Assembly: GCF_011761475.1 (NCBI RefSeq)
Contig: NZ_JAASRS010000001.1
Coordinates: 2,170,001 to 2,234,000, forward strand
Length of the DNA stretch: 64,000 nt
Source of the DNA: Saccharococcus thermophilus
Lineage (GTDB): Bacteria > Bacillota > Bacilli > Bacillales > Anoxybacillaceae
Direction: 5' to 3'
Positions 1 to 64,000 of this stretch are shown here, piece after piece (within the stretch, counting starts at the first letter, position 1; every line of letters begins with the position of its first letter). The notes under the pieces were generated by a model, which did no database searches, was not told the DNA's origin, and saw only the letters and a program-made list of their open reading frames with translations. The position numbers and the translations under genes are program-made.

Positions 1-795
1 TCTCACACAGAGAAAAAGTCGATCTGGGGACATTCTCTCGTTTGGCTCATGGTTCATACGATGACCCAGGCTTTTCCCTTTGCGTTCCGCCTCTACGACA
101 AGGCGGCTGGGAAAAGCAAGGGGGAACTCGCGATCGAGATGCTTTCTTCTTTGGATGTACACCGTCCTGTTTATGTGCTGATGGACTCTTGGTATCCATC
201 GCAAACGCTCGTGGAAGCTTGTCTGAAAAAGGGATTCCACGTAATCGCAATGCTCAAGGCCAATCGGCTTCTTTATCCAAAAGGCATTGCGGTTCAGGTG
301 AGGGAGTTTGCCCGCTACATCGAACCGAAAGACACTCACCTCGTCACGGTGGGAGAAGAGCGTTATCGGGTTTATCGCTACGAAGGCTCTCTCAAAGGTC
401 TCGATGATGCCGTGGTGCTGCTCGCTTGGAAAGCCGATCAGCCGATGACATCGGAACATCTTCACTGCGTCTTGAGCACCGACCGGGATCTAAGCGATGA
501 AGAGATCTTGCGCTACTATGCCCAGCGTTGGTCGATCGAATGTTTTTTCCGTCAAGCGAAAGACCAGCTGAAACTCGATGGATACCGCGTTCGCGGACGT
601 CGGGCGGTGAAACGCTACTGGATCTTGGTGCAGCTTGCTTACGTGTACAGCATGTTCGAGTCGAACAGCGATTTTTCTGATGGGCTCGATCTTCTGCGCA
701 AGAGAAAAGGACATAGCCTCGTGGAGTTCATTTACCGTGCAGCGAAACAAAATATTCCCATTGATACCGTGAAAAAACAGCTCCACGTGGCATAA
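1..795 (+). CDS. IS4-family transposase, C-terminal part
   Basis: The reading frame is open from the first base of the window, so the start is upstream and the ATG at 49 is internal. The protein cuts and rejoins DNA ends as a DDE transposase. A second Asp is visible in MDSWYPS. The family signature Y-(2)-R-(3)-E-(6)-K is visible as YYAQRWSIECFFRQAK near the C-terminus, giving the catalytic Glu. The first Asp must lie in the missing part. It is close to Geobacillus IS4/IS701-like transposases, but the exact element cannot be named. The gene lies in opposite orientation to the interrupted MaoC-like gene. Confidence 0.85.
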   Translation, partial: SHTEKKSIWGHSLVWLMVHTMTQAFPFAFRLYDKAAGKSKGELAIEMLSSLDVHRPVYVLMDSWYPSQTLVEACLKKGFHVIAMLKANRLLYPKGIAVQVREFARYIEPKDTHLVTVGEERYRVYRYEGSLKGLDDAVVLLAWKADQPMTSEHLHCVLSTDRDLSDEEILRYYAQRWSIECFFRQAKDQLKLDGYRVRGRRAVKRYWILVQLAYVYSMFESNSDFSDGLDLLRKRKGHSLVEFIYRAAKQNIPIDTVKKQLHVA

Positions 796-855
796 GGGGT
801 ACCCTGTTTGTCTCTTTTACATGGTAATTATTGTAATTAAAATTGCTCAACTACA
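1..855 (+). mobile_element. IS4-type insertion sequence, right part
   Basis: The left end lies outside the window. The right boundary is placed at about 855 because the minus-strand MaoC-like frame stops matching its family there, after a His-Ile-Thr-Asn string. The 60 bases between the transposase stop and this point are AT-rich. The outer end read inward begins near TGTAGTTGAGCAATTT, but no partner inverted repeat can be checked without the left end. Confidence 0.75.
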
Positions 856-1116
856 GTTAGTAATATGGCTTCCCGGACCTGGCAAATATTTTGAAATGGC
901 CGAAGTAATCATTCCCGTTAACATGACTGCTGGAACAATCGGCTTTTTCAGCGGCGTCTGGGATGCGTAATCATGCTGAATGTACAGCGGATTGGCATCA
1001 TCCGTCAGCCCGAGATAAAGTAGCAAATCTTTATCTTCCATTTTCTCGTTGATCACTAATTTTTCCCCGACCGAAATTTCCGATATATTTCTCCCAAGTT
1101 TGCGCTTTTTCAGCAT
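847..1116 (-). pseudogene. MaoC-like hydratase gene, 3' end lost to the IS
   Basis: About 86 native codons remain, followed by a few codons read into the IS before a TGA at 847. The ATG at 1116 is chosen because a purine-rich ribosome site (AAGGGGTG) precedes it by six bases; an upstream in-frame start at 1155 has no such site. The segment matches the N-terminal half of short MaoC/hot-dog proteins, including the stretch GLTDDANPLYIQHDYA, which resembles the usual MaoC substrate-binding region. A gene of this type normally follows mdh in Geobacillus. The rest of the hot-dog fold is missing, so loss of function is expected. Confidence 0.75.
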
Positions 1117-1161
1117 GTCAAACACCCCTTTGTTTTCGGAAGCGCTTTCAATCAATAGGTG

Positions 1162-1193
1162 ACAAAAATTCGGGATGACTCCCGAATTTTTGT
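1162..1193 (-). terminator. terminator after mdh
   Basis: A perfect 14-bp stem (1162-1175 with 1180-1193) with a TGAC loop. The lower stem is A/T, so the arms supply the T-run on either strand. It separates mdh from the truncated MaoC-like gene. Confidence 0.8.
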
Positions 1194-1206
1194 CTTTGCC
1201 CCTATT

Positions 1207-2145
1207 TTATTCTAATACGCTCATGACGCTTTTCACGGATTCTACTGATTTGGCAAGCGCTGCTTTTTCTTCTTCTGTCAGCTCTAGTTCGATCACTTTT
1301 TCGATACCATTGCCGCCTAAAATCGTCGGCACCCCTAAATAAATGCCTTCGTAGCCGTATTCGCCTTCAAGGTAAGCGATCGCTGGAAGGATGCGGCGTT
1401 GGTCTTTAATAATGGCTTCCACCATTTCGGCAAGTGAAGCAGCTGGTGCATAATAAGCGCTGCCGCTGCCAAGCAAGTTCACAATTTCGCCGCCGCCTTT
1501 GCGGGTGCGTTCGACAATCGCATCAAGCCGGTCTTTCGGAATTAATTTTTCAAGCGGAATGCCTCCGGCATATGAGTAGCGAACAAGCGGCACCATATCG
1601 TCACCATGTCCACCCAACACAAAGCCGGTCACATCTTTTACAGAAATGTTTAATTCCTGTGCGACAAACGTGCGGAAGCGGGCGGTATCCAATACGCCAG
1701 ATTGACCGATGACACGGTTTTTCGGGAATCCCGATTCTTTAAATACCGTGTAAGTCATCGCATCAACAGGGTTTGTTAAGACGATAATGTAGCAGTTTGG
1801 CGAATATTTCACCACTTCTTTTGTTACTTGTTTCATAATTTTTTGGTTCGTAGTGACAAGATCATCGCGGCTCATGCCCGGCTTGCGCGCAATGCCTGCC
1901 GTAATGATCACGACATCGGATTCAGCCGTGTCTTCATAGTTAGAAGTGCCGATAATATTTGCGTCGAATCCCAGCACCGGGCTGGATTCAAGCATATCAA
2001 GCGACTTTCCTTTTGTCGGGTTTTCCAACTGCGGAATATCGACAAGGACGATATCCCCTAATTCTTTTTGAGCTAAAATAAACGCAGTGGTCGCACCTGT
2101 AAATCCCGCACCGATGATGGAGATTTTTTTGCGTTTCATTGTCAT
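1207..2145 (-). CDS. mdh: malate dehydrogenase
   Basis: Cytosolic NAD-dependent enzyme that oxidises malate to oxaloacetate in the TCA cycle. The 312-residue protein is full length for the lactate-dehydrogenase-like MDH of bacilli. The dinucleotide-binding loop GAGFTG is at about residues 12-17, substrate arginines lie in [10 protein letters not shown], and the catalytic His is in GGHGDDMV. A second ATG two codons downstream (2139) has better ribosome-site spacing, so translation may start at either. It is the last gene of the citZ-icd-mdh cluster, 24 bases after icd. Confidence 0.97.
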
Positions 2146-2169
2146 GCTCCCTCATCCTCTCTCTTATAT

Positions 2170-3441
2170 TTATTCCATATTGCGGATCAGCGCATCAGCA
2201 AATTCGGAGCATTTCACTTCCGTTGCATCGTCCATCAGACGGGCAAAATCGTAGGTGACGATTTTGGCTGCGATCGTTTTTTCCATCGCTTTAATAATCA
2301 ATTTTGCTGCTTCATTCCAGCCAAGATGTTCAAACATCATTACCCCGGATAAAATGACGGACGACGGGTTCACTTTATCCAAACCTGCATATTTTGGCGC
2401 GGTTCCGTGCGTCGCTTCAAAAATAGCATGTCCTGTTTCATAGTTGATGTTTGCCCCTGGCGCGATACCGATGCCACCGACTTGTGCCGCGAGCGCATCA
2501 GAAATGTAGTCGCCGTTTAAGTTCATCGTGGCAACAACATCAAATTCGCGTGGACGCGTCAAAATTTGTTGCAAGAAAATATCAGCAATGACATCTTTAA
2601 TAATGATTTTTCCGGACTCTTCCGCTTCAGCAAGCGCTTTATTGGCCGCTTCTTTTCCTTCCGCTTCGACGATGCGGTCGTATTGCGCCCATGTAAATAC
2701 TTTGTCAGCAAATTCTTCTTCCGCTAATTCATAGCCCCAATTTTTAAACGCACCTTCCGTAAACTTCATAATGTTTCCTTTATGGACAAGCGTCACCGAT
2801 TTCCGGCCATGTTCAATGGCATAGTTAATGGCGGCGCGCACTAACCGTTTTGTTCCTTGTTCGGAAATTGGCTTAATGCCGATGCCCGATGTTTCTGGGA
2901 AGCGGATTTTGCGGACGCCCATTTCATTTTGCAAGAAATCAATCACTTTTTTCACTTCTGGCGTTCCTTTGGCGTATTCAATTCCCGCATAAATATCTTC
3001 AGTGTTCTCGCGGAAAATTACCATATCTGTATCTTCCGGACGTTTTACCGGCGAAGGCACGCCTTTAAAATAACGGACTGGACGCAAGCACACAAATAAA
3101 TCCAATTCTTGGCGGAGCGCCACGTTTAAAGAGCGAATTCCTCCACCAACCGGCGTCGTTAACGGTCCTTTAATGGCAATTATGTATTCGCGAATCGTAT
3201 CGAGCGTTTCTTGCGGAAGCCACTCTCCGGTCAGTTTATACGCTTTTTCCCCGGCAAGCACTTCTTTCCAAACAATTTTTTTCTCGCCTTTATACGCTTT
3301 TTCCACCGCGGCTTCTAACACGCGGGATGCCGCTGCCCAAATGTCCGGTCCTGTTCCATCCCCTTCAATAAATGGAATGATCGGGTTGTTTGGAACATTC
3401 AACACACCATTCGTTACCGTAATTTTTTCCCCTTGCGTCAC
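2170..3441 (-). CDS. icd: isocitrate dehydrogenase (NADP)
   Basis: Oxidative decarboxylation of isocitrate to 2-oxoglutarate. A GTG start at 3441 gives 423 residues beginning VTQGEKI, the length of the B. subtilis enzyme, with a GGGGG ribosome site about eight bases upstream; the in-frame ATG at 3456 lacks one. Family landmarks include the isocitrate-binding arginines in [20 protein letters not shown], the regulatory-type serine loop and the Asp pair near NLNGDYISD. It lies 77 bases downstream of citZ with a hairpin between them. Confidence 0.97.
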
Positions 3442-3475
3442 GATCAAAACCCCCAACTGTAAGTTTTTTATGAAA

Positions 3476-3505
3476 AAGGTGAGAAGTCAACTTGTTTCTC
3501 ACCTT
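3476..3505 (-). terminator. hairpin between citZ and icd
   Basis: A 10-bp stem (3476-3485 with 3496-3505) with a 10-base loop. On the minus strand it is followed by a short T-run, so it could be a leaky terminator or processing site lowering icd-mdh relative to citZ. Confidence 0.55.
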
Positions 3506-3518
3506 ATTCCCAACATCA

Positions 3519-4637
3519 TTAGCCGCGCTGTTCAATCGGCACGTATGCCCGTCTTGCCGGACCGGTATATTCTGCCCGTGGGCGAATGAGACGGTTATTA
3601 TCGTATTGTTCCAAAATATGTGCGAGCCATCCTGACATACGGCTTACTGCAAAAATCGGCGTGAATAAGTCATGGTCAATTCCTAAGCAATGATAAACCG
3701 ACGCCGAATAAAAATCAACATTTGGCGGCAGCCCCTTTTCCGAAGTAACAATGTCTTCAATTTTTGCCGACATTTCATACCAATGTGGTTCACCAACTAG
3801 TTTCGTTAGTTTTTCCGACATTTTTTTCAAATGCTTCGCACGCGGATCGCCTTTACGGTAAACACGATGGCCAAATCCCATAATTTTTTCCTTATTTTCT
3901 AGTTTCTTGTGAATGTATAGCTCGACATTATCCACCGTTCCGATTTCCTTCAACATTTTCATCACTGCTTCGTTTGCGCCGCCATGAAGCGGACCTTTGA
4001 GCGCGCCAATCGCTGCCGTAATGCCGGAGTAAATGTCAGATAATGTCGCCACACAAACGCGCGCTGTAAAGGTGGATGCGTTTAATTCATGGTCGGCATG
4101 CAATACAAGCGCTTTATTAAACGCTTCCACGGCAATTTCATTTGGCTCTTTCCCAGTTAACATATAAAGGAAGTTGGCCGCAAATCCTAAATCTTTTCTT
4201 GGTTCGACAGGCTCCAATCCTTTTCGGACGCGAGCAAACGCTGTCACAATAGTAGGGATTTTCGCTTGCAGACGAATCGCTTTACGATAGTTTGCTTCTT
4301 TTGTCATTACATCCGCTTCTTCATCGTAAAGCCCCAACATGGAAACTGCCGTCCGCAATGCCGCCATCGGATGAACTTTATCGATTGGATACATTTTAAA
4401 ATGTTCAATAATCTCTTTTGGAATAGCCGCATTTTCGGCTAACTGTTGTTTTAGTTCTTCCAACTGTTCTTTTGTCGGAAGCTCACGATGCCAAAGCAAA
4501 TAAACTACTTCTTCAAAGGAAGCGTTTTCTGCCAAATCATCAATATTATAGCCTACATATGTTAGCGTGTCATCAATAATGGAGCTGATGCTTGAAGTGG
4601 TTGCGACAACCCCTTCTAGACCGCGTGTAACTGTCAT
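3519..4637 (-). CDS. citZ: citrate synthase
   Basis: Condenses acetyl-CoA with oxaloacetate at entry to the TCA cycle. The 372-residue length matches the short Gram-positive type II enzymes. The active-site signature is seen as GFGHRVYRKGDPRA, with the catalytic His in GPLHGGANE and the Asp in DFYSASVYH. A GGAGA ribosome site sits just before the ATG. The 265-base gap upstream to ytwI is AT-rich and presumably holds the promoter; no convincing operator was identified. Confidence 0.97.
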   Translation of the reverse strand: MTVTRGLEGVVATTSSISSIIDDTLTYVGYNIDDLAENASFEEVVYLLWHRELPTKEQLEELKQQLAENAAIPKEIIEHFKMYPIDKVHPMAALRTAVSMLGLYDEEADVMTKEANYRKAIRLQAKIPTIVTAFARVRKGLEPVEPRKDLGFAANFLYMLTGKEPNEIAVEAFNKALVLHADHELNASTFTARVCVATLSDIYSGITAAIGALKGPLHGGANEAVMKMLKEIGTVDNVELYIHKKLENKEKIMGFGHRVYRKGDPRAKHLKKMSEKLTKLVGEPHWYEMSAKIEDIVTSEKGLPPNVDFYSASVYHCLGIDHDLFTPIFAVSRMSGWLAHILEQYDNNRLIRPRAEYTGPARRAYVPIEQRG

Positions 4638-4902
4638 CGTGATCTCTCCTTTTCTTTAAAATAATTCCCTTCTCCCATTGCAAACGATATAGAAGAGTGA
4701 GCGCTTGCTCGAAATAGAAGCAAAAAATTGGAGTCGAAAGTGCTTACATTTTACCGTCCTTTGATAGAACAAAGGACAAGCCATCTCCCCGCCTAAAAAA
4801 TAAAGTAGGCTTATGCTTATATTATAAACAATTATCTGACTTTTGTGAATCGAAATATCCTCATTATTTTTAAATATTATCACAAAAAAATAATTTCCTA
4901 CC

Positions 4903-5358
4903 TTAAAAATATTTTACCATTTTCATAATCATGTAAGCAATTCCCGCGCCGATAAGAGGACCGACGGCAACACCGTGAAAGAGCGATACAGCTATAACCG
5001 TTCCTAGTACAAGCGCGGCGGTCATATGCGGATCTGTCGACAATAATGTAACTCCACCCTTCGCGATTAAGGCGACAAAAATTCCAGATAAAAGCGCAAT
5101 CCAAGCCGACAACGACTGCAAAGAAGCAGTGAGTTGCTTAAAGCCGATCTCCCCTGTGGCAATCGGTGCCAACACGGCAATCGTAATGATCGTAATTCCC
5201 CAATTAATCCCTTTTGCGTGGATCGCAGGCAGCCATTTGTCTTCCAGACCGATCATTTTAATGATAAGCAATGCCGCCACCGCAATTATTAGCGATTGGT
5301 TTTTCGCAATAAACCCGATGATCAATAAAATAAGCAAAAACAATACTGGTTCGCTCAT
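4903..5358 (-). CDS. ytwI: DUF441 membrane protein YtwI
   Basis: A 151-residue, very hydrophobic protein with about four or five membrane segments, of the DUF441 family found beside citZ in bacilli. Its function is not known. The ATG at 5358 has an AAAGGAAG ribosome site; the longer frame from 5487 adds a non-hydrophobic leader unlike the family. It is divergent from ytvI, so the 115 bases between them should hold both promoters. Confidence 0.85.
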   Translation of the reverse strand: MSEPVLFLLILLIIGFIAKNQSLIIAVAALLIIKMIGLEDKWLPAIHAKGINWGITIITIAVLAPIATGEIGFKQLTASLQSLSAWIALLSGIFVALIAKGGVTLLSTDPHMTAALVLGTVIAVSLFHGVAVGPLIGAGIAYMIMKMVKYF

Positions 5359-5472
5359 TGTTGTTCTTCCTTTCTTATTCATTTCGCCCTTTCCAACATG
5401 AAACCTTGCCCTTTGCTTATACGTAAGCAAACATGTAATATATAAATATGGAAAATGTACGGAGGTGAAACA

Positions 5473-6591
5473 TTGTCCCGCTATCACGTATATAGTTTTC
5501 TTCGTTTTTTGTTTGTCATCGCCGTCGTTGTTTTTGGAGCTATTGCCTTATATTATGTATCAACCGTTACATATCCGTTTATTATCGCATTTTTTATTGC
5601 CTTTTTAATCAACCCGCTCGTCGACTTTCTTGAAGAAAAGGCAAAGATGCCAAGATGGCTGGCGGTGATTGTGACACTGGTCGTATTGTTTGCGATCGTG
5701 GTCGGTCTGGTGACGCTGCTGATTGCCGAAATCGTTTCGGGAACGCAATACTTAGCCAATGTCGTACCAGAGAATTTTCAAACATTAGTTGCCTATATCG
5801 AGACACTTTTTGCCCAGCAAATTATTCCTCTTTATCAAGATTTGGCGGTCTTATTTAAAAATTTGGACGCTGATCAGCAAAATACGATTATGAATAATAT
5901 TCAAGCCGTGGGCACACAAATCACCACCACCGTCGGGCAATTTATTCAACACGTGTTGCAAAACATCCCACGACTGCTCGCCTGGCTTCCGAACGCAGCT
6001 ACCGTTTTTATTTTCTCACTGTTGGCTACGTTTTTTATTAGCAAAGATTGGCGCCGGCTCACAGGCATCGCCCAAACGATTTTGCCAGCAAAAGCGCACA
6101 GAAGTGGAAAAACGGTATTTCGCGATTTAAAGAAAGCATTATTCGGTTTTATTAAAGCGCAAGCGACACTGATTTCCATCACGACGGTCATCGTTTTAAT
6201 CGGCTTGCTTATTCTTCGCGTTGATTATGCGATTACAATCGCCCTCATTATCGGGCTTGTCGACATTTTACCGTATTTAGGCACGGGTATTGTCTTCGTT
6301 CCTTGGATTATTTATACGGCCGTAAGCGGCGATATTCCGTTTGCCATCGGGTTGGGTGTGCTTTATATCGTCGTTCTTGTCCAACGGCAAATTATGGAGC
6401 CAAAAGTGCTTTCCTCATCGATCGGCCTTGATCCGCTCGCTACGTTAGTAGCATTATTTGTCGGATTTAAATTAATTGGTTTCCTCGGATTAATTGCAGG
6501 GCCGGTTGTGCTCGTCATCATCCGGACGCTGCACAGCGCCAACGTATTTCGCGATATTTGGAATTTTATCATCGGAAAGCCGACATCGTAG
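5473..6591 (+). CDS. ytvI: YtvI, AI-2E-transporter-family membrane protein
   Basis: A 372-residue integral membrane protein with paired hydrophobic segments at the N-terminus and a cluster in the last 150 residues, the layout of the AI-2E/PerM family. The member in this position in B. subtilis is annotated as a sporulation membrane protein; the substrate is unknown. The TTG at 5473 is chosen because GGAGG lies seven bases upstream; an ATG at 5455 precedes that ribosome site and cannot use it. Confidence 0.85.
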   Translation: MSRYHVYSFLRFLFVIAVVVFGAIALYYVSTVTYPFIIAFFIAFLINPLVDFLEEKAKMPRWLAVIVTLVVLFAIVVGLVTLLIAEIVSGTQYLANVVPENFQTLVAYIETLFAQQIIPLYQDLAVLFKNLDADQQNTIMNNIQAVGTQITTTVGQFIQHVLQNIPRLLAWLPNAATVFIFSLLATFFISKDWRRLTGIAQTILPAKAHRSGKTVFRDLKKALFGFIKAQATLISITTVIVLIGLLILRVDYAITIALIIGLVDILPYLGTGIVFVPWIIYTAVSGDIPFAIGLGVLYIVVLVQRQIMEPKVLSSSIGLDPLATLVALFVGFKLIGFLGLIAGPVVLVIIRTLHSANVFRDIWNFIIGKPTS

Positions 6592-6614
6592 CCTGCAAAA
6601 CAAATGCAGCAAAG

Positions 6615-6646
6615 AAAGAGCCTTTCGAACAAAGGAAAGGCTCTTT
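6615..6646. terminator. terminator between ytvI and fxsA
   Basis: A 12-bp stem (6615-6626 with 6635-6646) followed by TTTTT on the plus strand. It ends immediately before the fxsA stop codon, so it may serve both convergent genes. Confidence 0.85.
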
Positions 6647-7045
6647 TTATCGATAAAATCGATAAAAATGGAAAAACGTTTTAGTGCGAAAAAACGATTT
6701 CAGCCAGCGGGCGATATACGGTTTCATCAGCGCACGCGTAAAAGGAAGAAGAAGAAACACCCCAAGTATATCGGTAAAAAAGCCTGGTGTTAACAACAGC
6801 ACTCCGCCAATGAGCACACAAATCCCATCAAGAATCGCTTCACTCGGAAGACGTCCGTATGACACTTCCCGTCTTGCTTTTTCGATCACTGCCAGTCCTT
6901 GTTGTTTCACAAGCCATATTCCTATCATCCCCGTTAGCATAAGGAAAGCAAGCGTAGGCCATATCCCGATCAATTTGCCGGAAAGAATAAACAGAGCGAT
7001 CTCCAAGGCTGGAATCACGATAAATATCCCGACTATCCATTTCAT
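6647..7045 (-). CDS. fxsA: FxsA-family membrane protein
   Basis: A 132-residue protein with about three or four hydrophobic segments and the FxsA pattern (GIWPTLAFLMLTGMIG and LLLTPGFFTDILG). E. coli FxsA affects phage exclusion by F; the cellular role in bacilli is not established. The gene follows pyk, separated by a terminator-like hairpin. The C-terminus is rich in Phe, Tyr and Arg and ends at the shared terminator. Confidence 0.85.
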   Translation of the reverse strand: MKWIVGIFIVIPALEIALFILSGKLIGIWPTLAFLMLTGMIGIWLVKQQGLAVIEKARREVSYGRLPSEAILDGICVLIGGVLLLTPGFFTDILGVFLLLPFTRALMKPYIARWLKSFFRTKTFFHFYRFYR

Positions 7046-7073
7046 GCTTCTCCATCTTCCTTTCGAAAGAAAA

Positions 7074-7107
7074 AATAAAAACAGAGAAATAATTCTCTGT
7101 TTTTATT
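7074..7107 (-). terminator. terminator after pyk
   Basis: A long stem (about 7074-7088 with 7093-7107) with a four-base loop and A/T-rich outer arms, lying between the pyk stop and the fxsA start. Confidence 0.75.
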
Positions 7108-7112
7108 ATACC

Positions 7113-8879
7113 TTACAACACGCTCGCATGCCCTTGATAAATCGCGCCGAATCCGGCGTCCACCGTAATTTCCTGCCCATCTTTTAAAATCGATGTCGCA
7201 TTTTCCACACCGACAACGACCGGAATGCCAAGGCTTAGACCAACGACGGCGGCATGGCTCGTTAATCCGCCTTCCTCGGTAATGATGGCCGCCGCTTTTT
7301 CTAACGCCGCCATCATGTCTGCATCGGTACTGTTTGTTACTAAAATTCCGCCTTCTACCATTTTTTGGAGCGCTTCTTCTGCCGTTTTCGCAATTACCGC
7401 TTTTCCGAAAGCCGACTTGCGGCCGATGCCTTGCCCTTTTGCAATAATGTCGCCGATCACATGCACTTTCATCAAGTTCGTCGACCCCGTTTCTCCAACC
7501 GGAACTCCCGCGGTGATGACGACTAAATCACCGTGTTTGACTACTCCTGATTTTATCGCAGCATCGACGGCAATATCAAGCATTTCGTCCGTTGTGTTTG
7601 CTTGTGGCGCCACTTGCGAATATACTCCCCAGACAAGCGCTAATTTGCGCGATACGGATTCGCTGGAAGTAACAGCGACAATCGGGGCTTTCGGACGATA
7701 TTTCGATACCATATACGCCGTTCTTCCACTGACGGTTGGCGTGACAATCGCCGCCACGTCTAAGTTTAGCGCCGTATGCGCCACCGATTGTCCAATCGCA
7801 TCGGTAATCGTCGTTGCGCTTTCTTTTGTCCGCTGCTCTAATATGTCGCGGTATTGCAACGCCTGTTCGGTACGCAGCGCAATTCGATGCATCGTTTTTA
7901 CTGCTTCGACTGGATAATGCCCTGCCGCTGTTTCCCCAGATAGCATCACCGCATCAGTGCCGTCGAAAATCGCATTGGCGACATCGCTTGCTTCTGCTCT
8001 CGTAGGTCTTGGGTTGCGCTGCATCGAATCGAGCATTTGTGTCGCCGTAATAACCGGTTTGCCAAGCATGTTGCATTTTTTAATGAGCACTTTTTGGATC
8101 AATGGCACTTCTTCTGCCGGGATTTCGACGCCAAGGTCGCCGCGCGCCACCATCAATCCATCGACGACTTCCAAAATTTCGTCAATATTATCAACGCCTT
8201 CTTGATTTTCGATTTTGGCGATGATTTGAATATGTAGCGCGTCATTTGCCTCGAGCACCTCGCGAATTTCCAATACGTCGGAAGCTCTCCGCACAAAGGA
8301 AGCAGCGATAAAATCAATTCCTTGCTCGATGCCGAATAAAATGTCTTGGCGATCTTTGTCTGTAATCCCCGGCAGGTTGAGACGAACGCCCGGTACATTA
8401 ACCCCTTTTTTGTTTTTTAAGACGCCTTCATTGAGCACTCTCGTGACAATTTCGCGCGCTTGCTTGTCAATGGAAACAACTTCTAATCCGATTAAGCCAT
8501 CATCTAAAAGAATTTTGGAACCAGGGACGACATCGTCAATCAATCCTTCATAGGTCACCGAAATTTTCTCCGACGTTCCGAGAACTTCCTTCATCGAAAT
8601 AACGAGCTGCGAGCCTTCTTTTAATTCGACAGCGCCGTTTTCCATGTCATGAGTGCGGATTTCCGGACCTTTTGTATCTAACAAAATCGCCACCGTTTTT
8701 CCCGTTCGCTTCGCCGCTTCGCGAATGTTTTGGATGCGCCGTCCGTGTTCCATATGGTCGCCATGCGAAAAATTTAAACGCGCGACATTCATCCCCGCTT
8801 CGATCAGCTGCACGAGCTTGTCTACACTCTCACTGGCAGGACCGATCGTACAGACGATTTTCGTTTTTCGCATCATCAT
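7113..8879 (-). CDS. pyk: pyruvate kinase with C-terminal phosphohistidine-like domain
   Basis: Transfers phosphate from phosphoenolpyruvate to ADP in the last step of glycolysis. The 588 residues comprise the TIM-barrel with inserted B domain (about 1-340), the allosteric C domain (to about 470) and an extra PEP-utiliser-like domain (about 480-588) with [11 protein letters not shown], as in G. stearothermophilus pyruvate kinase. The active-site motif is [12 protein letters not shown]. Three ATG-type codons occur at the start; the first is well spaced from GGAAAGGAAG. It lies 24 bases after pfkA, forming the standard operon. Confidence 0.97.
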
Positions 8880-8903
8880 TTCTTCTTCCTTTCCACTGGG
8901 GAA

Positions 8904-9911
<1,008 letters not shown>

Positions 9912-10010
9912 CTACAATACTTTAACATCTATAAAATAACATGAAGGTGGGGAAGAACACAATAGACAAGCTGTTACATATTTGTTAAAACGGCTTGCAA
10001 TATTAACAAA

Positions 10011-10033
10011 GCTGTCCCTTTGACGGAGACAGC
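10011..10033 (-). terminator. possible terminator after accA
   Basis: A short stem GCTGTC/GACAGC just past the accA stop, followed on the minus strand by a weak T-rich stretch. It is weaker than the other terminators here. Confidence 0.45.
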
Positions 10034-10040
10034 CCTGTTG

Positions 10041-11018
10041 TTATCTTACCCGAAGGTCATCGCGGGAAAACGCAAATTGCCCGATTTGTTTAAATTTTTC
10101 ATATCGCTGCTGGACTAATGTTTCGCCATCCAGCTTTAGGAGCTGCTGTAGCGATCGCTTCAACACCTTATCGATCTCTGCCGCCTGTTGATCGACATCG
10201 CGATGGGCGCCGCCGCGAACTTCTGGAATAATTTCATCAATCACCCCTAGTTCTTTTAGGTCGCGCGCGGTAATTTTCATCGTTTCCGCCGCACGCTGAG
10301 CAAGCGCCGCATCTTTCCATAAAATCGCCGCCGCCCCTTCCGGGGAAATGACAGAGTACGTCGAGTTTTCAAGCATATGAATATGGTTTCCAACCCCAAG
10401 CGCCAGCGCACCGCCGCTTCCACCTTCGCCGATTACAACACAAACAATCGGCACGGTAAGCCCTGCCATTTCAAACAAATTTCTGGCAATCGCTTCGCTT
10501 TGGCCGCGCTCCTCCGCTGCTTTTCCCGGATAGGCCCCTTTTGTATCAATAAAACAAATGATTGGGCGCTGGAATTTTTCCGCCTGTTTCATGAGGCGCA
10601 ATGCCTTGCGATACCCTTCTGGATGCGGCATGCCGAAATTGCGGCGAATGTTTTCTTTCGTATCTTTTCCGCGTTGGTGGCCAATCACCGTCACAGGCAA
10701 GCCATCGTATTTGGCAATTCCGCCAACAATCGCCTCGTCATCGCCAAAGCAGCGGTCCCCATGGCATTCTAAAAAATGCGTAAACAGCCGCGCGATGTAG
10801 TCAAGTGTTGTCGGGCGCTGGGGATGACGGGCGATTTGCACACGATCCCACGGAGTTAAGTTCGAATATATATCGTTTTCCAATTTGGCAAGGCGCGCTT
10901 CCAATTTTTCAATTTCCGCGGAAAAGTCGACCTCGGCGGTTTTCGTAAACTCTTTTAACTCGCTGATTTTTTTGCGCAATTCAATGAGCGGCTTTTCAAA
11001 CTCTAACTCTGCCACCAT
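10041..11018 (-). CDS. accA: acetyl-CoA carboxylase carboxyltransferase alpha subunit
   Basis: Half of the carboxyltransferase that moves CO2 from carboxybiotin to acetyl-CoA, giving malonyl-CoA for fatty-acid synthesis. 325 residues, standard length. A coiled-coil-like N-terminus (about 1-60) is followed by the crotonase-fold domain with [11 protein letters not shown] and [13 protein letters not shown]. The start overlaps the end of accD by 16 bases with a GGAGGAGG site inside accD, indicating coupled translation and equal subunit supply. Confidence 0.97.
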
Positions 11019-11875
11019 CCGTGTTCCCCTCCTCCTTGATGAATATCCAGCACCGTCGTCAACGTCTCTTTTAGGTCATGACGGTGAATGACGGCATCTA
11101 GCTGGCCATGTTTCAACAAAAATTCCGCCGTCTGAAAATCTTCAGGAAGCTCCTCGCGCACCGTTTGCTCAATCACACGGCGGCCAGCAAAGCCTATGAG
11201 CGCCCCCGGTTCGGCAAAATTATAATCTCCAAGCGAAGCAAAGCTTGCCGATACCCCCCCGGTAGTCGGGTGCGTCATCACCGAAATAATCAGACCGCCT
11301 TCATCGCTGAATAATTTTAACGCCGCGCTCGTTTTTGCCATCTGCATTAAACTTAATACCCCTTCCTGCATGCGCGCGCCGCCGGAAGCGGTGAAAATAA
11401 GAAACGGGACGTGGAGTTCTCTCGCTTTTTCAATGGCCCTTGTAATTTTTTCCCCGACGACAGAGCCCATGCTACCCATCCGGAATGCCGAATCCATGAC
11501 GGCGATCACCAGTGGATGTCCATTTAACGTGCCTTCCCCGGTGACAACCGCTTCATTTAAGTTTGATTTACGGCGATCTTCTTCAAGCTTTTCCATATAT
11601 CCCGGGAACTGCAACGGATTGACGGAAATCATATCGGCGTCATATTCGCGAAAGCTGCCTTCATCTAACAAACTATCAATTCGCTCCCGCGACGGCATCG
11701 TATGGTGATAGCCGCAGCTCATGCAAACACGCAAATTTTTCACCAATTCTTTTGTATACATAATTTTTTTGCATTTCGGACATTTCGTCATAATCCCCTC
11801 TGGAACTTCGTGCCTCACTTGCTCGGAAGGAATCGACGCATATTTCTTCTTTTTGATAAATATGTCTTTCCACAT
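11003..11875 (-). CDS. accD: acetyl-CoA carboxylase carboxyltransferase beta subunit
   Basis: Partner of AccA in the cytosolic carboxyltransferase. 290 residues. The N-terminal zinc ribbon is seen as CPKCKK at about residue 32 and CMSCGYHH at about 52, followed by the crotonase-fold domain with SGGARMQEG and [10 protein letters not shown]. The gene begins the accD-accA pair 75 bases downstream of the FadR-type regulator gene, in the same direction. Confidence 0.97.
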
Positions 11876-11950
11876 GAGGCATTTCCCTCCTTCACTTTGA
11901 CTCTATGTACTACTGTATCGAAAATGAATCATATTTTTTGTAAAACGATG

Positions 11951-12613
11951 TCATTTCTCTTTCGACAAAGGAGGCTGCGCATATGTTTTCCACATTTCCG
12001 TTACAACAGCCTCATCCCGCTTCGCCAATGCTTCTAGCATCTGTTCATAAAATACATCCGGCAATGAAACAATGCCGCCGATCGTGGCGGAAAAGCTGTG
12101 CAGCACACGCCAAATTCGTTCGAGTAAATAGTTGCGCGCCGCCGCTGTCGCCCACTGAAAAAACAGCTCATAATTCATTGATTTTTGTCGAACGTTTTTT
12201 TCAAGCCACGCCAAATCTTTTTCTTGCCAACGCTGGCAGGCAAGCTGCAGACAAAGCTGTTCTATAAGCCATTTCGTTTCCGCCAAATCTTCTTTTGCCC
12301 GCTTATTTTGCAAAATAAACGTGCCGAGCAAGTCAATGAACTGATGATTGCCTACGTCTGTAATGTACGTTCCTTCCCCCCGCCGCGTTTCAATTAAGCC
12401 CAGAAATTCGAGCGCCCTTAGCGCCTCGCGCACCGAAGAGCGGCCAACTTGCAGGCGTTCTGATAATTCGCGTTCAGAAGGAAGCTTATCGCCGGCGACA
12501 AGCCCGTCATCGTGGATGATCTGGCGGATTTGTTCCAACGTTTCGATATATACTTTTGCGTCTTTTACCGGTGATCCCTCCCTAACATGCCATCGCAACC
12601 ATATTTTCCTCAT
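11951..12613 (-). CDS. FadR/GntR-family transcriptional regulator
   Basis: A 220-residue DNA-binding protein. Residues about 20-90 form a GntR winged helix (LPSERELSERLQVGRSSVREALRALEFLGLIE), and the rest fits an all-helical FadR-type C-terminal sensor domain. The ligand is unknown. Its position before accD-accA suggests control of lipid or malonyl-CoA supply, which is inference. The start is uncertain: the ATG at 12613 has only a weak ribosome site, and an internal TTG (12598) is possible. Confidence 0.8.
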   Translation of the reverse strand: MRKIWLRWHVREGSPVKDAKVYIETLEQIRQIIHDDGLVAGDKLPSERELSERLQVGRSSVREALRALEFLGLIETRRGEGTYITDVGNHQFIDLLGTFILQNKRAKEDLAETKWLIEQLCLQLACQRWQEKDLAWLEKNVRQKSMNYELFFQWATAAARNYLLERIWRVLHSFSATIGGIVSLPDVFYEQMLEALAKRDEAVVTEMWKTYAQPPLSKEK

Positions 12614-12683
12614 ATTCCCATCACTGGTCTGACCACCTAATGTCTATACGATATAACAAAATCGCAAAATAGTAAAGAAGTAA

Positions 12684-15600
12684 TTATTTTACTACAATAT
12701 GTTCATGCCCAAAGAGCTCCTTGAACGCCGCTATGCTTTCATCGGTTAAAGAGACATTGTACTCTTCCGCCAATTTCACCATCTTTTGCTCTTGTTCGTA
12801 ATAAAGAAAAACAGGAGTGTTTCCATGATATTTTCGCAATAACGCTTTTAAAGTAAACAATTTCCCAGCGGCCATATGTTCTGGGCGAATTTTTATATAA
12901 AGTGCTTTCGTATCAAGAGGAAGCACTTGACGAATCACCAGCTGCGGCTTCCCGGCGCGGACATCTAATTTTCCTTCCAATAGCTGTACGTTTCCTTTCT
13001 CTAAAGCGGAAGAATAACGAGAATACACTTCTGGAAACGCTACCGCAACCATCTCCCCGCTCTCATCGCTAATAGTGAAAAAAGCCATTTCTTCTCCCCT
13101 TTTCGTCCGCGTTTTTCTTTTTTCGGCAATATATACACCCACCTTCGTCAAGGAACCCGCCTTGCTTTTGCATACGCTCAAAATTGGTTTGGCGCCAGCC
13201 AAGCGAAATGCCTTTTGATACGCCGATGTCGGATGCGGGGAAATGTACACGCCGAGCAATTCTTTTTCATACTCCAGCTTCTCTTCCAACGACAGTGCAG
13301 GGGCTTCCACATATTTTGGCTTTAAGGACAAATCGGCAAGCAAACCTTCTTCCATATACGGGCCCATGAGCTGGGCGTGCTCTAACGCGACATCCACACT
13401 TGCTAATAATGACGCTCTTTCCACTCCGAACTCATCAAAACAGCCTGACAAAATAAGCGACTCGATCGTTTTTCGATTAATGCCTTTTCCAAATAGGCGC
13501 ACGCAGAAATCAAAAAAGTCAGCAAATTCCCCTCTTTGCCGTTCTTGAATAATTGCCTTGACCGCGACTGTCCCGACATGCTTAATGGCAGCTAAACTAT
13601 AGCGGATTTTTCCCTGTTCTACTGAAAAAGCGTAGCGGCTGCGATTAATCGCAGGCGGCAGCAATGTAGTCTGTTTTTGCCTTGCTTCATAAATGTACAA
13701 AGACAGTTTCTCCTCATCGCCGATGACGCTCGTCAATAGAGCAGCATAAAAACAAAGGGGATAGTGGGCCTTCAAATAGGCGAGCTGGTAAGAAAGCAAG
13801 GCATAGCTGACCGCATGGCTGCGATTAAACCCGTAGTTGGCGAAACGGACGATCATATCGTATAGTTCATTAGCGAAAGTTTCCTCATAGCCGTTCTGGA
13901 GACATCCTTGCACGAATTCACGGCGTTGCTCGTCAAGCAGCTCCTTTTTCTTTTTGGCAACGGCGCGGCGCAGCAAATCCGCTTTTCCTAATGAAAAGCC
14001 GGCAATGTTGGCGGCGATTTGCATAATTTGCTCTTGGTAAATGAGAACGCCGTATGTAGGCGCCAAAATGGGCTCCAAATCAGGATGAAGATAGGAAACA
14101 TGTTCTTCGCCGTGCTTTCTTTTGATATAAACGGGAATATAACTCATTGGACCGGGACGGTAGAGCGCATTGACAGCCACGATATCTTCAAACTGCGACG
14201 GTTTCAGCTCCCTTAGTACATGCTTCATTCCCTCCGACTCTAATTGGAAAATGCCGTTCGTATCTCCATTGCTTAATAATTCGTATGTTTTCCGATCATC
14301 TAGCGGAAGCGAGCGGATGTTTATCGATTTTCCTGTTTGCCGCTCGATAAGGCGGCATATATGTTCTAGGAATGTTAACGTGCGCAAACCGAGAAAATCC
14401 ATTTTCAACAAACCAAGCCGCTCCAGCACATCCATCGGATATTGCGTTAAATACCATTCGCCATGGCCTTGCTGTAGCGGAATCATTTCCGCCAGCGGCT
14501 CGCTGCTGATAATCACGCCAGCCGCATGGGTGGATGTATGACGCGGCAACCCTTCTATTTTCATCGCCGTCGCCATCCACTTTTGTAATAAAGAAGAAGC
14601 TTGCACCGCTTGACGGAAAGCGGGGGATTGCTCATATACTTCTTGAATCGTTACTCCCGGCTTATTCGGAATAGATTTGATGATAGGTTCCACCTCTTGC
14701 GAATGAATTCCCATCGCCTTGCCAACATCGCGGAGAGCCGCTTTGGCGCCGAATGTACCAAAGGTAATGATTTGCGCGACATGCTGTTGTCCATATTTGG
14801 CGGCGACATATTGGATCACTTCTTCGCGGCGGTCATCAGGAAAATCAATATCGATATCGGGCATCGACACCCGTTCTGGGTTTAAAAAACGTTCAAAAAG
14901 AAGGCCGTACTGGATCGGATCCACATCGGTAATATAAAGGGTATACGCAACAAGCGATCCGGCCGCCGATCCCCTTCCCGGTCCCGTCGTAATCCCTTTT
15001 TTGCGCGCGAAATTCATTAAATCCCAAACGATCAAAAAATAATCGCTGAAATGCATTTGCTCGATGATATGGAGTTCGTACTCAAGCCGTTTTCTGTAAA
15101 CATCGGAAGGGGACGAAACCCGTTCATTTAGCCCTTTTAGGCAAAGCCGCCGCAAATAGCTGCCGGCGCTTTCCTTTTCCGGAACCGGGTATTTCGGCAG
15201 TTTTAATGTGTCGAATTCGAGATGAAGATGGCATTGATCGGCGATTTTCTTGCTGTTTGCTAGCGCCTCCGGCAAATCAGAAAACCGCTGTTCCATCTCC
15301 TCCGACGATGTGAAATATCGTTCTCCGATAACGTTTTTTTCTTCTTTCATTTCCGTTCCATGTTTAATTGCCAATAAACAGCGCTGCACAAACACGTCTT
15401 CTTTTTCGATATATTGGACATCGTTCGTTGCCACCAGCGGGGTGCTAGTTTCTTCTCCTAAACGGATTAGCTCCGCTTCATACGGTTCGCGCTCCTGTTC
15501 CCTGCGCTGTACCGAAAGATAAACATCCGTCCCAAATATTTGCTTATACCGTTCTAACACTTGTTTTGCTTTTTCTATTTCGTTATCAGCGAGCAATGTT

Positions 15601-15992
15601 TCAATTTGCCCGCTTTTTCCTGGGGTTAGCGCAATTAATCCATTGCGATAATGCCATAGGAATTTTTCTGGAATTCCTTCTTGTGTTTTTGTTTGAATCG
15701 TACTGCTTATTTTCATTAAATGGCGGTAACCTGTTTCATTTTTTGCTAATAAAACGAGCGGATATGCGCTTTCCCCCTCCAGCGCAATGTCTGTGATCAT
15801 TCCGATAATCGGCTGAATGCCGTAGCGTTTGCATTCGATATAAAAAGGAATCGCCCCATACAATACATTTTCATCCGTCAACGCAAGAGCGGAAAATTGC
15901 AACTCTTTCGCCTTTTTGACTAAATCGCTGATTTTCGTCGGGCTTGTCAGCAAGCTGTAGCAGCTGCGAACGTGAAGGTGAACAAACGACAA
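12684..15992 (-). CDS. dnaE: DNA polymerase III alpha subunit (DnaE type)
   Basis: The DnaE-type replicative polymerase of Firmicutes, which extends RNA primers before hand-off to PolC. 1102 residues from a TTG start at 15992, chosen because GGAGG lies directly upstream; the in-frame start at 16043 has no site. An N-terminal PHP domain begins FVHLHVRSCYSLL. The polymerase aspartates are in PDIDIDFPDDRR. A helix-hairpin-helix region and a C-terminal OB fold (KRGEEMAFFTISDESG) follow. It is divergent from ytrH. Confidence 0.95.
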   Translation of the reverse strand: MSFVHLHVRSCYSLLTSPTKISDLVKKAKELQFSALALTDENVLYGAIPFYIECKRYGIQPIIGMITDIALEGESAYPLVLLAKNETGYRHLMKISSTIQTKTQEGIPEKFLWHYRNGLIALTPGKSGQIETLLADNEIEKAKQVLERYKQIFGTDVYLSVQRREQEREPYEAELIRLGEETSTPLVATNDVQYIEKEDVFVQRCLLAIKHGTEMKEEKNVIGERYFTSSEEMEQRFSDLPEALANSKKIADQCHLHLEFDTLKLPKYPVPEKESAGSYLRRLCLKGLNERVSSPSDVYRKRLEYELHIIEQMHFSDYFLIVWDLMNFARKKGITTGPGRGSAAGSLVAYTLYITDVDPIQYGLLFERFLNPERVSMPDIDIDFPDDRREEVIQYVAAKYGQQHVAQIITFGTFGAKAALRDVGKAMGIHSQEVEPIIKSIPNKPGVTIQEVYEQSPAFRQAVQASSLLQKWMATAMKIEGLPRHTSTHAAGVIISSEPLAEMIPLQQGHGEWYLTQYPMDVLERLGLLKMDFLGLRTLTFLEHICRLIERQTGKSINIRSLPLDDRKTYELLSNGDTNGIFQLESEGMKHVLRELKPSQFEDIVAVNALYRPGPMSYIPVYIKRKHGEEHVSYLHPDLEPILAPTYGVLIYQEQIMQIAANIAGFSLGKADLLRRAVAKKKKELLDEQRREFVQGCLQNGYEETFANELYDMIVRFANYGFNRSHAVSYALLSYQLAYLKAHYPLCFYAALLTSVIGDEEKLSLYIYEARQKQTTLLPPAINRSRYAFSVEQGKIRYSLAAIKHVGTVAVKAIIQERQRGEFADFFDFCVRLFGKGINRKTIESLILSGCFDEFGVERASLLASVDVALEHAQLMGPYMEEGLLADLSLKPKYVEAPALSLEEKLEYEKELLGVYISPHPTSAYQKAFRLAGAKPILSVCKSKAGSLTKVGVYIAEKRKTRTKRGEEMAFFTISDESGEMVAVAFPEVYSRYSSALEKGNVQLLEGKLDVRAGKPQLVIRQVLPLDTKALYIKIRPEHMAAGKLFTLKALLRKYHGNTPVFLYYEQEQKMVKLAEEYNVSLTDESIAAFKELFGHEHIVVK

Positions 15993-16098
15993 TGCTCTCC
16001 CTCCTTTTTCTTCATTATAGAAGACAAAACTTTCTCTTGGCAAAACATACTCTTTCCTACTCGTCCATATACATAGTTAAAGGAAAGGTGGGAGAAGC

Positions 16099-16440
16099 AT
16101 GAACGAAAAAATCGCATTTTTGCCTGCTTTTATTCAAAGTTATTTTATCGCTGTCGGCGTGCTGTTAGGTGGAGCGATGATCGGGGCGCTTGGCGCGTTT
16201 TTAAGCGGAGAGCAGCCGCTCACCGCCATGTATCGTTTTGCTGGTGATTTGCGGATCTGGGCTGTTGTCGCTGCCATCGGTGGAACGTTTGATACGTTTT
16301 ATATGGTGGAACGGGGATTCTTTTTTGGAGAGACGCGCGATATTGTGAGGCAGTTTCTTCTTATTCTTGCAGCGATGGGAGGCGCGCAGACAGGCGTTAC
16401 CATCATTACTTGGCTGACACAGGAGCATATTTCTTCATGA
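16099..16440 (+). CDS. ytrH: sporulation protein YtrH
   Basis: A 113-residue membrane protein with about three hydrophobic segments that matches the YtrH family, needed for efficient sporulation in B. subtilis, where it is made in the mother cell. A GGTGGGAG ribosome site precedes the ATG. The stop codon overlaps the ytrI start in an ATGA, so the pair is translationally coupled. Confidence 0.88.
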   Translation: MNEKIAFLPAFIQSYFIAVGVLLGGAMIGALGAFLSGEQPLTAMYRFAGDLRIWAVVAAIGGTFDTFYMVERGFFFGETRDIVRQFLLILAAMGGAQTGVTIITWLTQEHISS

Positions 16441-16946
16441 GGATCCCTTCCTATTATCGCTATCCAACGTGGCAGCGCTTTTTTGCCGGCGTTGCGATCG
16501 GAGCGCTCATCAGCTGGGTCGTTTTTTTGCATTTATTCGGCGTCCTGCAGGAAAAACAAGTCCGAAAAATAACCGAGCTCCAAGATAAAATTGCCGATTT
16601 GGAAAACGAAGTTCGTATTTGGCAGGAAGACTACGTCAAAATAAATAAAGAGAACAAAAAAAAGTTGACAGTACAAGAAATTTCTGTCCATCTCGGCAAC
16701 GCGAAGCAATATAAACTCGACTCTTATACGACATTTCGCATTGAAGAAAGTGTAAAGGAAGATATTTCCAACCTTATCGCAAAAGATATCGAAACCGTTT
16801 ATAACAGCCGGGAATTATTAAAGCGAGCGATTGAAAATAAAACATACATCATTAACGAGCAACCGTATAAGCTGGAAATTCATCAGCTGTTTGTCTTTAC
16901 TACCTTGTCGATTGAACTAAAATTAAAGCCGCTGCCTTCCTCATAA
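16437..16946 (+). CDS. ytrI: sporulation protein YtrI
   Basis: 169 residues with one N-terminal membrane segment (about 15-40), then a heptad-rich coiled coil (KITELQDKIADLENEV) and a mixed domain predicted outside the membrane. Of YtrI type, acting with YtrH in sporulation. The ATG at 16437 is preferred because it makes the ATGA overlap with ytrH and has GGAG ten bases upstream. An open frame extends nine codons further upstream without a ribosome site. Confidence 0.85.
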   Translation: MRIPSYYRYPTWQRFFAGVAIGALISWVVFLHLFGVLQEKQVRKITELQDKIADLENEVRIWQEDYVKINKENKKKLTVQEISVHLGNAKQYKLDSYTTFRIEESVKEDISNLIAKDIETVYNSRELLKRAIENKTYIINEQPYKLEIHQLFVFTTLSIELKLKPLPSS

Positions 16947-16949
16947 AAA

Positions 16950-16983
16950 GAAATGTCCCGGACTCAGCCAACCGGGACATTTC
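16950..16983. terminator. bidirectional terminator between ytrI and nrnA
   Basis: A perfect 12-bp stem (16950-16961 with 16972-16983) around a 10-base loop between convergent genes. Confidence 0.85.
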
Positions 16984-16989
16984 CGCGTT

Positions 16990-17937
16990 TTATCGGGACC
17001 GGCACGCCGCTTTCAAATCGGCAATGACATATTCCGCATCTTCCCAAGAGTAAATGGAAGCACCCGCAGCGAGCGGATGCCCGCCGCCATGATATTTTTT
17101 TGCTACTTCATTGACGATCGGTCCTTTGGAACGAAAGCGGACGCGAATTTCCTTTTCTTCCTCAATAAAAAATACCCACGCGACAATTCCTTCGATATTG
17201 CCAAGAAGGCTGACAAGCTGAGAAGCCTCGGAAGCGGTAACGCCATATTGTTCCAGCAGGGCTTTTGGCATTTTTACCGCCGCCACTCCCTCTTCCGAGA
17301 CGGTAAAGTTTTGCAGCACATATCCACTTAAATGTGCGACGTTTAGTTTCGTGCGATACAAGCCGTCATATAGCTCCGTTAAGGAGAATCCATATTGGAT
17401 GAGTTCGCTCGCATAGCGGAACGTTTTTTCGCTCGTGCGCGGAAAAAGAAACCGTCCGGTATCGCCGACAATTCCTGCATAAATTAAACGCGCGGCCTCT
17501 TTTGTCATCACCAATCCATCTTCTTTACCGGCCAAATAAAATTCATAAATCATTTCACTCGTGGAACTGGCGTTTGTATCCACCCATACTATATCCCCGT
17601 ATGGATCCTCGTTCGGATGATGGTCAATCTTAATCAACTTTTTGCCAAGACGGTAACGTCCGTCGCAAATCCGCTCCTGATTCGCTGTGTCACAAACGAT
17701 CACAAGAGCATTATCATAAGCCTCGTCGTCGATGACATCCATCCGCCGTAAAAATTGCAATGACTCTTCATCCTGCCCAACCGTATACACCGTTTTTTCC
17801 GGAAATGAAGCCCGCAAAATCTCCGCTAATCCCCCTTGTGACCCGTACGCGTCGGGGTCTGGCCGCACGTGGCGGTGAATGACAATCGTATCAAACTGTT
17901 GTATCGCTTTTAAAATTTCCAAACATTTTTCTTTCAT
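16990..17937 (-). CDS. nrnA: bifunctional oligoribonuclease / pAp phosphatase NrnA
   Basis: A DHH-DHHA1 phosphoesterase of 315 residues that degrades short RNA oligomers and 3'-phosphoadenosine 5'-phosphate in the cytosol. Metal-binding motifs are visible as HRHVRPDPDA near the N-terminus, VCDTA, and the DHH motif IDHHPNE. The C-terminal DHHA1 part ends with the nucleotide loop GGGHPLAAGA. The ATG at 17937 has AAGGGGAAG upstream. A longer open frame to 18348 crosses the divergent promoter region and is not credible. Confidence 0.93.
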   Translation of the reverse strand: MKEKCLEILKAIQQFDTIVIHRHVRPDPDAYGSQGGLAEILRASFPEKTVYTVGQDEESLQFLRRMDVIDDEAYDNALVIVCDTANQERICDGRYRLGKKLIKIDHHPNEDPYGDIVWVDTNASSTSEMIYEFYLAGKEDGLVMTKEAARLIYAGIVGDTGRFLFPRTSEKTFRYASELIQYGFSLTELYDGLYRTKLNVAHLSGYVLQNFTVSEEGVAAVKMPKALLEQYGVTASEASQLVSLLGNIEGIVAWVFFIEEEKEIRVRFRSKGPIVNEVAKKYHGGGHPLAAGASIYSWEDAEYVIADLKAACRSR

Positions 17938-18057
17938 TTTTCTTCCCCTTTTGCGCCTGTATTTTTTCATTATACGTAAACAAGCAAGATCCTTGCTAGA
18001 ATTCTTGCTCATTTCTATGTACAATAAGATAGAAAAACAACATGGAGGGTTTGATTT

Positions 18058-18369
18058 ATGCCAACACTTGTAATTTTCATTATATTTTCCTTTTCGTTTT
18101 ACGTCTATTATAAAATCAAATATTTTCGTTCCCGTCGCCCGCTGGAACGGCGCTGGCTCTCCGCCAAATCGAGCATTGCGCTCGGATTGTTTGTCTTTCT
18201 GTTTGGCCTGAATCAGTTTTTTATTCATTCTTCTACTGTCGCCTATATCGTCGGGACCGTTTTCTTGCTGATGGGCGCCGGAAGCGCATGGGCAGGCTAT
18301 CGCGCCTACAAATATTATTTGCCGCTCGTCATTGAAGAAGCAAAACAAACAGCAAAAAACGGGGCGTAA
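18058..18369 (+). CDS. ytpI: YtpI-like membrane protein
   Basis: A 103-residue protein with about three membrane segments, of the YtpI family found between nrnA and ytoI in bacilli. No function is known. A GGAGG site lies nine bases before the ATG. Its 3' end overlaps the shared terminator with ytoI. Confidence 0.8.
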   Translation: MPTLVIFIIFSFSFYVYYKIKYFRSRRPLERRWLSAKSSIALGLFVFLFGLNQFFIHSSTVAYIVGTVFLLMGAGSAWAGYRAYKYYLPLVIEEAKQTAKNGA

Positions 18370-18386
18370 TCTGCGTCCCGTTTTTT
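18354..18386. terminator. bidirectional terminator ytpI/ytoI
   Basis: A 13-bp stem (18354-18366 with 18374-18386) with A- and T-runs on the arms, lying between the convergent stop codons. Confidence 0.85.
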
Positions 18387-18388
18387 GG

Positions 18389-19702
18389 CTAGCGATCCAT
18401 GAGCTGGCACATCATCATCGCTTTGCCGACGACAGCGCCTTCGTTATATACTTCTACATCCACTTTCCCGAACTTCCGCCCGATTTCTAGCAGTTTCGCT
18501 TTTACCTCAACCGTGCTGTCAATTTGCACCGGTTTAATAAAATAAATGGTAAGATTTTCAACGACCAAATCCCCACGTTTATAGGAACGAAGCGCGCGTG
18601 TAGCCGCTTCGGTGACAATCGTCGTAAACACCCCGTATGAGAGCGTTCCTAAATGATTTGTCATTTGCGGTGTAATCGTGCAGCGAAACACCTCTTCTTT
18701 GCCGTCGTTATCCACTGCCCGGAACTGGCTTGTAATAATATCATCGATCGTTTCGCCGACTTGCGGCTGGCGTTGAATCATTTGCAGCGCTTTTAATACG
18801 TCCTGGCGGCTAATAATTCCCTGAAGCCGGTTATGTTCGTCCACAACTGGCAACAATTCAATGCCTTCCCATACCATGATATGGGAGGCGAAAGCGACCG
18901 ATGTCTTTCCTTTTACGGTAATCGGCTGCTTTGTCATCGCCTTTTCAATTGGTAATTGCCGGTCAAAATCAAGCACGTCTTTTGCCGTTACAATTCCTTG
19001 CACTTTTAGTTGTTCATCGACAACCGGAAAGCGGCTATGTCGCGTTTCGCGATTCAACGTATACCAACGTTCAATTGGATCTGTTGTATATAAATAGACG
19101 GCTTTTTCGAGCGGAATCAAAATGTCTTCGACAAGAACGATTTCCTTTTTAATTAACTGGTCATAAATCGCGCGGTTGATCATCGTCGCGACCGTAAACG
19201 TATCATAGCTGGTCGAAATGATCGGAAGCTGCAATTCATCCGCTAATTTTTTTACATGGTCTTCCGTGTCAAATCCACCGGTGATTAACACGGCTGCCCC
19301 GGCTTCGAGAGCGAGTTGGTGCGCCTTCGTGCGGTTTCCGACAATTAATAAGTCGCCTGCCCCAATATAGCGCATCATCGCCTCTAACTGCATGGCGCCA
19401 ATCACAAATCGATTCAGCGTTTTATGCAATCCTTCGCGCCCGCCGAGCACCTGCCCATCCACAATGTTTACCACTTCCGCATATGTCAGTTTTTCAATAT
19501 TTTCTTTCCGCTTCTTCTCAATGCGAATGGTGCCGACGCGTTCAATTGTGCTGACATAGCCTTTATTTTCCGCATCTTTAATGGCGCGATACGCAGTTCC
19601 TTCGCTGACGCCCATTTCTTTGGCAATTTGCCGTACGGAAATTTTTTCGCCGATCGGCAAACTATTAATGTATTGCAAAATTTGTTCATGTTTCGTCGCC
19701 AA
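18389..19702 (-). CDS. ytoI: YtoI, HTH-DRTGG-CBS-hotdog regulator-like protein
   Basis: 437 residues with four recognisable modules: an N-terminal winged helix (about 1-60, QIAKEMGVSEGTAYRAI), a DRTGG domain (about 70-185), two CBS repeats (about 190-310) and a hot-dog thioesterase-like domain (about 340-437). This is the architecture of B. subtilis YtoI. The CBS pair suggests nucleotide sensing, but the ligand and target genes are unknown. The start is a TTG with AAAGGGTGAAG upstream. Confidence 0.88.
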   Translation of the reverse strand: MATKHEQILQYINSLPIGEKISVRQIAKEMGVSEGTAYRAIKDAENKGYVSTIERVGTIRIEKKRKENIEKLTYAEVVNIVDGQVLGGREGLHKTLNRFVIGAMQLEAMMRYIGAGDLLIVGNRTKAHQLALEAGAAVLITGGFDTEDHVKKLADELQLPIISTSYDTFTVATMINRAIYDQLIKKEIVLVEDILIPLEKAVYLYTTDPIERWYTLNRETRHSRFPVVDEQLKVQGIVTAKDVLDFDRQLPIEKAMTKQPITVKGKTSVAFASHIMVWEGIELLPVVDEHNRLQGIISRQDVLKALQMIQRQPQVGETIDDIITSQFRAVDNDGKEEVFRCTITPQMTNHLGTLSYGVFTTIVTEAATRALRSYKRGDLVVENLTIYFIKPVQIDSTVEVKAKLLEIGRKFGKVDVEVYNEGAVVGKAMMMCQLMDR

Positions 19703-19792
19703 GTTTCTTCACCCTTTACCGATGTCTTATTTTCATTATACGGGCGAACCAAATTCAATTCAATGAAGCGGCCTGGCACATTTGTTCCCAAA

Positions 19793-19817
19793 AAAAGCGC
19801 CTCAATATGAGACGCTT
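19793..19817 (-). terminator. terminator after the UPF0173 gene
   Basis: An 11-bp stem with G-U pairs in minus-strand RNA, flanked by a run of seven T on that strand. Confidence 0.85.
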
Positions 19818-19829
19818 TCTTTTTTTGTT

Positions 19830-20510
19830 TTATAATTCAATGCTTTCACCAGGTTTTAAGGCACGGCCGACCCCGTCAGGAAGCAATGCAACAAATTTCT
19901 CAGGGTCTTGGACAATCGGCGGGAATGTATTATAATGAATCGGCACTACCGTTTTCGCGCGCAGCCACTCAGCGGCAATAGCGGCATCTTCCGGTCCCAT
20001 CGTAAAGCTGTCCCCAATCGGTAAAAACGCCACATCAATTTGATTGCGCTCACCGATGAGCTTCATATCGGAGAACAACCCGGTATCTCCGGCATGGTAA
20101 ATCGTTTTTCCTTCAGCCGTAAATAAAATTCCTGTCGGCATCCCCAAGTAAATAATTTGATTATCCTCTGTGACATAACCAGAGCTGTGGAACGCCTGCG
20201 TCAATTTCACTTTTCCGAAATCAAATTCATGCGCCCCGCCGATATTCATGCCGTAAGTATTAACTCCCTGCCATCCTAAATATGTAGCTAGCTCAAAGGT
20301 GGCGACAACAAGCGCATTGTTTTTCTTCGCCAATTGCACCGTGTCCCCAACATGGTCACTATGGCCGTGGGTAAGCAAAATGGCATCCGCTTTTACTTCT
20401 TCTAGTTTTAAATCGGTTGTGCTGTTTCCAGTAATAAACGGATCAATCAAAATCGTTTTCCCGTTTGTTTCGATTTTTACGACAGAATGGCCATGGTAAG
20501 TGATTTTCAC
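19830..20510 (-). CDS. ytkL: UPF0173 metal-dependent hydrolase (YtkL)
   Basis: A 226-residue metallo-beta-lactamase-fold protein. Metal ligands are seen in [11 protein letters not shown] (about residues 52-62), with a further His in FHSSG and an Asp in HAGDTG. The substrate is unknown. The GTG at 20510 gives the family N-terminus MKITYHGHS and has AGGAG eight bases upstream; the ATG two codons earlier (20516) is too close to that site. It is divergent from the peptidase gene. Confidence 0.9.
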
Positions 20511-20642
20511 GATCATCCTCTCCTTTCATAGTATTATTTCTTGATGTTTTTTTATTTCCCTGCTGCATCCTTTATAAACATTTACATTTTGATTTATTCC
20601 TGCTACTCTCAAATAGAGAGAAGCAAGAAAGGAAGGATGAGC

Positions 20643-21737
20643 ATGAACAAACGGCTTCAATTATTTTCCGATTGGCTTCAAGAACAACATATTTCATTGG
20701 CGCTCATTACGTCAAGCCCAAATGTTTTCTATTTAAGTGGGTTTTGGTGCGATCCGCATGAGCGGCTGTTAGCACTGCTTGCTTTCCCGGAAGGAGAGCC
20801 GGCGTTGATTTGCCCGCAAATGGAAACGGCGCGCGCCCGACAAACTGGATGGGAATATGAAATTATCGATTATGATGATACAGCCAACCCATGGGAATTG
20901 ATCGCACGGCATGTCCAGGCAAGAAATATCGCTGTCGAGCAAATTGCGGTTGAAAAAAGCCATCTTTCTTTAGAACGCTACGAACAGCTTCATACTTATT
21001 TCCAAGCGCATACATGGCTCAACGCCGAAGAAAAATTACGGCAATTGCGGATGATCAAAGATGAAAAAGAAATTGCTATACTTCGGCAAGCGGCGCAACT
21101 TGCCGATTATGCCGTTGAAGTAGGTGTAAGCGCCATCCGTGAAGGAAAAACAGAATTAGATATTATTGCGACGATCGAATACGAAATGAAGCGGAAAGGC
21201 GTCCGTGAAATGTCGTTTGCCACCATGGTTCTCACCGGCAAAAACACCGCCAACCCTCACGGTGTGCCAGGACAGACGCCTATTCAGCGCGGCGACTTTG
21301 TTTTGTTTGATTTAGGCGTCATTGTCGATGGCTACTGCTCCGATATTACTAGAACCGTCGTTTTCGGTTCGGCGACGGAAGAGCAAAAGGCGATTTATAA
21401 TACCGTTTTGCGCGCGCAGCTGGCCGCCATTGACGCATGCAAGCCGGGCGCACCAATCGGCGCTGTCGACCGAGCGGCCAGAACGGTGATTGAACAGGCA
21501 GGATATGGTCCATATTTTACACACCGCGTCGGTCACGGATTAGGCATTGAAATACACGAATATCCGTCCATGAACGCCACCAATACAATGCCATTAGAGC
21601 GCGGCATGACGTTCACGATTGAACCGGGCATCTACGTCCCGTCTATTGGCGGAGTTCGTATTGAAGACGACGTATTTATTGCTGATGATGGCGTTGGCAT
21701 TTTAACTGCCTATCCAAAAGAGCTTATTGTTGTTTAA
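20643..21737 (+). CDS. Xaa-Pro peptidase (M24 family)
   Basis: A 364-residue cytosolic metallopeptidase with a creatinase N-terminal domain (about 1-130) and a pita-bread catalytic domain. The five metal ligands can be traced: Asp in LFDLGVIVDGYCSDITRT (two), His in HRVGHGLG, Glu in TIEPGIY and Glu in RIEDDV. It resembles B. subtilis YkvY-type Xaa-Pro dipeptidases; whether it acts as dipeptidase or aminopeptidase cannot be told. The ATG at 20643 is six bases after AAGGAAGG. Confidence 0.88.
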   Translation: MNKRLQLFSDWLQEQHISLALITSSPNVFYLSGFWCDPHERLLALLAFPEGEPALICPQMETARARQTGWEYEIIDYDDTANPWELIARHVQARNIAVEQIAVEKSHLSLERYEQLHTYFQAHTWLNAEEKLRQLRMIKDEKEIAILRQAAQLADYAVEVGVSAIREGKTELDIIATIEYEMKRKGVREMSFATMVLTGKNTANPHGVPGQTPIQRGDFVLFDLGVIVDGYCSDITRTVVFGSATEEQKAIYNTVLRAQLAAIDACKPGAPIGAVDRAARTVIEQAGYGPYFTHRVGHGLGIEIHEYPSMNATNTMPLERGMTFTIEPGIYVPSIGGVRIEDDVFIADDGVGILTAYPKELIVV

Positions 21738-21741
21738 CGGT

Positions 21742-21778
21742 AAAAAAGAGCGGCTTTAAAGTAATGCCGCTCTTTTTT
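21742..21778. terminator. bidirectional terminator peptidase/ald
   Basis: A perfect 13-bp stem (21742-21754 with 21766-21778) with six A and six T on the outer arms. Confidence 0.9.
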
Positions 21779-21797
21779 ACAACAATGGACGTTCTCC

Positions 21798-22922
21798 CTA
21801 TTGCTCAAGCAACGCTCTCGCATCGGTATACGACAATCCGTGCGCCTTCGCTACCGCTTCATACGTAACCGAACCGTTTAACGTATTGATTCCTTTTAGC
21901 AATGCCTCATTTTGCAGGCAGGCGTCACGATATCCTTTATTGGCGATTTGCAGCGCATAAGGGATGGTGACGTTTGTGAGCGCCAAAGTAGATGTTCGCG
22001 GCACCGCACCCGGCATATTGGCAACAGCATAATGGACGACTCCATGTTTGACATAGGTTGGATCATCATGAGTCGTAACACGGTCGGTCGTTTCAAAAAT
22101 TCCGCCTTGATCGATAGCAATATCGACAAGCACGGAACCTGGCGACATCGAACGCACCATTTCTTCCGTCACAAGCTTTGGTGCTTTCGCGCCGGGAATT
22201 AATACGGCGCCGATAACAAGATCCGACTGCTGCACCGCTTCAGCGATGTTATACGGGTTGGACATTAACGTCGTCACACGATCGCCAAACAGATCGTCAA
22301 GCTCGCGCAGCCGTTCGGCATTAATATCTAAAATCGTCACTTCCGCTCCAAGCCCCACCGCTATTTTTGCCGCGTTCGTTCCAGCCGTCCCGCCGCCGAT
22401 AACCGTTACTTTTCCGCGGCGCACCCCAGGAACGCCTCCTAATAAAATTCCTTTTCCTCCGTGCGGCTTTTCGAGAAACTGCGCGCCTACTTGCACAGAC
22501 ATTCTCCCTGCTACTTCGCTCATTGGCGTTAATAACGGAAGCGCACCGTTTGCCAATTGTACCGTTTCATAGGCAATGCCGATTACTTTTTTGTTCATTA
22601 ATTCCTTCGTCAAGGCTTCCTCGGCCGCTAAATGCAAATAAGTAAACAAAATAAGGCCTTCGCGGAAATAAGCGTACTCTTCTGGAAGCGGCTCTTTTAC
22701 TTTTAACACCATTTCCGCCGCCCATGCATCTTGAGCGGATGGAACGATCGTCGCGCCTGCTTTTTCATACTCTTCATCGAAAAAACCAGAGCCAATACCC
22801 GCTTCTTTTTCCACATATACTTCATGCCCGGCTTTTACTAATGTCATGACTCCTGCCGGTGTAATTGCCACCCGGTTCTCATTGTTTTTAATCTCTTTTG
22901 GGATACCGATTTTCATTGCCAT
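21798..22922 (-). CDS. ald: alanine dehydrogenase
   Basis: Converts L-alanine to pyruvate and ammonia with NAD, used in alanine catabolism and in sporulation of B. subtilis. 374 residues, standard. The N-terminal substrate domain begins [17 protein letters not shown], with substrate Lys in [12 protein letters not shown] and catalytic His in TYLHLAAE. The Rossmann loop is [12 protein letters not shown] at about 172. AGGAGG lies five bases before the ATG. The 230-base gap upstream holds its promoter region. Confidence 0.96.
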
Positions 22923-23100
22923 GAATTCCTCCTAATTGATTTGCTTACTATACCATATCCATTTGTCCAGCAAATGTGAAACCGCCATTATTTATCTTTC
23001 TCCCATTTCCGTACAAATAAACGAGCGTTTTCCTCACACGATCCATGGCAAAACGAAGGTAGAAAAATGTTTTCGTAAACAGGCCATTTTTTTAAAATAA

Positions 23101-23134
23101 AAAATCACCTCATGAAAGCAAACGAGGTGATTTT
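23101..23134 (-). terminator. terminator after the SDR gene
   Basis: A perfect 11-bp stem (23101-23111 with 23124-23134), followed by T-rich sequence on the minus strand. Confidence 0.8.
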
Positions 23135-23149
23135 CTTCTAAAACACTGC

Positions 23150-23911
23150 TTAAGGACGGTAGCGATGGAGAACATTGACCCCTCCGGTGACATCAATCAC
23201 TGCCCCTGTAATCATATCTGAATCTTCTTCACATAAGAAAGCGATCACACGGGCAATATCCTCGCCTGTTCCCGAACGCCCGATAGGAGTTTCCACATCC
23301 TTTCTCGTCCGCGCATAGGCAATCGTTGCTTCTTTCATTTCTCCAACGATATTGCCTGGGCAAACCATATTTGCCGTAATGCCATACTCCGCTTCCTCGA
23401 GCGCGATCGTTTTCGTCAAAGATACTAAACCAACTTTTGCCGCGCTAAATGCGGACCGATGCACCCAGCCCGGGGCATCCGCCGCCCCCTGGAAACCGTA
23501 TGTAATAATGCGTCCAAACCGTTGTTTTCTCATCACCGGAATCGTTTTTTTTAATAGGTGGAAGACAGCGCTTAAATTTCCTTCAATCATCTCATACCAC
23601 TCTTCATCGGTATAATCAATCAATTTTTTCCTCTCAAAAATATACGGCCCGGCATTATTGATCAAACAATCAATCCGGCCAAAGCGCTGCAATGCCGCAT
23701 CGACAAGTGCGGATAAATCATCTTTTTTCGTGACATCCCCACGGACAAACTGAAGCCGGTCTTTGACATGCGCGTACTTTTCTTGCAGCGACCGCACCGC
23801 TGCCTCGTCACTTCGATAATTGACCGTTACCGAATATCCTCTTTCCAACAACAGTTCTGTTACTTTTCTCCCCAGCCCTTTCGCTCCGGCTGTGATGAGG
23901 GCATGTCGCAC
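23150..23911 (-). CDS. ytkK: atypical short-chain dehydrogenase (YtkK-like)
   Basis: 253 residues with a Rossmann fold of the SDR family: cofactor loop TAGAKGLG at residues 7-14 and NNAG at 85-88. The catalytic residues are altered. The position of the usual Tyr in YxxxK is Phe155 (FSAAK, Lys159 kept), and the usual Ser position aligns with Phe140. Normal SDR oxidoreductase chemistry is therefore unlikely, and the FabG-like label often given should be treated with care. A GTG start has GGAGG seven bases upstream. Confidence 0.85.
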   Translation of the reverse strand: MRHALITAGAKGLGRKVTELLLERGYSVTVNYRSDEAAVRSLQEKYAHVKDRLQFVRGDVTKKDDLSALVDAALQRFGRIDCLINNAGPYIFERKKLIDYTDEEWYEMIEGNLSAVFHLLKKTIPVMRKQRFGRIITYGFQGAADAPGWVHRSAFSAAKVGLVSLTKTIALEEAEYGITANMVCPGNIVGEMKEATIAYARTRKDVETPIGRSGTGEDIARVIAFLCEEDSDMITGAVIDVTGGVNVLHRYRP

Positions 23912-24001
23912 ATCTACTCCTCCTCACCTTCACTACTGCTTGTCTTTACTTTAATTTACTATAAATATATGTGAACGCGCATCCATTCCGCTTCAAAAAA
24001 A

Positions 24002-24029
24002 TCATCATGGTGAAACCTCACCATGATGA
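24002..24029 (-). terminator. terminator after the 47-residue gene
   Basis: A perfect 12-bp stem (24002-24013 with 24018-24029), an AACC loop and a run of seven T on the minus strand, starting four bases after a small gene's stop codon. Confidence 0.88.
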
Positions 24030-24032
24030 CAT

Positions 24033-24176
24033 TTATTCGCCAACTTCGCGCTTTGGATCATAATAAAGCTCATCATGATCCACTACACCGCTATGATACG
24101 CATCCATAATTTGTTCGCTAATGGTTTTGATTTCCTCTTCATCATAATACAAATTTTCGTTATGCTTTTTTTCCAT
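24033..24176 (-). CDS. small acidic protein, 47 residues
   Basis: A short gene supported by an AAGGGGTG ribosome site seven bases before the ATG at 24176 and by a strong terminator just after its stop. The product is acidic, starting MEKKHNENLYYDEEEIKTIS and containing the pattern DHDELYYDPKREVGE. There is no membrane segment or recognised domain. It lies between the SDR gene and the universal stress gene, divergent from the latter. Confidence 0.7.
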   Translation of the reverse strand: MEKKHNENLYYDEEEIKTISEQIMDAYHSGVVDHDELYYDPKREVGE

Positions 24177-24288
24177 TTCTTTCACCCCTTGTTCATCAAA
24201 ATGCCATATATACGGTAGTGTCTCATCGCTTGCATGAGGATATACTAATCATAGAGATAGCATTTTTATCCAAAGGGAGTGGAGAACC

Positions 24289-24735
24289 ATGGCGATGACG
24301 TACAAAACGATTGTCGTTGCGGTAGACGGTTCGAAAGAAGCGGAATGGGCATTCAAAAAAGCGGTCCAAATTGCCAAACGCAACAATGCAAAATTAATTT
24401 TGTCGCACATCATTGACTTGCGCGGATTTGCAACAGTGGAAGTACACGATCACACTGTCGTAGAACGATCGGAACAATATGCGAAAGAACTGCTTAGCGG
24501 CTACCAGCAGCAAGCGCTTGCCGCCGGGTTAAACGACGTGGTCATCGATATTGCATTTGGTTCGCCAAAAGTTAAAATCGCAAAAGAAGTGGCGCCAAAA
24601 TACAAAGCGGATTTAATTATTTGCGGAGCAACCGGGTTAAACGCAATGGAGCGTCTCCTCATTGGAAGCGTTTCCGAACATATCACCCGCTATGCGAAAT
24701 GCGATGTGCTTGTCGTGCGAACCGAAAAAGAATAA
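24289..24735 (+). CDS. universal stress protein (UspA family)
   Basis: A 148-residue cytosolic protein of the USP fold. The ATP-binding motif G-2x-G-9x-G-(S/T) is seen as GATGLNAMERLLIGS near the C-terminus, and the first strand TIVVAVDGSKEAE carries the conserved Asp, so it should be the nucleotide-binding class. The exact role is unknown. GGAG lies close before the ATG. Confidence 0.92.
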   Translation: MAMTYKTIVVAVDGSKEAEWAFKKAVQIAKRNNAKLILSHIIDLRGFATVEVHDHTVVERSEQYAKELLSGYQQQALAAGLNDVVIDIAFGSPKVKIAKEVAPKYKADLIICGATGLNAMERLLIGSVSEHITRYAKCDVLVVRTEKE

Positions 24736-24740
24736 AGAAA

Positions 24741-24770
24741 AACACTCCGCGGCATCCGCTACGGAGTGTT
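24741..24770. terminator. terminator between the stress gene and argH
   Basis: A 9-bp stem (24741-24749 with 24762-24770) between convergent genes. The last codons and stop of argH lie within it. Confidence 0.75.
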
Positions 24771-26138
24771 CACTATTTTTTTGGCTTTTTCCAACGCTTT
24801 TCTTACTTCGGAAAACCCTGTTCCGCCCGCGCTGTTGCGGCGGTTAACAGCGGTGTACGGCTTAAGCGCTTCATATATATCTTCTTCAAACAATGGTGAC
24901 GCTTCTTTATAGACATCAAGCGGCAAATCGGCTAAAAATACGCCTTTTTCAATGCATGTCAGCACGAGCTTGCCCACGATTTCGTGCGCTTCGCGGAACG
25001 GCACTCCTTTATTGGCCAAATAATCAGCAAGCTCGGTCGCGTTTGAAAAATCTTGTTTTGTCGCTTTTTCCATCACGTCCACATTGACTTTCATCGTTTC
25101 GATCATGCCGGCGAAAATTTTCAGCGAACCGATTACCGTTTTTACTGTGTCAAACATGCCTTCTTTATCTTCCTGCATATCTTTGTTGTACGCGAGCGGC
25201 GTTCCTTTCATCACGGTCAACAGCCCAAACAAATTTCCGTATACCCGTCCCGTTTTGCCGCGGATTAACTCGGCCATATCGGGATTTTTCTTTTGCGGCA
25301 TAATGCTGCTTCCTGTCGCAAACGCATCATCGATTTCAACGAATTGAAATTCCTGGCTCGACCAAAGAATGAGCTCCTCGCAAAAACGGGATAAATGCAT
25401 CATCAACATGGCGCTGTTGCTTAAAAACTCAATGATAAAATCGCGGTCGCTCACCGCATCGATGCTGTTTTCGTAAATGTCGTCAAATCCAAGCAGTTCC
25501 GCGGTCATATGGCGGTCAATCGGAAACGTCGTGCCGGCAAGCGCTCCTGCGCCAAGCGGCGACTTATTAATGCGCTTTAATGATTCGCGGAACCGCTCGC
25601 GATCGCGCTCTAACATCCAAAAATAGGCGAGCAAATGATGGGCGAACGAGATCGGCTGCGCCCGCTGCAAATGCGTATATCCCGGCACAATCGTCTCGAC
25701 ATGCTTTTCCGCTTTTTCCAAAAGTACTTTCTGCAATTGCCCAATCAGCGCGATAATTTCGGTAACGCGCTTGCGCAAATATAAATGCATATCGGTCGCC
25801 ACTTGGTCGTTGCGGCTTCTTCCCGTATGCAGCTTCCCGCCGACAGGACCAATTTCATCGATAAGCATTTTTTCAATGTTTAAATGAATATCTTCGTAGG
25901 CAACAGAAAATTCCAGCTTCCCTTTCTTCGCTTTTTCCAGCAGGGTAAGCAGCCCATTTTTGATTTTTTCTACGTCTTCATTTGGCAAAATTCCGCATTT
26001 CCCGAGCATCGTCACGTGGGCGATGCTGCCTTCGATATCTTCTTCGACCAGCTCTTGGTCAAACGGGATCGACGCGCCAAACTCGTCGACCCATTCTTCC
26101 GCTGTTTTCGTAAACCGTCCTCCCCAAAGTTTTTTCAC
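24759..26138 (-). CDS. argH: argininosuccinate lyase
   Basis: Last step of arginine synthesis, splitting argininosuccinate into arginine and fumarate. 459 residues. The superfamily signature [12 protein letters not shown] is intact, as are the catalytic-His region [12 protein letters not shown] and [10 protein letters not shown]. The GTG start overlaps the argG stop (GTGA), so the genes are coupled. An AAGAAGGTG site inside argG serves it. Confidence 0.97.
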
Positions 26139-27343
26139 ATGGTCACCTTCTTTTGATTGTTCACAATGCTGTATACTTTCGTTGGCAATCCGTATAAGGA
26201 AATAAACCCGACGGCTGCTTGATGATCAAATTGATCTTCCGCTGTATAGGTCGCCAGCTTTTCATCATATAAAGAAAATTCCGATTTGCGTCCTTCGATG
26301 ATGGCATGCCCCTTAAACAATTTCACACGCACGACGCCGGTGACGTTTTTTTGCGTTTCTTTTAAGAAAGCGACAAGCGCGTCTTTAATTGGAGAGAACC
26401 ATAAACCGTTATAAATGACTTCCGTCAATTTTTGCTCGATAATCGGCTTAAAATGGGCGACTTCTTTGACGAGCGTTAAATCTTCCAGCTCTTTGTGCGC
26501 CTTAATTAGCGTCATTGCACCTGGACATTCATATACTTCCCGCGACTTAATGCCGACAAGGCGGTTTTCGACATGATCAATGCGCCCGACGCCATGTTTT
26601 CCGGCAAGCGCGTTCAGTTTCAAAATTAACTGTGCAAGCGAATACGATTGACCGTTTAGCGTTGTCGGCACGCCTTGTTCAAAACCGATTTCAATGATTT
26701 CCGGCACGTCCGGCGTATTCTCGAGCGCTGCCGTCAGTTCGTACGCCTCCTCCGGAGGAGCCGCCCACGGATCCTCTAAAATGCCGCACTCATTGCTTCT
26801 GCCCCATAAGTTTTGGTCAATGGAAAACGGGCTGTCAAGGTCGACTGGAATCGGAATGCCGTGTTTTTTCGCATATTCGATCTCCTCTTCGCGCGACCAG
26901 CTCCATTCCCGTACCGGAGCGATAACATCCAAGTTTGGATTTAACGCTTTAATCGATACTTCAAAACGGACTTGGTCATTTCCTTTTCCGGTGCAGCCGT
27001 GGGCAACGGCAACCGCACCTTCCAGTTCCGCGATCTCCACCAATTTTTTCGCGATCAGCGGACGCGATAAGGCGGATACAAGCGGATATTTTCCTTCATA
27101 AAGCGCATGCGCCTGCAAAGCGATGAGCGCGTACTCATTTGCGAATTCTTCCTTCACATCAATGACATACGATTTAATCGCTCCGACTTTTAATGCTTTT
27201 TCCTTTACGAAATCGAGATCTTTTCCTTCGCCAAGATCTAAACAGCAGGCGATGACATCATAGCCCCGCTCCTGCAGCCATTTAATTGCAACCGATGTAT
27301 CTAAACCTCCGGAATACGCCAGCACCAGCTTCGGATTAGCCAT
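26135..27343 (-). CDS. argG: argininosuccinate synthase
   Basis: Joins citrulline and aspartate using ATP. 402 residues. The N-type ATP pyrophosphatase loop AYSGGLDTS is at residues 9-17, with the aspartate/citrulline region [17 protein letters not shown] lies upstream of the ATG. It is first in the argG-argH operon and is preceded by a likely SigA promoter and an ArgR-like site. Confidence 0.97.
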
Positions 27344-27377
27344 TTTTTATTCCCCTTTCCGATTACATAAATATACT

Positions 27378-27441
27378 TTAATATAAATAAATATTCAGAA
27401 CAATCTATTACCACTTTATCAGCTTTTGCGCTGTTTTTCAA
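27378..27441 (-). promoter_or_regulatory. argG promoter and ArgR-like box
   Basis: On the minus strand TTGAAA (27436-27441) is followed after 17 bases by TAAAGT (27413-27418). Just downstream, 27378-27398 contains GAATATTTATTTATATT, which resembles an ARG box (TGAATWWWWATTCA-like). The operator match is partial and the assignment is inferred from gene identity. Confidence 0.45.
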
Positions 27442-27530
27442 TAGTTATTCATCAGAAAGTATAAAAATACTAATTGTTGGCTCTTTCCCTTTTTTGTACA
27501 ATAAACGATAAGGGAAAGGATGGGAAAAGG

Positions 27531-27845
27531 ATGGAGCAATATTTTGTTTATAATCAACGGCTTGGCATTCCTTTGCCGAAGTTAGAAAAAGATTGGGAGG
27601 ATTATAGCGAAAAAGAGCAGAACGCCATTTTGCTGCGCTGGGAAACGATTCGCGGCACCATTCCCGACCGTATTGCCAAATTGGAGAAAATCATCAACGA
27701 AAAGCAAGACGAGCTCGGGAACGAAAATGATTTCGAACGCTCCTGCCAATTAAATGCGGAAATCGCCGAGCTCGCCTCGATCATTAATGATTTATGGATT
27801 TGGTATCGGATGAATCAAACAGTATCCGGGCGCATGCATCAATAA
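27531..27845 (+). CDS. conserved small protein of unknown function
   Basis: 104 residues starting MEQYFVYNQRLGIPLPKLEKDWEDY. The middle (about 35-90) is charged and helical, probably a coiled coil (RIAKLEKIINEKQDEL). No known domain was recognised. The ATG at 27531 is preferred because the G-rich stretch AAAGGATGGGAAAAGG lies directly upstream; the frame also runs back to 27474 without a ribosome site. It is divergent from argG and followed by a terminator at about 27970. Confidence 0.65.
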   Translation: MEQYFVYNQRLGIPLPKLEKDWEDYSEKEQNAILLRWETIRGTIPDRIAKLEKIINEKQDELGNENDFERSCQLNAEIAELASIINDLWIWYRMNQTVSGRMHQ

Positions 27846-27965
27846 AAAAAGGAGCAAGTCCTAATTACTGTTTAAGATTCTACCCTCAGTCCAGTAAACT
27901 TGGATCACCGGAAAACAAAATCGCTTTTTGCCGTTTTCTTTTTACACAATTTCCGGGACTTAATA

Positions 27966-28006
27966 AAAAAGAAGGAGAGACAGCGTAAACTCTCCTTCTT
28001 TTTTAT
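27966..28006 (+). terminator. terminator before the acyl-CoA synthetase gene
   Basis: A stem of about 13 bp (27967-27979 with 27990-28002) and a T-run on the plus strand. The 120 bases between it and the preceding gene show no coding pattern. Confidence 0.85.
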
Positions 28007-28098
28007 TCCAATTTTTATTTTTCTAAAATATATTGAATATTTTTTTTATTAATATTATTATTTATATTGATTCTACTTTATGCCGCGGAGGGATACTT

Positions 28099-29757
28099 GT
28101 GACAAACCTAGCAACTTATACTTCGGTCATCGATTCTTTTTCCTGGGATAACGTATTCGCACATTACGATTGGAATCCGTATGAACGTTTCAATGTTGCC
28201 CATGAAGTGTGCGACCGTTATGCGGATGACCCGCAACGCATCGCCTTATTCTATGAAAACCATTTAGGAGAAAAGAGAGCCATTACCTATCGAGAATTAC
28301 GGGATTGGTCGAACCAAATGGCCAATGTATTTCGCAAACTTGGGGTGAAAAAAGGGGATAGAGTCTGCGCTCTTCTGCCTAAAAATCCTGCGCTGATCGT
28401 CTATGCTCTGGCTGCTTGGAAGGTTGGCGCCGTTTATGTACCGCTATTTACAGCGTTTGGTCCGCAAGCGATCGAATATCGGATTAACCATTCCGAAGCA
28501 AAAGTGATATTAACGAATAAAGAACAACGTTCAAAATTACCTTCAAGAGAAAAAACGCCAACATTGGAACATGTTTTTATCATTGACGGGTCGAATAATG
28601 ATAACGATTTACCTTTTTGGGAAACGCTTTCAAAAGAACCTGTCGATCATAAGATTGAAGAAACAACGGTAGACGATTTGCTGGCAATCCAATATACATC
28701 AGGCTCAACGGGGATGCCGAAAGGAGCAATGTGGTCACACAACTTGCTTATTAACATTTATCCTTATATGCGATATGCGATCGATTTGCGAGATGACGAT
28801 GTCTTTTTAGGAGGAGCTGACCCAGGATGGGCTTATGGATTGATCTTTTGCACATTTGCTCCAATGTGCTTCGGTGTGCCGATCGTCTTTTATGAAGGCC
28901 CTTTTAAACCGGAAACCTATTACTCGCTGATGGAAAAATATCACGTAACCAACTTTACGTATGCCCCAACCGCTTATCGCGCGATGGCTGCGGCAGGTGC
29001 GGAATTAATCGGTAAATACCATATCGGCGTGCGCGCGATGAGCTCCGCGGGCGAACCACTTAACCCGGAAGTGATTCGCTTTTTCCAAAAGCATTTAGGG
29101 GTAACTGTCCATGATCACTACGGCCTGTCGGAAACATTAATGCTGATCGGCAATTTCAACGCGGTGAATATGGAAATACGACCAGGCTCCATGGGATGGG
29201 TATTGCCGGGATTTGAAATCGCACTGCTTAGCGATGAAGGAACCCCGGTAGAAGACGGAGAAGTTGGACAAATTGCTTTTAACACCGATTCTATTCCAAA
29301 CGTGTTCAAAGGTTATTGGAAAGAGCCTGAAAAAACGGCGGAGAGATTGATGGGAAGTTGGTTTCTCACTGGTGACCTGGCAACGAAAGATGCAGACGGA
29401 TACTTTTGGTTCCAAGGTAGGGCCGATGATATTATCTCCAGCGCCGGTTACCGTATTGGACCTTTTGAAATCGAGAGCTGTCTCATTGAACATCCAGCAG
29501 TGGTGGAAGCAGCGGCCGTTGGAAAGCCGGATCCATTAAAAGGGGAAATCGTGAAAGCTTTCGTCGTGTTGGCGGATGGCTATACTCCATCGGAAGAATT
29601 GGCGCAAGAATTATCTTTGTTTGTCAAAAATCATTTATCCAAACACGAATATCCTCGTGAAGTAGAATTTGTAACGGAGCTGCCTAAAACGCCTAGTGGG
29701 AAAATTCAGCGTTTTATTCTTCGCAGCCAAGAAATCGAAAAACAGAAAAATGCCTAA
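28099..29757 (+). CDS. AMP-forming acyl-CoA synthetase (acetyl-CoA-synthetase-like)
   Basis: A 552-residue ANL-superfamily enzyme that adenylates a short or medium acid and transfers it to CoA. The P-loop-like motif YTSGSTGMPKG is at about 200, the adenylate-binding motif DHYGLSET at about 335, the hinge region FQGRADDIISSAGYRIGP at about 435, and the acetylatable Lys in PKTPSGKIQR near the end. The GTG at 28099 follows GGAGG by seven bases; the in-frame ATG at 28033 is in AT-rich leader. Substrate unknown. Confidence 0.88.
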   Translation: MTNLATYTSVIDSFSWDNVFAHYDWNPYERFNVAHEVCDRYADDPQRIALFYENHLGEKRAITYRELRDWSNQMANVFRKLGVKKGDRVCALLPKNPALIVYALAAWKVGAVYVPLFTAFGPQAIEYRINHSEAKVILTNKEQRSKLPSREKTPTLEHVFIIDGSNNDNDLPFWETLSKEPVDHKIEETTVDDLLAIQYTSGSTGMPKGAMWSHNLLINIYPYMRYAIDLRDDDVFLGGADPGWAYGLIFCTFAPMCFGVPIVFYEGPFKPETYYSLMEKYHVTNFTYAPTAYRAMAAAGAELIGKYHIGVRAMSSAGEPLNPEVIRFFQKHLGVTVHDHYGLSETLMLIGNFNAVNMEIRPGSMGWVLPGFEIALLSDEGTPVEDGEVGQIAFNTDSIPNVFKGYWKEPEKTAERLMGSWFLTGDLATKDADGYFWFQGRADDIISSAGYRIGPFEIESCLIEHPAVVEAAAVGKPDPLKGEIVKAFVVLADGYTPSEELAQELSLFVKNHLSKHEYPREVEFVTELPKTPSGKIQRFILRSQEIEKQKNA

Positions 29758-29764
29758 TCAGACA

Positions 29765-29798
29765 AAAAAGTGTCCGACTCCTTGAACGGACACTTTTT
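29765..29798. terminator. bidirectional terminator, synthetase gene/moaB
   Basis: A perfect 12-bp stem (29765-29776 with 29787-29798) with A- and T-runs between convergent genes. Confidence 0.9.
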
Positions 29799-29802
29799 GC
29801 TT

Positions 29803-30318
29803 TTATTGTAAATCTTTTCTGATTTCCCGCACGACGTGGCCAAGCTCCGGCAAAATCAGCTTCGTCATCGCCAAACGCACCGCTCCAGATGACCCAGGGG
29901 TGGAAAAGATGGCGGTGTCATTCGCCACTCCGGCAATCGCCCGCGACAAGATTGCCGCCGAGCCGATATCTTCCGTATAGCTCAGCATGCGAAACAGCTC
30001 GCCAAAACCGACGATCTCTTTTTCGATGATTTCTTTGATCGTTTCAATCGTTACATCTCTTTTGGCGATGCCGGTGCCGCCATTGGTTAGCACCACATCG
30101 ATATCCGCCCGCTCGCATCCACGCAAAACCGCGTCGCGAATCGCTTCTTTTTCATCTTTCACGATTTCATAATCAACGACTTCATGACCAGCTTCTTTTA
30201 ATAAATCGATCATTAATTTTCCGCTTTTATCTGTATCTTTTGTTCTTGTGTCACTGATGGTAATGACCTTGCAGTGGACCGTATGCGGGGCTTCTTTTTT
30301 GTGTTCGGCTACGCTCAT
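29803..30318 (-). CDS. moaB: molybdenum cofactor biosynthesis protein MoaB
   Basis: 171 residues of the MoaB/MogA fold, which binds molybdopterin. TNGGTGIAKRDVT is the conserved loop. SAAILSRAIAGVANDTAIFSTPGSSGAVRLA covers the C-terminal active-site region. The ATG at 30318 has AGGTG six bases upstream. In related genomes moaB lies directly downstream of ackA; here the integrative element separates them. Confidence 0.9.
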   Translation of the reverse strand: MSVAEHKKEAPHTVHCKVITISDTRTKDTDKSGKLMIDLLKEAGHEVVDYEIVKDEKEAIRDAVLRGCERADIDVVLTNGGTGIAKRDVTIETIKEIIEKEIVGFGELFRMLSYTEDIGSAAILSRAIAGVANDTAIFSTPGSSGAVRLAMTKLILPELGHVVREIRKDLQ

Positions 30319-30347
30319 ATTGATCACCTATTTTAAAATTTTTTATA

Positions 30348-30386
30348 AAAAAGCAGCCTTCTTTTCATCATAAAAGGCTGCTTTTT
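30348..30386 (-). terminator. original ackA terminator, now displaced
   Basis: A 13-bp stem (30348-30360 with 30374-30386) and T-run on the minus strand. It follows the displaced ackA 3' end by a few bases, so it should be the host terminator of ackA, now 8.7 kb from the gene. Confidence 0.85.
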
Positions 30387-30394
30387 ACTCCATA

Positions 30395-30465
30395 TTAAGC
30401 AATATTCGCCAATCTGACAACATCCCGCGCGATCATGACTTCTTCGTTTGTCGGAATGACTAATA
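30395..30465 (-). pseudogene. ackA: displaced native 3' end of ackA
   Basis: In the minus-strand frame this reads [21 protein letters not shown] followed by TAA, which is the acetate kinase C-terminus. The intact ackA at 39060-40253 ends instead [21 protein letters not shown]. The tail here is continuous with a terminator and moaB, so it is the original chromosomal end cut off when the element integrated. Confidence 0.9.
30420..30465. repeat. attachment-site repeat, moaB side
   Basis: 46 bp identical to 39085-39130. Weaker similarity continues for about 25 bp toward moaB, as expected if both are alleles of the ackA 3' end. Confidence 0.88.
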
Positions 30466-30841
30466 TTAGAAAAACTCACGAAAACGCTACTAAATTAACC
30501 TTTTTCATATTCCTTTTTTTACATTTTACTATTGAAGTTGCAATTTTTTCAAGTATTTTCTATAAAATTACCTCCGCTGTCACAATGAGTAAAACCTAAT
30601 CGTGTCGGAAAAAGTCAATGTCTGTTCACAGAATAGCTCGAACCATCCGCACCATTACTCAAAATACGGAATTTGTAAATATCCCCCACCCTAAATAAAA
30701 TCGTCGTTTTAAATAATCACTTTCATTGTCAATTTTCCGCTGAATTTTTAATTGTATAGAATGAAAAAATCAAAATGAAATGATTTCTAGTGCTATTACG
30801 TTTAAAATAAAAACCACCTACAAAAAAGTAGGTAGTTTAAG
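30466..30841. other. left end of the element, no gene seen
   Basis: 376 AT-rich bases without a credible reading frame. Contents: AACCTTTTTCATATTC at 30497-30512, which recurs inverted near the other end (38986-39001); a module at about 30680-30790 that has a diverged copy downstream of the serine recombinase gene; and the terminator of the lipoprotein gene at 30811-30838. Confidence 0.6.
30811..30838 (-). terminator. terminator after the lipoprotein gene
   Basis: An 11-bp stem (30811-30821 with 30828-30838, one G-U pair) immediately after the stop codon. Confidence 0.75.
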
Positions 30842-31447
30842 TTAATTCTTTTGATATTTATCTGGAATTTTCATATTAGCTATATTCTCGATATGTGTAC
30901 CGATTATTTTAAACAAACCTGCTCCTACCTCATTTAATTTTTGAAAATCACTGAATACAAACCCTAAATCTTCCATAGTTTGACTGTCATTAGTGACAGG
31001 ACTTTCAACATATTCTTTTACAATCTTATAATCATAACTATCCTTTATTTGCTGAACAAACGAATCAATATCGGTACTTCCAGAACCATCTAATTGTTCA
31101 AGTTCATCAATCGCTGGACGAAGTTTGTCAGTGGCTTCTTCAATTGTTGTTGGGCTTATGTAATCAGTGTCCTGCAAATAGTATTTTTCTACTTCAGTAA
31201 ATGTATCTAATACCGACTTAACTTTTTCCACAGTTTCTTTTTCTGCTTCTGTATCTCTTAATTTATTTCTAATCTTATTATCTTCTTTAATATCTAACGC
31301 TTTATTGTATAAAGAAATAGCATCCTCTAATCTTCCTTCTTTTCTATACTTGTCTGCTTGGCTTACATAATCTTGTATCTGTGCTTCTTTATTGCAACCA
31401 CTTAAAATTAAAGCGGTAAATATGAGTAAAAATAAAAATTTCTTCAA
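30842..31447 (-). CDS. lipoprotein with TPR-like region
   Basis: 201 residues. A lysine start, a hydrophobic stretch and the lipobox LILSGC (Cys18) mark a type II signal peptide, so the mature protein should be lipid-anchored on the outer face of the membrane. Residues about 25-60 resemble a tetratricopeptide repeat (YRKEGRLEDAISLYNKALDI). The rest is charged and helical with no recognised domain. It is the gene nearest the left end of the element, a position often held by cargo. Function unknown. Confidence 0.8.
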   Translation of the reverse strand: MKKFLFLLIFTALILSGCNKEAQIQDYVSQADKYRKEGRLEDAISLYNKALDIKEDNKIRNKLRDTEAEKETVEKVKSVLDTFTEVEKYYLQDTDYISPTTIEEATDKLRPAIDELEQLDGSGSTDIDSFVQQIKDSYDYKIVKEYVESPVTNDSQTMEDLGFVFSDFQKLNEVGAGLFKIIGTHIENIANMKIPDKYQKN

Positions 31448-31809
31448 GCCAATCCCTCCCGAAAAAGTAATGTTTTACAATAAAATAATATAAAAGTTAT
31501 AGTAACTTGGAAATATTTTTTAGGTCATTAAATAAGTTATCGTTCGAAAAATAGTCAGTGTAATCGTCTGACTGTGCTCGCCCCGTACAGACAAACGAAA
31601 ATTTTTTGATGGATATTTAATACCCCCCTATACTCTCAATAAAATTCCTGTTTTATATTGTCCGATCATATCATCGTTTTTCCTCTGAATTTTTTATTTA
31701 AAATAATGAAAAACTCAAAGAGAAATAATTCAACATGCTACTACACTAATCACCGCTATCCATTGAAAAATTTCAAAATAAATATTGAGAAAATCAGCAA
31801 AAAATAAAA
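31448..31809. other. intergenic region between lipoprotein and serine recombinase genes
   Basis: About 360 AT-rich bases. The part next to the lipoprotein gene should hold its promoter. The part at about 31630-31745 resembles the module at 30680-30790 (shared words CTGAATTTTT and AATGAAAAA-CTCAAA-like). No gene is supported. Confidence 0.5.
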
Positions 31810-31830
31810 AGGATAGCGGCTCGCTACCCT
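31810..31830 (-). terminator. terminator at the end of the serine recombinase gene
   Basis: A short GC-rich stem (GGATAGC/GCTACCC, with a G-U pair in the RNA) followed by TTTTTATTTT on the minus strand. It overlaps the stop codon. Confidence 0.75.
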
Positions 31831-32648
31831 TTATTACGTCTATTTCTGTTTAGTTTAGATTGTACTTTACCGAACGTGATTTTATTTATAATCGCTTCAT
31901 GATTTCCTTCTTTAACAATATCATCAAAACGGACAATTCCAGTATAAAAATCATTTTTCAATATTGTTTGAACCGCTTGTTTTGACCATTTATTTCCTCT
32001 TTGTGTCGTTATGCCCTTATCATTCAACTTGTCGGCAATCTGTTTTAAAGATAATCCTTTCAAATAGTCACTGAATATCTCTTTTACTATCTTCGCCTTT
32101 TCTTCATCAATTACAACCACCGGATTTTTACCTTGTTCGTTATACTTATATTTATATCCAAACGGACAATTTCCACTTGCTTTTTGTCCTTTTTTCTCCG
32201 CTTTTTCACGTCTACCACTAACCAACCGATCTGCAATCCGATTTTTTTCAAGTTCAGCAAAGACGGCGACCATCTGCCTCATTGCTACTGTCATATAGTC
32301 GTTACCGTTTAAATTATCCTCGTTTATACTTTCAATCTCAATGTCATAGACTTTCAATTCTTTTTCAATCCACAATTGAATATAAACGTCTCTTGCCAAT
32401 CTGTCCATTTTAGTAACTAATACTTTATTGACTTCATTCTCTCTGCAATACTGGATTAAATCTTTTAATCCTTTACGCTTGCTAACATCATTCGCACCCG
32501 ATACCCCTTTATCCTCGAATATAGCAACCAATTTAATATTATTCGCTTTGACATATTCTTCAATCTCTCTCTTTTGAATATCCAATCCGCTTCCGTTTTT
32601 TACCTGTTCTTCTGTAGAAACACGAACATAAGCAACCGCTTTACACAT
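31824..32648 (-). CDS. serine recombinase, short form
   Basis: 274 residues. The resolvase catalytic domain (about 1-145) has the nucleophile Ser in AYVRVSTEEQ and the arginines in TKMDRLARD and LEKNRIADR. It is followed by a recombinase domain (about 160-265; PFGYKYKYNEQ, WSKQAVQTILKNDFYTG). It stops there, lacking the zinc ribbon and coiled coil of typical large serine recombinases (about 450-550 residues), yet a terminator follows directly, so it looks naturally short. The ATG at 32648 has AAGGTGG nine bases upstream. Its target is unknown. Confidence 0.85.
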   Translation of the reverse strand: MCKAVAYVRVSTEEQVKNGSGLDIQKREIEEYVKANNIKLVAIFEDKGVSGANDVSKRKGLKDLIQYCRENEVNKVLVTKMDRLARDVYIQLWIEKELKVYDIEIESINEDNLNGNDYMTVAMRQMVAVFAELEKNRIADRLVSGRREKAEKKGQKASGNCPFGYKYKYNEQGKNPVVVIDEEKAKIVKEIFSDYLKGLSLKQIADKLNDKGITTQRGNKWSKQAVQTILKNDFYTGIVRFDDIVKEGNHEAIINKITFGKVQSKLNRNRRNKG

Positions 32649-32683
32649 GATACCGACCACCTTTACCAATTATTGTTAATTTA

Positions 32684-32712
32684 ATTGTAAAGGCAAATTG
32701 TTATATAGTCAA
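32684..32712 (-). promoter_or_regulatory. promoter of the serine recombinase gene
   Basis: TTGACT (32707-32712), a 17-base spacer and TACAAT (32684-32689) on the minus strand, 35 bases before the start codon. AATTGT-like words repeat around it and could bind a regulator. Confidence 0.7.
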
Positions 32713-32877
32713 TTCTTTTTTAAAAGATTTGACTAAAATATGCTTAATGCATTTATTTTACTTAATCCATTCGATATTTATCTATTAATGTAAACTATCC
32801 ATTAGAAAACTAGATGACATTCCAATAAATTACATGGTAAAATATAAGTAAGTAAGGTAAATATTCACCATCTCATC

Positions 32878-32908
32878 TGACTGGATACGACAATCCAGTC
32901 ATTTTTTC
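32878..32908 (+). terminator. plus-strand terminator without an upstream gene
   Basis: A perfect 9-bp stem (32878-32886 with 32893-32901) followed by six T. No plus-strand gene precedes it for several kb, so a small RNA is likely. Confidence 0.7.
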
Positions 32909-33173
32909 TGCTATCGCATCCGCTATCGTAAAACCATTGAGAAATAAGCATTTTCTACACTTCCACCGCTGTACCTAATTAAAAAATCGACTTCAAACCA
33001 TCGAAAAGCCTTGAGAAATAAGCGTTTTTCGATAAGCAATAACGACAACATAATGATATTTAAAAAACCCGTACCATTACTGCATTTTTTCAATTTCTCG
33101 ATCATCGTGTCGATAACATTGTTAATCGGCTCGATGACATTTTAGCACTTTAACACAATAAATTATGTGACAA

Positions 33174-33200
33174 TAAAAAAGACTAGCAGAAATGCTAGTC
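33174..33200 (-). terminator. minus-strand terminator beside the iterons
   Basis: A perfect 8-bp stem (33181-33188 with 33193-33200), a GAAA loop and a run of six or more T on the minus strand. The nearest upstream gene, the initiator-like gene, already has its own terminator at 33458. Confidence 0.75.
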
Positions 33201-33272
33201 CATTACCAAAAATACCCCTAACAGTTATGCACTTTTCGTTTCTTAAAACACTTGTGAATCAACGTTCTTGCC

Positions 33273-33380
33273 TAACCTCAAAATTAATACCCTTCTACCT
33301 CATTTTATTTAATATGTACCTCAATTTATTTAATATACTACCTCAAATTATTTAATATGTAACCTCAAAATAAATAAGAT
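33273..33380. repeat. iteron-like array, 21-22-bp direct repeats
   Basis: Four tandem units start at 33296, 33317, 33339 and 33360, each of the form TACCTCAATTTATTTAATAT with small changes. A more diverged unit precedes at about 33273 (TAACCTCAAAATTAATAC). The period of two helical turns and the position beside an initiator-like gene fit a replication or partition site. Confidence 0.75.
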
Positions 33381-33407
33381 AAATTGAAGCGTAGATATAA
33401 TATCATA

Positions 33408-33456
33408 TAGATTAGATAGATTATTATAGATTAGTAAAGATTAATAAAGATTAAGT
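33408..33456. repeat. five short repeats of about 10 bp in AT-rich DNA
   Basis: Units TAGATTAGA, TAGATTATTA, TAGATTAGTA, AAGATTAATA and AAGATTAAGT follow one another without gaps, one helical turn each. With the iterons 28 bp away this resembles the unwinding region of an origin. Confidence 0.7.
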
Positions 33457-33457
33457 A

Positions 33458-33486
33458 TTTCAACGCAAAGCAAGTTTGCGTTGAAA
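33458..33486 (-). terminator. terminator after the initiator-like gene
   Basis: A perfect 12-bp stem (33458-33469 with 33475-33486), ending four bases before the stop codon of the gene. Confidence 0.8.
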
Positions 33487-33489
33487 TGA

Positions 33490-34215
33490 TTAAATTTTAT
33501 TTTTTTGACTTAATTTTTCATGTAATGTATATATCCGTTCAATATTTACATGATAATGATTATTGTATCGTTGAAAATATGCTCTTTCATTCCCAAACTC
33601 ATCTTCTATATATCCATCCATTTCTAACTTGTGTCTCTTAATATCAATTAACTTATTTTTTTCTAATATCTTGTTATACCGTATAATTGTATTTTCAGAA
33701 AGCCCTGTTTCCTTTTGTATTGTTTGCATGGAAGTAAAACAAAATGGAAATGTCTTTTTTCGATTTGTATAGGATTCATAATAATATAATAACCTTACCC
33801 CAGTATGACCAATTTCATCAATCATACATTTGTCTAGGAGAATATAAGGCAATTGAGTATATGAAAAACGATCTTCTTTTTCTTTACCGACCTTATTCAA
33901 ATCAAAAAATGGATTAATTTCAATTTCAAGTAGTTGATTTCTAGGTAATTCATCGACTTTCGTTCTAATGAGTTTCATTTCATAAAGTTTGTTCAATGAT
34001 TTTTTTAATTTTTGGTTGCTCTTGATATTCGTATAATATTTAAAGTTCGTATGGTCAAAAGCTAAAACCTCTGATTTACTTCCTCTCCATCTGTATAGTT
34101 GTACTAACTTTGCATATACAAAAAATGTCGTGCAATCCATTTTTGAACTTCTGATAATTTTATGCGGAATCTGTATTTGAAATGTTTTATTTGTTTTAGT
34201 TTTAACTTTACTCAT
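33490..34215 (-). CDS. winged-helix protein, probable replication initiator
   Basis: 241 basic residues. Two winged-helix-like halves can be traced: about 10-110 (FFVYAKLVQLYRW to LNKLYEMKLIRTKVDE) and about 115-235, where SMQTIQKETGLSENTIIRYNKILEKNKLI is a helix-turn-helix. This doubled layout is seen in plasmid Rep proteins, and iterons lie just beyond its 3' end. A role in replication is inference; a phage-type regulator is the alternative. Confidence 0.65.
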   Translation of the reverse strand: MSKVKTKTNKTFQIQIPHKIIRSSKMDCTTFFVYAKLVQLYRWRGSKSEVLAFDHTNFKYYTNIKSNQKLKKSLNKLYEMKLIRTKVDELPRNQLLEIEINPFFDLNKVGKEKEDRFSYTQLPYILLDKCMIDEIGHTGVRLLYYYESYTNRKKTFPFCFTSMQTIQKETGLSENTIIRYNKILEKNKLIDIKRHKLEMDGYIEDEFGNERAYFQRYNNHYHVNIERIYTLHEKLSQKNKI

Positions 34216-34274
34216 ATCATACCTACCCCTTTTGTTTAATTTTTGATTAAGTGCTTATTAAATCGTTCAACCGT

Positions 34275-34436
34275 TCATCGTTTGTTTAAAATTTGTTGCA
34301 ATTCTTCCGTTTTCTCATAAAGCCAAAAACGATGCCCTTTGTTTGAAATCGCCGTTGTTATATATCGAATTCCATATGTATCAATTTTTCGTTTCAATGC
34401 TAAATCATAGCAAAAGAAATATTTTAATTTATTCAT
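34275..34436 (-). CDS. small protein, 53 residues (DUF5659-like)
   Basis: Starts MNKLKYFFCYDLALKRKIDT and ends KTEELQQILNKR. The pattern of an aromatic strand, RYITTAISNKGHRFWLYEKTEEL and a short helix resembles the DUF5659 family of small proteins on mobile elements. GGGAG lies nine bases before the ATG. It sits between the initiator-like gene and the interrupted HNH gene, in the same direction. Function unknown. Confidence 0.6.
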   Translation of the reverse strand: MNKLKYFFCYDLALKRKIDTYGIRYITTAISNKGHRFWLYEKTEELQQILNKR

Positions 34437-34552
34437 AATTATCTACTCCCTTGCTTAATTTTGGAAGGGAAGCGGCTTATTCAACCGCTCCCGCTTCTCA
34501 TTCATTCACTAGATAGAAAACTGATTATGTATTAAAGCAAAACAATTATGTA

Positions 34553-34623
34553 TTAATATTTACCTAAAAAGCGAAAAGCCGCTCTTTCTGTACCTGCAAC
34601 ATCTTTTGATTTTTGTGGATTCG
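34553..34623 (-). pseudogene. HNH gene, 3' fragment cut off by the IS256-type element
   Basis: Continues the frame of the HNH gene when the IS and one 8-bp duplication are removed: the junction reads VILF then PNPQKSKDVAGTERAAFRFL and ends in TAA at 34553. It has no start or promoter of its own, so it is not expressed as a separate protein. Confidence 0.85.
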
Positions 34624-34631
34624 GAAAAAGT

Positions 34632-36065
34632 GATGATGTATAAAAGTTTGTGTAAAGCATTTTGCTAGAACAAAAGAAAAAAGGTAGGGTATTCTCTGAT
34701 TGGACCAAAAATCTTAGAGAAAGGAGTACCCTACCTATGTCTAAAAGAAGTATACCGAATGTCGACTGGGCAAATCAACTGGAAAGTGTCATTCGTCAGT
34801 TTGTGAAGGAAAAATTAGAGCTGATTATGCGGGAAGAAATCAAACATTTCCTCGAAATCGAACAGGCTGGAACGCCGAATATGAGAAACGGCTACTATCA
34901 GCGAAATCTAGATACGCAATATGGCCGGATTGAGGGTCTTTTGGTTCCAAGAGACCGAAACGGGGAATTTCAAACACAGTTGTTTGCCCCTTATCAACGC
35001 CACACCGGCTGGCTGGAGGAAGCCATCATTAGGATGTATCAAAGTGGCATGAGTACACGGGAAATTGGCAAGTTTATCGAACGAATTCTAGGAAATGCTT
35101 ATTCTCCAGCGACGATCAGCCGTATTACCGATGTCGTGAAAGAAGACATCGAGAAATGGCACCATCGTCCACTATCCAAACGTTATTCTGTCTTATATTT
35201 GGACGGCTTGTACGTGAAACTTCGCCGCGATACGGTAGAGAAAGAAGTCATTTATGTGGTGTTAGGAGTGAATGAAGAAGGGTATCGAGAAATTCTGGAT
35301 TTCTTCGTGGGAGGACAAGAAAGCGCCTATGGATGGCAGGAAATTCTTCAACACCTCTACCAAAGAGGCGTCAAGGAAGTGCTTCTTGGCGTCTTCGATG
35401 GCCTTCCGGGGCTGGAGGAAGCCTTTAAGGCGGTGTATCCGAAAGCCGATGTGCAGCGCTGTGTCGTGCACAAAGTCCGCAACACCCTCAGCCGTGTTCG
35501 GAAAAAAGACCAATTCGAAGTGGCCGAGGATCTCAAGCTGATTTATCGCGCGCCGAATAAGGAGATGGCGTTACAAATGTTTCAACAGTTTGAGTCGAAA
35601 TGGTCCAGCAAATATCCAAGAGAAGTTCAATCTTGGGCCAATGAGTTGGATGTCCTCCTTACATTTATGGATTATCCAAGCAGTATTCGAAGTGTGATTT
35701 ACACGACGAATGTCATCGAACGAACGATCAAAGAGATTCGGAAACGTCTAAAGCCGATGAACAGTTTGAGCAGTTTAGAAGCCGCGGAAAAAGTCGTGTA
35801 TTTGACCATCCAAGATTTTAATGAGAAATGGGCAGGGCGAAAGTTAAGAGGATTTGCCGAAGCGCAGGAAGCCCTTCAACGAATGTTTGAAGAACGTTAT
35901 TGTTAACCAAATATTGTAAATAAACAAAATAAGGGGATTCTCCCTTTCCACACAAGAGACTGAATATTCAGTCTCCTGTGTGGAGAAAATCAGTCCCCTA
36001 TCAATTCAAATCCATTTCAGAGAAACCCTACCCCATTTACATTACACAAAATTCTTGACGGTACC
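34632..36065 (+). mobile_element. IS256-type insertion sequence, 1434 bp
   Basis: Bounded by the 8-bp direct duplication GAAAAAGT (34624-34631 and 36066-36073), the size expected for IS256. The ends align without gaps as imperfect inverted repeats of about 28 bp; the best match is TTTGTGTAA. A second inverted pair (GGTAGGGT...TTCTCTGA) lies about 50 bp (left) and 30 bp (right) inside the ends. A palindromic stretch at about 35935-35990 follows the transposase. Confidence 0.88.
34737..35906 (+). CDS. IS256-family (mutator) transposase
   Basis: 389 residues, full length for the family. The DDE residues lie in YLDGLYVKLR, GVFDGLPGLEEAF and TNVIERTIKEIRKRLKPM. The ATG at 34737 has AAAGGAG upstream; the earlier in-frame start at 34662 lies in the inverted-repeat region. 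The frame is intact, so the element may be active. Confidence 0.93.
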   Translation: MSKRSIPNVDWANQLESVIRQFVKEKLELIMREEIKHFLEIEQAGTPNMRNGYYQRNLDTQYGRIEGLLVPRDRNGEFQTQLFAPYQRHTGWLEEAIIRMYQSGMSTREIGKFIERILGNAYSPATISRITDVVKEDIEKWHHRPLSKRYSVLYLDGLYVKLRRDTVEKEVIYVVLGVNEEGYREILDFFVGGQESAYGWQEILQHLYQRGVKEVLLGVFDGLPGLEEAFKAVYPKADVQRCVVHKVRNTLSRVRKKDQFEVAEDLKLIYRAPNKEMALQMFQQFESKWSSKYPREVQSWANELDVLLTFMDYPSSIRSVIYTTNVIERTIKEIRKRLKPMNSLSSLEAAEKVVYLTIQDFNEKWAGRKLRGFAEAQEALQRMFEERYC

Positions 36066-36813
36066 GAAAAAGTATTACTACTTCTCCATTTTCTTTAGTA
36101 TAGAGAAAAGGCGTATCCCCTAATTCTATCCCTTTTTCTTTTAATTCGTTCATAATCTTATTTATTTCATTCATATTAGCTTGAGCTTCTGCATGTTTAC
36201 CTTCAATATAACGAATGGTTGCTAAACAATGTTTGTATTCTTCACTATTTACGTCTAAATACTTTAACTGTTCTCGGCATTGATTTTCTATATTTCTTAA
36301 ATATATACCGATTACATCTAATCCGTTCTCATAGAAAAACTGTCTGTCCTTTAATAATTGTTGAAAAGATGGATATAGTATTTTGATATCATTGTATATA
36401 CCATTTCCAACGGTCATTACATATTTATCATCTCTTGTTCTCTCAATATAAATTTGCTCATGATTGTAGAAGAAAATTTTTTTATTAGCTTGATTAGGTG
36501 CTTCATCATCACATATGCGTAAATTAGCTTCTCTATTGTCATTTCTACAATGGTTAATATGGTCAATATCTCTGCTGTCTTTATCATCTAAAACATTCAT
36601 GATTAATCTGTGCATGTAAATATGAACACGCTGTCCATTTGGATAAATATCAGCAACTGCGTAACCATTTTCGTAATACCACGTGAAGGGTCTTACTTTC
36701 TCAACATTGTGTGCATCAATGATAAAACATTTATCTGGTTTATTACTCGCATAAACATATGCTACCTGTCCAACAATCTCGATTCGATTTCCTTTTCGTT
36801 TTCTGTTCTTCAT
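36066..36813 (-). pseudogene. HNH-endonuclease-like gene, 5' part interrupted by the IS
   Basis: About 248 native codons; the frame then reads ten codons into the IS. An HNH-like core lies at about residues 65-105 (MHRLIMN, IDHINHCRNDNREANLRI), as in phage and intron-type HNH enzymes. The C-terminal half is helical and acidic (EAQANMNEINKIMNELKEKGIELG). The native protein would have 272 residues. AAGGGG precedes the ATG. Since only about 24 residues are replaced by IS-coded residues, partial function is possible. Confidence 0.8.
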
Positions 36814-37154
36814 ACACTCATTACCCCTTTGCTTAATTTATTTTTTAATCCCTCTAAACCACCAACCGACAACAACCACTCTACCGCTACACCCCTCTCA
36901 CCTCCTTTAAATTAAGAAAACACTAATGTAAGTTTTTGGAATTACCTATATAACGTATGTTATCATGGCAATACATTTTGTAATTTATGAACGTTTTATA
37001 TTACTTTTATAAAAAATGTTCGTCATTTAATTATAAATCGACGAAAAAAATAAAAATAAAATAATTTATATGATTAATATCCGAACTTTGTAATTTCATA
37101 ATAATCAACCTTATGAAATTTTTCAACATCTTTTTTTTAACTTTTCAGTAAAAA
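36814..37154. other. AT-rich region upstream of the HNH gene
   Basis: About 340 bases with no credible gene. It presumably holds the HNH-gene promoter. It is among the most AT-rich stretches of the window, and no clear repeat or RNA was recognised in it. Confidence 0.5.
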
Positions 37155-37188
37155 ATAAATCCGCTTCCTAACTGGATAGCGGATTTAT
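37155..37188. terminator. terminator of the integrase operon
   Basis: A perfect 11-bp stem (37155-37165 with 37178-37188). A-runs precede and seven T closely follow it, so it can act in both directions. It lies 11 bases past the last gene of the integrase cluster. Confidence 0.85.
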
Positions 37189-37198
37189 ATTTTTTTAA

Positions 37199-37429
37199 TT
37201 ATTCCTCTTCGATACTATTGATTTCTATTTCAAAATCCTCGATACTAGGTTTCAAAACTTCACCGTTTAAATGCTCCAATTTCATTTCAACATTCGCTAC
37301 CGATAAATCATTTAGTTGGCGTTGTACAATCATTTCCGCTTCTTGCTGATTTTTCGCCTTTACTTCTATTGAAACTGTAGCTTTAATGTCTGCAAGCACT
37401 AGATATTTATTTTCAGTTACTGTATTCAT
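37199..37429 (-). CDS. small protein of unknown function, 76 residues
   Basis: Begins MNTVTENKYLVLADIKATVS, with an alternating beta pattern, a helix (KNQQEAEMIVQRQLNDL) and an acidic tail (EDFEIEINSIEEE). The ATG at 37429 has AAGGGG ten bases upstream; the frame to 37480 lacks a site. It is last in the integrase-led cluster, 40 bases after the preceding gene. No domain recognised. Confidence 0.65.
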   Translation of the reverse strand: MNTVTENKYLVLADIKATVSIEVKAKNQQEAEMIVQRQLNDLSVANVEMKLEHLNGEVLKPSIEDFEIEINSIEEE

Positions 37430-37469
37430 ATCTATGATTCCCCTTTCATTTTTTAATATTGTTCCCTTT

Positions 37470-37652
37470 TTATTCTGCATAATTCAATATTTCAAATACG
37501 TTTTTGTATTGTTGCTGAATCTCAATCAACGATTCAATATTTTTTCCTCCTGCTTGTGCAAAACGAATTTCACGATCAATGTCTTTGATTTGCATCGTGA
37601 GGACTGTTTTTATTATTGCTAGTTCTTCATCGGTCAATTTTACAGTTTTCAT
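37470..37652 (-). CDS. small helical protein of unknown function, 60 residues
   Basis: MKTVKLTDEELAIIKTVLTM begins a helical hairpin with a second helix around IESLIEIQQQYKNVFEIL. The start follows the previous stop directly, with GGGGTGG five bases upstream. Similar short proteins occur on mobile elements, but no function is known. Confidence 0.6.
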   Translation of the reverse strand: MKTVKLTDEELAIIKTVLTMQIKDIDREIRFAQAGGKNIESLIEIQQQYKNVFEILNYAE

Positions 37653-37937
37653 TCAAGCCACCCCTTTCTTTACTCTTGCTTCAAGCCCTGCGAAAAGTGG
37701 GCAATCGAGCATATCAGCGCAAAATGTGCTTATAGCTTCTTGATATGAAATACGATGATATTTTCCATTAACAAACACTTCAACAATGAACGAATCATTT
37801 AATGCAATATATTCCCCGATTTCCAGTTGTAAAAATGCTTGTCCATTTTCGATTACTAATGTGCCAAGCGTGTAATTATCGAGAAAAGCGTCTATTTTGC
37901 GTGTAGTGTATTTAATGTTTTCAGAAAGGATATTCAT
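37653..37937 (-). CDS. small protein, 94 residues (DUF5348-like)
   Basis: A mostly beta protein; the pattern GTLVIENGQAFLQLEIGEYI followed by VEVFVNGKYHRISYQE resembles the DUF5348 family common on mobile elements of Firmicutes. AGGAGG lies eight bases before the ATG, inside the end of the integrase gene (17-base overlap), so it is co-translated with integrase. Confidence 0.6.
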   Translation of the reverse strand: MNILSENIKYTTRKIDAFLDNYTLGTLVIENGQAFLQLEIGEYIALNDSFIVEVFVNGKYHRISYQEAISTFCADMLDCPLFAGLEARVKKGVA

Positions 37938-38952
37938 TTTGATTACCTCCTTTAGTTCGCTTCACTTTTCTTTGCTTATGTTCTTCCAAAAGATGAATAG
38001 GTGAAAATCGTTCATGTTGTTCTCGAATCGTTGAATCAAGCACATGTGCATATCGTTGTGTTGTAGAAAGGTCACTATGGTCTAAAATTTTTTGAAGCAC
38101 CCGTACCGAACCGTTCTGTTGGATAAACATTGCTGAAGCCGTATGGCGAAATAAATGTGCATGAACACGTTTTTTAATTCCTGCTCGTTCGATTATCGTT
38201 TTTAAATGCTTCCTAAATGCACTTTGCCCTAATGGTTTTCCATGATTCGTCAGAAATACATATTCACTTTTAAAATCAGCGTTTTCTTCTTTTAGTTCTT
38301 GGAGAAGTTTTACCGTCTTTTTCGTAATAGGTATAGTCCGAATCTTCTTGTTTTTGGTATTTGTGAATGTAATGCAATGATGTTCAAAATCAACGTCATT
38401 CCACGTAAGTGAAAGAACTTCTCCTATGCGTCCAAAACTATCAAGAAGCACATGAATCAAAACGTACATGCGAAATTCACTGTATATTTCATCTTTCTTG
38501 AGTGTACGGAGTATCTTTTTAATTTCTGGAATGGTTAGTATGTCAATTTTCTTCTGATGTTCTTTCACTTTTTTAACGTGTTGAAAAATATTTTCTTCTA
38601 CAATTTCCTCGTTTTTAAGAACGGAAAAAATTGCTTTTGCATACGTGAGATAGGTATTTACTGTTGAAACTGAAACACCAATTTTTTTAACCTTTTTCGT
38701 TTTCTGATTTAAAAATTGAATTTTCTTATTGAGTTGCCAGTCAATGAATTGTCTTACGTCATCTGTTGTAAGTGAAGAAATATCTGTTTCTTCTCCCCAA
38801 AAGCGATCAAAATCATTAAATACCTTCTCATAGTTATCAAGTGAATTTTTTGAAAGTCCTTCAATCTTTTTAATTTGTAAAACGATTTTCCTTGCATCGT
38901 TAATCGTATAAACTTTCTTTTTATTAACATGTTTCCGCTTTTTTAACGGCAA
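37921..38952 (-). CDS. int: tyrosine recombinase (integrase)
   Basis: About 343 residues. A SAM-like core-binding domain (about 20-130) precedes the catalytic domain with the full set of residues: Arg in SFGRIGEVLSLTW, His-x-x-Arg in HAHLFRHTAS, His in LDHSDLST and the nucleophile Tyr in TQRYAHV. The TTG at 38952 is chosen since AGGAGG lies 12 bases upstream; a TTG at 38964 touches the site and is less likely. It lies about 110 bases from the end of ackA with no strong terminator between, so ackA transcription may reach it. Confidence 0.9.
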   Translation of the reverse strand: MPLKKRKHVNKKKVYTINDARKIVLQIKKIEGLSKNSLDNYEKVFNDFDRFWGEETDISSLTTDDVRQFIDWQLNKKIQFLNQKTKKVKKIGVSVSTVNTYLTYAKAIFSVLKNEEIVEENIFQHVKKVKEHQKKIDILTIPEIKKILRTLKKDEIYSEFRMYVLIHVLLDSFGRIGEVLSLTWNDVDFEHHCITFTNTKNKKIRTIPITKKTVKLLQELKEENADFKSEYVFLTNHGKPLGQSAFRKHLKTIIERAGIKKRVHAHLFRHTASAMFIQQNGSVRVLQKILDHSDLSTTQRYAHVLDSTIREQHERFSPIHLLEEHKQRKVKRTKGGNQNEYPF

Positions 38953-38985
38953 AGAAAAAAGCAACCTCCTTTCATATCCACTTTA

Positions 38986-39001
38986 GAATATGAAAAAGGT
39001 T
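38986..39001. repeat. inverted partner of the left-end 16-mer
   Basis: GAATATGAAAAAGGTT here is the exact reverse complement of 30497-30512. The two copies lie inside the element near its two ends and could be arm-type sites for the integrase. Confidence 0.5.
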
Positions 39002-39059
39002 GCTTTAGCAGGTTTTCGTTAGTTACGAGTTTAGGTTTTGGTTTGCAAAACCCTTCAAA

Positions 39060-40253
39060 TCATTGTAAGTTCGCCAACCGCATCACATCCCGCGCGATCA
39101 TGACTTCTTCGTTTGTCGGAATGACTAATACTTTCACCGGGGAATGTGGATAGTTAATGAACGCTTCTTTGCCGCGCACTTTATTTAATACCGGGTCCCA
39201 GTACACTCCCATAAATTCGAGGCCATGCAATACTTTCGCGCGGATTAATTCACTGTTTTCGCCAATTCCAGCGGTGAAAATGATGGCATCCACACCGCAC
39301 ATGCGCGCCGCATAAGAACCGATATATTTATGAATGCGATTAGCAAATACTTCAAGCGCTAGCTCAGCACGCTCGTTTCCTTCCGCCGCCGCTTTTTCCA
39401 AATCGCGTAAATCGCTTGAAAGACCGGAAATTCCAAGCATTCCGCTTTTCTTATTTAATACTTCAAGCACTTCCTCCACAGTCATTCCCGTTTTTTGCAT
39501 AATGTAAGGGATAAGGGCTGGGTCAATGTTCCCTGAACGCGTTCCCATCGCTACACCGGCGAGCGGCGTAAAGCCCATGGACGTATCGATCGATTTTCCG
39601 CCCTCAACCGCAGCGATGCTGGCCCCATTTCCAAGATGGCAGGAAATGAGACGAAGCTGTTCAATCGGACGGCCAAGCAATTCGGCAGCACGTTGTGTCA
39701 CATACTTATGGGACGTACCATGGAACCCGTATTTGCGAATGCCAAATTTCGTATAGTACTCATATGGAAGGCTGTATAAAAACGATTGCTCCGGCATCGT
39801 TTGATGAAACGCCGTATCGAATACCGCCACGGCAGGCACATTTGGCAACACTTCTTGAAATGCCTTAATGCCAACGATGTTTGCCGGGTTATGAAGCGGG
39901 GCAAGCTCGGATACTTCTTCGATTTGTTTTAATACCTCATCGGTAATCAGCACCGAATCGCTGAATTTTTCCCCGCCATGCACCACGCGATGGCCGATTC
40001 CGTCAATTTCTTCAAACGAACGAATAATACCGTGGCTAATTAGTTTGTCAAGCAACATTTTGACAGCTACCGAGTGGTTCGGAATCGCTGTCACTTCTTG
40101 AATTTTTTCACCGTTCACGGTAATCGTAAAAATCGCATCGTCAAAACCGATTCGTTCCACGACCCCTTTGGTTAGCACCGTTTCGCTCGGCATTTCAAAT
40201 AATTGAAACTTTAAAGACGAACTACCGGCGTTAATTGCTAAAATTTTAGACAT
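39060..40253 (-). CDS. ackA: acetate kinase, C-terminus supplied by the element
   Basis: Forms ATP and acetate from acetyl phosphate in overflow metabolism. 397 residues, complete. The ASKHA nucleotide fold is shown by [12 protein letters not shown] at the N-terminus, [10 protein letters not shown], and the adenine-region GIGENS. The last codons (from about 39084 down) differ from the host copy left at 30395, giving MRLANLQ instead of VRLANIA, so function is probably kept. The host terminator has been lost downstream. Confidence 0.96.
39085..39130. repeat. attachment-site repeat, ackA side
   Basis: 46 bp identical to 30420-30465. It lies within the ackA coding sequence, and crossover here joined host ackA to the element-borne 3' end. 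Confidence 0.88.
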
Positions 40254-40453
40254 ATTTCAAACAACTCCTTTAATCTTTTAACATTTATCGCTATCGTTAT
40301 TTTGTTCGATTTTTAATTATCCCACTATACTTTTTCATTGTATGATTGTTCCTCCTCCCTTTTCAAGCAAGTTCTTTACCGGTAATCGGTTACAAATTTA
40401 TGTTTTTATCTTTTGAAAATAAAAATAGTTGCTATCTTTTAAAAATAAAAAAA

Positions 40454-40477
40454 AGTTCCCGTCATGTATCGGGAACT
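40454..40477 (-). terminator. terminator after ytxK
   Basis: A perfect 8-bp stem (40454-40461 with 40470-40477) followed by about eight T on the minus strand. The 200 bases on to ackA hold the ackA promoter region. Confidence 0.85.
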
Positions 40478-40480
40478 GTT

Positions 40481-41470
40481 TTACTTTCCTTTTTCTTCTG
40501 CAATCCATTCATCGATTTTTCTCATCATCGCCTGCATCGCCTGTTTATTGGAGAAACGAGGAAGTTCCGCTAACAACGCTTTTTTCGGCGCTTTTACGTT
40601 TTCCCCTTTCTTTTGCAAAATAAAAATGCTTTTTGCTGCCTTTTCTGTTTTGAACATCGATAGCGGTAGTTGCAACAGTCCTTGAATAACCGCATGTTCT
40701 TTAATAAATTCATGCAACTTTGCCGCCTGGTCACTTGAAAATAATGTATTTGGAATTAAGAAAAACAAGTAACCTCCTTCTTTTGTATAATACAAGCTTT
40801 GCTCAATGAACAAATGATGGGCGTATGAATGCCCTTCTTCCGCTTTTAATACAAAGCGAGAAGCGTTTTCTTTATGTGGATAATAACCGACAGGCAAATC
40901 GCACACGACTACATCGGCAAGCTCTACAAATAGCGGCTGCAGCCCATCTTGATTAAAAAGATGAATCGCGTGTTTTTGCAAATTCGCGTTCACATATGCT
41001 AGCTTGATCAATACATCGTCCACATCCACACCGTAACTTTTCGTTTGCTTTCCTTTAAGATGGTTAAGCACCGTTGTCAGCAAATTTGCGGTACCAACGG
41101 CAGGATCAAGAATGGTAAGCGCAAGATGTTTGCGAGTAAATTGATTGACTAAATAGCTTATAAATAAACTAACCGCATCCGGGGTCATTTGATGATGCGG
41201 CTGTACGTGCTCCTTCATCCCTTTTAACACCGCTAGCTGAAACGCTTTGCGAATCTCTTCATTTGTAAAACGTTCTAGCTGTATGCCCGTATATTGTTTT
41301 TTTAAGCGTTTGGCGTTAAGTTCGCTTACTTCCTCCTGAAGCACGTCGCCGTGAAAGACATTCTCTCCGGTTTCCGCTACCGCTTCTAAATATGTACATT
41401 GCAATTCATCTTGCAAAATTTTCGCTGTCTCATCAAACAAGGCAAACAATCGTTCTACTGGAGTTGCCAT
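40481..41470 (-). CDS. ytxK: class I SAM-dependent methyltransferase YtxK
   Basis: 329 residues. A helical N-terminal part (about 1-90) precedes an N6-adenine-type methyltransferase fold with SAM loop ILDPAVGTANLL and a motif-IV region VVCDLPVGYYP, which departs from the DNA-enzyme NPPY form. The substrate is unknown. The family partners ackA in bacilli. The ATG at 41470 has AAAGGTGGAG upstream. Confidence 0.85.
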   Translation of the reverse strand: MATPVERLFALFDETAKILQDELQCTYLEAVAETGENVFHGDVLQEEVSELNAKRLKKQYTGIQLERFTNEEIRKAFQLAVLKGMKEHVQPHHQMTPDAVSLFISYLVNQFTRKHLALTILDPAVGTANLLTTVLNHLKGKQTKSYGVDVDDVLIKLAYVNANLQKHAIHLFNQDGLQPLFVELADVVVCDLPVGYYPHKENASRFVLKAEEGHSYAHHLFIEQSLYYTKEGGYLFFLIPNTLFSSDQAAKLHEFIKEHAVIQGLLQLPLSMFKTEKAAKSIFILQKKGENVKAPKKALLAELPRFSNKQAMQAMMRKIDEWIAEEKGK

Positions 41471-41561
41471 TTCCGCTCCACCTTTCTGCAAATGTCCGAT
41501 ATTTTATTTTACGATGGACGCAATCGGATCGCAAGTAATGAAATAAATGCAATAAACAGGA

Positions 41562-41588
41562 AAAGACCTCGAACGAGTCGAGGTCTTT
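41562..41588 (-). terminator. terminator after tpx
   Basis: A perfect 10-bp stem (41562-41571 with 41579-41588) a few bases past the stop codon. Confidence 0.85.
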
Positions 41589-41591
41589 CGG

Positions 41592-42092
41592 TTATTTTGC
41601 CGCTTTTGCCGCTTCGATCGCCGCTTCGTAATTTGGATGGTTCGTCACTTCCGGCACATACTCGACGTAGGTGATGGTGTCATTGCTGTCAATGACAAAT
41701 ACCGCGCGTGCCAACAAACGCAATTCTTTAATCAGCACGCCGTATGCTTGCCCAAAGGAAACATCGCGGTGGTCGGAAAGCACTTGCACGTTTTCTATTC
41801 CGGCTGCCCCGCACCAGCGTTTTTGCGCAAACGGTAAGTCAACGCTGATCGTTAATACTTTTACGTTGTCTAATTTCGCTGCCTCTTCGTTAAACCGGCG
41901 TGTTTGCGCATCGCAAACCCCTGTATCGAGCGACGGCACCACGCTGATCAAACGGACATGCCCCTTCGTATCCGCAAGCGTCACTTCGGATAAGTTTTGA
42001 TCCAATACGGTAAAATCAGGTGCTTTATCCCCCACTTTTACTTCATTACCGACTAACGTTACCGGTTTTCCTTTAAATGTCACTTGTGCCAT
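41592..42092 (-). CDS. tpx: thiol peroxidase (atypical 2-Cys peroxiredoxin)
   Basis: 166 residues; reduces hydroperoxides using thioredoxin. The peroxidatic Cys is in [14 protein letters not shown] (about residue 60) and the resolving Cys in WCGAAG (about 94). A strong SigA promoter lies upstream and AAGGGGG precedes the ATG, pointing to high expression. Confidence 0.96.
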
Positions 42093-42126
42093 TGATTTTC
42101 CCCCTTAAAAATTATGTACTACTGTC

Positions 42127-42155
42127 ATCATAAAGGGGGTGCCAAAAAATTTCAA
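42127..42155 (-). promoter_or_regulatory. tpx promoter
   Basis: TTGAAA (42150-42155), a 17-base spacer and TATGAT (42127-42132) on the minus strand, about 35 bases before the start. Confidence 0.7.
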
Positions 42156-42169
42156 TGATTTCGATTTAT

Positions 42170-42628
42170 TTAAATGTCAAAATCATTAATTGGCGATGAT
42201 TTTTCTGTGTCATTTTTATTTTTCTTTAACATTGCTTGAATCTTTTCAATCGCCTGCGGTGCGACATCAAGAATTTTTTCATACAAATGTGTGCTCTCGT
42301 CAAGATGAAGCAGCTTGACCCCGGATGAATTGACAACTAAAAACGCAATTGGAGTAATGGACACACCACCGCCGCTTCCGCCGCCAAACGGATGTTCACC
42401 CGCTTGGTTTTGGCTTATTCCTGGCTGCGATCCGGTGCCATTGCCTTTTCCGTCCATCATAAATTCACTTCCGCCCGCGGCAAATCCAAATCCTACTTTC
42501 GAAACGGTTAAAATGACGCTTCCATCCGGTGTTTCCACAGGATCGCCGATAATCGTATTGACGTCAATCATTTGTTTTAAGTTTTCCATTGCGGTTGTCA
42601 TAAGCCCTTGAATCGGATGATTGCTCAT
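42170..42628 (-). CDS. ytfJ: sporulation/germination protein YtfJ (GerW family)
   Basis: 152 residues of the GerW/YtfJ family, which in B. subtilis is needed for some germinant responses. GDPVETPDGSVILTVSKVGFGFAAGG is the family core; a Gly-rich loop (GEHPFGGGSGGG) precedes the second strand set. It is the downstream partner of ytfI, 11 bases away. Confidence 0.9.
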   Translation of the reverse strand: MSNHPIQGLMTTAMENLKQMIDVNTIIGDPVETPDGSVILTVSKVGFGFAAGGSEFMMDGKGNGTGSQPGISQNQAGEHPFGGGSGGGVSITPIAFLVVNSSGVKLLHLDESTHLYEKILDVAPQAIEKIQAMLKKNKNDTEKSSPINDFDI

Positions 42629-42639
42629 GCAAATTCCTC

Positions 42640-43323
42640 CTAGTAGCCTTCATTTGCTTTCTGGGTGGCAAACGTTTTGATTTCCGACAAGCGGTTGCCA
42701 CGCCAATGTTTAACAACTCGTATTCCTGCTAACATAGCATGCCCGATTCGAAAATGAATCATACATATAAATTTTGTTTCCGAAACGGCTTGATGAAAAG
42801 ATGGAATAATCGTGATCATCGGAGTCGCTTTTAATTTCATATATTTACTGCATATTGCCAGCACGCTATATTTTAACGACCATCCTAACCCGACAATCAT
42901 CCCTGTCGCTGCCGCGTCCCCTATTCCGATTTTCGTCTGCCATTCGAATTTCGTGATTGATACATGACGGAAAAATTTTTTCATAACGTCATACAAGTGC
43001 ACAACCCGTTCTGTAAATTCTCTTGCTTTGCGAAAAATATTCATGATTTCCTTTGGTGTATATTTGCTTCGTTTTTCCTTGCTGTTCGCTGTATTCTCCA
43101 TACTTTTCTTATGGGCAATAACGATACCTGGAGATGTTATTTCTACTTTTACCAGCGGGATGTGGATCGTATAGCGAACAATTCCGAACAACGTACGAAA
43201 TGTAATTTTCCATTCATCATCATCTTGAGCATGTTGAAAAAAAATAGTCACCGACAATTTCATCATCGCCAACATCAAGAATAAAAATAAAACCACAATG
43301 GCCGCTGCTACGATTTTCAACAT
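42640..43323 (-). CDS. ytfI: DUF2953 membrane protein YtfI
   Basis: 227 residues with one N-terminal membrane segment and a soluble domain of the DUF2953 family, found with ytfJ in spore formers. Function unknown. The ATG at 43323 is five bases after AGGGAG; the in-frame GTG two codons earlier touches that site. Confidence 0.83.
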   Translation of the reverse strand: MLKIVAAAIVVLFLFLMLAMMKLSVTIFFQHAQDDDEWKITFRTLFGIVRYTIHIPLVKVEITSPGIVIAHKKSMENTANSKEKRSKYTPKEIMNIFRKAREFTERVVHLYDVMKKFFRHVSITKFEWQTKIGIGDAAATGMIVGLGWSLKYSVLAICSKYMKLKATPMITIIPSFHQAVSETKFICMIHFRIGHAMLAGIRVVKHWRGNRLSEIKTFATQKANEGY

Positions 43324-43370
43324 TCGCACTCCCTTTCAACATACCATTGTCACCATGTACGAAAAAAAAT

Positions 43371-43393
43371 AAACCTGCCGTAAAGGCAGATTT
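43371..43393 (-). terminator. terminator after yteJ
   Basis: A 9-bp stem with one mismatch, overlapping the yteJ stop and followed by eight T on the minus strand. Confidence 0.75.
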
Positions 43394-43871
43394 ATTCATG
43401 AACGACAATCGTATCGGCAAATTGGTCATGCATCCCTTTTTTCTTTTCCGAAAATGCAACGAACAAAAAACCAATAAATAAAATCGTTTTCGCAATAAAT
43501 TTCCCGATTACTTCGCGAAACAGCACTGTCAACCATGTCAATGGCTGGCCTGACTCATCGACGACCTTTAGCCCAAACACCATTTTTCCTAATGTTTGTT
43601 GAAAAAACTTTGTCATTAATACAAAATATGCATAAAACACGACGGTCGTGGCGATTGTCGCCGGTGCAAACATATTCGTCCGTTCTGCCGAAATGCCAAG
43701 CAGATGAAAAAGAGGAAAAACAAGCAAACGATTGAGGCTCCCGACAACGATCAAATCAAGCAGATACGCCCAAAAGCGCATCCAAAACCCAGCATACCGT
43801 ATGCTAGAAGGGATATTCGCACAAGCTTCCTTTCCCATTTCCACAGGAACAGGCAAATATTCTCCGGTCAT
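43392..43871 (-). CDS. yteJ: RDD-family membrane protein YteJ
   Basis: 159 residues with about three membrane segments and the RDD pattern (GFWMRFWAYLLDLIVVG, TLGKMVFGLKVVD). In B. subtilis YteJ inhibits or modulates SppA and is co-transcribed with it; here it lies 15 bases downstream of sppA. Confidence 0.88.
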   Translation of the reverse strand: MTGEYLPVPVEMGKEACANIPSSIRYAGFWMRFWAYLLDLIVVGSLNRLLVFPLFHLLGISAERTNMFAPATIATTVVFYAYFVLMTKFFQQTLGKMVFGLKVVDESGQPLTWLTVLFREVIGKFIAKTILFIGFLFVAFSEKKKGMHDQFADTIVVHE

Positions 43872-43886
43872 ATGTCCACACTTCCT

Positions 43887-44897
43887 TTACTCGGCGTATA
43901 AGTACATCAAACGCGGCGAAGATGGTTTAGAAAGCAATTGAATTAATTCGCTCGCTTCATGTTTTGGCATTGCGTTTCGGCTTAGCGCCATTTGAAATAG
44001 GGAGCCGAATGAAAAATCACTCGTATATTTCACCACTTGCGCATTGGCTAAATGATAGTCTTTTTTCAGCGCGGCGATCGTATCGTCCAAATAACCAAAT
44101 TCGTCAATCAAATGCAATTGTTTTGCCTGTCTTCCATCATAAATTCGCCCATCGGCAATTTTTCGCACTTCGCTTTCCGGAAGATGCCGGCCTTCGGAAA
44201 TCACTTTCACAAATCCCTCATAAGAATTTTGAATTAGTTGCTGCAATATTTTCTTTTCTTCTTCCGTCATTTCCCTTGTCGGGTTCATGATATCTTTATA
44301 CGGTCCGCTTTTGATCGTGACAAGCTTTACCCCATACTTTTTAGCAAGTCCTTCATAGTTTAAACTTTGCATAATCACACCCAGCGAACCGGTAATCGTT
44401 TCCGGGCTCGCAAAAATTTTGTCGCCTGCCGTCGAAATGTAGTATCCTCCCGAAGCTGCCATCGATCCCATTGAAACGTAAATCGGCTTTTTCGTCTCTT
44501 TTTTCAGCCTTACCAGCTGGTCGTGTATTTCCGCGCTTTCAACCACACCGCCTCCTGGCGAATTCACCCTTAGGACAATCGCCTTTACCGTATCATCATT
44601 TTTGGCCTGCTCAATCATCCGCAAAAAAGAGGAATGATTATATCCCGATGTGGAAAATAGCGTTTCCGTATCCCCCGTATCTTGAATCACCCCGTTTACT
44701 TCAAGAATGACAATTTTTTTCGATGCATCCCCGTCTTCGACGACTTCTTCGTTAAATTTCTGATCAGCTAGCGCCAGCCAGCTTCCCGACCATGTTTCCA
44801 CATCTTTGTTCAATAGTGTGGTAATAACGTTGACGAGCACAGAAATCACAAATAATACAGCGGCAATTGACAGCGCGACCCATCGCTTTCGGTTCAT
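43887..44897 (-). CDS. sppA: signal peptide peptidase SppA
   Basis: 336 residues, one N-terminal membrane anchor (about 7-28) and an extracellular S49 protease domain. The nucleophile Ser is in MGSMAASGGYY and the general-base Lys in SGPYKDIMNP. It degrades leftover signal peptides. It leads the sppA-yteJ operon and is divergent from nadK. Confidence 0.95.
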   Translation of the reverse strand: MNRKRWVALSIAAVLFVISVLVNVITTLLNKDVETWSGSWLALADQKFNEEVVEDGDASKKIVILEVNGVIQDTGDTETLFSTSGYNHSSFLRMIEQAKNDDTVKAIVLRVNSPGGGVVESAEIHDQLVRLKKETKKPIYVSMGSMAASGGYYISTAGDKIFASPETITGSLGVIMQSLNYEGLAKKYGVKLVTIKSGPYKDIMNPTREMTEEEKKILQQLIQNSYEGFVKVISEGRHLPESEVRKIADGRIYDGRQAKQLHLIDEFGYLDDTIAALKKDYHLANAQVVKYTSDFSFGSLFQMALSRNAMPKHEASELIQLLSKPSSPRLMYLYAE

Positions 44898-45025
44898 TCT
44901 TCTTCCCCCTATGAAAACAACGATATTTTATAGATTGACTGCAAAAGTGTTACACTATAATGTATACTTTTTTATTGTACCATAATTACATGTTCACTAA
45001 AATATGCCAATGGGAGGGCTTCGCA

Positions 45026-45829
45026 ATGGCAGAGGAGCGCAATCATCTTTATTTTTTTTATAAACGGGATGAACAGTTGATCCAGCGAGTAGAGCCGCTT
45101 ATCACGCTGGCTAAGCAAGGTCCGTTCATCGTTATAGATGACCACCGGAAAGCGAATATCATCGTAAGTGTGGGAGATGACGGAGCGTTTTTGCAGGCGG
45201 TGCGCCAGACAGGGTTCCGCAATGATTGTCTATATGTTGGCATTTCTACGCTTCCTTCACGAGGATTTTACTGTGATTTTCAAATTGATGACATTGATCA
45301 TATGGTGGAAGCAACGAAAAACTTGCAACTCGAAGTAAGAAAATATCCGATTATTGAAGTAACGATTGATGATACCGCTTCCTTTTTCTGTTTAAATGAA
45401 TGCTCCATCCGTTCGCAAATCATCAAAACATTAGCGATGGAAGTATTTATTGATGATTTGCATTTTGAAACGTTCCGCGGCGATGGAATCATCGTTTCGA
45501 CCCCGACAGGCAGCACGGCATACAATAAATCGGTTAACGGCGCTGTCGTCGACCCGCTTCTCCCTTGCTTCCAAGTAAGCGAATTAGCTTCGCTGAACAA
45601 CCATCGTTACCGGACGCTTGGATCACCGTTTATTTTAAGCGGAGCGCGGAAATTGACATTAAAAATGTCAGAAGAAACTAGCCATTTTCCAATTATCGGC
45701 CTCGATAACGAAGCGTTAAGCATTCAACATGTAGAGAAAATCGATATTAAGCTGAGTGACCGAGTAATCAAAACGGTCCGCTTGAGAGACAATTCATTCT
45801 GGGACAAAGTCAAAAGAGTGTTTTTATAA
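45026..45829 (+). CDS. NAD kinase (NadK2/PpnKB type)
   Basis: 267 residues; phosphorylates NAD to NADP. The family GGDG motif appears as GDDG (VSVGDDGAFLQAV), and the second motif RGDGIIVSTPTGSTAYNKS is intact. The ATG at 45026 has GGGAGG upstream; the frame from 44960 adds an unrelated leader. It matches the second NAD kinase of bacilli. Confidence 0.93.
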   Translation: MAEERNHLYFFYKRDEQLIQRVEPLITLAKQGPFIVIDDHRKANIIVSVGDDGAFLQAVRQTGFRNDCLYVGISTLPSRGFYCDFQIDDIDHMVEATKNLQLEVRKYPIIEVTIDDTASFFCLNECSIRSQIIKTLAMEVFIDDLHFETFRGDGIIVSTPTGSTAYNKSVNGAVVDPLLPCFQVSELASLNNHRYRTLGSPFILSGARKLTLKMSEETSHFPIIGLDNEALSIQHVEKIDIKLSDRVIKTVRLRDNSFWDKVKRVFL

Positions 45830-45870
45830 GAGATTCCTGTTGATCGCGAAAAATGTGTTGCCTAAATAAA

Positions 45871-45903
45871 AGGAGACTGTTTCGTGCCCGAAACAGTCCT
45901 TTT
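45871..45903. terminator. bidirectional terminator nadK/ytcI
   Basis: A perfect 10-bp stem (45875-45884 with 45889-45898) with TGCC loop and A/T arms. Confidence 0.9.
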
Positions 45904-45910
45904 TGCTTGA

Positions 45911-47500
45911 TTATTGCTTCGCAAGGCGCATTTCCCGTTCGCGCAGTTCGACGCGGCGTATTTTTCCCGACGGCGTTTTTGGCAAATCGTCGACAAATTC
46001 AATTTTACGCGGGTATTTATACGGTGCGGTCAGCTGTTTGACATGCTCCTGCAGCTGTGGAACCAGCGAAAGATCATTCTTGTCCACTCCCTCACGGAGA
46101 ACGACAAACGCCTTCACGACGTGGCCGCGAATTTCATCCGGGCTCGCCACCACCGCGCATTCTTTGACAGCCGGATGCTTGACAAGGGCATCCTCTACTT
46201 CAAACGGCCCGATCGTATAGCCGGAGCTGATGATAATATCATCCCCGCGCCCCTCAAACCAGAAGTAGCCGTCTTCATCCTTTCTCGCTTTATCCCCTGT
46301 AATGTAATAATCGCCGCGGAATTGCATCGCCGTTCTTTCCGGATCTTTATAATAATACTTAAACAGCGTTGGAGTGTCGACATGGACGGCGATATCGCCA
46401 ACTTCACCGACAGCGCAAGGCTCTCCATTTTCATTAATAATCTCAACGATGTTTCCTGGCGTCGGTTTGCCCATGGAGCCTGGCTTTATTTTCATTCCTT
46501 TCATAACGCCGACAAGCAATGTATTTTCCGTTTGTCCATACCCATCGCGAACTTGAATGTTGAAATATTTTTCAAACGTATCAATCACTTCCCGGTTAAG
46601 CGGCTCTCCGGCTGATACGGCGCTGCGGAGATGCGGAAGCTTATAGTCGCCGATGTTTGGCACTTTTGCCATCAGCCGATACTCCGTCGGCGTGCAGCAA
46701 AGCACATTTACTTCGTACTTGCTTAACAGCTGCAAATATTTTTCCGGATCGAAACGGCCATAATACACAAATCCTGTGGCTCCGGAGCCAAGCGTCGATA
46801 AAAACGGGCTCCAAATCCATTTTTGCCATCCTGGGCCGGCAGTCGCCCACACGAGATCGTTTTCTTCAATGCATAACCAGTTTTTCGCGGCGATGCGCAA
46901 ATGCGCATACCCCCATCCGTGCGAATGAACGACCCCTTTTGGATTTCCCGTCGTTCCCGATGTATACGATAAAAACGCCATATCGTCACGGGATGTATCC
47001 GTCGCGACAAGCACATCGCTTTCCGCCCGCATCGCTTTTTCTAAATGGATCCAGCCGTTTGGCTCCGTTTTCCCCACGACGAATTTCACGATATGATCGA
47101 TGTTTTCGATCGGCCCAAATTGATCGACATACAGCTCATAAGCGATAATCGCTTTGACTTCGCCATGGGAAATGCGGTATTGCAAATCTTTGGTGCGAAG
47201 CATCTCCGAACTTGGAATGACTACCAGCCCCGCTTTGAGCGTCCCTAAATATACTTCATACGCTTCAATTAAGCGAGGCACCATAATGAGCACTTTGTCG
47301 CCTTTTTCAAGACCGTGGCTTAATAAAGCGTTTCCAATTTGATTGGCGTGTTTGATTAAATCGCCGTATGTAATTTCCCGTGTTTCCCCTTGTTCGCTTT
47401 CCCATCTTAACGCGAGCTTATTCGGATTAGTGATTGCGTGTTTTTCAATCTCGGACGTTAAATTGTAGCGTTCCGGCGCGATGAAATCTTCCCGCTTCAT
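45911..47500 (-). CDS. ytcI: acyl-CoA synthetase YtcI
   Basis: 529 residues of the AMP-forming family: YTSGTTGNPKG at about 175, DGYGQTEN at about 320, GRGDDIIISSGYTIGP at about 415 and the terminal Lys in PKTPSGKIRR. It matches B. subtilis YtcI in sequence type and position between nadK and sspA. The acid activated is unknown; the shorter N-terminus than AcsA suggests a medium-chain or branched substrate, which is inference. Confidence 0.88.
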   Translation of the reverse strand: MKREDFIAPERYNLTSEIEKHAITNPNKLALRWESEQGETREITYGDLIKHANQIGNALLSHGLEKGDKVLIMVPRLIEAYEVYLGTLKAGLVVIPSSEMLRTKDLQYRISHGEVKAIIAYELYVDQFGPIENIDHIVKFVVGKTEPNGWIHLEKAMRAESDVLVATDTSRDDMAFLSYTSGTTGNPKGVVHSHGWGYAHLRIAAKNWLCIEENDLVWATAGPGWQKWIWSPFLSTLGSGATGFVYYGRFDPEKYLQLLSKYEVNVLCCTPTEYRLMAKVPNIGDYKLPHLRSAVSAGEPLNREVIDTFEKYFNIQVRDGYGQTENTLLVGVMKGMKIKPGSMGKPTPGNIVEIINENGEPCAVGEVGDIAVHVDTPTLFKYYYKDPERTAMQFRGDYYITGDKARKDEDGYFWFEGRGDDIIISSGYTIGPFEVEDALVKHPAVKECAVVASPDEIRGHVVKAFVVLREGVDKNDLSLVPQLQEHVKQLTAPYKYPRKIEFVDDLPKTPSGKIRRVELREREMRLAKQ

Positions 47501-47616
47501 TTTCTCCCAACCCCCTTAATGTCATCGTTAAGCAATGAAAAGACGCCAGCTCATGCTTGCCACCTCCATTATACAAAATAGTTATTATTTTTTGAATATT
47601 TTTTTAAAATAATAAA

Positions 47617-47642
47617 AGGCGGGAAAAACCCGCCTCTGTAGC
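47617..47642 (-). terminator. terminator after sspA
   Basis: A perfect 7-bp GC-rich stem (47617-47623 with 47629-47635) followed on the minus strand by TTTTATTATTTT. Confidence 0.85.
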
Positions 47643-47655
47643 CATTACTATTCAA

Positions 47656-47865
47656 TTAGAATGTTTGTTGAGTACCGCCTAATTGTTGTTGCGCCATTGC
47701 AACAAGGCGTTTTGTAATTTCTCCACCAACAGAACCGTTAGCGCGAGAAGTAGTGTCAGCGCCTAATTTGACGCCAAATTCTTGCGCGATTTCATATTTC
47801 ATTTGTTCAAGAGCTTGTTGCGCTCCTGGAACAAGCAATTGATTCGAATTGTTGCTGCGTGCCAT
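47656..47865 (-). CDS. sspA: alpha/beta-type small acid-soluble spore protein
   Basis: 69 residues; coats DNA in the spore core. Both family signatures are present: [20 protein letters not shown], with the Glu-Phe GPR protease cleavage region, and [17 protein letters not shown] forespore promoter lies upstream. Confidence 0.97.
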
Positions 47866-47888
47866 ATGTTTTCACCTCCTTGTACCTA

Positions 47889-47918
47889 TAGAATGTGTGA
47901 AAACATATGGCTTCATGC
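47889..47918 (-). promoter_or_regulatory. SigG-type promoter of sspA
   Basis: GCATG (47914-47918), an 18-base spacer and CATTCTA (47889-47895) on the minus strand, matching the SigG consensus, 23 bases before the start codon. Confidence 0.8.
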
Positions 47919-47945
47919 ATCCATCGTTTTGGTAAATTTTGAGAT

Positions 47946-49151
47946 TTAGAATAACTGTTCAAATTCGTCTTCCGCCGCAAAATGTTCATCAATCACGATC
48001 GTTTCCGTGTCGGCAATCGCCTTTTCTATTAACGGATTTAAATCGACAGCACTTTCATATCGAAGCACTTTCTCTTTTTTTGGTTTTGTTTTTGGCGATT
48101 TTGGTGTAAAAATGGTACAGCAATCTTCATATGGAAGAATGGAAATATCGTGTGTATCAATTTGTTTCGCGATCTCGATAATTTCAACTTTATCCATCGA
48201 CACAAGCGGGCGGAGAATCGGGGTTGTTGTCACTTCATTAATGACAAACATGCTTTCTAGCGTTTGGCTTGCCACTTGGCCGAGGCTTTCTCCCGTGACA
48301 ATCGCTAGCGCTCGCTGGCGCCAGCGCAAAGCATCCGTGATTTTTAACATTGCCCTTCTTGTGGAAATAAGCGAATATTCATCCGGTACTTGTTTGTAAA
48401 TCTCCTGCTGCACTTCGGTAAATGGAACGATATGAAGTTTAATTTTCCCGCCGTACGTCGTTAATTTTTTCACTAAATCAATCACTTTTTGTTTCGCCCG
48501 CTCGCTTGTAAACGGAGGGCTGAAAAAGTGAACCGCTTCAATCTCGAGGCCGCGCTTCATCGCCAAGTATCCGGCAACAGGGCTGTCGATTCCGCCCGAA
48601 AGCATCAACATCGCCTTGCCGCTTGTCCCGACCGGCAGACCGCCGGCGCCGAAAATATCGCGGCATGTCACATAAGTCCCATCTTGGCGAACCTCAATGC
48701 GAACGTTAATATCAGGATCATGGACATCGACAGTTAATCCATCCGTGTTGCGCAAAATATAGGCACCGATTTCATGGTTTAATTCGTCACTTCCATATGG
48801 AAATTGCTTATCTACTCTTCTCGCGCTCACTTTAAACGTTTTTCCTTCGTATGGAAGCTGCTTCACCGCAGCCAACGCCGTTTCTTTTATTTCGTTTAAT
48901 TCATTATGGCACTTCATCGCCAAACTAAAGGAATGAATGCCAAATACGGTTTTTAGCTTTTCAATAATTGGTTCGTACGGTTCCCCGTTTAATAAAATAT
49001 ACATGCGATCGCGCATATATTCGATTTGAATATTAGGAAACATATGGAGTTTTTTAGAAACATTATTTTTTAGACGACGAACAAACACGTTGCGATTTCG
49101 GCCTTTTGTCGTCATTTCACCATAGCGAATCAAAATGCGGTCATATTTCAT
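47946..49151 (-). CDS. thiI: tRNA 4-thiouridine synthetase ThiI
   Basis: 401 residues: N-terminal ferredoxin-like and THUMP domains (about 1-165) and a PP-loop ATPase domain (MLSGGIDSPVAGY at about 185). It lacks the C-terminal rhodanese domain, as is usual in bacilli. It transfers sulfur from the partner desulfurase to tRNA U8. It is five bases downstream of the desulfurase gene. Confidence 0.95.
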   Translation of the reverse strand: MKYDRILIRYGEMTTKGRNRNVFVRRLKNNVSKKLHMFPNIQIEYMRDRMYILLNGEPYEPIIEKLKTVFGIHSFSLAMKCHNELNEIKETALAAVKQLPYEGKTFKVSARRVDKQFPYGSDELNHEIGAYILRNTDGLTVDVHDPDINVRIEVRQDGTYVTCRDIFGAGGLPVGTSGKAMLMLSGGIDSPVAGYLAMKRGLEIEAVHFFSPPFTSERAKQKVIDLVKKLTTYGGKIKLHIVPFTEVQQEIYKQVPDEYSLISTRRAMLKITDALRWRQRALAIVTGESLGQVASQTLESMFVINEVTTTPILRPLVSMDKVEIIEIAKQIDTHDISILPYEDCCTIFTPKSPKTKPKKEKVLRYESAVDLNPLIEKAIADTETIVIDEHFAAEDEFEQLF

Positions 49152-49156
49152 AGCAA

Positions 49157-50302
49157 TTACCTCGTTACCTCACTTAATTTTTCAATGGCTTTTTTCATTG
49201 CGGCAACGGCAAGCGGAATTTCTTCGAGCGTATTTTCAAAAGAAAGGCTGATGCGAATTCCGCTTTCTGCCCGTTCGTCCCCCACTCCCATCGCCAACAA
49301 CGTTTTGCTTGGCGCTTTCTTTTTTGAGGAACATGCTGATGTCGTCGAAACAAAAATATCGCTTTTCGCTAACTCATGGACAAACACTTCCGGCTTCATG
49401 CCGTGTTTTAATGAAAAATTAATGATATGAGGAGCAGAATGCTCCACAGGGGTATTGATTTGAATTTCTGGAATTGCTTTTAGCTCATTCAGCCATGTTT
49501 GCTTTACTTCCCAAAGATAATCGATTTGTTTATCGTATTTTTCCAGCGCGATTCGCAGCGCTTTTGCCATGGCCACGATAGCCGGAACATTTTCCGTTCC
49601 GGAACGAAGCTGCATTTCCTGTCCCCCGCCGGCGAGTAGCGGCGAGAGCCGGATCCCTTGACGAACGTATAAAATGCCTGCCCCTCGCAACCCATGAAAT
49701 TTATGGGCTGACATCGTGCACAGATCAATCCGCGCTTTTTTCATATCAAGTGGCACTTTGCTAATGCCTTGCACACGGTCGACATGGAAAATCGTTTTCG
49801 GATAATGCGCCAGCAGCGCGCCGATTTCTTCGACAGGCTGAATCGCGCCAACCTCATTGTTGACGTGCATGATCGAAACGAGAATCGTATCTTCGCGAAG
49901 CGCCTTTTTCACTTGCTCGACCGTGACTAACCCATGTTCGTTTACCGGCAAATACGTCACTTCAAACCCTAATTGTTCCAGTTGCTGACAAGGCTCCGAT
50001 ACGGAAGGATGCTCGATGGCCGTCGTGATAATATGCTTGCCGCGATGGCGGTATTGAAACGCCACCCCTTTGATTGCAAAGTTATTCGCTTCCGTTCCCC
50101 CGGATGTAAAAATGATTTCACTTGGTTTTACCTCTAAAGCGGCGGCAATTTGTTCACGCGCCTGCGTTAATAGCCGCTCCGACTTCATCCCTAACTCATG
50201 CAGAGAGGACGGATTTCCAAAATATTTTGTTGCGACAGTGACAAACGAATCGATCACTTCAGGAAACGGTTTTGTTGTTGCGCTATTATCTAAATAAATC
50301 AT
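49157..50302 (-). CDS. cysteine desulfurase (NifZ/IscS-like, ThiI partner)
   Basis: 381 residues, PLP-dependent. The cofactor Lys is in SAHKFHG, the PLP-stacking His in IEHPSVSE, and the catalytic Cys loop is STTSACSSKKK. The ATG at 50302 follows GGAGG by nine bases. Adjacent to thiI as nifZ is in B. subtilis, so it probably supplies sulfur for 4-thiouridine. Confidence 0.93.
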   Translation of the reverse strand: MIYLDNSATTKPFPEVIDSFVTVATKYFGNPSSLHELGMKSERLLTQAREQIAAALEVKPSEIIFTSGGTEANNFAIKGVAFQYRHRGKHIITTAIEHPSVSEPCQQLEQLGFEVTYLPVNEHGLVTVEQVKKALREDTILVSIMHVNNEVGAIQPVEEIGALLAHYPKTIFHVDRVQGISKVPLDMKKARIDLCTMSAHKFHGLRGAGILYVRQGIRLSPLLAGGGQEMQLRSGTENVPAIVAMAKALRIALEKYDKQIDYLWEVKQTWLNELKAIPEIQINTPVEHSAPHIINFSLKHGMKPEVFVHELAKSDIFVSTTSACSSKKKAPSKTLLAMGVGDERAESGIRISLSFENTLEEIPLAVAAMKKAIEKLSEVTR

Positions 50303-50407
50303 CACGTCCATCCTCCGATATGGTCCATCATAATACACTAGTAAATATAATAAAGAAAGCAATGAAACATCAACTAAAATATATTTTTACTTACATTATT
50401 CACAAAA

Positions 50408-50452
50408 AAACCGATAAATATCTACTTGCATACAGCGATATTCATCGGTTTA
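50408..50452 (-). terminator. terminator after ezrA
   Basis: A stem of about 15 bp with one mismatch (50408-50422 with 50437-50452) followed by a run of seven T on the minus strand. Confidence 0.8.
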
Positions 50453-50457
50453 CTTTA

Positions 50458-51876
50458 CTATTTCTCGTTCGATCGATCTTCCTGAAACATTTGCTGAACG
50501 CGTTGAAATGCGCCAGGCTCTACTTTTTCTATAGTGGCTACCGCTTGCTCTAGCGCCTGCTCATAATCGTAATGGCGAAACAAAAATTCTGCTTCCTCCA
50601 ATCCCTCTTTCACAGCCGGATAACGGCGGCGATAGCGGTTTCCGTACTGAATCACTCTTTCCACAAGCGAGGCTTGCTCAATCATTTCCTCCGTCCGTTC
50701 GTATACGCGCTGAACGATTGTTTTTGCCTCTTCAAGCGCTTCGTTGACAGCAGGCATGTTGAGCGGTTTCTCTTCAAGACGCAACGCCACTTTTGTCAAA
50801 TGATCTTTTGCCTCGGACAACTGCATCGTATACGATTCCGGAAGCCCTGGCAACCGGCTTTTTTGCACGAGCCGCAGCGCTTCGGACAATTTTTTCTTCA
50901 TCTCCTCTAATTTTTCGCGGGCAACCAACATTTCTTCAATACGAGGAACTTCTGTCTTTATATATTGATGGGAAAGCACTTCATTTTCCAACAAATCATA
51001 TAAAGTATCGATTTCTTCTTTTAATTCGGCAATTCCTTGTTTTGCCTCTTCAATCCGCAAATCGCCAATCATTTGCACATATTGTTCGATTTTTTCCCGC
51101 TTCTCTTTGATTTCTTTCTCCATTTGTAAATGGTCAAGAATATAGCCTTCTTGCTCCATTTCCTTATATCCGTCGAAAAGCTCTTCCAACTGTGCGGGAA
51201 TCGCCGTTTGGCACTCTGCCAACAATTCAGGAATATCGTCCATCATCACTGTAATTTCGCTTAGCTCTTTTTTTAAGGAAAGAACGACTTCTCTTGCGGC
51301 TAAATAGTTTCCCGTTTCGGTTAATTCTTCAAATTTTTTAAATAAAGTCTCCGCTTCTTCCAATTTTTCATCGAGCTTTGCCGCCGCAATGCCAAACGTG
51401 TACCGGTAAGCGAGCAGCATTTTCTTCGCCTCCCGATACATCGTCCGCAACTCTTCTATTTCAACGCGGTTTTGTTCTTCACTGCCGATTAATTCATTTA
51501 CTTCATTAATCATCAGTTGCACTTCTTCTTCGATCTGACGCAGCAGTTGATTGATCTCATGCAACAGCTCTCTCGCCTTCGTATAGCGGTATTTATCAAG
51601 CATTGTCTCCGCATCGAATAATTTTTCTTCCACATCCGGCAGTTGAACAGCGACGATATCATCCCATTTTTGCCGCCACCGTTCAAACAACTGCTCTGTT
51701 TCTCCAGTCATGTTCAGCTGCTTCACTTTTGAAAGCTCATCGGTCACCGGCCGATTCATCAGCGCTATTTTCCATGCTTCCAAACGGTCAATTTCGCGAT
51801 ACATTTTTTTTCGGTACATATGGTTATATATCATTGCTCCTGCAAGAAGGAGCAAAACGATAACTGCTATTTCCAT
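50458..51876 (-). CDS. ezrA: septation ring regulator EzrA, internally shortened
   Basis: A membrane-anchored negative regulator of FtsZ rings. One N-terminal membrane segment (about 2-20) precedes a long coiled-coil region facing the cytosol; the conserved C-terminal patch [16 protein letters not shown] is present. At about 472 residues it is some 90 shorter than B. subtilis EzrA (562). N- and C-terminal parts align, so the loss is internal and in frame, at about residues 300-335. The start may be ATG 51876 or TTG 51879, both near AAGGAGG. Confidence 0.88.
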
Positions 51877-52072
51877 CAATCAGTAGCCTCCTTGCACTCG
51901 AGTTACTCATAAGCAAAAATGAGATGATTTGAGAAGGCAAACATATTTACATAATGTTTTTTCAATGTTTTTATGATACCATGTTAACGACATTTTTTGA
52001 CCAAAATTTTTATTTTTTTTACAGAAATCTTCATTTTTCTTTCTACCATCACTAATGAAGGAGGGAAACGTT

Positions 52073-52891
52073 GTGCGCGACGGGCACATCCATACCCCAT
52101 TTTGTCCGCATGGAAGCAGCGATCCGCTAGAACGTTACGTGGAAAGAGCCATTGCGCTTGGCTACAAGGAAATTTCCTTTACCGAACATGCACCGCTCCC
52201 AGAAGGATTTGCCGATCCGACGCCATACCAAGATAGCGCGATGCGCCGCGAACAACTTGATCATTATTTAGCAGCGCTTGCAGATGTAAAAGCGAGTTAT
52301 CGAAATGACATTATCATCCACACCGGACTCGAAGTCGACTTTATTCCTGGGTTTGAAGAAAAAACGGCACGGTTTTTAGAAGACGTCGGTCCTTTCTTAG
52401 ATGACAGCATTTTATCGGTCCATTTCCTCTACTGTAAAGGTCAGTATGTCTGCATCGATTACAGTCCGGAAATGTTTGGCGAGATTGTCCAATTATTTGG
52501 CACCATCGACAATGTATATAAAACATATTACCATACCGTTTTACAGTCCATCCGCGCCGATCTTGGCCCATATAAGCCGAAACGCATCGGCCATCTCACG
52601 CTCGTCCGCAAGTTCCAAAGACAGTTTCCGTGCCCGATTTCGATGGACGAACCCGTGCTACAGATTCTCGATGAAATAAAAGGACACGATTATGAAATCG
52701 ACTACAACGGGGCGGGCGTCAGAAAGCCGCTCTGTTTGCAGCCTTATCCTCCAAATGAACTTATTCGCGAAGCGATGAAGCGGAACATCCGCATCATCTA
52801 TGGTTCAGACGCGCATCGTGCAGATGATTTGCACCAGGGCACGGACGAGATGATCAAAGAGGCGTTTTCGTTTGACAAGTTTTCATCATGA
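52073..52891 (+). CDS. hisJ: histidinol-phosphatase (PHP type)
   Basis: 272 residues of the PHP fold; dephosphorylates histidinol phosphate in histidine synthesis. Metal ligands are visible in DGHIHTPFCPHG, TEHAP, the Glu in GLEVDFI, HFLYC and GSDAHRADD. The GTG at 52073 has GGAGG eight bases upstream; the ATG at 52055 overlaps that site. It sits apart from other his genes, as in B. subtilis. Confidence 0.92.
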   Translation: MRDGHIHTPFCPHGSSDPLERYVERAIALGYKEISFTEHAPLPEGFADPTPYQDSAMRREQLDHYLAALADVKASYRNDIIIHTGLEVDFIPGFEEKTARFLEDVGPFLDDSILSVHFLYCKGQYVCIDYSPEMFGEIVQLFGTIDNVYKTYYHTVLQSIRADLGPYKPKRIGHLTLVRKFQRQFPCPISMDEPVLQILDEIKGHDYEIDYNGAGVRKPLCLQPYPPNELIREAMKRNIRIIYGSDAHRADDLHQGTDEMIKEAFSFDKFSS

Positions 52892-52932
52892 TCATAAAAT
52901 TAACTCCATATAATAAAGGAGGCGGAACAACG

Positions 52933-53412
52933 TTGTTTCACGTTACTGCTTACAACGGAACTCGGGAAGAAAATTATGAGCTTGTTATTCAGCAACTGCG
53001 CTCATTAATCGACGGAGAAACAAACTTTATCGCCAATCTGGCCAATGCTGCCGCCTTATTAAATCATTTCTTGCAAGAAATTAATTGGGTTGGCTTTTAT
53101 TTAACCGAAGGCGATGAGCTTGTGTTAGGACCTTTCCAAGGCCTCCCCGCCTGCGTTCGCATTCCGTTCGGCAAAGGCGTATGCGGCACCGCTGCCAAAA
53201 ACAAAAAAACGATTATCGTGCCGGATGTCCATCTTTTTCCGGGGCATATCGCATGCGATGCCGCATCCCAGTCAGAGATCGTCGTACCAATGATGAAAGA
53301 TGGAAATGTCATCGGCGTCCTTGATATTGACAGCCCGATCAAAAACCGCTTTGATGAAACAGACGGACAATATTTAGAGAAGTTCGTTGAGACAATTATT
53401 TCCACATTATAG
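52933..53412 (+). CDS. msrC: free methionine-R-sulfoxide reductase (GAF domain)
   Basis: 160 residues, a single GAF domain with the three family cysteines (LPACVRIP, GVCGTAA, HIACDAAS), which reduces free Met-R-sulfoxide with thioredoxin. Corresponds to B. subtilis YtsP. The TTG at 52933 follows AAAGGAGG by ten bases; an upstream ATG at 52888 precedes that site. It is convergent with dgcP. Confidence 0.9.
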   Translation: MFHVTAYNGTREENYELVIQQLRSLIDGETNFIANLANAAALLNHFLQEINWVGFYLTEGDELVLGPFQGLPACVRIPFGKGVCGTAAKNKKTIIVPDVHLFPGHIACDAASQSEIVVPMMKDGNVIGVLDIDSPIKNRFDETDGQYLEKFVETIISTL

Positions 53413-53433
53413 ACGGGGAATAACGAGCGTGAA

Positions 53434-53463
53434 GAAAGGAATCCGCCTGTTCGGATTCCTTTC
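53434..53463. terminator. bidirectional terminator msrC/dgcP
   Basis: A perfect 12-bp stem (53434-53445 with 53452-53463). The last base is the final base of the dgcP stop codon. Confidence 0.88.
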
Positions 53464-53887
53464 TATGCTTTATATTGATGGACATAATCCTTGACAAAGA
53501 TGCAGTTTTTTCCTGCCCTTTTTGCCATATAAAGCGCCTCATCCGCCCGTTTAAATAAACTGTCCGCTTCTTCGCGGCGATTTTTTTTCCAATAGGAAAT
53601 ACCGCACGAAATGGTTACGGAAGGATACGTCTCCACCCTTACTTTTTCCGCAAGACGATGGGCAACCGAAATGCCGGTAGCTAATGACACTTTTGGCAAA
53701 TAAACGGCGAGCTCCTCCCCTCCCCAGCGTGCGCCGATGTCGCTCGAACGAATATTGGTGCGAATAATGTTGGCCACTTGCACGAGCACCTCATCTCCTG
53801 TTTGATGCCCGTACGTGTCATTAATCTGTTTAAAATTGTCAATATCCACTAAAATAAACGTGCCAAATGCATCGTGGTGCATCGATT
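53463..53887 (-). pseudogene. dgcP: dgcP (ytrP) 3' fragment with most of the GGDEF domain
   Basis: Carries the GGDEF core after the IS: FGTFILVDIDNFKQINDTYGH holds the Mg-binding Asp, and RWGGEELAVYLP is the GGEEL signature. The remaining open frame has an internal ATG at 53882 but no ribosome site. Together with 55781-57245 it forms one 629-codon frame when the IS and one TTTTAA copy are removed. Confidence 0.9.
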
Positions 53888-53893
53888 TTTTAA

Positions 53894-55780
53894 CTCACAT
53901 TTCGCACCCTCTCGACGAAAATCGGGAGGATTTTTTCGTTCCGATGTCGAATGAATCCTTGACACACAAGGAACGTAAAGGAGTTTTTCACTTATGAACG
54001 TTCAAGTCAAAAAGGTCTATCGCAATTCTTATTTGAATATAATAAGTGCCCTATTCAAGAAACTGGGTCTGCCTCAATTGATTGACCATCTCGTGCCCGT
54101 CGATCCGCAGTGCCAAACGCGAGTCAGCGATGCCGTTCAGGCCATCCTCTACAATGTGTTTGACGGCCGGCAAGCCCTTGTTCACTTGGAACATTGGGCT
54201 CAGGAGGTCGATTGTGAGAAACTCATCCGTCCCGATCTCCATCCTTCCTGGTTGAACGACGATGCGTTGGCCCGTCATCTCGATCGCCTGTATGAGGCTG
54301 GCATTCACAACGTCATCAGCACTTGCTTGATTCATATTTATCGAAAAGAAGGCCTTTCCCTCCGAGCCTTCCACGCCGATACGACGGACAAGACCGTTTA
54401 CGGCGCGTATGAATCGGCCTCGTTAGAGGCCTTACAAATCACACATGGCTACAACCGCCATCATCGTTGGCAAAAACAGATCGGTTTCGGACTGGTCGGC
54501 AACGAGGACGGCATCCCGTTTTACGGCGATGTGCACGATGGCAACCTGCCCGATAAAACATGGAATCCCGAGGTGCTGTCTCGTGTCCATGAACAGCTGA
54601 AGCAGGCCAAAATCGAAGACGAATGGATTTACGTGGCCGATTCCGCCGCGATGACGAAAGAGACCCTGGCGCAAACCAAAGCGGCCAACGCCTTTTTGAT
54701 CACCAGAGGCCCTTCGTCGCTCCGGATCGTGAAAACCGCGCTGGCCGAAGCGGATGCTGAGGACACGACGTGGAGCGATCCCTTTACGTTGGCGGAGAGA
54801 AACGGCGCCACGTACCGGGTATGGGAAACGGCCTCGACGTATGAAGGCCACCCCGTTCGGCTGATCGTTGTTGAATCGAGCGCGCTCGACCAGCGAAAAG
54901 GAAAGACGCTTGAAAAAGAACGAACCAAAGAAGCGGAGCTTCTTCGCGAGGAACAAGCCCGTTGGGAGCGTCACCCCTTCTCCTGCCGGGAAGATGCCGA
55001 ACAAGCCTTGGCGTCCCTCAAGGCGTCCCTTCGCCCCCGGTTTCATCGGGTTGAGGCCGCGGTCGAAGAGATCGTACGCCTGAAAAAACGGCGCGGACGG
55101 CCGAAAAAAGGGGCGGAACCCGAGGTGGAGACGCTGTATTTCTTGCACCTTGACGTCGAATTCGACCAAGACGCGTGGGAACAGGCGAGACGGAAAGCGT
55201 CCCGGTTTGTCCTTGTCACGACCGTTCCGAAGGAATGGAAGGGCCAACCCATGGATGCCCAAGAGATCTTGAAGCTGTATAAAGGGCAGATCTCGGTGGA
55301 AATGAACTTCGCTTTTTTGAAAGATCCGTTTTTCACGGATGAGATTTACGTCAAAAAACCAGAACGGGTCGCAGTATTAGGCTATTTGTTTCTGTTGGCC
55401 TTGGCTATTTACCGCGTTTTTCAGCGCCGAGTGCGTCAGTTTATTACTCCAGAACACCCGTTGAAGGGTCCTGGAGGCCGCAAGCTGACCCGGCCGACGG
55501 GACAGGCGATTTTTCAGCTGTTTCAATATGTGAACGTCGTCCTGTTCAAGCTGCCGGATGGGCGCATCCAACGCTCACTGGATCGCTCCCTTACCCCTGA
55601 TCAGCGAAGGATTCTGCAGGGATTGGGCATGGATGAGAGCATCTACGTGTAACGTGATACGGAACGACCAGCGATGGTAAAAAAAGGATTGCCATCGCTC
55701 GTTGTGTTGGTCAAAAAGTTATTCTGAAAAACTAAATAAAAAATCCTTTGTTTTGACCTTGTTAGGGTGCGAAATGTGAG
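53894..55780 (+). mobile_element. IS1634-type insertion sequence, 1887 bp
   Basis: Perfect 17-bp inverted repeats CTCACATTTCGCACCCT at 53894-53910 and 55764-55780. A 6-bp duplication TTTTAA flanks it (53888-53893 and 55781-55786). One intact transposase gene. The size, ends and A/T-rich target fit IS1634 elements of Geobacillus. Confidence 0.93.
53994..55652 (+). CDS. IS1634-family transposase
   Basis: 552 residues, intact. DDE residues can be placed in FHADTTDKTVYG, YVADSAAMT and SVEMNFAFLKDPFF. A basic linker (LKKRRGRPKKG) lies at about 365. AAAGGAG precedes the ATG. Higher G+C than the neighbouring chromosome suggests a different recent origin. The element may be active. Confidence 0.92.
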   Translation: MNVQVKKVYRNSYLNIISALFKKLGLPQLIDHLVPVDPQCQTRVSDAVQAILYNVFDGRQALVHLEHWAQEVDCEKLIRPDLHPSWLNDDALARHLDRLYEAGIHNVISTCLIHIYRKEGLSLRAFHADTTDKTVYGAYESASLEALQITHGYNRHHRWQKQIGFGLVGNEDGIPFYGDVHDGNLPDKTWNPEVLSRVHEQLKQAKIEDEWIYVADSAAMTKETLAQTKAANAFLITRGPSSLRIVKTALAEADAEDTTWSDPFTLAERNGATYRVWETASTYEGHPVRLIVVESSALDQRKGKTLEKERTKEAELLREEQARWERHPFSCREDAEQALASLKASLRPRFHRVEAAVEEIVRLKKRRGRPKKGAEPEVETLYFLHLDVEFDQDAWEQARRKASRFVLVTTVPKEWKGQPMDAQEILKLYKGQISVEMNFAFLKDPFFTDEIYVKKPERVAVLGYLFLLALAIYRVFQRRVRQFITPEHPLKGPGGRKLTRPTGQAIFQLFQYVNVVLFKLPDGRIQRSLDRSLTPDQRRILQGLGMDESIYV

Positions 55781-57245
55781 TTTTAAGCTGTTCATCTAAA
55801 TACCGCCGTGTATATAACTTCGTCAAATAATCAGTGACCACCAGCTTTTCCAGCTCTTCTCTCAATATCGCGTTCGCAAATGCAAGCGTAGAATGTTGAA
55901 TAAGGGATTGCAGTAATTTAAACATGTCAAAGGTGAAATGGTACGGTTGATGATGCAACACAATAGAAAACCCTTTAATCTCCCCATTTTGCACCATAGG
56001 CGCAGCCATTAAAGAGCGATAGATGGGAGCGGCGGGATACCATTGAATATGCACATCCCCAACAAAAATAATGTCGCTTTCTGTTTTCATTTTCTTTTCA
56101 ACAAACTTCACATACTTTTTCGCTTGCCGGGATTGGAAAAATGGTGTGCTTCCAGGAAGCAATTTCCGCTTTTTTCCCTCAAACATGAAAAAACCGACTT
56201 CATCGGCACAAAAAGATTGTTTAATTTGGTTTACCATAAATTCAATCGCATCTTGAAGGCGCAAATTAGCGTTAAGCCGGTGCATCGTCTCATTAATCAG
56301 CTGCAAATCAGCCACAAGACGGCGCGACTGTTCATACAGCTTTGCATTTTCAAGAGCGCTTCCAGCTGTATTCGCTAACAGCGAAATAAAATTAATTTCC
56401 TTTTTTGGAAATTCCATAATGTAGGGGGCTGTAATTTGGATCACACCGTAAACACCTTGCCCCCCTTTAATTGGTGCATATAAAATGGAGCGACGCAGCG
56501 AAATGGAGTCCTCAAGCTGAATTCTCCCTGTTAAAAATGCCCGCAATGCCGCCGTATTTTCTGCACTTTCATCAAATACAAGCGTTTTGATCGGCAAATA
56601 GTCACAGTGCTGATTATCGTGTGATAAAAGCAAGTGGTATGTAAATGACGGATATACTTGTTTGAGCGTATTAACAATTTCTTCTAATACGTCATCAATT
56701 TGCATCGAAGAATGAATTTTTGCCGCAAACCGATGCAACTGTTCATAACGTTTTTCATCACTAAGCCCTTGGGAGATCAGGCGAAATTTTTGGAACAGTA
56801 CAGAAAAATCTTGCTTGATTTTCTTTAACAGTTGTTCACTTATAGGCAAGTGGCGAGGATACACAAATTGCAACATTCCGATTGTTTCTTCCGAAGGGTG
56901 AAGAAAAATGCGCGCGGTGGTATATTCTCCATCCCTACCAATTTGAATCGCTCGTTGTTCATTATCTGCGATCGCCGCTATATCAACCGACAAATCAGAG
57001 GGATCGAAAGGAGAGCGGCTTGTTTCCAGCCCTGTCATTGCTTCCGGATAAAATGTTTTGCTTAAAGGATCAAACATAAAAAAAGAGACTTGTTCCATCT
57101 TAAGTTCCCGTTTCAGCAGCAACAGCAACTCTTTCATCACACCGGAAAAATTATCATAATCCTCATACGATAAAAACCAATGAAAAAATTTTTGCTTAAA
57201 GGCCTCATATACTCTTTCTTCTTCTAGTTTCATAGCCCTTTTCAC
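55781..57245 (-). pseudogene. dgcP: dgcP (ytrP) 5' part: three GAF-like domains and start of GGDEF
   Basis: About 488 native codons. Three GAF-like segments are visible at about 30-160, 170-320 and 330-470, then VVTDYLTKLYTRRYLDEQL, the usual GGDEF lead-in. The IS follows at the next codons, and the open frame ends inside it at 55719. The truncated product could still sense a ligand but cannot make cyclic di-GMP. Confidence 0.9.
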
Positions 57246-57351
57246 CTAGACTGACGTTCTCATTCCAGCTAGAATGGAGTGATAACAAAACTTTTCTAAA
57301 AATTACATCTTTTATTATAGCATATTATCTCGAAATAAGGGAAATAAAATG

Positions 57352-57380
57352 TTGACTTTATCTTATAAAAATCATATAAT
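57352..57380 (+). promoter_or_regulatory. rpsD promoter
   Basis: TTGACT (57352-57357), a 17-base spacer and TATAAT (57375-57380): a near-consensus SigA promoter. Transcription should start at about 57387. Confidence 0.88.
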
Positions 57381-57386
57381 ACCCTT

Positions 57387-57567
57387 TGTGTAAAATATAG
57401 CAGCCTTAGTGCTCACCTTTATGGTTCCATTTTGTTCCTCGAATCTCGAGGTGTATCGTGTAACTCTTAGCTGCTAGAGCGAGGATACATGAAAACAAAA
57501 TGGCCATAATTGTTGACGCACGTCTGCTTTTATTTTACCCGAATAAAAGCAAAAGGAGGAGCAATAA
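57387..57567 (+). ncRNA. rpsD leader RNA (S4 autoregulation)
   Basis: 180 untranslated bases between a strong promoter and rpsD. Paired words include CCATTTTGTT with AACAAAATGG (about 57427 and 57494), TCGAATCTCGA, and a hairpin at about 57528-57552 just before the ribosome site. B. subtilis rpsD is repressed by S4 binding to its leader; the same is inferred here from position and structure. Confidence 0.7.
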
Positions 57568-58170
57568 ATGGCTCGTTATACAGGTCCAACGTGGAAAATT
57601 TCCCGCCGCCTTGGAATCTCGTTAAGCGGCACAGGTAAAGAGTTGCAAAAACGTCCTTATCCACCAGGTCAACATGGCCCAGGTCAACGCAGAAAACTTT
57701 CCGAATATGGCCTTCAATTGCAAGAAAAACAAAAACTTCGTCATATGTATGGCGTAAACGAACGCCAATTCCGTAAAACGTTTGAAGAAGCTGGCAAAAT
57801 GCCTGGTAAACACGGGGAAAACTTTATGATTTTGTTAGAGTCCCGCTTAGATAACCTCGTTTACCGTTTAGGCTTTGCGCGCACTCGTCGTCAAGCTCGC
57901 CAGCTTGTCACGCACGGCCACATTTTAGTCGATGGAAATCGTGTGGACATCCCGTCCTATCGCGTTAAACCTGGCCAAACGATTGCGGTTCGCGAAAAAT
58001 CACGCAACCTTCAAGTCATTAAAGAAGCGTTAGAAGTAAACAACTTTGTTCCTGATTATTTAACATTAGATGCGGACAAAATGGAAGGCACGTATACTCG
58101 TTTACCTGAGCGCTCCGAATTACCGGCGGAAATTAACGAAGCATTGATCGTTGAGTTCTACTCTCGTTAA
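57568..58170 (+). CDS. rpsD: 30S ribosomal protein S4
   Basis: 200 residues. Binds 16S rRNA early in assembly. The S4 RNA-binding module is seen as [46 protein letters not shown] lies before the ATG. It is monocistronic, with its own promoter, leader and terminator. Confidence 0.98.
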
Positions 58171-58176
58171 TGAACG

Positions 58177-58211
58177 ATATCCCTTCAGAGAAATCTCTGA
58201 AGGGATATTTT
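58177..58211 (+). terminator. terminator after rpsD
   Basis: Arms of 15 bases (58177-58191 with 58194-58208) and a TTTTT tail. Confidence 0.88.
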
Positions 58212-58218
58212 TATGAAA

Positions 58219-58239
58219 AAAATCCTGGCAATGCCAGGA

Positions 58240-58241
<2 letters not shown>
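58219..58241 (-). terminator. terminator after tyrS
   Basis: A perfect 9-bp stem (58221-58229 with 58233-58241) followed by seven T on the minus strand. It overlaps the tyrS stop. Confidence 0.85.
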
Positions 58242-59517
<1,276 letters not shown>

Positions 59518-59523
59518 TTATAA

Positions 59524-59783
59524 AATAAAAAACTCGCCCCAAAGCGAAGGGACGAGTGACAATCGCGGTACCACCCTACTTAGAAAGCTTTACGCTTTCT
59601 CACCTCATTTGGATAACGGCGCACGCCGTCTTTTGCTACTTGGCTGCTGCCGTTCGCAAAAGCTGCTCGAGGAGGTAATTCGCGTTTATCTATGTGCTAG
59701 TTCGCACCGGCCACTAGCTCTCTGAAACAGGGAGATAAACACTACTTGTTCCTGTCATCGCTTTCTCCTATGCCATTTTGCTA
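59524..59783 (-). ncRNA. T-box leader of tyrS
   Basis: On the minus strand the leader contains the T-box core AGGGTGGTACCGCG (near 59567), followed by a terminator hairpin (59532-59540 with 59549-59557) and a T-run. Upstream is a long stem region; a UAC tyrosine specifier is possible in GAATTACCTCC (near 59675). Uncharged tRNA-Tyr should stabilise the antiterminator. Confidence 0.9.
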
Positions 59784-59789
59784 TACCCT

Positions 59790-59819
59790 TTTTTACCACA
59801 ACTTTGCCTTGTTTGTCAA
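59790..59819 (-). promoter_or_regulatory. tyrS promoter
   Basis: A perfect -35 TTGACA (59814-59819) with an 18-base spacer to a weaker TAAAAA (59790-59795) on the minus strand. Confidence 0.55.
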
Positions 59820-59929
59820 ATTAAGTTTTTCTCGGTATACAAAAGGGGGAAAAAATGACAAAATGCCGCAATATTTAACAAAAATATGATATACTGATTT
59901 ATATTGATCGGTTGTATAGGGGGATGCTC

Positions 59930-62683
59930 ATGGAGCATAAAAAGCAAACGCTTTCCCTGGAGAAGGCATGGCGCTATTTTTTTATTATATATGAAGTAGT
60001 TTGGAATCTTTTCCTTATTTTTCTCATTCTTATTCTTTGCCTCATTTGCTTTGCCGTCGGTCTTGGCACTGGGTATTTCGCTTCTTTAGTAAAAGACATG
60101 CCCATCCCTTCCTATGAGGAAATGAAAAAGGATATTTACGACTATGAAGAAACGACGCATATTTACTTCGCCAATAATGTTTATCTCGGCAATTTCCGCT
60201 CTGATCTAGAAAGAGAAGAAGTCAAATTACAAGATATTTCTCCGTACGTGATTAAAGCGATTACAGCGACGGAAGACGAATACTTTTATGAACATCACGG
60301 GGTTGTTCCAAAAGCGATCATTCGCGCGCTGTTTCAGGAAGCGACAAACTCGCCAGTAAAAACAGGCGGAAGCACGCTGACGCAGCAGCTTGTCAAAAAT
60401 CAAATATTGACAAATGAAGTGTCATTTGAACGAAAGGCAAAAGAAATATTGCTCGCCCTTCGCCTTGAAAAGTTTTTTAGCAAAGATGAAATTCTAGAAG
60501 CCTATTTAAACGTCGTTCCATTCGGACGAAACGCATCAGGGCGCAATATTGCCGGCATCCAGGCGGCTGCTCAAGGGGTATTTGGCGTAAACGCCAAAGA
60601 TTTAAATCTAGCCCAAGCGGCATTTTTAGCCGGCCTCCCGCAAAGCCCGTTTGTGTATACACCGTTTACAAGCGATGGCAAAGTGAAAAAAGACTTATCT
60701 CCGGCGTTGAACCGGATGAAGACGGTGTTGAAACGAATGAAGCAGGCGGGATATATTTCCGAAAAACAATATGAAGAAGCGTTGCAATACGATGTCACCA
60801 AACATTTTGCACCGCCAAAGCCGTCGCCATTTGAAAAATATCCGTGGCTGACGATGGAAATCGAAAAACGCGCTAAAGAAGTATTGGCCGAGGTATTGGC
60901 CCAAAAAGACGGTTATACAAAAGAGCAACTGTTGCAAAATGCATCCCTTCACGAACGGTATGTAGCAAAAGCGGAAAAACAGCTGCGCCAAAACGGATAC
61001 AATATTTACACAACGATCGACAAAACGATTTACGACCGCATGCAAAAAGTAGTGGCTGATTACCGCTATTACGGTGATGACATCATTCAATACGTAAAAG
61101 ATAAACAGACAGGCAAAACAATTGCCAAACGCGAGCCTGTCGAAGTCGGTGCGATGTTGATTGAAAATAAAACAGGGAAAATCATCAGCTTTGTCGGCGG
61201 CAGAGATTACAAGCGGCAGCAACTCAATCACGCGACGCAAGCATATCGGTCGAACGGTTCGACAATGAAGCCGCTGCTCGTATACGCGCCAGCGATGGAA
61301 ATGGGTGTCATTCAGCCTGGTTCTATTATTCCGGATACGCCGCTGCGTATAAAAACAGCAAAGGGGTATTATACGCCCGAAAACGCAGATCGGAAAACGC
61401 ACGGTCTCGTCACAGCCCGGCGTGCCTTGCAGTATTCCTATAATATTCCTGCGATCCAAACCTATATGAAAATCATGAACCAACATCCAGTAGAATATTT
61501 GCATAAAATGGGCATTACCAGCGTGGCAAATACAGAAGAAAACCACATCGCCTTGGCGATCGGTGGAACGGATAAAGGAGTGACAGTAGAAGAAAACGTC
61601 AACGCTTACGCCACATTTGCTAATTACGGAACGTTTATCGACGCCTATTTAATCGAAAAAATCGTATCAAAAGATGGAAAAGTTATTTACGAACATAAAA
61701 GCAATCCTGTTCCTGTCTTTTCCCCACAGACGTCCTATTTAATGATTGATATGATGAGAGATGTCATTCGCCACGGTACAGCATCCTCTCTGCCATTTTA
61801 TCTAAAATTCCAGGCAGATTGGGCCGGAAAAACAGGGACGAGCCAGAAGAACCAAGACTCATGGTTTGTGGCAACAAACCCGAACGTGACATTTGGCGTC
61901 TGGATGGGATACGATACGCCTGCACCGTTGCAATCTATGTACAAAGGGCTGTCTTATGGCAAACGAACTCAGCTATTATGGGCGCAATTAATCAATGCCG
62001 CTTATGATGTAAAGCCGCAGCTTGTCGCGCCAAACACGCGCTTCAATATGCCGGGTGGCATCGTCCGGCGCACCTATTGCACCGTTTCAGGGCTTGCTCC
62101 GTCCAATATATGCCAAAAAGCTGGATTAGTCAGCTATGACTTATACAACACTAAGTTTACGCCAAAGCAAGGGAAAGAACCGTATTTGATCGAAGGACGC
62201 TTCGTCGAAGTAAATGGCAAGCGGTACGCTGCGCTCGATACAACACCAAGCGAATTTGTTTCCAGTGGAGTTATATTAAATAGAGAAATATTAAAAAAAT
62301 GGGGAATTAATGGTTCAAGCGCTAGTGGATGGAATGGAGAGCTGTTTGTTAATGAGTTGAAAGAAAACGGAAAAATCCCGGCACCGCCATCCATCCATCT
62401 AACAAATGGAATCATTACTTGGCAGCCGCATTCAGAAAACGATGTCATTGGCTATCGCGTATATCGCGCCGGACAAGACGGTTCGCCGCCTCGAGTTGTT
62501 GCGATCGTCAAAGCTGGAAAGACGTTATCCTTTGCAAATCTGCAGCCTGGAGCAACCTATTACGTCACAGCCGTGGATATTGGCGGCAAAGAGTCAACGC
62601 CATCCAATACGGTTTCCATGCCATTGCCTAGTGCGGCGGACCAAGCCAAAGAAACAAAAACGCCGGAAGGACAAAAACATTAA
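59930..62683 (+). CDS. class A penicillin-binding protein with C-terminal FnIII domain
   Basis: 917 residues, anchored by one N-terminal membrane segment (about 25-50). The glycosyltransferase domain (about 75-260) has the catalytic Glu in TEDEYFYEHHG and GGSTLTQQLVKN. The transpeptidase domain has STMK, SYN and KTGTS. A fibronectin type III-like domain lies at about 815-900. It polymerises and cross-links peptidoglycan outside the membrane. The ATG at 59930 follows GGGGG by six bases; the frame from 59912 adds six codons without a site. An extended -10 (TGATATACT) lies at 59887. Confidence 0.93.
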   Translation: MEHKKQTLSLEKAWRYFFIIYEVVWNLFLIFLILILCLICFAVGLGTGYFASLVKDMPIPSYEEMKKDIYDYEETTHIYFANNVYLGNFRSDLEREEVKLQDISPYVIKAITATEDEYFYEHHGVVPKAIIRALFQEATNSPVKTGGSTLTQQLVKNQILTNEVSFERKAKEILLALRLEKFFSKDEILEAYLNVVPFGRNASGRNIAGIQAAAQGVFGVNAKDLNLAQAAFLAGLPQSPFVYTPFTSDGKVKKDLSPALNRMKTVLKRMKQAGYISEKQYEEALQYDVTKHFAPPKPSPFEKYPWLTMEIEKRAKEVLAEVLAQKDGYTKEQLLQNASLHERYVAKAEKQLRQNGYNIYTTIDKTIYDRMQKVVADYRYYGDDIIQYVKDKQTGKTIAKREPVEVGAMLIENKTGKIISFVGGRDYKRQQLNHATQAYRSNGSTMKPLLVYAPAMEMGVIQPGSIIPDTPLRIKTAKGYYTPENADRKTHGLVTARRALQYSYNIPAIQTYMKIMNQHPVEYLHKMGITSVANTEENHIALAIGGTDKGVTVEENVNAYATFANYGTFIDAYLIEKIVSKDGKVIYEHKSNPVPVFSPQTSYLMIDMMRDVIRHGTASSLPFYLKFQADWAGKTGTSQKNQDSWFVATNPNVTFGVWMGYDTPAPLQSMYKGLSYGKRTQLLWAQLINAAYDVKPQLVAPNTRFNMPGGIVRRTYCTVSGLAPSNICQKAGLVSYDLYNTKFTPKQGKEPYLIEGRFVEVNGKRYAALDTTPSEFVSSGVILNREILKKWGINGSSASGWNGELFVNELKENGKIPAPPSIHLTNGIITWQPHSENDVIGYRVYRAGQDGSPPRVVAIVKAGKTLSFANLQPGATYYVTAVDIGGKESTPSNTVSMPLPSAADQAKETKTPEGQKH

Positions 62684-62690
62684 AATAGCG

Positions 62691-62724
62691 AAAAAAAAGC
62701 TAATCGAAAACGATCAGCTTTTTT
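62691..62724. terminator. bidirectional terminator, PBP gene/acsA
   Basis: A long stem with a one-base mismatch and AAAA loop, with A- and T-runs on the arms, between convergent genes. Confidence 0.85.
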
Positions 62725-62725
62725 C

Positions 62726-64000
62726 TTAGTCTTCCATGGTCGATAAATCGCCTGTCGGCAAGTTAAGCTCCCACGCTTTTAGGACGCGGCGCATAATTTT
62801 CCCGCTTCGCGTTTTTGGCAGCTTGTCACGGAATTCGATTTCCCGCGGCGCCGCATGTGCCGCCAACCCTTTTTTGACAAACTGGCGAATATCTTCTTTC
62901 AATTCCTCTGATGGTTCATATCCTTCCCGAAGCGAAATAAATGCTTTAATAATTTCCCCGCGCACTGGGTCCGGCTTGCCGATGACGCCCGCTTCTGCTA
63001 CCGCTGGGTGTTCGACTAGCTTGCTTTCGACTTCAAACGGACCGACGCGTTCCCCCGACGTGTTAATGACGTCATCGACACGTCCTTGGAACCAGAAGTA
63101 GCCGTCTTCATCCATATAGGCGGAGTCACCGGAAACATACCAATCGCCGATGAAATACGATTCATATTTTTGCGGGTTGTTCCAAATCGTTTTCATCATC
63201 GACGGCCAGCCTTTTTTGATCGCCAAATTCCCCATCCGATATGGCGGCAGTTCATTTCCTTGATCATCAATAATGGCGGCTTTGACGCCAGGAATCGGTT
63301 TGCCCATCGAACCTGGCTTGATTTCCATGCATGGATAGTTGCAAATAAGATGCGCTCCAGTTTCTGTCATCCACCACGTATCATGAATGCGTCGCCCAAA
63401 TACTTTCATTCCCCAGCGAATTACCTCTGGGTTTAACGGCTCGCCAACACTAAGGATGTGGCGGAGAGAGCTTAAATCATATTTTTTCACAATTTCATCC
63501 CCGGCTCCCATCAACATGCGGAACGCCGTCGGTGCGCTGTACCATACCGTCACCCCGAAGTCTTGGATCGTCTGATACCAGGCATCCGGGCTGAAACGGC
63601 CGCCGACAACCACGTTCGATGCTCCGCATAACCATGGACCGAAAATACCGTAGGAAGTGCCTGTCACCCAGCCTGGGTCAGCCGTGCACCAATAAATATC
63701 GTCTTCTTTTAAATCCAGCACCCATTTTGCCGTTTGATAGTGCTGAATCATCGCATTATGAACGTGCAAAACCCCTTTTGGCTTTCCGGTAGATCCGGAA
63801 GTATAATGCAAAATCAATCCATCTTGACGGTCGACCCATTCGATATCAAAGTGCTTGCTCGCCTCATTCATCCGTTTCTTTAAGTCGATATATGGTCCTT
63901 CTTCCACAATATTGTCTCCGACAAGGAACACATATTTTAATTCCGGGAGATCGTTAACTGGAACGCGCGGCAGCAGTTCTGGCGTTGTGACGATCGCCTT
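62726..64000 (-). CDS. acsA: acetyl-CoA synthetase, C-terminal part
   Basis: The frame is open to the window edge, so the N-terminal quarter or so (roughly 150 residues) is missing. The visible part has the ATP loop HYTSGSTGKPKG, the Thr-rich adenylate motif DTWWMTETG, the hinge GRVDDVINTSGERVGP and the Lys in PKTRSGKIMRR that is the usual acetylation site. Makes acetyl-CoA from acetate, ATP and CoA in the cytosol. Position beside tyrS matches bacilli. Confidence 0.95.
   Translation of the reverse strand, partial: KAIVTTPELLPRVPVNDLPELKYVFLVGDNIVEEGPYIDLKKRMNEASKHFDIEWVDRQDGLILHYTSGSTGKPKGVLHVHNAMIQHYQTAKWVLDLKEDDIYWCTADPGWVTGTSYGIFGPWLCGASNVVVGGRFSPDAWYQTIQDFGVTVWYSAPTAFRMLMGAGDEIVKKYDLSSLRHILSVGEPLNPEVIRWGMKVFGRRIHDTWWMTETGAHLICNYPCMEIKPGSMGKPIPGVKAAIIDDQGNELPPYRMGNLAIKKGWPSMMKTIWNNPQKYESYFIGDWYVSGDSAYMDEDGYFWFQGRVDDVINTSGERVGPFEVESKLVEHPAVAEAGVIGKPDPVRGEIIKAFISLREGYEPSEELKEDIRQFVKKGLAAHAAPREIEFRDKLPKTRSGKIMRRVLKAWELNLPTGDLSTMED

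Follow-up and report, generated by a model that had tools for sequence, protein, structure and literature searches.

The 64-kb window (the whole stretch of DNA analysed) very probably carries a Rep-iteron replication origin, situated on an 8.67-kb mobile element that was inserted in ackA. The same two elements, an origin of this type and an integrating replicon around it, had been proposed in the initial annotation, and that reading is supported by the comparisons of sequence and predicted structure reported here. The origin cassette comprises rep, iterons, an AT-rich tract, a hairpin and, in some loci, a small ORF. Outside the window, cassettes of this type were encountered in virus contigs, prophages and temperate phages, which makes a small integrating replicon, with an origin of phage type, the best description of the element. 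The coordinates of all features are provided in Table 1.

In the proposed mechanism, Rep would bind the five iterons and destabilise the adjoining tract, and host replication proteins or helicase loaders would be recruited there, so that the excised circle could replicate in the manner of RepE-type plasmids. The tyrosine integrase would recombine the 46-bp repeats at the 3' end of ackA; integration is indicated by the sequence, and excision is presumed.

Table 1. Features of the element and of its putative replication origin (positions in the window)
Feature	Position	Strand	Evidence or remark
attL, left copy of the 46-bp direct repeat	30420..30465		Identical to 39085-39130; joined flanks align to a relative
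Small TPR-like lipoprotein, cargo	30842..31447	-	TPR models under cut-offs (best 3e-5); LPAM_1 E 0.015
Serine recombinase, 281 aa, Resolvase and Recombinase domains	31824..32669	-	PF00239 1.9e-31; PF07508 1.8e-24
Iteron 1	33274..33295	+	Second half diverged
Iteron 2	33296..33316	+	Tandem Repeats Finder array
Iteron 3	33317..33338	+	Tandem Repeats Finder array
Iteron 4	33339..33360	+	17/22 bases equal to the unit typed from the L022 array
Iteron 5	33361..33382	+	Tail diverged
AT-rich tract, 10-bp phased TAGATTA/AAGATTA	33393..33454	+	Probable DNA unwinding element, from sequence
AAGTATTT	33453..33460	+	Position where most relatives carry CAGTATTT; 7/10 to ACAGTATTTA by eye
Hairpin, 12-bp arms and 5-nt loop, end of module	33458..33486	+	Inverted repeat; z = -3.9
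rep, 241-aa two-winged-helix protein, probable replication initiator	33490..34215	-	AlphaFold2 model; fold match to RepE54 of F, Z up to 11.2 across 184-192 residues
53-aa ORF upstream of rep	34275..34436	-	phrog_21297 E 5e-4; similar ORFs precede rep in other loci
IS256-family insertion sequence, later arrival	34631..36065	+	PF00872 1e-102; edges from plasmid copies
HNH-type endonuclease gene, 3' end overlapped by the IS	36037..36813	-	phrog_959 E 3.6e-9
Small ORF	37199..37480	-	No match above cut-off
Small ORF	37653..37937	-	No match
Tyrosine integrase, 347 aa, adjoins attR	37921..38964	-	PF00589 4e-38
attR, right copy of the repeat, inside ackA	39085..39130		3' end of ackA newly supplied by the element

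Repeat array, AT-rich tract and hairpin

All five iterons open with (T/A)ACCTCA, at positions 33274, 33296, 33317, 33339 and 33361, which gives spacings of 22, 21, 22 and 22 bp. Iterons 2 to 4 are near-identical to each other and copies 1 and 5 are partly diverged, so the initial count of four clear 21-22-bp repeats and one diverged copy was a fair one. A weak inverted half-copy, TTGAAG at 33384-33389, follows iteron 5; it was recognised by eye only, by analogy with the inverted last half-iteron present in L022, L007 and other loci. Tandem Repeats Finder placed a period-22 array at 33296-33368 (score 107) at the top of its 10 rows for the 64 kb. The 350 bp beyond rep had an array score of 49; none of 60 dinucleotide shuffles exceeded 35, and the maximum among 180 other stretches of the same length in the window was 37. 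Relative to rep, the array is located past the 3' end of the gene and not upstream of it, a position that, like the hairpin, was not mentioned in the initial annotation. It consists of one iteron set, with the hairpin on the other side of the AT tract.

The very AT-rich character attributed to this DNA was confirmed, the G+C content being 22% at 33260-33460 as against 33% in the element and 45% in the remainder of the window. The approximately 10-bp repeats built on TAGATTA or AAGATTA were also recovered, as an array of 5.1 copies at 33405-33453 (Tandem Repeats Finder score 50). Self-match at a shift of 10 over the 60 bp before the hairpin was 0.62, compared with 0.37 in shuffles (z = 3.8), and none of the other shifts from 4 to 15 exceeded z = 1.5.

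One sequence in 33101-33700 agreed with the DnaA box TTATCCACA at 8 of 9 positions; it is at 33108, some 160 bp away from the array. DnaA boxes vary among many iteron origins. The word TGAGGT occurs 0 times in the window and ACCTCA 17 times, where shorter words predict 2.1 and 11.3, respectively, and this strand bias is thus partly expected from the shorter words. No Rfam family was found at gathering scores in 30400-39200. An imperfect 25-bp direct repeat (32930-32954 and 33004-33028, 22/25 identical) is located between the serine recombinase gene and the origin.

The Rep protein

The product of rep has the predicted fold of an initiator with two winged helices, and its sequence family is without a name in Pfam or NCBIfam. 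The AlphaFold2 model, which was built from 17 aligned proteins (that of the window and those of virus contigs), had a pLDDT of 82.8 and a pTM of 0.81 and shows two winged helices, corresponding to the two winged-helix-like halves described previously. Foldseek ranked RepE54 of plasmid F first, at an E value of 7.4e-3 only, with the DnaD N-domain and archaeal regulators close behind. In a second fold list, the first 39 rows were plasmid Rep entries (Z 9.9-11.2, 181-192 of 241 residues, rmsd 4.2-4.9), and these were counted as one match because they are crystals of essentially one protein; the titles give RepE54 where a name is given, two read 'Rep protein' only, and those with a series title only were taken to be RepE54. 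Rows that covered the second half (Z 8.5-9.9) bore the titles DNA binding protein, initiator and Rep-DNA complex or belonged to the DnaD N-domain; the entries titled initiator or Rep-DNA complex are presumably pSK41-type RepA. Unrelated winged-helix proteins in the same list reached Z 8-9. Matches in a viral structure library included a replication initiator and replication protein O, both at E values of about 1e-5. The predicted fold is therefore closest to that of RepE of F, in agreement with the initiator-like role first suggested for this protein.

At the sequence level, Pfam and NCBIfam yielded matches to HTH_36 and, weakly, to RepL, both under the cut-off, and none of the Rep-family models in these two libraries passed its cut-off for this protein. 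Phage replication-initiator and DnaD-like families of PHROGs aligned with a portion of the second half (best E 2e-7). At E 0.1, 19 members of the Rep family together matched 22 families, of which Rep_3 (PF01051) was not one, and PDB sequences contained no match to the 19-member Rep profile at E 10. Assignment of Rep to a named family was rejected, the Pfam and NCBIfam matches being only short helix-turn-helix matches or matches below cut-off.

The 53-aa ORF upstream of rep had tblastn matches in 8 of 48 loci, some of which overlap (best E 1.3e-11). By reading, 9 of 30 loci have a comparable ORF in front of rep, the window included and L036 doubtful at 17% identity. In L007 and L022 a helicase gene of the RecD/exonuclease V-like kind ends at this place instead, and several other loci appear alike by eye.

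The origin module in related loci

The window was compared with 29 other loci that encode homologous proteins, mostly virus contigs and prophages, giving 30 loci in all. The following were dropped before counting: L017, in which rep and the downstream DNA equal those of L016, and L023, which equals L006; L031-L033, whose tblastn values equal those of L007-L009; the shorter copies L002-L004, L024 and L025; and the weak partial profile matches L026-L030. The array beyond rep scored above all 60 shuffles and all control windows of the same locus in 23 of the 30 loci, the window included, although these locus counts overstate independence because several loci are close kin (L014/L015, L019-L021 and L022/L044). 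The test failed in seven loci. In Psychrobacillus phage Perkons (L001), which has a homologous protein, no array was seen in the 350 bp beyond rep; in L005, L006, L013, L018, L039 and L043, repeats were visible by eye without exceeding all shuffles. The locus L016 carries six repeat copies at 6621-6900, with a score of 69 that is the highest of the 30 together with that of L038, and these repeats are followed by an ORF that by eye resembles a UvrD-type helicase.

The motif ACAGTATTTA was present at 9/10 or better in 22 of 30 loci, compared with 69 of 1326 control windows; the motif was taken from the same loci, and the L005 instance among the 22 falls outside the module. When anchors were searched for by score only, those of several loci (among them the window and L005) fell outside the module; anchors were subsequently set by hand in 28 loci, a procedure that leans towards the module. 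At the anchor place the window carries TAAGTATTTC, a weak form with 7/10 agreement to ACAGTATTTA. By reading, the order in 22 of the 28 loci is rep, iterons, AT tract and hairpin place. In the other six (the window, L005, L016, L036, L037 and L038), the module is inverted relative to rep, with the order rep, hairpin place, AT tract and iterons. The hairpin was significant in 9 of 28 loci (p <=0.05, mononucleotide shuffles), of which L009, L011, L034, L039 and L044 have the one orientation and the window, L005, L037 and L038 the inverted one. Since the hairpin adjoins the AT tract in both orientations, this arrangement suggests that it is part of the origin and not only a terminator of rep.

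A DNA profile was constructed from the origins of the 27 other loci, oriented as read and with the window excluded, and was run on both strands of the 64 kb. The only match below E = 1 was at 33378-33514, on the + strand as expected (E 0.0017), and the next had an E value of 1.3. Smaller profiles, of ten and two members, reached the iterons with E values no better than 1 and 1.9, respectively. The iteron sequences vary by group, and by eye they are of the ACCTCAA, TCCCAA, AGTGTAA and TGCAGAGGTA kinds; those of the window look like those of L022 and L044. The best fit of the L022 unit in the 64 kb, on either strand, was iteron 4, and iterons 2 and 3 matched it at 15/22, a level reached by 8 places in all.

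These results uphold the layout of an iteron plasmid that had been recognised in the window, as iterons and an AT tract lie beside homologous proteins elsewhere. The 10-bp phase, likened earlier to the unwinding motifs of bacterial origins, is clear in the window but was not specific to a shift of 10 across the 28 loci, where mean self-match was raised at shifts 4, 7, 8, 10, 11, 12, 14 and 15; it was for this reason rejected as a family trait and is not claimed as one.

The element in ackA

The borders of the element consist of 46 identical bases, 8665 bp apart. Integration swaps the last codons of ackA (30390-30465 and 39060-39130), so that the gene now ends in VMRLANLQ and its old end, VVRLANIA, is left as a fragment at the left border. 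When joined, the flanks align with the moaB-ackA region of G034 in one piece of 1236 columns, with 89% identity, 12 gap positions and without the insert; G034 thus represents the unoccupied site in a relative. The site-specific integrase, the direct att repeats and the empty site are the attributes of an integrative mobile element, and on sequence grounds the insertion is assigned to that class.

The serine recombinase is a second recombinase, and its length falls short of the 465 positions of the XisF model to which it was matched. The IS256-family copy is one of 41 long copies in its own genome. When the whole element was compared with plasmids, 7 records were obtained, the matches listed all fell within the IS stretch, and they were to plasmids of Geobacillus and Parageobacillus only. 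The IS lies on the upstream side of rep, whose expression it might influence.

No terminase or virion genes were detected in 8 ORFs searched against Pfam and NCBIfam or in 5 ORFs searched against PHROGs, and two further small ORFs of the element had no Pfam match. A comparison of 138 stop-to-stop segments (the IS left out) with the 48 loci in hand revealed no trace of structural phage genes. Good matches were limited to rep, the small ORF, the integrase and the serine recombinase, and three further segments matched weakly, at E 5e-4 (antisense to rep), 0.008 and 0.008. Among viral contigs there was one weak relative of the integrase and none of the HNH protein. PADLOC models matched the element at E 0.001-0.005 at best, which was not convincing.

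Distribution of Rep relatives

The named hosts of Rep relatives are Bacillales. A single-sequence search of 41 genomes of the family identified, besides the own genome, G028 only (47%), and one relative (G347, 32%) was found in 397 genomes sampled from the order, in which a four-row Rep profile gave five more weak partial matches. Single-sequence searches of genome contigs and viral contigs returned no Rep relative; alignments were needed, and with these 27 virus-contig loci and four genome contigs (two of Paenibacillus, one of Neobacillus and one of Bacillus) were recovered. The sequence NNHY is present near the end in 29 of 30 Reps (L043 has NNEY), a conservation that is partly by construction because the search patterns contained NNHY.

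Four Rep queries (window, L005, L019 and L038) matched a single phage, Perkons, and none of 72,556 plasmid records. The expectation that related iterons would occur on free plasmids was therefore not borne out, the relatives found being phages, prophages and virus contigs. Of the integrating plasmid envisaged in the initial annotation, the integrative part is supported by the integrase, the attachment repeats and the empty site.

Terminase genes were sought in 27 records, Perkons included. PF03354 matched 7 of these, 5 above cut-off, and the terminase large subunit model phrog_2 matched 16, the union being 18 of 27; these counts are rough in both directions because phrog_2 is permissive (it also matched in 11 of 14 control genomes) and because neither model detects Perkons, a real phage, or L006, whose terminase subunits and portal protein were found by other models. 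In L006 (5879-18808), a prophage lies downstream of a transketolase-like gene, with an integrase, the rep-origin cassette, a resolvase, the terminase subunits and the portal protein in one stretch.

Alternative interpretations

Integrating plasmid, shrunken prophage and satellite are possible readings that overlap, and so do the probabilities given to them. That the element is a prophage shrunk by internal deletion, its origin a relic of the parent phage that was perhaps never a plasmid origin, is considered possible, if somewhat doubtful, and it shares part of its probability with the preferred reading because it is compatible with a Rep-iteron origin. The occurrence of rep relatives in phages, prophages and virus contigs, with a terminase in a rough 18 of 27 records, would fit such a history, as would the order integrase, small ORF, rep, origin and resolvase, which is like the integrase side of prophage L006, and the overlap of the IS insertion with the HNH gene. 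Against decay of this kind, the integrase, rep, the origin and both attachment repeats look intact, and the 138 segments showed no structural-gene trace against the 48 loci in hand.

A satellite of the PICI kind, which would excise and replicate upon entry of a helper phage, is unlikely, although it too overlaps with the preferred reading. An integrase, an initiator, an origin 3' of rep and the lack of structural genes among those found are traits shared with PICIs as described in PMC6092414, but neither a primase nor a terminase small subunit was present among the ORFs scanned, there is one iteron set instead of two flanking the AT tract, and the element measures 8.7 kb compared with 12-15 kb.

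A reading of the protein as a transcription regulator, and of the repeats as operators or as a partition site, is very unlikely. Winged-helix regulators of archaea and bacteria also occur in the Foldseek list, and iterons can serve as partition sites, as PMC6669507 argues for phage B83; nevertheless, the array was located beyond the 3' end of the gene and not at its promoter wherever an array was read, it is paired with an AT tract, the full-length fold match is to an initiator, and no partition gene was recognised in the element. Chance repeats in low-complexity DNA, which a G+C content of 22% might favour, are contradicted by the shuffles, the control windows and the profile of relatives and have a negligible probability.

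Implications

Rep-iteron origins as a kind are well known. The libraries searched had no name for the Rep family, for the cassette that occurs either way round or for its occurrence in a small ackA-specific element, and a literature search returned none of the three. If the element has been read correctly, these loci would add an initiator family that is unnamed by the Pfam and NCBIfam models searched and matched in part by PHROGs initiator models, and would provide about 28 natural origins for comparison with those of iteron plasmids. Compact replicons for Bacillales would be suggested, thermophiles included if the host is one, and the link between plasmid-style origins and large temperate phages would bear on the passage of phages between integrated and plasmid states.

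A more far-reaching proposal, which is regarded as quite unlikely, supposes that large temperate phages have a hitherto undescribed family of initiators, with a movable origin module that can be oriented either way, and that a small integrating element captured this cassette. The Rep of a resident phage might then activate the origin of the element, or vice versa, and the element would act as a replication parasite of such phages or interfere with them. Such cross-firing is conceivable because the iterons remain similar to those of a phage-like contig even though the two Reps share only about 30% identity.

Comparison with known systems

The closest relative by Rep is the G028 locus (L076, L005 and L077), with 43-47% identity to the Rep of the window and, by reading, the same inverted order of hairpin, AT repeats and iterons. 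Its gene content differs, with matches to models of a tubulin-family protein, FtsK, a TrbL-like protein, RecD2, PhoH and MrpR. The product of L077 13556-14686 belongs to the Tubulin/FtsZ family (PF00091 1.6e-14; PhuZ-type PHROG 1.8e-7), with FtsK and TrbL-like genes near, and MrpR models matched L076 8874-9875 (7e-30); MrpR is a phage repressor. The tubulin-family, FtsK, TrbL-like, RecD2 and MrpR genes would fit a replicon kept as a circle.

Perkons and the virus-contig loci L007-L022 and L035-L044 encode homologous Reps with 28-41% identity over the aligned part, and L007-L022 and L035-L044 mostly have iterons, an AT tract and CAGTATTT beyond rep, like the window. They differ in scale, the Perkons and virus-contig records being 16-218 kb in length with a terminase match in 18 of 27 and the element being 8.7 kb without one. 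Tyroviruses (PMC9703825) and the phage-plasmid B83 (PMC6669507) are temperate phages of Bacillus that carry plasmid-like genes and several tyrosine recombinases, and a plasmid stage has been proposed for them. For tyroviruses integration has been proposed too, and three tyrosine recombinases are attributed to Perkons as well (PMC9703825). Among phage records, only Perkons matched the four Rep queries.

PICIs, as described in PMC6092414, combine an integrase, an initiator and an origin directly 3' of rep with the absence of virion genes, and the origin in the window likewise lies immediately 3' of rep. The element differs in its single iteron set, its smaller size and the lack of a primase among the ORFs scanned. 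A pair of divergent regulators with a master repressor was not recognised in a scan that covered few ORFs of 40-60 aa and that a very small repressor could escape.

With the Rep_3 iteron plasmids, of which RepE of F is the example, the Rep of the window has no detectable sequence relationship, and the second half of its model also resembles the DnaD N-domain and entries of initiators and Rep-DNA complexes. In 33101-33700, no clear DnaA box was seen beyond the one 8/9 match at 33108. The two systems are alike in the two winged-helix halves of the initiator (by the model), in direct repeats of about 20 bp and in the adjoining AT-rich tract, and the layout in the window is the same as that given for iteron plasmids, together with their mechanism, in the review PMC4980987.
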